Origin: a virus | IMG/VR virus record: IMGVR_UViG_3300036791_000412 | Coordinates: 1-21,217 of that record | Direction: 5' to 3' (one strand) | Length of the DNA stretch: 21,217 bases | Part shown: piece after piece, positions 1 to 21,217 of the stretch | Position numbering within the stretch: position 1 is the stretch's first letter | How the letters are laid out: each line of letters opens with the position of its first letter | The notes under the pieces: model-generated | Databases searched by the model: none | Told to the model about the DNA's origin: nothing | What the model saw: the letters and a program-made list of their open reading frames with translations, nothing else | Translations under genes and position numbers: made by a program

Positions 1-313
1 TCCGATCTGTAGATACCGCGTTACCGCAACCAAAAATTCCACTCCCGGTTTGCCCTTCGTGGTGTCTGTCAAAATTCCAGTTTCCGCCCCGGGTACGGGG
101 TTGCCGGCGCACATTTTTTTTCGCGTTACATGACGCGCATAAGACCTGAACGCCGTCGACCATGCTCCGGTTGCGTATGTGGTCAACACCCAGGGGGTTG
201 GTGGGTGTGCCTCTCGTGCCGCACCACGCACACCACGGGTGCTCTGCTCTCACCGCCTTGGAGTAGGCCCGCCACTGTGCGGTGGCCAGGTCGGGGCGGT
301 CACGTACCGGCAT
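1..313 (-). CDS. HNH endonuclease, runs off the left edge
   Basis: A minus-strand frame opens with ATG at 313 and has no stop before the window edge (104 codons). It carries a clear HNH/zinc arrangement: CAWC near residue 28, VDHI near residue 44 and CASCN near residue 60. The family cuts double-stranded DNA using one metal held by the HNH fold; in tailed phages it often sits beside the terminase genes and assists packaging. The start overlaps the end of the upstream gene by 14 bases, the same pattern as its neighbours. After an 8-base A run (114-121) codon use becomes less typical, so the C-terminal third is less certain. Joined to the right edge, the frame would end 7 bases inside the small terminase gene. 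Confidence 0.8.
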   Translation of the reverse strand, partial: MPVRDRPDLATAQWRAYSKAVRAEHPWCAWCGTRGTPTNPLGVDHIRNRSMVDGVQVLCASCNAKKNVRRQPRTRGGNWNFDRHHEGQTGSGIFGCGNAVSTDR

Positions 314-668
314 CGTTGCTCCGTTCCACGAGGTGGCCTATGACGGTGGGCACGTGGGCCATGGTCACCCCGTTATGGTGCACCCATTCGGGCACGGGTG
401 CACCGTTGGTGTCTATGGCGTGAGCAATGTGGCGCATGGCCACACCGAGCGCCGAGCTCGTGCGGAGTTGCGCTCGAGCCACGAGCACTACCGCTACCGC
501 CTCACCGAGGGTGGAACGTGGGTGGGTGCCGGCCACCGTGAACCCTAAACGGTGGCGTATGTTGCCAACCCGGGGAATCGTGATACCGGAGACTTTGGCG
601 ATGGTCTCATGGGTGAACGTGAGACCGCGCGCCATACGCCAATCAAGGAGTAATTGCGTTTCCGCCAT
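300..668 (-). CDS. Hypothetical protein with N-terminal HTH-like segment
   Basis: 122 residues from an ATG at 668. Residues 18-43 (TFTHETIAKVSGITIPRVGNI region) have the spacing of a helix-turn-helix. The rest is Ala/Val-rich and probably helical, followed by a His-rich tail (WVHHNG, MRHIAH). It overlaps the preceding nuclease gene by 26 bases and the following HNH gene by 14 bases, so it is the penultimate gene of the early operon. DNA binding is an inference from the HTH-like segment only; I recognise no family. It could be a late-gene activator or a small structural DNA-binding protein. Confidence 0.65.
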   Translation of the reverse strand: MAETQLLLDWRMARGLTFTHETIAKVSGITIPRVGNIRHRLGFTVAGTHPRSTLGEAVAVVLVARAQLRTSSALGVAMRHIAHAIDTNGAPVPEWVHHNGVTMAHVPTVIGHLVERSNDAGT

Positions 669-975
669 GGGGTTTCCGCCTTAGTCGATTGCGTACCTCG
701 AGCTCGTCAGTAGGGCGCCACACGTACACCTCAACACCGCATTGCTCGAGCGCCTCGAGCCAATACTTTTGGGCGTCCGATAACTTGCCCCGTTCGGCCT
801 TGAGCTCCGCCACAATGAGCTCCGGCGGACGCACTAACACCAAATCCGGGAAACCCGGATTACTGCGCCTTGAGTCATAAGTGTGATAGTGAATCCAATT
901 CCCATAGCCGGCCAGATTGACCACGTAGTGCGACCATTCGCGCTCACTCATCGTCCGGTGGAATGTCTGACTCAT
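643..975 (-). CDS. VRR-NUC domain nuclease
   Basis: 110 residues. The ATG at 975 is chosen over a longer frame because GAGGGGGTGAGG lies just upstream and the protein then begins MSQTFHRTMSEREW, usual for this family. Catalytic PD-(D/E)XK residues are visible: Asp44 in NPGFPDLVLV, then Glu57 and Lys59 in VAELKAERG, followed by LSDAQKYWLEAL. The VRR-NUC family comprises stand-alone phage nucleases, related to the FAN1 C-terminal domain and archaeal Holliday-junction resolvases; many sit beside phage primase/helicase genes. It overlaps the end of the primase gene by 32 bases, which fits a role in replication or recombination intermediates. Substrate not known from sequence. Confidence 0.9.
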   Translation of the reverse strand: MSQTFHRTMSEREWSHYVVNLAGYGNWIHYHTYDSRRSNPGFPDLVLVRPPELIVAELKAERGKLSDAQKYWLEALEQCGVEVYVWRPTDELEVRNRLRRKPHGGNAITP

Positions 976-2743
976 CCTCACCCCCTCGAGGTGGGAGGTG
1001 GAGCAGAGCGCCAGGTTCCGGAACCTCCCGCCCCTTAGGCGCGTCATCCTCGGGAACCGCCCGCTCCGGGTCCAAATCCGCGCGCACAGTGAAATGTTCT
1101 ACCGGGCGCCGTTCACCTCGAGCGTTGACGACCTCGAGGTAGGACACCTCGAGCGCGCCCCGATCCCGGAGCCGATTGATTGCCACCAATACCGCCTGTT
1201 TCCTACGATCGACCCGCTCGAGAATGTCACCACGAGGTAATCGCCGGCCGGCCAATCGGAGCGCGCGGAGCACCTCGAGCTCACACTCGAGCATGACGTT
1301 TTCCCCACTGTCCGCGGTTCCGGGAGGTTCCGGAACCCCCCGCTGCCAGAGCCACCCGTGGGAACCGCCCGCTCCGGTGCCGCGGACCAATTGGGCCGGC
1401 CACGCGCGCTCATCTCGTTGCCCGCGCCAGGCTTTGAGAGCGCCACTCTCCGCGAGGTGGAATCCCACATCGGCCCACCGTTTCCATCCGGACCAACCGC
1501 TAGGCCAGAGGTTTTGCCCATGGCCTTTATGGGCTTCAATCATCACCGCGCAACCGTATTTGCCCCGTAGATAATCTATCCACCGGGGTATTTCCCGAGT
1601 CGTTTTTTCCTCGTTGGGGTCGCCCCCCATCATTTTATACAGGGGCCCTATAACGAATAGGTCCGGTTTGTGTTCGTCTAATTGGGCAATGACGCGCGCG
1701 CGGTCCCCGTCCTTATCGCGGGGATCGTCCAGCACATAACCAGCGGTATCTACCACGAGGTGCACCCGTCCGCCCACCACGGTTTGGTGGAGCTCGGGCA
1801 CGGCGCCCATGAGTTTGCGGAATTCGCGCATGAGGTGGCGCTCACTGTTCTCCAAATCCACGAGGAGCACCGTGAGGGGCTTATGGGTGGCGAGCTCGTC
1901 GCCGGCCAACGAGTTGGTACCCATGGCCGCGGCTACCGCCAATTGGCGCAGTAACGTGGATTTCCCGTAACCCTCGTCTCCGGTAATCATTATTCGCTCG
2001 GTGCGTTCCACGAGTCCGGGCACGAGCCAATCGTGGGTGGGTTCGTTGCGCTCGAGGAGCTCGGTGAGGGTGAAGCTGGCGCGCCCGTTGCGGGGTGCGA
2101 TCATTTGGGGTGCGCCGGCACACCAACGGGCCAAATCGTTGAGCGGTGCTCCGGTGGCCAGGTAGTCGCTCACGTCCCCGTGTTCGGGGAGTCCGGGAAT
2201 GGCGCCGAGCACGGTGACGGTGGGCACCACGGTGGCGAGGGCTTGCGCTCGTTGCGCCGCCGCTCGCCGTCCGGGCTCGTCATTGTCCGCGATCACCCAT
2301 GCCACTTGAGCACCACGGAACCATTGCACAAATTCGGTGCTCCACGTCCACGAGGCGCCGTGACTGGAGGTAGTTGCCGTGAACGCCGGCCACCCGTCAA
2401 TGTCGATTGCGTCAAGTAACGAGAGGCAGTCCTTTTCCCCCTCGACAACCCACACGGTGCCGCCGTACTCACACACCTCGAGGAGGCGCTCGAGCTCGAA
2501 GGGATACCGGACGCTCACGTCACCCGCGGTTTTGAACCGCTTATCCGGTGTCCGGTGAATGGTGTACGCAATCGCGCCGTCCGGTTTTCGGTAACGGTAA
2601 ACAACGTCAACCACCGCGCGCTCCGGGAACGAAAAGCGGTGCTCCGCGCGCTTGAGGGGGTCGCGCGGAGCACCGCCGGGGGTGAGCCTAGAACGAGTCT
2701 GCGTCCGCGCACACGTACACCTCGGTGCCGCGCGCGTGAGCAA
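944..2743 (-). CDS. TOPRIM primase fused to RepA/DnaB-like ATPase
   Basis: About 599 residues. Residues 97-160 form a TOPRIM domain: VWVVEGEKD with the catalytic Glu, then WVIADNDEPGRRAA with the DxD. A RecA-fold ATPase follows, with Walker A GDEGYGKST (about 255-263), Walker B-like VLLVDLEN (about 293) and DLFVIGPLYKMMGG. Residues 480-550 look like a winged helix (RGDILERVDRRKQAVL). The role is probably priming and unwinding at the phage origin. No CHC2 or other N-terminal zinc finger is present. The start is uncertain: TTG at 2743 overlaps the previous gene by 56 bases and lacks a clear ribosome site; GTG at 2611, with GGAG six bases upstream, is the alternative. No DNA polymerase is visible, so a host enzyme is presumably used. 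Confidence 0.9.
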   Translation of the reverse strand: MLTRAAPRCTCARTQTRSRLTPGGAPRDPLKRAEHRFSFPERAVVDVVYRYRKPDGAIAYTIHRTPDKRFKTAGDVSVRYPFELERLLEVCEYGGTVWVVEGEKDCLSLLDAIDIDGWPAFTATTSSHGASWTWSTEFVQWFRGAQVAWVIADNDEPGRRAAAQRAQALATVVPTVTVLGAIPGLPEHGDVSDYLATGAPLNDLARWCAGAPQMIAPRNGRASFTLTELLERNEPTHDWLVPGLVERTERIMITGDEGYGKSTLLRQLAVAAAMGTNSLAGDELATHKPLTVLLVDLENSERHLMREFRKLMGAVPELHQTVVGGRVHLVVDTAGYVLDDPRDKDGDRARVIAQLDEHKPDLFVIGPLYKMMGGDPNEEKTTREIPRWIDYLRGKYGCAVMIEAHKGHGQNLWPSGWSGWKRWADVGFHLAESGALKAWRGQRDERAWPAQLVRGTGAGGSHGWLWQRGVPEPPGTADSGENVMLECELEVLRALRLAGRRLPRGDILERVDRRKQAVLVAINRLRDRGALEVSYLEVVNARGERRPVEHFTVRADLDPERAVPEDDAPKGREVPEPGALLHLPPRGGEDESDIPPDDE

Positions 2744-2948
2744 TGAGCCCGTGCTTACGCAGGGTGGAGGCGCGCGAGTACGCCGCGTTGGCGTTGGCCG
2801 CGGGGCTCATAAACCATTGGCCGGGATTCGCGCGACATTCGGCAATGAATTTCTCGTAGGGGCTCACGTGGGTTCCGCCGGCCTCCCGGGTGCGACTTGA
2901 CTTGGGAAGATCGTCTACGGGTGAATAGGTGATCTCAGAACGTGCCAT
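2688..2948 (-). CDS. Small conserved-looking phage protein
   Basis: 86 residues from ATG at 2948, overlapping the end of the directionality-factor gene by 14 bases. The central part reads YEKFIAECRANPGQWF, then ASTLRKHGLIAHARGTEVYV. This is the 'residues-PGxW-xxx-LR-arg' layout of small actinophage proteins of unknown function. There is no membrane segment or metal site. Longer upstream frames start inside the previous gene and are not needed. Position just before the primase suggests a role in replication, by context only. Confidence 0.75.
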   Translation of the reverse strand: MARSEITYSPVDDLPKSSRTREAGGTHVSPYEKFIAECRANPGQWFMSPAANANAAYSRASTLRKHGLIAHARGTEVYVCADADSF

Positions 2949-4128
2949 TTTCGGGTGTCTCCTCGCGCTCTTGAATCCAATGTTCCCATTGGCCGGTTTC
3001 CGTTCGGCGGATGAATAGTTTTCGTCCCGAGCGAGTGGTAAACACGTAACCACTCGGTATGGGGTCCATCGTGAGTTGGTTGTTTTTTATGTCCGAGAGC
3101 CGGCGCCCGATTGCCGCGATTTCCTCAGCATCGAGCTCGGCCCACGAGGTTTTGGGTTCGTCATTCCGGCGCGCGGTTTCCAGGATGGCGAGGCAGGCCC
3201 GCCGTTCGTCCAAATCCACGGTTTCTAAATTGGGCCATAGGTCGCGCATCATGGCGAACAGGTGGCGAACATCGCGCCCCCGGGTATCGGCCGGCACGGG
3301 ATCGGTGAGCACCTCGAGGGTGGGCTCGAGGATGGCCGGCGCGGTCGGTGCGCTCGAGCTCGTATCGGTGAGCGGTGCCGGCGCCGGGCTCGAGGCACCC
3401 CGATCTATCCGCGGTGCCGGTGGAGGGAGCCCAACCACCGTGAGCGCCGCCGCGGCTTCAACTGCGGCCACCGGTGCCGGCGCCGCCTCGAGGGCGTGAG
3501 GTGAGAGCACAACGTCCAATACGGGGATGGTGTACCGGTGCGGAGGTTGGCCAGGCCGGCGCGCCACCCGCTGCTCGAGCCGGAGCCGGGCCGCGGCGAG
3601 GTGTTCGGCACGACGTTGCGCGAGCCCGAGCGCGAGCTCCACCGCGGACGCGAGCTCGCCGCTCGCGTAGTAGCTCCCGGTCACGAGGCGCCACACCCCA
3701 AACACCGAGGCGAGCTCGGGCACAATGAGGGAAAGTCGGGTGACGGCTTCACATTTGCGCTCGCCCTCGAGCGCGCACACACAAGGTTGGGGTTCGTCGC
3801 CTCGAGTCTCGGTGAAACCATCGCAGCGCCGCTGACACCCGGCCTCGGACCACAATTCGTAATGCTGGGAAAACGCCAAATCCGCGGGGGGTAGTAATAC
3901 CTCGAGCTCGTGCGCCTCGGTGAGAACCTCGAATTCGTCAAGTCCGGTCGACGGGTTCCGCCACGGGTGCGCATCGCCACCGAACACCCGCGCCGCCGTG
4001 TCAATGAGGGTTTGTCGGCCGCTCGTGAACCGGAACCCCTTGAGCGCGCGCGGACGGTCACCGTCCACCTCCCCCAAACGAATATGTCCGATCACGGCAA
4101 CGCGGCGTTGGGTGTCAAGTATCGGCAT
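2935..4128 (-). CDS. Gp3-like recombination directionality factor
   Basis: 397 residues from ATG at 4128, preceded by AGGAGG. The N-terminal 165 residues match my memory of the phiC31/phiBT1 gp3 family: IRLGE near 16-20, FRFTSGRQTLIDTAARVFGG (32-51), PPADLAFSQHYELWSEAGC (80-98), a Cys cluster (C98, C102, C116, C118, C126) likely binding zinc, then FGVWRLVTGSYYASGEL. In phiC31, gp3 binds the serine integrase and switches it from integration to excision. A Pro/Ala-rich linker (about 225-300) leads to a C-terminal helical domain and a short beta-rich tail; phiC31 gp3 is shorter (about 244 residues). A serine integrase lies 2 kb upstream on the same strand, so they are a plausible cognate pair. 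Some gp3-like proteins may serve other early functions. Confidence 0.85.
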   Translation of the reverse strand: MPILDTQRRVAVIGHIRLGEVDGDRPRALKGFRFTSGRQTLIDTAARVFGGDAHPWRNPSTGLDEFEVLTEAHELEVLLPPADLAFSQHYELWSEAGCQRRCDGFTETRGDEPQPCVCALEGERKCEAVTRLSLIVPELASVFGVWRLVTGSYYASGELASAVELALGLAQRRAEHLAAARLRLEQRVARRPGQPPHRYTIPVLDVVLSPHALEAAPAPVAAVEAAAALTVVGLPPPAPRIDRGASSPAPAPLTDTSSSAPTAPAILEPTLEVLTDPVPADTRGRDVRHLFAMMRDLWPNLETVDLDERRACLAILETARRNDEPKTSWAELDAEEIAAIGRRLSDIKNNQLTMDPIPSGYVFTTRSGRKLFIRRTETGQWEHWIQEREETPENGTF

Positions 4129-4306
4129 TCCCGGCCTCCTCGTTGGGCTCGAGCTCGTGCCATTCCGCGGGTTGGTGATCGGTGAGCCACCCGTCCGGGT
4201 GCAAGCGGTGCCAACGTTGGGCGTACCACACCGCAAATGCGAACACCACGAGGGTGAGCACCGAGGCAATGGCCGCGACTGCCACCAAATCCCAAACCAT
4301 GCTCAT
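4115..4306 (-). CDS. Small single-pass membrane protein
   Basis: 63 residues. Starts with ATG at 4306, fused to the stop of the nuclease gene as ATGA, and preceded by GAGGGGAC. Residues 4-27 are a continuous hydrophobic segment (VWDLVAVAAIASVLTLVVFA) followed by WYAQRWHR, so the C-terminal part is expected in the cytoplasm. The tail is acidic (ELEPNEEAGNADT). It overlaps the gp3-like gene by 14 bases. No family recognised; phages often have such small early membrane proteins, some of which exclude other phages, but nothing here shows that. Confidence 0.75.
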   Translation of the reverse strand: MSMVWDLVAVAAIASVLTLVVFAFAVWYAQRWHRLHPDGWLTDHQPAEWHELEPNEEAGNADT

Positions 4307-5166
4307 GCCGTCCCCTCGAGGTAGGCCCCAAATACCGAGCGCCGGGCTATCACCTCAACAAATTGTTGGGCCCCGCGCACGTAGAGGAATGCGTCCCGCA
4401 CCCCTTCGTCCACCCGTACCGGGTACATGCGCCACCCGCTCGGGGTCAGGTGCACAATGGCGGCGCCGTCCACCTCGGGGGTGGGTACCGCATACGCTAA
4501 TTCCGCTTTGTTTATGTAGTAGCGCCGTGCGCTCCGGGTGTTGTTTTCGCTCTCGGGCACATAGACGCGGAAGGGGCACACCAACGGTGCCCACCGGTAC
4601 GCCGCGAGCTGGAGCGCCCATTCCGGAAACGGGCCCCTATTGGTTTCATTGCGGGAGGTTTTGTAATCCAACAAATAGCGCCGGCCGTCCGCCAACGTCG
4701 CCACCGCGTCAAGGGTGCCGGCATACAAGTATTCCGGATCAAAGACGGTGCATTCCACCGCCTCAAATTCCGGGCCAACGGTTTTCCGCCACGCGTCAAA
4801 TTGGCGCACGAATGGTTGCGCCTCGGGATGCACGGCGCGATCCCCACCGAGCACGAGCACCTCGAGGGCCTTGTGTACCTCGGTACCACACGCCGCGTCG
4901 GAGAGCTCGTGTTCTTGCGCCCAATTTTTGGAGCTCGTGAGGAACGCCACCGCCTCCTCCTCCGCCAGGGTTTGAGTGGTTGCGGTGCGCCGATAGGCGG
5001 TGCGGGCCACGTTGCGCATTTTCCACACCTCGAGCCCGGTTTTGTGAAGGGTGGCCAGGATGCTCGTGACCGATTCGCACACGAGCGATTCCTCGGGCAG
5101 TACCGGCACCCGTTGCGGGCCCGGCCACACGGTGCCCACCCGTTCGGAAACCTCCGCCCACGTCAT
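4303..5166 (-). CDS. PD-(D/E)XK nuclease, RecB/Cas4-like
   Basis: 287 residues from ATG at 5166 (ATGA with the stop of the preceding gene). The RecB-family nuclease motifs appear in order: GTEVHKALE with His98, AGTLDAVA with Asp153, LLDYKTSR with Asp167 and Lys169, and QLAAYRW with Gln186. These match the His, Asp, Asp-x-Lys, Gln signature of RecB/Cas4-type nucleases. No four-cysteine iron-sulphur cluster as in true Cas4 is seen. In phages such enzymes process DNA ends for recombination or replication. No single-strand annealing protein or recombinase is recognisable beside it, so the partner is unknown. Confidence 0.9.
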   Translation of the reverse strand: MTWAEVSERVGTVWPGPQRVPVLPEESLVCESVTSILATLHKTGLEVWKMRNVARTAYRRTATTQTLAEEEAVAFLTSSKNWAQEHELSDAACGTEVHKALEVLVLGGDRAVHPEAQPFVRQFDAWRKTVGPEFEAVECTVFDPEYLYAGTLDAVATLADGRRYLLDYKTSRNETNRGPFPEWALQLAAYRWAPLVCPFRVYVPESENNTRSARRYYINKAELAYAVPTPEVDGAAIVHLTPSGWRMYPVRVDEGVRDAFLYVRGAQQFVEVIARRSVFGAYLEGTA

Positions 5167-5411
5167 AACGGCGGGGTGTCCACAATTCCGGGTGATAGCC
5201 GGCTATCACCGTAGGGGCACGTTCCCGGATCACACATGGGGCATTCCAGGGCGAGCACGTAGGCGAGCTCGTGGAGCATTTCCGAGGCAAGGCAAAGCGC
5301 CGGCACGTAGCCGGCGCCGTCCGATTCCCGAACCCGGGTGAGCGCGTCCACGTACTCGCGCGCGGTCACCTCTATGGCGTAAAGCCGGCCCAATTCGTCC
5401 GCGGCGTTCAC
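5163..5411 (-). CDS. Small Cys-containing hypothetical protein
   Basis: 82 residues. The GTG at 5411 is preferred because it forms GTGA with the stop of the preceding gene; a longer frame to 5525 would overlap that gene by more than 100 bases. It has a helical N-terminal part (AADELGRLYAIEVTAREYVDAL) and a Cys cluster ECPMCDPGTCPYGD near residues 55-68 that could bind zinc. It ends with a 4-base overlap with the PD-(D/E)XK nuclease start. Function not recognised. Confidence 0.65.
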   Translation of the reverse strand: MNAADELGRLYAIEVTAREYVDALTRVRESDGAGYVPALCLASEMLHELAYVLALECPMCDPGTCPYGDSRLSPGIVDTPPL

Positions 5412-5689
5412 GGCAACGGGATCAGTACGGGCCCGAGCGCAACCGTGAGCGCGGACAACAACACATTGGCGTAACGCTCGTCCGCATAAATTAGGAATCG
5501 GGTAAGGTACCCGTCCCCTAACCACAAATCCCGCGCTATCTCATATGCGGCGCGTTCCCCTTGTGATAATAAGTCATATTCCGAGGGAGGGAATTCCCGT
5601 ACCACCTCGAGCTCACCGAGGGTTTCTACTCCACGGGGCACGAGCTCACTAATGAGGATGGCGGCTACCATGAGCGGGGTTTTCGGCAT
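5408..5689 (-). CDS. Hypothetical early protein
   Basis: 93 residues from ATG at 5689 with GAGG about 9 bases upstream. The sequence starts MPKTPLMVAAILISEL and contains acidic, helix-prone stretches (FPPSEYDLLSQGERAAYEIARDLW is one region) before a hydrophobic end (VLLSALTVALGPVLIPLP). That C-terminal segment of about 18 residues could insert into a membrane. The longer reading of this frame upstream is Arg-rich and unlikely to be translated. No family recognised. Confidence 0.6.
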   Translation of the reverse strand: MPKTPLMVAAILISELVPRGVETLGELEVVREFPPSEYDLLSQGERAAYEIARDLWLGDGYLTRFLIYADERYANVLLSALTVALGPVLIPLP

Positions 5690-5831
5690 GATTGGTTGCC
5701 TCGTTTCGGGCCCGCGGACGCGGTGGCGGCGCCGATGCACGGACCCCACGCTCGAGCGCGGGGCGAAGAATCTCCGCAATCCGGGTGAGCACCTCGAGGG
5801 GCGCGCGCGGAGGCGGTGCATTTTGCGGCAT
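5649..5831 (-). CDS. Possible first gene of the early operon
   Basis: 60 codons from ATG at 5831; TTG at 5843 is another possible start. A short helix (PLEVLTRIAEILRPALERG) is followed by a Pro/Arg/His-rich tail. It overlaps the next gene by 41 bases and has no strong ribosome binding site, so it may not be real. It is the only frame that fills the space between the promoter near 5940 and the gene starting at 5689. Confidence 0.4.
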   Translation of the reverse strand: MPQNAPPPRAPLEVLTRIAEILRPALERGVRASAPPPRPRARNEATNHAENPAHGSRHPH

Positions 5832-5912
5832 GGCGGAGCGCAAATGGTGCGCTCGTGGGCGTCAGATTTCAAGGATGAATCCGGCGCCCCGAGCTCCGCG
5901 GCACCCCACACC

Positions 5913-5966
5913 TCACGGTGAACCCCCGCAACCGTGAACCGTAGAACCCCACACCGAATCCCTCAA
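5913..5966 (-). promoter_or_regulatory. Candidate early promoter with operator-like inverted repeat
   Basis: On the minus strand TTGAGG (5961-5966) and TACGGT (5938-5943) are separated by 17 bases, a reasonable sigma-70-type pair. Just downstream a perfect 7-bp inverted repeat, TCACGGT (5931-5937) and ACCGTGA (5913-5919), covers the expected transcription start, where a repressor could act. The site lies in the only sizeable gap upstream of the early operon. The pairing and spacing are seen in the sequence; the function is inferred. Confidence 0.45.
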
Positions 5967-5996
5967 GGGGTGTGACCTGCGGATTCCCGGAACGCG

Positions 5997-6038
5997 CAAC
6001 ACCCCCCGCGCCGGCAACCGGTGGCACGAGGGGTGTTG
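5997..6038 (-). terminator. Hairpin downstream of the integrase gene
   Basis: A perfect 9-bp inverted repeat, CAACACCCC (5997-6005) and GGGGTGTTG (6030-6038), with a 24-base loop that is itself GC-rich and partly self-complementary. It starts 45 bases after the integrase stop. There is no T tract, so it may be a factor-dependent or weak terminator, an RNA-processing site, or a protein-binding site. It would help separate integrase transcription from the early operon. Confidence 0.35.
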
Positions 6039-6082
6039 GCGTCGCGTCCGCAAGGAGCGCAACCACAACGGTAGGGGCAGCG

Positions 6083-7609
6083 TCAACCGGCCGGCGGCGC
6101 CTCCCGGCCGATCGTCACCCGGGCCGGGTCGAACGTTCCCGTGCGCCCACCGGCCGGGCGCACCCACACCGTGTGGCCCGTGGCCATGAACACGGCGCGG
6201 TGCTCCTCGGGGGTGAGGGCGTCCCCCTCGAGCATTCCCGCGAGCACCGCCCCGCGCCCGAGGTACGGGGCGAATGCGTCCGAGCTCGTCAACCGGGCGA
6301 GCTCCGCCGTGAGTTGCGAAATTCGGGTTTCGGTTTCGCGCTTCGCTTCGCCGTACTGCGCGCGGGTGAGCTCGTGCGCCTTGAGCATCACAAACCATTC
6401 CTCGAGGCGCTCGTGCTCGAGGTTGAGCTCGTGGACCACCCGCCGCTCGGAACCATCCTCGGACGCCACGAGGTGCTCGAGCTCGGGCCCGTCCGCATAC
6501 GCCACGAGCCACTCGTGCGCGATCCGTTCCACATGGTGCGCGATCACGGCGCACCGACCGCACACGTTGCGCCCCGCAATTTTGGAGCACGCGAAACCGG
6601 CCGGCCGGTTGCCCTTCGCGGGTGACCTACTCATGGTCGCCCCGCACACCGAACCATCCTCGAGGGTGCCGGCACACCGAACCACACCCGTCCACGCGCC
6701 TTGCCGGGCGGGGGTGCGCCGGCCTCGAGCTCGCCGGGCGAACAGGGTTTCGAGGCGCGCCCACGTTTCCGGGTCAAGGATGGCCGGCCACACGTCCCGG
6801 CCGATGATTTCGCCCCGGTGGGTTTGGTGGCCCGCGTTGCGCGGGTTGGTGAGGGTCCGTTGTACGTGGCCGGGTGACCATTGGCCCGCCATCCGCCCAT
6901 CTCCGCGCGCGGGGTTGCGCTCGAGCTCGGGCCGGTGTTGTGCGGCACGGTTCGCGGCGTAGGGTTTCGCCACACCGGCCGCGTTCCACTCGCGCGCAAT
7001 GCTCGAGCACGAGGCGCCGGCCAACACCCGCCGGGCCGCGTCCCGGATCAATTCCGCCTCGGGCTCGTGAATCGTGAGCCCGTCATTGCGTTCCGCACCG
7101 TGGCGAATGCCGTACCACCCGAGCGCGACCACGGGTGCGGTGGGAATGTGCGCCGCACGTTGCTTTGCCTTTTGGCGCAGTATTCGCCGTTGCTTATCCG
7201 CCGACTCTTTGCGGGCCATTGCCGTGAGCAGAGTTTGGGTGAATTCGTCGTCCGGGTTCGCCGGGTCAAATACCACCGTATTGGTAACCACGAGCTCCGG
7301 TGCCCCGTATTTCCGGGCGTCCCGAATGAATAGGGCTTGCTCGAGGTTGTCCCTCCACAATCGGTCCCCGTGGAACGCCACTACCAAATCCGCGGATTCG
7401 CCGCCGGCCAGGGCGTCACACATGGCCCCGTAAGCCGGCCGATCCTCGGGCGCCTCGTTGTCGAACGCGGACACCCCGTGATCAGTGAACACCCGCACGA
7501 GCTCCGCGCCGTGTTCCGCCGCCCGAGCTCGGCAATCCTCGAGTTGCGCCTCGAGGTTGTCCCCGATCCGGGAGTCCCGGAGGTAGGCGAACGCGGTTTT
7601 GGCGCTCAC
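6083..7609 (-). CDS. int: Large serine integrase
   Basis: 508 residues. The GTG at 7609 is chosen because GAGGTGAG precedes it and the protein then starts MSAKTAFAYLRDS, placing the nucleophile Ser13 next to Arg11 as the family requires. Residues 5-150 are the resolvase domain (DHGVSAFDN, AFHGDRLWRD, TAMARKESADKQRRI). Residues 155-275 are the recombinase DNA-binding domain (LGWYGIRHG, SIAREWNAAGV, VQRTLTNPRNAG). Residues 285-350 are a Cys-rich zinc ribbon, and about 370-440 the coiled coil that regulates synapsis. It integrates phage DNA at attP/attB by double-strand cleavage and strand rotation. It is divergent from the gene at 7781, and a gp3-like directionality factor is encoded downstream. 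Confidence 0.95.
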   Translation of the reverse strand: MSAKTAFAYLRDSRIGDNLEAQLEDCRARAAEHGAELVRVFTDHGVSAFDNEAPEDRPAYGAMCDALAGGESADLVVAFHGDRLWRDNLEQALFIRDARKYGAPELVVTNTVVFDPANPDDEFTQTLLTAMARKESADKQRRILRQKAKQRAAHIPTAPVVALGWYGIRHGAERNDGLTIHEPEAELIRDAARRVLAGASCSSIAREWNAAGVAKPYAANRAAQHRPELERNPARGDGRMAGQWSPGHVQRTLTNPRNAGHQTHRGEIIGRDVWPAILDPETWARLETLFARRARGRRTPARQGAWTGVVRCAGTLEDGSVCGATMSRSPAKGNRPAGFACSKIAGRNVCGRCAVIAHHVERIAHEWLVAYADGPELEHLVASEDGSERRVVHELNLEHERLEEWFVMLKAHELTRAQYGEAKRETETRISQLTAELARLTSSDAFAPYLGRGAVLAGMLEGDALTPEEHRAVFMATGHTVWVRPAGGRTGTFDPARVTIGREAPPAG

Positions 7610-7652
7610 TTGCTCACCTCTGCGATCATTGGTTGGTCGCCTTTCCTCGTGG

Positions 7653-7708
7653 CCGGGTGCTGTACCCGTTTTACAACCACGTCCAAACGGTACCGGGTGT
7701 GATACCCG
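7653..7708. promoter_or_regulatory. Paired CGGGT-N5-ACCCG sites; integrase operator or attP candidate
   Basis: Two copies of CGGGT-N5-ACCCG occur at 7654-7668 and 7694-7708, with centres exactly 40 bp apart, in the 171-bp region between the integrase start and the divergent plus-strand gene. On the minus strand a possible integrase promoter is TTGGAC (7681-7686), 16 bases, TACAGC (7659-7664), so the first site would cover the -10 box. The region between the sites also has an imperfect inverted repeat (GTACCCGTTT against AAACGGTAC). Either a dimeric repressor uses both sites, or the roughly 50-bp segment is the attP core, which in serine-integrase phages usually adjoins int. The rest of 7610-7780 shows no gene. 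Confidence 0.45.
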
Positions 7709-7780
7709 CAAAGCAAATTGTAGACGGGGTGCGCTCGAGGGCGTAGCGTCCGCGCCTAACGCACCGAGCGCGGAGGGCCA

Positions 7781-8089
7781 ATGGCAACCACCCTGATGCC
7801 CCTAGCTTTCGAGAAATGCCGGACGTGGGGCCATATGTGGGACGATTTTCACCCGCACGGGAAACGCGCTCCAGGTTGGGGCACCCGATTCTCGTTGCGG
7901 TGTGAGCGGTGCGGCACCGAGCGCCACGACACCGTGGACTCGTTAGGTGAGCTCTCCGTCCGCGAGTACGTTTACCCCGAGGGCTACAAAATGGGGCGCG
8001 ACGAAACCCCGAGCCGGCCAACCCTGCGCCTTGACTTGTTGGCGCATATGCGCTGGGCCTCGAGGAATGGCAACCGACAGACGGGATAA
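7781..8089 (+). CDS. Small zinc-ribbon-like phage protein
   Basis: 102 residues from ATG at 7781 with GGAGGG just upstream. Cys13 and His17 (CRTWGH) plus Cys41 and Cys44 (LRCERCGTERHD) look like a split zinc site; then come LSVREYVYPEGY and RPTLRLDLLAHM. I recognise this layout from uncharacterised proteins common in actinophages. With the next gene, 6 bases downstream, it is one of the only two plus-strand genes in the window and diverges from the integrase. That position suggests a regulatory or lysogeny-related role, by context only. Confidence 0.8.
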   Translation: MATTLMPLAFEKCRTWGHMWDDFHPHGKRAPGWGTRFSLRCERCGTERHDTVDSLGELSVREYVYPEGYKMGRDETPSRPTLRLDLLAHMRWASRNGNRQTG

Positions 8090-8095
8090 CTCCAC

Positions 8096-8665
8096 ATGGC
8101 AACCGAACCCCGCACCCCGCGCACGCGGCGCAATCCCACCCCCGAGCTGTTCGCTCGGGTGCTCGAGCTTGACGCCGAGGGTGGCCCCGAGCTCGTGGCC
8201 TCCGAGCTCGGATACAAACGCTCCTATGCCGTTTCGGTGATCCGGCGCGCGCGCGGCGGTGCGCTCGGCGCTCGAGGGGTCGGGCTCGGGCAACGGATCG
8301 GGCATTTCCTCGAGGAATGCCGGAACGCCAAAACCACACCCGAGGGGCGAGTCTCGCTCGGTGCGCTCCCGGGCTTCCCGATGCACACCAACGAGCCCGC
8401 GATCGTGGAGAAGGCAATTGGGGTGTACCAAACCCGCGCCGCGGCGGCAACGTCCCCCATTGCCGAGCTCCGCGCGCGCCAACGGGTGATTGACCTGCGC
8501 GCCGGCCTCGCGCTCCTCGAGGCGCACCCCTCGAGCTCGAGCGCGCGGGCCACGTTCCTCGAGCATGGCGCCCAATGGGCTACCGATAACGGGATTAGCT
8601 ATGCCGCGTTTCGGGAAATGGGCGTTCCGGCCAACGTGTTACGTGAGGCAGGGATACGCCGCTAG
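8096..8665 (+). CDS. HTH protein, candidate regulator
   Basis: 189 residues from ATG at 8096. Residues 15-50 (TPELFARVLELD, then GGPELVASELGYKRSYAVSVIRRA) have the form of a helix-turn-helix. A central helical part (AIGVYQTRAAAA) leads to a C-terminal WATDNGISYAAFREMGVPANVL segment, a motif shared by actinophage and actinobacterial DNA-binding proteins. No other clear immunity repressor is visible in the window, so this divergent gene is the best candidate to bind the sites near 7654-7708. Its stop overlaps the holin stop on the other strand (CTAG). Confidence 0.8.
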   Translation: MATEPRTPRTRRNPTPELFARVLELDAEGGPELVASELGYKRSYAVSVIRRARGGALGARGVGLGQRIGHFLEECRNAKTTPEGRVSLGALPGFPMHTNEPAIVEKAIGVYQTRAAAATSPIAELRARQRVIDLRAGLALLEAHPSSSSARATFLEHGAQWATDNGISYAAFREMGVPANVLREAGIRR

Positions 8666-8835
8666 TGCGCGAGGAGCGCGACCACGAGGAGCCCGAGCCC
8701 GGCGCTCAATAAGGCACGGTAGATATCCCGGGCGTAGCCGGCCACGAGGGTGGCCACCCCAAACACCGTTGCCGAAACAATGAGGTACACCAACGGTGCC
8801 CCGGTGGGGTGATTCACGAGGTAGCCCGCGAGCAT
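8662..8835 (-). CDS. Putative holin
   Basis: 57 residues. The ATG at 8835 overlaps the endolysin stop by one base (TGATG); the longer frame adds an Arg-rich N-terminus inside the endolysin gene and is rejected. Two hydrophobic segments (APLVYLIVSATVFGVATLVAG and ALLSAGLGLLVVALLA) are joined by a charged turn (YARDIYR). A two-pass small protein directly after the endolysin is typical of a holin, which permeabilises the membrane at lysis. It is the last gene of the late operon. Confidence 0.75.
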   Translation of the reverse strand: MLAGYLVNHPTGAPLVYLIVSATVFGVATLVAGYARDIYRALLSAGLGLLVVALLAH

Positions 8836-9608
8836 CACGAAACCGCCCCGACAGGTGCCCCGTAGTAGTTGGCGTCCCCGTAGGCGAAAACGCCGCCATC
8901 CTCCCCGAGGAGCCAATAGCCGGCGCCGCTCGGAGTGGCCACCAAATCCACGATGGGCCCCACGAGCTCGGGAATGGTATTCGCTCCGCCGTAGTAGCGC
9001 GCGTCGCCGTAAGCAAACACGGCGCCCCTACTGTCTACGATCCAATACCCGCGTCCGCTCGGGTGTGAGGTAATGCCCATGGCGCCGCTCCCGGTTTGGG
9101 GTTTCGGTGGGTTGGCATTGCCAACCATGGCGTTGATGCTCGGAATTTTGGCAATGAGGTGTTGCCCACAGCACGCGGTAGCGTTCCCGGACGCGTCCCG
9201 GTGCGGGCCCGTGATTGCCGGGTGCCGGGTTGCGCCCCGTTGGTGGAGCTCCGCCACGCACCACGCGATTGACTCGAGCATCCGTGCCGCCGGGAGCTCG
9301 AGCTCGTAGTTGCCCATTGCGCAAATCGCGTGGCAAATTGAGTTATGGTCTTTTGTGGAGGCAGTATCGTGCCCCGGTCCACGGGCCACGAAAACCGAAC
9401 CGTCCACGTCCACCACGTAGGTGTATTCCACGTCCACGTAACCGCTCGAGATTGCGCCCCGTTGTAACGAGCGCATCCCCGAGGCGCCGTGAAGCCCGGT
9501 GGAGCCCGTGTGGTGGAGCCAGAGCTCGGGGGTCGGCATGGCAATCATGGCCGCGGGGGTGTGGAGCGGATCGGCGCCCCACCCGCCCCGGTCGATCACG
9601 TCAACCAT
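8835..9608 (-). CDS. N-acetylmuramoyl-L-alanine amidase endolysin with FAYGDA repeats
   Basis: 257 residues from ATG at 9608, which overlaps the stop of the preceding gene by 8 bases. Residues 1-155 are an amidase_2/PGRP fold: DRGGWGADP, LHHTGS with a zinc His, and GPHRDASGNATACCG with the second His and the Cys ligand. It would cut the amide bond between MurNAc and L-Ala in the cell wall. The C-terminal 90 residues hold two repeats of the form GYWIVDSRGAVFAYGDARYYG and GYWLLGEDGGVFAYGDANYYG. Such repeats occur in secreted actinobacterial proteins and probably bind the wall or adopt a propeller-like fold. No signal peptide, so release needs the adjacent holin. Confidence 0.92.
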   Translation of the reverse strand: MVDVIDRGGWGADPLHTPAAMIAMPTPELWLHHTGSTGLHGASGMRSLQRGAISSGYVDVEYTYVVDVDGSVFVARGPGHDTASTKDHNSICHAICAMGNYELELPAARMLESIAWCVAELHQRGATRHPAITGPHRDASGNATACCGQHLIAKIPSINAMVGNANPPKPQTGSGAMGITSHPSGRGYWIVDSRGAVFAYGDARYYGGANTIPELVGPIVDLVATPSGAGYWLLGEDGGVFAYGDANYYGAPVGAVS

Positions 9609-9813
9609 CGCCGCCGGCCTCGGTGGCATCCTCGGCGGCATCCTCGGGCGTCAGGTCAAGCGCCGCGGCTTGCGCGTCCAGGTGCGCCGCTTGGGCGTTC
9701 AAGTCCGCCGCCTGGGCGCGGAGCGTTGCCGCTTGGGCCTCAAGTTTGTCCTGGGCTAGGTCCGGGTCCACGGGGGTGCTCGAGCTCGAGCTCGGGGGTG
9801 GGGTTTGGGTCAT
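9601..9813 (-). CDS. Small coiled-coil protein with four heptad repeats
   Basis: 70 residues from ATG at 9813 (ATGA with the preceding stop). A Pro/Ser/Thr-rich N-terminus (PPPSSSSSTP) is followed by four tandem 7-residue units AQAAxLx at residues 26-53, preceded by DKLE. The pattern of Leu and Ala spacing predicts a parallel coiled coil; the tail is acidic (EDAAEDATEAGGDG). No family recognised. Its place between tail and lysis genes suggests a virion decoration, a chaperone, or an accessory lysis protein. Confidence 0.65.
   Translation of the reverse strand: MTQTPPPSSSSSTPVDPDLAQDKLEAQAATLRAQAADLNAQAAHLDAQAAALDLTPEDAAEDATEAGGDG
9655..9738 (-). repeat. Four tandem 21-base repeats encoding heptads
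   Basis: Four consecutive 21-base units each encode AQAA-x-L-x inside the gene at 9601-9813. At the DNA level the units are similar but not identical, so the repeat is old or is held by selection on the protein. Copy number could vary between related phages. Confidence 0.7.
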
Positions 9814-9974
9814 GGGGTCACCTCGTGTTCTCCGGTGGGCTCGTTGCCCTCCTCGGTGGAATGTTCCGTGGTTGCCGGTTCGGCCGGCGCCGGGTTGGGC
9901 TCGTGCTCGGGGCCCTCGTTGGGCTCGAGCTCCTCACCCTCGTTGGGGGAAATGTGTTCCGGTTCACGTTCCAT
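9810..9974 (-). CDS. Small acidic low-complexity protein
   Basis: 54 residues from ATG at 9974 with GGAGGT upstream. It is dominated by Glu, Pro, Asn and Thr, with repeated PNEG units (ISPNEGEELEPNEGPEHEPN) and no hydrophobic core, so it is probably disordered. It overlaps the end of the tail protein gene by 11 bases and the next start by 4 bases. Function unknown; the strong ribosome site supports translation. Confidence 0.6.
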   Translation of the reverse strand: MEREPEHISPNEGEELEPNEGPEHEPNPAPAEPATTEHSTEEGNEPTGEHEVTP

Positions 9975-10677
9975 GGGGTTGCACCTCCGGCGCGTCAATA
10001 TCGGGAACATCGGGTGGAGAATCCGCTACCGGGTCCAACAACACCGGGGTGGAGCCCGCAATGGGCCCCTGATCTACTACCCGGAAAACCATGGGCCCGG
10101 GGTCGCCGCCGGGTGCGGTGGCGTTCATGTCGTGCGTACCGGCGCCACCCGTGGCGGCGCGCACCTTGTAGGCAAACGTTCCGGTGGGCAACGTCACCCG
10201 GGCTTGGGCAGGCACCAATGCGGTACGTGGACTCCCGCTTGCCGTGGCGAGCAATCCGCCGATTTGTGCGCCGCCGTTATCGGTCAACATCACTTTGGCG
10301 TAGCCGGTGCCCGGGTTGCTGAAAGTGATTGCCCCACAGTAGAACTCCACCACATATACCCGGCCCGCGAATGTCGGGAATGCTGCGCTCGTGACCACCG
10401 TAAGTTGTGTTCCGGTAATGCCGGTTACCGGAGTGGTAAAGGTTCCGTAATACACCTCGCCCCACGGTTGGCCCCACGGTTGCCGCCATGCCACCCCATC
10501 GTAAATTTGGAGTTGCCCCGTGGTGAGTAGATAACACATCATGCCGTTAGCCGGCGCGGTAATGATTTGGTCCCGTTGCGTGGCGGTAGTGAATTGGGCA
10601 ACTACTTGGTTTTGTAGGTAACTCTGGAAATCGGCGCTCGAGACTTTTTCGAGGTAGGCCCACTGTTTCCACGGCAT
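9964..10677 (-). CDS. Minor tail protein
   Basis: 237 residues from ATG at 10677 with GAGGTGACG upstream. The N-terminal part (MPWKQWAYLEKVSSADFQSYLQNQVVAQF, then TATQRDQIITAPANGMMCYL and QIYDGVAWR) is the familiar start of actinophage minor tail or fibre proteins. A beta-rich domain follows (GEVYYGTFTTPVTGITGTQL, RVYVVEFYCG). The last 45 residues are Pro/Asp-rich. A short duplication gives QPWGQPWG near residue 69. It lies after the tail-tip protein and may form a tip fibre that contacts the host. Confidence 0.85.
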   Translation of the reverse strand: MPWKQWAYLEKVSSADFQSYLQNQVVAQFTTATQRDQIITAPANGMMCYLLTTGQLQIYDGVAWRQPWGQPWGEVYYGTFTTPVTGITGTQLTVVTSAAFPTFAGRVYVVEFYCGAITFSNPGTGYAKVMLTDNGGAQIGGLLATASGSPRTALVPAQARVTLPTGTFAYKVRAATGGAGTHDMNATAPGGDPGPMVFRVVDQGPIAGSTPVLLDPVADSPPDVPDIDAPEVQPHGT

Positions 10678-10689
10678 AACGTCACCTCG

Positions 10690-11961
10690 TTAGGTCAAGC
10701 GCATAACGTCGAGAGTTGCTAACGGGTCGGTACTGTCGAGCTGGAATGCCGTGAACGTTGCCGCCTCACTGAGGGTGAAGGTGACGCGCCAATAGTCCGC
10801 CGTCACCTCGTGCCGCCATCCGCGGACTTGTACCGGGCGCACAATCGGATTCAGCATTCCCGGGGTTTGTACGGTGACCTGCCACCGATCCCCATAGCCG
10901 GCCTCGAGCACCACGGGGAACAGGTTTTCCCCGTCGATCTGGGGGAGCACCTCGAGCCCGTCCACCCGTACCGCGGGGGTGCTCGAGGTTTGCAACACGA
11001 GGTTGCCCCAATCTTGCACATCGGCATCATTCTTGAGCGGTAAATCCGAGCGCCCGTAACGGTGCGCTTGGTATGCGGTCACCGAGGCGCTATCCCGTTG
11101 TGTTATGACGGTGCCGCCAATCCGCCCCGCGTCCACAATATTGCGGAGGTTGGTATCGTCATTGATAACACTTGCGTTCTCGTAGCGCAGGTCGTCCGGG
11201 CCCCATTTTTGTTTTATCGTGGGGTCGTTTTGGCCGGCCAACCACACCGAACGGGGCTCGAATGTGAACGTACCGTCCGGGGCAATGTACGTGGAGCCCA
11301 TTTCCGCGTCCTGGTTGAGGAGGAGTTGCGTCCACGAGTCTTGCGCCATGGTTGTGGATTGCATGGCGAGCCCGCCGGCCGTGATATTCACGGGGCCCGT
11401 CCACTCCGCCTCCGTAATGATCCGTTGCGCTCGTTGCGCCGAGGTTTCCCCATCCCCTACGGGTGAGGCGAGCTCGGGCGCGTCATACCCGCTGAGGAGT
11501 TTGGTTCCGTCCGTCGCGATCACCGTTACGGTGGCGTCCCCGTTGGCATCCCACCCCATCGCTAAATCGTCCGCATACCCCATAAAGAGGTAAATATCGT
11601 TTGTGTCGCCGGCCAGGCAACCACGAATGCGGAGCGGAATCATGGGCTCCAGGCGCGGGGTGCCGGCCGTAGGGTCTTGGGAAACGTCATATGCGCCGTC
11701 CCGGTTGTCGAGCACCACGGTGGCCACTCCCGCCTCCCACCGGGTGAGTACCCCATCGGAACGGGTCGCCCCGGATTGCCAAATCAGGGAGCGCACATCA
11801 CACGAGACGTCCATGTAGGGGGAATCGGGCGAACCGAGTAACCCAAAATCCAATTGCCCGTTGATCGGATCGTCCAGGGTAAGGATGGGGTCACGGGTCA
11901 CCCCGAGCCCGAGCTCCACCTCGAGCGCGATCCACGGGGCCCACAGGGCCTCGAGGGGCAT
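10690..11961 (-). CDS. Tail tip / minor tail protein downstream of the tape measure
   Basis: 423 residues. The ATG at 11961 overlaps the tape-measure stop (TGATG); a GTG at 11991 would overlap by 30 bases. The N-terminal part reads SCDVRSLIWQSGATRSDGVLTRWEAGVATVVLDNRDGAYD, a pattern known from actinophage minor tail proteins that follow the tape measure. The middle has a Dit/gpL-like beta-rich layout (PLRIRG, YLFMGYADDL, VTVIATDGTKLL), and the C-terminal beta domain ends VRGWRHEVTADYWRVTFTLS. It probably forms part of the tail tip hub. Confidence 0.85.
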   Translation of the reverse strand: MPLEALWAPWIALEVELGLGVTRDPILTLDDPINGQLDFGLLGSPDSPYMDVSCDVRSLIWQSGATRSDGVLTRWEAGVATVVLDNRDGAYDVSQDPTAGTPRLEPMIPLRIRGCLAGDTNDIYLFMGYADDLAMGWDANGDATVTVIATDGTKLLSGYDAPELASPVGDGETSAQRAQRIITEAEWTGPVNITAGGLAMQSTTMAQDSWTQLLLNQDAEMGSTYIAPDGTFTFEPRSVWLAGQNDPTIKQKWGPDDLRYENASVINDDTNLRNIVDAGRIGGTVITQRDSASVTAYQAHRYGRSDLPLKNDADVQDWGNLVLQTSSTPAVRVDGLEVLPQIDGENLFPVVLEAGYGDRWQVTVQTPGMLNPIVRPVQVRGWRHEVTADYWRVTFTLSEAATFTAFQLDSTDPLATLDVMRLT

Positions 11962-13649
11962 CACGCACTCGCTCGAGGCAGGGAACGCCACCCGGTACCG
12001 TTGCGGGCCTCGTAGGCCCGTATGGCGTCCACGGTGGCCCGGCCGACCGCAACCGGGTCGGCGCCGGCCCCCACGTTCACCGAAATGTTGTAGGTGTTGC
12101 CGAACACTCCGCCGCTCGGGAGGGGCGCCACGAGCTCGTTGGGGTGGAGGAGCGCCAACCCGGTGCCGCGGGTGATGCCCCCGGTGGCGAGGGTGGGCAG
12201 GTCCGGGAAAATGTCGTTTATGTCGAAGCTATTACCGCCAACAAACGGTACCCATTTCGGGATTTTGAGGTGGATACCAATATCAATCCGGTTCCACGCG
12301 CCAATAACCGCGTTGAGGGCGCCTTTGATTGCGCTCCCGAGCACACTGGCGAGTCCGGTAACCGCGCCAGTAATACCGGAGCTCACGGCACCGCCGATCT
12401 TTCCACCCCACGTTTCCGCCCATGTGACTACCGCATCGGCGCCGGCCTTGAGCCCGTCTAACGCCTTGCCCGGAATTGAGGTGAAGAAATTCACCACGTC
12501 GGTAACGAGCCCTTTGATTTTGTTGTAAACCCCGGTTACCCATCCCGCGATTACGCCGGCAATGCTCGTAAGTATCGTCCACCAAGTGTTGAACACGAAT
12601 TTCAGGTACTTTATGTCGAGCTCGAGGAGGAGCTTGAGCCCCGTCAAAACGATGTTTTGGAGCTCATTCCACCACTGTTTTAGGTAGGCTTTGAGCCCAT
12701 CCCACATCCCGTGGAATATCTTTTTGATGCCATCCCACGCCTTGCCCCAATTCCCGGAAAACACCCCCTGCACGAATTCAATGATGCCTTGGAGCACGAG
12801 TTTGAACGCCTTGAGCGTTGCCTCTATGTTGCTAAACGTGCGCTGGAAAAACACCTCGAGGGGCTTTATGTAGTGCTCAATTTGGGGCCAATGGGTTTGG
12901 AACCATGTGACTACTTTATCCACCGCTTGCGGGAGTTTGTTGAGGAGCCAATCCCCGAGCGCCAGAAACACCGGCATGAGTTTTGCCCCTACTTGCTCTT
13001 GCACCTCGTGGTACCGGGCTTGGAGCCGGCGCATTTTCCCCTCGGAGGTGTCCGCCGCTACCGCCGCTTGCCCGCCAAAAGTTTGGTTGAGCTTGTCCTG
13101 CACATAGCTAAAACCCTGACTCTTAGCCTTGGTGGCGTCAATGTTGACACCTAACCGCTTGAGGGCTCCCACGTTGCCCCCGTAGGCTTTTGCCAGCGCG
13201 AGGGCCACCGTTTGCACATCCTTACCCGTGCCGGCGGAAACGTCCAATGAGGTATTGAGCAGGTCAGTACCGAGCCCGGCATCGTGGGTTGCGCGCACGA
13301 GGGTGCCGAGCGCCGGCCGCAATTTGTCATCCGTTACCCCGGTGGCATCCTGGGTTTTTGCAATGTATTTCTCCACCGCGGAAATGGTGTCTTTGTGCGC
13401 GCCGGCCGTGTTTTGGAGTGTTTTGGCCAGGATTTTTTGGGAGCTCTCATCCTCGCTCGCGGCTTTGGCGGATTGCTCGAGGAACCCGACGAGCTTTTCC
13501 GCGCCGGCAGTAGCTACGTTTCCCCCGAACACTCCGCCGGCAATTTGGCCGATGCTTCCGAGCGCACCGCTTGCCTTTTTGGCGCCTTTTTCTATGCCCG
13601 AGGTATCGGAGAGCCACCGAATCGTGAGGGTGCGAATGTTGGATGGCAT
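11961..13649 (-). CDS. Tape measure protein
   Basis: 562 residues from ATG at 13649. The helical N-terminal half (KKASGALGSIGQIAGGVFGG, KTLQNTAGAHKDTISAVEKY, SFLYVQDKLNQ-type segments with GGQAAVAADTSEGKMRRLQ) is typical of siphovirus tape measures. Residues 280-430 hold Trp-rich hydrophobic segments (WWNELQNIVLTGLKLLLEL, WWTILTSIAGVIAGWVTGV). The C-terminal part has VPFVGGNSFDINDIFPDLP and LATGGITRGTGLALLHPNE. At about 0.15 nm per residue the tail would be near 85 nm. It is the longest tail gene, though short for the class, as fits a 21-kb genome. Confidence 0.95.
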   Translation of the reverse strand: MPSNIRTLTIRWLSDTSGIEKGAKKASGALGSIGQIAGGVFGGNVATAGAEKLVGFLEQSAKAASEDESSQKILAKTLQNTAGAHKDTISAVEKYIAKTQDATGVTDDKLRPALGTLVRATHDAGLGTDLLNTSLDVSAGTGKDVQTVALALAKAYGGNVGALKRLGVNIDATKAKSQGFSYVQDKLNQTFGGQAAVAADTSEGKMRRLQARYHEVQEQVGAKLMPVFLALGDWLLNKLPQAVDKVVTWFQTHWPQIEHYIKPLEVFFQRTFSNIEATLKAFKLVLQGIIEFVQGVFSGNWGKAWDGIKKIFHGMWDGLKAYLKQWWNELQNIVLTGLKLLLELDIKYLKFVFNTWWTILTSIAGVIAGWVTGVYNKIKGLVTDVVNFFTSIPGKALDGLKAGADAVVTWAETWGGKIGGAVSSGITGAVTGLASVLGSAIKGALNAVIGAWNRIDIGIHLKIPKWVPFVGGNSFDINDIFPDLPTLATGGITRGTGLALLHPNELVAPLPSGGVFGNTYNISVNVGAGADPVAVGRATVDAIRAYEARNGTGWRSLPRASA

Positions 13650-13653
13650 GGCG

Positions 13654-14109
13654 TCAATCGCTCCAATGCCTTATTACTTTGTCCATTGCCTTGTGGTATT
13701 TGGCAATGTCCGAGCTCTCCCGAGCTCGTATCGTGGGCCATAGGAAATACCCGTGTTGCCCACGGTGCGGTGGGAATTGGTGGGTATGGGGTTTTGCCCC
13801 GCCGCCAAATTCGGCACCGAAGAAAATGCCGCCCGCCTGGTGTTTGTGCTGCCCGATCCGCTTCGTGCCGCCGGCCACGATTCGAGGCACGCGATCCGAA
13901 CGGGTCACGAGCGAATCCGCCGCGATCCGCTGGAGCGCACCCACCCCTACCGCCTCCGCTTTGGCGGCGCGGAGCGTCCCCTCCGCGATCACGCGCGCGG
14001 CGGCGCGGAGCTCCCGGTTCGCATCCTTGCCGAGCCTCGAGGTCGCGCGGAGCGCCTCTTTGAGCCCCACAATTTGGATGCTCTGAGAGACGGAGCCGGG
14101 CGCCGGCAT
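13654..14109 (-). CDS. HK97 gp10-like protein
   Basis: 151 residues from ATG at 14109, overlapping the stop of the frameshifted chaperone (TAATG). SIQIVGLKEALRATSRLGKD, helices rich in Arg/Ala, and AGGIFFGAEFGGG followed by YFLWPTIRARESSDI match the HK97 gp10-like group (head-tail or tail-completion proteins). In most siphoviruses this gene precedes the major tail protein; here it lies between the tail chaperones and the tape measure. The family call is from the motif pattern only. Confidence 0.7.
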   Translation of the reverse strand: MPAPGSVSQSIQIVGLKEALRATSRLGKDANRELRAAARVIAEGTLRAAKAEAVGVGALQRIAADSLVTRSDRVPRIVAGGTKRIGQHKHQAGGIFFGAEFGGGAKPHTHQFPPHRGQHGYFLWPTIRARESSDIAKYHKAMDKVIRHWSD

Positions 14110-14602
14110 TACCGGAACCGTTGCGCTTGAGCTCGGGCCGCGGATCGGCGTTGCTCCCGGTTCATTTCCTCAGTCCGCTCGTTGAGGATAGCTAAAGCGG
14201 TGAGTACCACCGTGGCCTCCTCGTTGGCCCATGTGCTCCACGGAATGCCGGTTTCTATGGCAAGTTGCGCGAGGAGATATCCGGGGTGCTCTCGGGGAAA
14301 GGGCCTTGCACCACCTCGGCGCCGCCCTCCTCGAGGTCTTCCATGTCCGGGAAACCGTCAAGGAGCATGAGCCACTCATCCCACGTGCCCGTAAATTGGT
14401 TCGTCCGGGTTGCCGCCTGGTAACAGAGCGCCGCTAAATCGTTGAGGTGGATATCCCCCTCGAGCGCCACCGACGTGAGGAAATTTGATCCTTGAGCAAT
14501 CTCGGCGCGGGCAAAATCCCCGAACGTGAGCCGGGCCTCTATCGTCCGGCCATCCGTCAGGGTTTGCCGGAAACGGTGCCCAATGTCCGCCGTGATTGCC
14601 AC
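14109..14602 (-). CDS. Tail assembly chaperone G-T fusion made by -1 frameshift
   Basis: Ribosomes on the G frame slip back one base at TTTCCCC (14294-14300) and continue from 14294 to a TAA at 14109-14111, giving about 164 residues. The shifted part begins REHPGYLLAQLAIETGIPW and continues STWANEEATVVLTALAILNE, ending in an Arg/Gln-rich helix. This is the usual T-domain layout of siphovirus chaperones, which coat the tape measure and recruit major tail protein. The gp10-like gene starts on the last A of the TAA, supporting the end point. The third frame over the same bases gives an Arg/His-rich peptide and is not used. Confidence 0.85.
14255..14602 (-). CDS. Tail assembly chaperone G
   Basis: 115 residues from GTG at 14602, which overlaps the major tail protein stop (TAGTG). 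The sequence MAITADIGHRFRQTLTDGRT and FGDFARAEIAQGSNFL, then TGTWDEWLMLLDGFPDMED, has the layout of actinophage tail assembly chaperones: a beta start, helices and an acidic end. It is the unshifted product and should be more abundant than the G-T fusion. Confidence 0.88.
   Translation of the reverse strand: MAITADIGHRFRQTLTDGRTIEARLTFGDFARAEIAQGSNFLTSVALEGDIHLNDLAALCYQAATRTNQFTGTWDEWLMLLDGFPDMEDLEEGGAEVVQGPFPESTPDISSRNLP
14294..14300 (-). other. -1 programmed frameshift site
   Basis: The minus strand reads T TTC CCC in the G frame, a classical XXXYYYZ heptamer. Both tRNAs can re-pair after a one-base slip (TTT CCC). It lies 13 codons before the G stop, and the -1 frame downstream is open for 61 sense codons. 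No strong downstream hairpin was identified by eye. Confidence 0.85.
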
Positions 14603-15072
14603 TATGCCGCCGAGCTCGCCGGCTCGCGGATACCACCCACCGCCGCGGTCACGGCATACGCGAGGGCCGGTGTTCCGATAATCGGCAACGACGCCGTGAA
14701 GATTGCCACCGCCTCGTGGGTACCGAGAATCTCACCCGGGGTGCACACACACTCGCCGGTAATCGTGGGATTGGTGGGCCCCGTTGGGGCATTCATGGGC
14801 ACGAGGGAGAACGGTACCGTGACTCGCATATTGTCCCACAGAAAACGCCACGCGTTTGTGGTGTCGAACGCCTGATACCCCTCGAGCTCGAGGGTGAACG
14901 TAATTCGTCCCGGGAGTTGCGCCGGCCCGCACAGGGTGCCGGTATCCAACAGATTGACGTTGTTGGTGATTTCGGCCCGGGTCAGGTCACAAGTCACCTC
15001 GAGGGGTTGGCCCGCGGCGATCGGCCCGAGGGTGACCGTAGGGTTGTCGATAATGAATGCCGGGTTACTCAC
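14602..15072 (-). CDS. Major tail protein
   Basis: 156 residues from GTG at 15072 with AGGTGACAAC upstream. It lies directly before the tail chaperone gene, where the tail tube protein is expected. It is beta-rich: SNPAFIIDNPTVTLGPIAAGQ, PGRITFTLELEGYQAFD, WRFLWDNMRVTVPFSL, then ITGECVCTPGEILGTHEAVAIF. Length and composition fit a short tube subunit. Identity rests mainly on position and fold-like pattern. Confidence 0.8.
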   Translation of the reverse strand: MSNPAFIIDNPTVTLGPIAAGQPLEVTCDLTRAEITNNVNLLDTGTLCGPAQLPGRITFTLELEGYQAFDTTNAWRFLWDNMRVTVPFSLVPMNAPTGPTNPTITGECVCTPGEILGTHEAVAIFTASLPIIGTPALAYAVTAAVGGIREPASSAA

Positions 15073-15081
15073 GTTGTCACC

Positions 15082-15501
15082 TCACAAAATGACGCGGAGC
15101 TCACATTGGTAGCCGGGGAATTCAGCGTTCCCCCGGGTCACTAAAACCGGGGTTGCGGTCACCGTGACCGCGCGGCGCACCGTGCCGGCCAACGTCACAT
15201 TGCCTTGGATCGCGCCGGCAAACGTATCCAGAAACGATTCCAGGTCAATTTGTGCGGGCCGTAATGCGCCGATCGGGACCACGAGTTTGATATCCAGCAA
15301 CGCGGACGTGAGCCCGTCATATGCGGAGTCCTGCCACGTAACGGTGGCCATGCCCACGAGCACACACGGTGGGGTGAACGTGTCCGCAAACCACGCGTTC
15401 ACCCGCACCGGGTCACCGTTGAGGGTGGCCCCCTCGAGCACGGAAACGAGGGCGTCGCGCACCGCTCCGAGCCCCAACACCTGCGGGCACGCCACCGCCA
15501 T
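15082..15501 (-). CDS. Tail terminator-like protein
   Basis: 139 residues from ATG at 15501, two bases after the previous stop; a GTG at 15528 would overlap. It starts with a helix (LGAVRDALVSVLEG), followed by WFADTFTPPCVLVGMATVTW, LDIKLVVPIGALRPAQIDLESFLD and a final beta part (VTVTATPVLVTRGNAEFPGY). This alpha-then-beta arrangement matches tail terminator or neck proteins (lambda gpU / HK97 gp10 neighbourhood). Its position just before the major tail protein agrees. Confidence 0.72.
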   Translation of the reverse strand: MAVACPQVLGLGAVRDALVSVLEGATLNGDPVRVNAWFADTFTPPCVLVGMATVTWQDSAYDGLTSALLDIKLVVPIGALRPAQIDLESFLDTFAGAIQGNVTLAGTVRRAVTVTATPVLVTRGNAEFPGYQCELRVIL

Positions 15502-15503
15502 GC

Positions 15504-16091
15504 TCACGCGAGCACCACGCACCGCCACGGGGCCTCGAGCGCGTCAATATCCCGGTCAAACGGTGGCACCCGCACCGCGCCGAGCTCACCGAGCCCCACG
15601 AGCCCCTCCGGGGATGCTCGGCGCCAGTAGAGCCGGGCGCCCCGCATGAGCGCGGCGTGGTACACATCGGCCGGCACGTTGACGGTGGAGCCTTGCGAGC
15701 TCGTGGGCGCACCGAGGGGCACGGTGAGAGCCACGGAACCGAGCACGGTGGCGCTCGAGTCGTGGAGCTCGAGGGTGTACGGGCCCGGGGTGGCGTACAC
15801 ATGGCCGGCGCCCGTCACCCCGTAGCCCGTGTTATCGGTGTTTCCGTCGCCCCATACCCATGAGAACGGGCCTATGCCGTAGCCCACGGTGGTTGCGGTC
15901 ACCCCGTTGGGGTCCGTGCTCGAGGGTGAAACGGTGAGCTCCACCAACCCGAACGTTTCCGGCCGGCATCGGGCAATTTGCTCGAGCTCCACCGCGTCGC
16001 AGATTTCGCCTAGTAGGGCGTCATCTATGGCGTCCGTGGAACCGATACGCAAATAACCCTTGAGGCTGGAAACGTCAAGGTAGAGACTCAC
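15504..16091 (-). CDS. Head-tail connector with inserted PKD-like domain
   Basis: 195 residues from GTG at 16091 with GGGGGAGGTG upstream. Residues 1-45 (SSLKGYLRIGSTDAIDDALLGEICDAVEL) and 126-195 (VPADVYHAALMRGARLYWRRASPEG, then FDRDIDALEAPW) together match the helical HK97 gp6-like connector. Between them residues 49-125 form a separate beta domain: LTVSPSSTDPNG, FSWVWGDGNTDNTG, HVYATPGPYTLEL, VALTVP. That is the W-x-W-GDG ... H-x-Y-xxPG-x-Y signature of PKD/Ig-like domains. Such domains usually bind carbohydrate or decorate capsids and tails; here one would project from the neck. The gene sits right after the capsid gene, as expected for a connector. Confidence 0.8.
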   Translation of the reverse strand: MSLYLDVSSLKGYLRIGSTDAIDDALLGEICDAVELEQIARCRPETFGLVELTVSPSSTDPNGVTATTVGYGIGPFSWVWGDGNTDNTGYGVTGAGHVYATPGPYTLELHDSSATVLGSVALTVPLGAPTSSQGSTVNVPADVYHAALMRGARLYWRRASPEGLVGLGELGAVRVPPFDRDIDALEAPWRCVVLA

Positions 16092-16106
16092 CGTTCACCT
16101 CCCCCG

Positions 16107-17405
16107 TTATTTGGCGTTGGCGGATTTGTGCTCAGCCTCGTCGCTCACGTCAAGGGGCAACGGCGGAACACCCGTGATCTTCACGAATCCGGCCGGCGCC
16201 GGGAAGCACCACGCCACGTAACCGTAATAGGCAACCACGAACCCAAGAATTGACGGTTCCGTTACCGAGAGTTGCCCACCAACCTGCTCGTAGAATTCCG
16301 CCAATTGCGAAACACCTACGATGATTGTTCCGGCCGGGAGGAATTGGTCTACCACGAGTTGCAACCCGTAAACGTTGCCGTTGAACCCGGTTTGATCGAC
16401 CCGGCCGGTGGCGTTCATCGGGCCAATCGTGGCGAACAGGGCCCGTCCGGTGGTGTCATGCAACGCGGCGATTGCCGCCCACATATCCGGGCTTACCCAC
16501 ATGGTGTCCGGGAACAGGTTTACCGCGCTGTAAACCGTTGCCGTAGCTTTGGCAATTGCCGCTTGGAGTCCGGGCCCGTCCGCCGATGCCGCCGCCAGCG
16601 TGGCGGTAATGGCGGTGGAAAACGCGGTACAGAACCCCGCGTCCGTTTGCCGGGCATACACCGTTGCCATATCGTCAATGACGATTTGGAGGAGCGCGGG
16701 TTCGGTCCAGTCCCGGTCCTGGAATGAGATATCCAGGGTGCCGCCATACGTGGCCTTGTTGACGGTAACCGGGGTAATCAGCATTTTTTGTGACGCGAGC
16801 TCGGTTTTTTCCGCCGATTGCACACCGCTAAGGGTGTGTTGCGTCACGAGGGGACGGGTGAAGGAGCGTCCGCCGGCCGGTAACGCGCGCCGGTTCGCGC
16901 TCGAAACCGTGGGCCGGGCGTTGGCAATGAGGGAAACCACGGGCCCGAGAATCGGGATTGGCACAATGCCGAGGTTGTCCGGCACGGTTTGGTTGGCCAC
17001 GACCCGCTGGAGCCGGGCCTCCGCCTCGGGGTCGCCGGAACGTGCGGCCACGAACGTGTGGACGTACTCACCCGGGGAACGGAAAAGCCTTTGGAGCTCC
17101 GCCTCGGGATCGGGCACCCCGAGCGGTGATAGTGGGCTGACCGCTTGCCCGGAGCGGGCCATGGCGCCGCTCATACGGTTTCCGAGCTCGTCGCCGGCGG
17201 CGCGGTGCTCGAGGAGCTCCACCCATTCGCCTCGTTGCGAGTCGGAACGCTCGAGCCGGCCGCGCGCGTCCGCCAGGGTCGATTCCTCGGTTTCGGTGAG
17301 GTCGCGGTCTTCGTCCGTGGCCCGTTGGAGCACGGAGTCAATCGTGGCGAGGGCCTCGGTGCGTTGCCGCTCGAGGCGCTCAATAAAGGTCGGAATCGGT
17401 GCCAT
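16107..17405 (-). CDS. Major capsid protein, HK97 family
   Basis: 432 residues from ATG at 17405 with GGGAGG upstream. Residues 1-110 form a charged, coiled delta/scaffold region (FIERLERQRTEALATIDSVL, LTETEESTLADARGRLERSD) that the protease encoded upstream probably removes. The HK97 core follows: NLGIVPIPILGPVVSLIANARP, SAEKTELASQKMLITPVTVNK, YGGTLDISFQDRDWTEPALL, MWVSPDMWAAIAALHD, and FVVAYYGYVAWCFPAPAGF. It assembles the icosahedral head. Confidence 0.92.
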   Translation of the reverse strand: MAPIPTFIERLERQRTEALATIDSVLQRATDEDRDLTETEESTLADARGRLERSDSQRGEWVELLEHRAAGDELGNRMSGAMARSGQAVSPLSPLGVPDPEAELQRLFRSPGEYVHTFVAARSGDPEAEARLQRVVANQTVPDNLGIVPIPILGPVVSLIANARPTVSSANRRALPAGGRSFTRPLVTQHTLSGVQSAEKTELASQKMLITPVTVNKATYGGTLDISFQDRDWTEPALLQIVIDDMATVYARQTDAGFCTAFSTAITATLAAASADGPGLQAAIAKATATVYSAVNLFPDTMWVSPDMWAAIAALHDTTGRALFATIGPMNATGRVDQTGFNGNVYGLQLVVDQFLPAGTIIVGVSQLAEFYEQVGGQLSVTEPSILGFVVAYYGYVAWCFPAPAGFVKITGVPPLPLDVSDEAEHKSANAK

Positions 17406-17521
17406 GTGGGCCTCCCTATCGGTGTGGTTGGGCTACACACACCCGGAGAGGCACTCAGCACGCTCGTGCGGGCCCCAACACCTCGAGGGGGTCAACGAGC
17501 GGGCAGCGCGGGCCCGAGCTC
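17406..17521. other. Gap between protease and capsid genes
   Basis: 116 bases without a gene, the largest gap in the head region. It contains two GGGCCC palindromes (17470-17475 and 17510-17515) that could pair, and the capsid ribosome site GGGAGG at its end. It may hold a processing site or an internal promoter that raises capsid expression; no clear -35/-10 pair was identified. Confidence 0.3.
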
Positions 17522-18088
17522 TTACGTGGGCATCGTAAGCCTTTGGCGCCACTCGCGCCAGGTTTCAATTGAGGAACGCTCGTGCGCCTTTTCCCGCACC
17601 GCCAACGGTTCCACCGAGGGGTAAGCGCCGGCCGGCACGAGCGCGACATGGTCTACTCGTTTCACGGTTTTCCGTTCCCGGTGGAGCATCCCATCCCGTA
17701 CCGTTTCCACGGTGTAACCGGGAATGAATGACACACTCAACCCACCTAATTGCCCATCCCGTACTTTGTACGCCATGGTTTCGATATCGGCATGCGCTCG
17801 AGCTCGGGGATCGTCCAAACGGAATTCCGCCCACAAACCGGGCCCCTCCTCGCGCAGTAACGCCGTTTTTCCGATCCAGTCCTCTACCCGGTCACTATGC
17901 CCGTAGCAAAGTTTTACCCGTCCCGGGTCTTTCACCACGTTGCGGAATGCGCCGCGGCGGAACACCTCGAGGTATGGCCCGTCGCCGTCGTCCACGGTGG
18001 CCTCCACGTCGAAGGGCACCGCAAACCCGGTGAGGGTGCGTCCGTCGCCGGCCGCGGCGAGCTCCGCTCGGAAAATGCGCTCTATCAC
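17522..18088 (-). CDS. Prohead protease, HK97 (U35/S78) family
   Basis: 188 residues. The GTG at 18088 makes GTGA with the portal stop and has GGAGGTGG upstream; the longer frame is Arg/Pro-rich and antisense-like. Family marks are LTGFAVPFDVEA, FRRGAFRNVV, LCYGHSDRVEDWIGK with the catalytic His, and GQLGGLSVSFIP with the catalytic Ser, then VDHVALVPAGAYP. It matures the prohead by removing the capsid delta domain. Order portal, protease, capsid is the standard one. Confidence 0.92.
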   Translation of the reverse strand: MIERIFRAELAAAGDGRTLTGFAVPFDVEATVDDGDGPYLEVFRRGAFRNVVKDPGRVKLCYGHSDRVEDWIGKTALLREEGPGLWAEFRLDDPRARAHADIETMAYKVRDGQLGGLSVSFIPGYTVETVRDGMLHRERKTVKRVDHVALVPAGAYPSVEPLAVREKAHERSSIETWREWRQRLTMPT

Positions 18089-19392
18089 GGTGCGCCACCT
18101 CCACTCCCCACAATCGACAACCCGGCAGTCACGGGAGGCGCGACCGGGGCCACCGGCACGCCGGCCGGGGTGGGCCCCGGTACCGCGCTCGAGTCCGGCG
18201 GAGTGTTCGCCCCTTCCACCTCGAGGTTGGGCTCCGGCGGGAGGTCGATGAGCCCGCGCCCCTCGGCGTTGGTGAGCAGGCCGGCGCCGTAACCCGCGAT
18301 TGCTTGCGTCATCCGCTGGTTCACGTCCGGGCGCAGGAGGGCGTTGGTGTTGAACCGGGCGCGCAGGTTGCGCGGTAAACATTGCGCCGATAATTGCTGC
18401 TCTACCGGGATTAGGTAGCGCATCATCGTGGTACTAATGAATTGCTGGTTTACCTCGGCAATGTTTCGGTAGGTCATGCTCGGCGCCTCGAGTCCGAGCA
18501 TGGCGGTAGGTACCCCGAGGGCTATGGCGAGTTGTTGGGCGTTCCATTTCCGGGCTTCCACCAATTGGGCCGCGGCCGCGTCGCTCGGTAATACGGTGAT
18601 TTCGGTACCGAGCGGAGTAATGACGGGAGCCCGTACACCCATAGATGACGCCAGGAATTTTTGTTTGAGCTCGTCCGCTTGCGCTTGCGTCAAATCCGGG
18701 TTGGGGTGGGCCACATGTACCGAGGGCACCGTGCCGGTGCTGAAATAACGGGCCGCCCATTGCTCCGCGGCAATCGCCGCGGCCAGGGTGTCGCGCATGG
18801 TTGACAGCAAACCGCGCCCGAGGAGCTCCCCCGTTCCCCGGTTTATGGCCACGTGGAACACGTCGGCGCGGTCGTATTCAATGCCACCGATACGCCAAAA
18901 CCACGTTCCATATTCGTAAACGGCCTCGTACCAACCCACGGGTACCGGGTACAGAACCCGGGGCCACCCATCCCATGCCGGGTCGCCCAACACGGCAACG
19001 TAGTTCCCCCATAACGCCAAATCCCGGAGGAACGAGTCCACAAAATCAGCCATGGAGAGCCCGGTGGCGCGGGGGTCACCGAGGGGCCCGCGCAACATCG
19101 TTGGGGTGGGCTCGACCACGGTAGGGGGGTTGGTGGAATCGTCCACCGCCTCGAGGGGCATTTGAATCGCATAGGCGGCGAGAAGCGCCAACGAGGCGCT
19201 TACCGCCGGAATGCTGAGCACGGCTTGCTCGGTGGGTGTCACCGAGCCGGTGCCGCCCCACTGGCCCGCGGCGATCGCATCCCATACCCATTGCGCGCCG
19301 CCGGGCCCGATCCCGTAGGGGGGTGAGGGGTTGCCGCCCACCACCGCCTGGTTGGGCAATGCCGGAGCCGGCGCCCGTTTCAACCATGCCAC
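18085..19392 (-). CDS. Portal protein, HK97 family
   Basis: 435 residues from GTG at 19392 (MAWLKRAPAP). Family features: VLSIPAVSASLALLAAYAIQMPLEA, FVDSFLRDLALWGNYVAVLGD, ADVFHVAINRGTGELLGRGLL, KQKFLASSMGVRAPVITPLG, and ALGVPTAMLGLEAPSMTYRN with the conserved P-x-x-x-G. The C-terminus is Pro/Gly-rich and probably disordered. Twelve copies form the channel through which DNA enters and leaves the head. It overlaps the protease start by 4 bases. Confidence 0.93.
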   Translation of the reverse strand: MAWLKRAPAPALPNQAVVGGNPSPPYGIGPGGAQWVWDAIAAGQWGGTGSVTPTEQAVLSIPAVSASLALLAAYAIQMPLEAVDDSTNPPTVVEPTPTMLRGPLGDPRATGLSMADFVDSFLRDLALWGNYVAVLGDPAWDGWPRVLYPVPVGWYEAVYEYGTWFWRIGGIEYDRADVFHVAINRGTGELLGRGLLSTMRDTLAAAIAAEQWAARYFSTGTVPSVHVAHPNPDLTQAQADELKQKFLASSMGVRAPVITPLGTEITVLPSDAAAAQLVEARKWNAQQLAIALGVPTAMLGLEAPSMTYRNIAEVNQQFISTTMMRYLIPVEQQLSAQCLPRNLRARFNTNALLRPDVNQRMTQAIAGYGAGLLTNAEGRGLIDLPPEPNLEVEGANTPPDSSAVPGPTPAGVPVAPVAPPVTAGLSIVGSGGGAP

Positions 19393-19421
19393 GCCTTTAT
19401 CCTCTCGGGCGCGTCAACGAG

Positions 19422-20897
19422 TTAGAACGCGGTCCATTGCGCCGCTCGAGGTGCCGGCGCGCGCGCCACGTGAGTAGCTAAAACCACCGCCACCAATCCG
19501 GTGATTGGCCCGCCGGCGGTAGAACGGCGCATAAATCCCCACGAGTCCCCAAACTTGTTGGGCACCGCGTTGGCGATATGTGCGGAGAGCATGGCATCGG
19601 AACGGTGAACCAGGGTGTGCCCCACACATAGCCCGTAAAACCACGAGCACGCGTCCCGCACCTCGCCGGCCACGAGTCCCCGCATGGGTACCCCGCGCGC
19701 GGTCAGGTCGGCGCACACCCCCGCCAGGGGCCCATGTTGGTCGTACACAATCTCCGCGCGCGGGTGCCGGCCCGACAGCGCGAGCACATACCGGGCCACG
19801 AGCTCGGGCACGCTCGAGGAGCTCGAGGGCTCGAGCGCCGCCGCGAGCTCCACATGGGTGCGCCCATCCGGGAGCGGTGCCGCCACCCCGACACACGCCA
19901 CCCGCAAATCCGGTGCCGCGTCAATCGCGAATGTGGCCGGCGCATCGGCCGGCGCCGCCGTATCCCCCTCGAGGGAATCCCACAAACCGGGCGGAAGCCA
20001 CGACGTGAGATGCGACACCCGCACACACAACCGCTCGGTGAGGAACGTTTCTAGGGGGTCGGTGGCGAGCTCGGCGCGCACCGTTTCCGGCCGGATCATG
20101 TGCCCCAACGAGGGGTTGGCCAATTGCCACCCGGCGGTATCGGACGGGTCCGCATCATCGGGCGCCGACCACTCGAAATAGCCCAACGTGGGGTTGCGCT
20201 CGGGGTCGGCCGCGGCCGCGCGTCCCTGGCGCACGAGCTCGTTGAGTACCACGCTCGCGTCATACCCCGCATTACTAAATGCCCACAATTGAGAGTACCG
20301 GCGCGCGCTCCGGGTTTTGTCGACCGCGGACCACGCATCCCAGGTCTTTTGCTCCCGGAGCTCATCCATGAATACCGCATCCCCGGAGAGTCCGCGTCCG
20401 CCGGCATTCGCGGCAACGACTTTCCAGCGGGCACCGTTGCGGAGCTCAATACACTCCTTGCCGTTACTATGCGCAATATCCCGGGTTTGGCGTTGTAACG
20501 CCGGCACGTTTTCGCACAATAGGGAGGCTTCCCGCCAGGGCTCAAAGGCAACGTCCCGGTTTTGGGCCAACGAGATTGCCAACCGCTCCCGCCACAGAAA
20601 CAACCCCGCGAGGGCCCGTACTTGGAGCACTAACGTTTTCCCGTTTTGCCGGGCCACGAGCACCAACACGGTGCGGTAACGGAACGGGGGTGGGCCACTC
20701 AAGTCCACCCATGGCGCCTCGAGCTCGAGCGCATGAGTGAGCAACCATTGCTGCCACGGGTACAACGACAACCCCATATACGTTTCCGCAAACGTGATTG
20801 CGTCCGCGCCCAACGTCAAATCGTGGAGTTGCGGTGTAAAGATTCTAGGGGTTGGTGATCCCCACAACGTTCGGGGTGTATCCACTAACGCCATCAT
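19422..20897 (-). CDS. Terminase large subunit
   Basis: 491 residues from ATG at 20897 (a second ATG is at 20894). The ATPase domain has YPWQQWLLTHALELE, Walker A VLVARQNGKT (about 79-88) and Walker B GDAVFMDELRE (about 171-181). The nuclease domain has FAIDAAPDLRVACVG and AEIVYDQHGPLAGV with its acidic residues. It cuts and pumps DNA into the prohead. It overlaps the small subunit gene by 53 bases, but the start PRTLWGSPTPRIFTPQLHDL is the usual beginning for this family. Confidence 0.95.
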   Translation of the reverse strand: MMALVDTPRTLWGSPTPRIFTPQLHDLTLGADAITFAETYMGLSLYPWQQWLLTHALELEAPWVDLSGPPPFRYRTVLVLVARQNGKTLVLQVRALAGLFLWRERLAISLAQNRDVAFEPWREASLLCENVPALQRQTRDIAHSNGKECIELRNGARWKVVAANAGGRGLSGDAVFMDELREQKTWDAWSAVDKTRSARRYSQLWAFSNAGYDASVVLNELVRQGRAAAADPERNPTLGYFEWSAPDDADPSDTAGWQLANPSLGHMIRPETVRAELATDPLETFLTERLCVRVSHLTSWLPPGLWDSLEGDTAAPADAPATFAIDAAPDLRVACVGVAAPLPDGRTHVELAAALEPSSSSSVPELVARYVLALSGRHPRAEIVYDQHGPLAGVCADLTARGVPMRGLVAGEVRDACSWFYGLCVGHTLVHRSDAMLSAHIANAVPNKFGDSWGFMRRSTAGGPITGLVAVVLATHVARAPAPRAAQWTAF

Positions 20898-21162
20898 CGC
20901 TCATTTCCGCATTCGTCATTTTCAGCCGTTGCCGGCCCACCGGAGTGAACCCCAACAGGGATAGGGCGTTCATAAGCGCCGTCCCGAGCTCCGGGTGACC
21001 GCTCGAAAACGTCACCGCCATAGAAACCACAACTTTGACAGCCGCATCATCCGAGCTCGTCAACCACGGGGCCTCGAGCGCCGCCTTAGCAACCGATTCC
21101 GCAATTTCGCAAGAGAAATCCGGTACCCGGCGGTAACTCACGGGTTCCCCCTTGCCTACCAT
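20845..21162 (-). CDS. Terminase small subunit, P27-like
   Basis: 105 residues from ATG at 21162. APWLTSSDDAAVKVVVSMAV and SSGHPELGTALMNALSLLGFTPVGRQRL match the P27-type actinophage small terminase, which recognises the packaging site. The frame is also open upstream to the right edge, and family members usually have a longer N-terminus, so the true start may lie beyond the window. There is no strong ribosome site before 21162. It directly precedes the large subunit. Confidence 0.82.
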   Translation of the reverse strand: MVGKGEPVSYRRVPDFSCEIAESVAKAALEAPWLTSSDDAAVKVVVSMAVTFSSGHPELGTALMNALSLLGFTPVGRQRLKMTNAEMSDDGVSGYTPNVVGITNP

Positions 21163-21217
21163 TGGCGCGACGGGTTCGGCGCCGGGCTCGGAGCGCGAAC
21201 AACGGGGAGAGATTGGC

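Follow-up and report, generated by a model that had tools for sequence, protein, structure and literature searches.

The head-tail adaptor encoded by the viral DNA analysed here carries, within its helical fold, a domain that its homologues identify as belonging to the PKD type of Ig-like domains. This domain sits in a slot between the second and third helices that is usually empty in small actinophages, and very closely related viruses are found both with and without the domain. The following sections describe the adaptor gene and its surroundings, the identity of the inserted domain, its distribution among related adaptors, and the roles that it may play in the neck of the virion.

The adaptor gene and its surroundings

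The window, that is, the whole stretch of DNA that was analysed, corresponds to a virus record that is classified as linear and has 21,217 bases, and its source is probably a small, actinobacterial phage; two scans of prokaryote genomes found no relative. The open reading frame at 16091..15504 on the minus strand encodes an Ad1-type head-tail adaptor of the kind represented by HK97 gp6, SPP1 gp15, T5 p144 and RcGTA g6. Its parts and the neighbouring genes are as follows, each with the evidence for its assignment.

15504..16091 (-): head-tail adaptor (connector), 195 amino acids, GTG start; split HK97 gp6-like helical fold plus a PKD-type domain; PHROG 5938, structure model, profile match at both ends to adaptors with a native beta domain
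15948..16091 (-): N-terminal helical half of the adaptor, residues 1-48 (helices 7-14 and 24-41); alignment with insert-free sisters, structure model
15717..15947 (-): PKD-type Ig-like domain, residues 49-125; Pfam (window and homologues), profile search of solved structures, fold searches
15681..15716 (-): linker that follows the PKD domain (residues 126-137), missing or strongly shortened in sisters without the insert; alignment, structure model
15507..15680 (-): C-terminal helical half of the adaptor, residues 138-195 (DVYHAALMRGARLYWRRASPEGLVGLG...); PHROG 5938, alignments
15082..15528 (-): tail terminator-like protein, the sole gene separating the adaptor from the major tail protein; PHROG 17840, E 1.1e-6
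16107..17405 (-): major capsid protein (MCP) of the HK97 fold family, a likely contact of the adaptor ring; PHROG 2263, E 1.3e-48, and Pfam PF25209
18085..19392 (-): portal protein, the adaptor's binding partner; Pfam PF04860, E 7.1e-46

The family assignment comes from residues 136-185 of the adaptor, which match PHROG 5938 (head-tail connector) with an E-value of 1.5e-9, and from an insert-free relative, L005, which matches the same family over its whole length (E 1.6e-14) and also phrog_40, 'Ad1' (7e-5); both bear out the first-pass annotation, which had described the protein as a gp6-like helical connector. The Pfam family PF05135 stays just under its cut-off (19.5 bits in L005 and 20.0 bits in the insert-free L017 vs 21.2 bits). 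In the sister alignments, the best-conserved part across the adaptor family is the C-terminal helical half. Moreover, the adaptor gene is found directly after the major capsid protein gene and ahead of the terminator and major tail protein genes in the window, in the related loci L001, L003, L014 and L017, and in named actinophages.

Some other features of the window were also noted. The major tail protein gene (14602-15072), recognized by its match to PHROG 4574 (E 9e-16), gives a sub-threshold match to the Ig-like Pfam family Big_3_5 (E 0.03), which is probably either chance or the usual tail-tube beta fold. Within 15082-16091, the adaptor and the major tail protein are separated by a single terminator-like gene. 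It thus seems that no distinct head-closure (stopper) gene is present, a trait shared with T5, whose connector consists of portal, adaptor and terminator only. A later gene, at 13654-14109, is similar to PHROG 5, 'tail completion or Neck1' (E 3e-4), and the one at 8835-9641 encodes an amidase endolysin (Pfam Amidase_2, E 3.6e-8) with GYW...FAYGDA-type repeats in its C-terminal part, possibly a wall-binding region. The large protein at 6083-7711 looks by eye like a serine recombinase, with an N-terminal resolvase-like stretch (AYLRDSRIGDN) and a zinc-ribbon-like middle, which suggests a temperate phage.

Identity and predicted structure of the inserted domain

Residues 49-125 of the adaptor reading frame map exactly onto 15947..15717, where a W-x-W-GDG beta domain of the PKD kind had been annotated at first pass; the coordinates are exact and the motifs are present. 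The insert reads GPFSWVWGDG ... GHVYATPGPYTLEL, its PKD motifs being WVWGDG and HVYATPGPYTL, which fit the patterns W-x-(F/W)-GDG and H-x-Y...G-x-Y-(T)-L. When compared with the insert-free sisters, the inserted stretch spans about residues 49-137, slightly longer than the domain itself because of the C-terminal linker.

Against the Pfam PKD families (PF00801 and PF18911), the window's own score, taken alone, is only suggestive: 18.1 bits and E 0.0029 for PKD_4, vs a curated cut-off of 27 bits. The PKD identity is settled, as far as sequences can do so, by the homologues. The aligned insert of L003 (GPFEWDFGDG...THTYTTAGSYTVTL), from an adaptor 54% identical to that of the window, matches Pfam PKD with an E-value of 1e-9 and 38.7 bits (cut-off 23.5), and that of L014 (GPFTWTFGDG...GHVYDAAGTYATTL) matches PKD_4 with 4.4e-7 and 30.3 bits (cut-off 27). 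The W, GDG, H, Y, G, Y and L positions are invariant in all three inserts. Additionally, a profile of the adaptor family finds the PKD domains of the collagenase ColH (E 4e-6) and weakly touches the T5 decoration protein pb10 (PDB 5lxk, E 0.022). A Pfam PKD search of the whole window record at E 0.001 returned nothing, matching the weak score of the window's copy, and revealed no second PKD domain. The GC content is 68% in the insert and 73% in the C-terminal half of the adaptor, and the insert is not marked out as foreign. The idea that it is a chance low-complexity stretch was ruled out by the homologues scoring above the Pfam cut-offs and by the structure model.

Six sequences went into the model, which is of a monomer and has a mean pLDDT of 74.6 and a pTM of 0.49, so the angle between the PKD domain and the helices is unreliable. 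It contains helices at 7-14 and 24-41, strands over 51-133, a helix at 141-159, and C-terminal helices including 177-194. In the strand region, most ten-residue blocks have a mean pLDDT of 76-92 and the last one, which belongs to the linker, 67; the C-terminal helices are of low confidence, and the final eleven residues fall below 50. Residues 51-133 are predicted to form an Ig-like beta-sandwich of their own, flanked by a helical part on either side, and not to be part of one continuous fold, in line with the annotated arrangement of a beta domain set between two helical halves.

The top Foldseek matches of the insert in the PDB are PKD domains (4tn9, 1l0q, 2y72, 4l9d and 6aem; E 4.5e-4 to 7.7e-4). 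VIA-align ranks first a domain from a surface glycan-binding protein (7kv5; Z 9.1, 69 residues, rmsd 1.8) and then FN3 and PKD domains with Z 7.6-8.5; since the FN3 domains have Z values similar to those of PKD domains, the fold by itself is not specific to PKD. When the window model is compared with the RcGTA adaptor (6toa_D), residues 1-159 align with Z 7.7 over 96 residues and an rmsd of 4.9, a match that is weak alone.

Relatives with and without the domain, and the slot in other adaptors

A PKD-type domain in the adaptor slot was found in three viruses, namely the window, L003 and L014, the latter two being the only hits when viral contigs were scanned using the insert as query. Three close relatives, L001, L005 and L017, lack the insert, and over the best segment the adaptors of L001 and L005 are 73% and 81% identical to that of the window, respectively. 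The contig IMGVR_UViG_3300036846_000165 (29672 bases) carries both L014, with the PKD domain, and L017, without it, as two copies of the module. Their DNA is 87.3% identical over L014 positions 1519-5075 and 86.0% identical from 5445 to 8339; the two blocks are separated by a large break, which falls within the adaptor gene. The encoded proteins share 92.8% identity in the portal, 90.0% in the major capsid protein and 91.4% in the terminator. Judged by these identities, L014 and L017 form a natural filled and empty pair.

The MCP tree places L014 and L017 as each other's sister (100/100 support) and requires a minimum of two state changes; the trees of the terminator and of the major tail protein were too weak for this purpose, and the changes were counted on the MCP tree. 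By this count, the PKD domain appears to be optional in the family, having been gained and/or lost at least two times. The three PKD adaptors are 66-71% identical in the core and 36-40% in the insert, and this similarity of the inserts suggests that there was probably one acquisition followed by later loss, the alternative being the exchange of segments via recombination. Stretches resembling insert edges remain in two insert-free adaptors (PSLFEQL in L017 vs PSPFEQL in L014, and PPPTDP in L001 vs PSSTDP in the window); they would fit an internal deletion of the insert, and are suggestive only.

On the shared contig, the same head-neck-tail module is present twice (L014 1519-8339 and L017 1498-8093, DNA 86-87% identical), representing either adjacent related proviruses, a variant concatemer, or an assembly that joined two strains. 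In the insert-free copy, two additional genes lie between the terminase and the portal (L017 384-1495), one close to an LtfC-like beta-sandwich domain (Pfam E 9.6e-6, just under the cut-off) and the other with a short collagen-like stretch.

In small actinophages, the adaptor is normally free of the insert and 106-119 amino acids long. Some examples are the adaptors of RRH1 (118), Barebow (110), Decurro (118), Kels (111), Penoan (119) and EricDab (106, by coordinates), as well as that of a plasmid-borne module of Amycolatopsis (116). In 138 Microbacterium and 70 further records, the query-covering hits are of about 300-350 bases among the matches listed, and no record of the phage collection covers the PKD part. 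A sequence search of the window adaptor against 50,697 phage records gave no match, with the same result for L005. The adaptors of small actinophages (RRH1 gp8, Barebow gp6, Decurro gp8 and a Microbacterium phage gp6) belong to PHROG 5938, the same family as that of the window, and these phages share with it the order capsid, adaptor, terminator and major tail protein and a compact genome, but their adaptors differ in being shorter and devoid of the insert. A search for connector homologues without the insert, proposed in the first-pass annotation, thus yielded L001, L005 and L017, plus the small actinophages checked.

At eighteen other viral loci (L018-L035), the adaptor has about 200 amino acids, a length similar to that of the window adaptor. 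These adaptors were considered as carriers of the same PKD insert and rejected, as they have the same length but an ordinary beta domain without PKD motifs. Compared by profiles with the window adaptor, their helical ends are homologous (hhalign E 1.3e-14) and the beta parts align at low confidence. The model of this native-domain form, with helices at 10-17 and 25-43, a beta region at 54-138 and a helix at 145-158, follows the plan of the window model; over both halves (model range 4-195) it matches HK97 gp6 with Z 9.6 and 90/95 residues, and the Mycofy1, RcGTA, DT57C and T5 adaptors with Z 8.3-9.3, its top solved matches being adaptors and phage baseplate or tail domains. In comparable pairs, the native set is 63% identical in the core and 39% in the beta domain, vs 66-71% and 36-40% in the PKD set. 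At the level of these identities, the PKD insert appears to diverge in the manner of native attachment domains, and nothing points to unusual diversification.

Some solved adaptors also have a beta domain. In T5 p144, an attachment domain (residues 46-110) lies inside a helix bundle (1-45 and 111-170) and is anchored to the portal (PMC11313276). This adaptor (PDB 9ilp, 170 amino acids) thus resembles that of the window in having its helix bundle split by an inserted beta domain, and differs in that the window slot holds a PKD-type domain; no sequence match between the two was found. The RcGTA adaptor has a beta-strand attachment domain that binds capsid proteins (PMC7296036). It is composed of a helical tube domain, the attachment domain and a C-terminal hook (g6, Rcc01688, PDB 6toa/6te8), and the window model aligns to it over residues 1-159; the RcGTA domain is not called PKD and its capsid binding was demonstrated, whereas the domain of the window is known from sequence and a model. 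The adaptor of roseophage R4C, like that of the window, has an accessory Ig-like attachment domain at its periphery, for which the authors favour local stability over adsorption (PMC10276861). That domain is N-terminal and, according to them, outside the usual phage Ig families (PMC10276861), while the window's is of the PKD type and inserted between helices; the R4C adaptor is not among the solved-structure matches listed, and the likeness is drawn solely from that paper.

A beta domain therefore often occupies the slot between helix 2 and helix 3, as in T5 p144 and RcGTA, and it is the PKD kind of domain that is unusual there; the attachment domain of R4C is Ig-like, though N-terminal. The claim that such a domain is unusual inside a connector holds for the rare PKD type and not for beta domains in general; likewise, the PKD form is not universal in the family, while some beta domain in the slot is widespread.

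Possible roles of the domain in the neck

From what is seen in the adaptor family, we infer that twelve copies would form a ring under the portal, with the helical bundle carrying out the conserved function of binding the portal clip and the terminator. Twelve PKD domains would then sit at the outer edge of the ring, at the junction of head and neck, and from this presumed position they would most likely serve in accessory attachment, bracing the ring against portal and capsid vertex. We lean, by a little, towards this analogy with other adaptors, that is, an adaptor whose optional PKD domain acts in attachment or bracing. In the closest pair, L014 and L017, the capsid and portal stay 90-93% identical despite the presence or absence of the domain, and since L017 does without it while having near-identical partners, bracing, if any, would not be essential. 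Against bracing, the known phage PKD domains, such as those of T4 Hoc, are surface adhesins (PMC13370021), an analogy that speaks for display.

The PKD domains could instead be displayed outward at the neck, binding glycans of the host envelope or other surfaces and keeping the phage near its host, a role close to the collar-like, sugar-binding ring proposed at first pass, which we find possible but doubtful. In mycobacteriophage Douge, the capsid and the tail tube bear Ig-like domains that bind the mycobacterial surface and glycan fragments (PMC13033339), and the PKD-containing T4 Hoc is a mucus-binding adhesin, as stated in PMC13370021; these two precedents would favour display, as would the best VIA-align match of the insert, from a surface glycan-binding protein, and the dispensability of the domain, which is a property of decorations. 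Nevertheless, function cannot be read from a shared fold, and the scores of FN3 domains are nearly as high. T4 Hoc and T5 pb10 (PDB 5lxk) are, like the window protein, virion proteins with an Ig/PKD-type domain, but they are separate decoration proteins of the head, whereas the window domain is within a neck ring protein, in the attachment-domain slot near the head. Moreover, the residues invariant in the three PKD domains mostly belong to the PKD fold as such (GPF.W, GDG, H.Y and G.Y), and the insert diverges no faster than native attachment domains do. As the known beta domains of adaptors contact the portal or the capsid, a free-standing sugar-binding collar is not the default reading. A full adhesive collar, in which a PKD adhesin placed in the adaptor slot in twelve copies would be toggled by gain and loss between close strains, is unlikely.

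The patchy distribution, with its minimum of two state changes, the insert-free adaptors that are the rule in many actinophages, and the edge-like stretches of L001 (PPPTDP) and L017 (PSLFEQL), which would be expected after internal deletion, could also reflect a passenger that is almost neutral, with a mobile PKD domain being tolerated without strong selection at an exposed loop that accepts insertions. That the fold and motif are intact in three viruses whose adaptor cores are about 66-71% identical suggests, on the contrary, that selection has maintained the domain since their common ancestor, making a passenger improbable. An origin by drift, in which the family's native attachment domain became PKD-like and nothing was acquired, would account for a position that is the same as in L018-L035 and for a similar length, but it is very hard to reconcile with the other comparisons and we give it hardly any weight: the profiles align the helical ends clearly and the beta parts only at low confidence, the native model matches adaptors and baseplate or tail domains while the top Foldseek matches of the window insert are PKD domains, and a beta domain is entirely absent from the nearest relatives.

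With an accessory attachment domain as the preferred reading, these results correct the view of a beta domain inside a neck connector as exceptional. The slot of gp6-like adaptors is interchangeable, and may be empty or filled with a native attachment domain or with a PKD domain. Additionally, the L014 and L017 pair makes it testable whether Ig-like domains of the neck brace the ring or bind the host.
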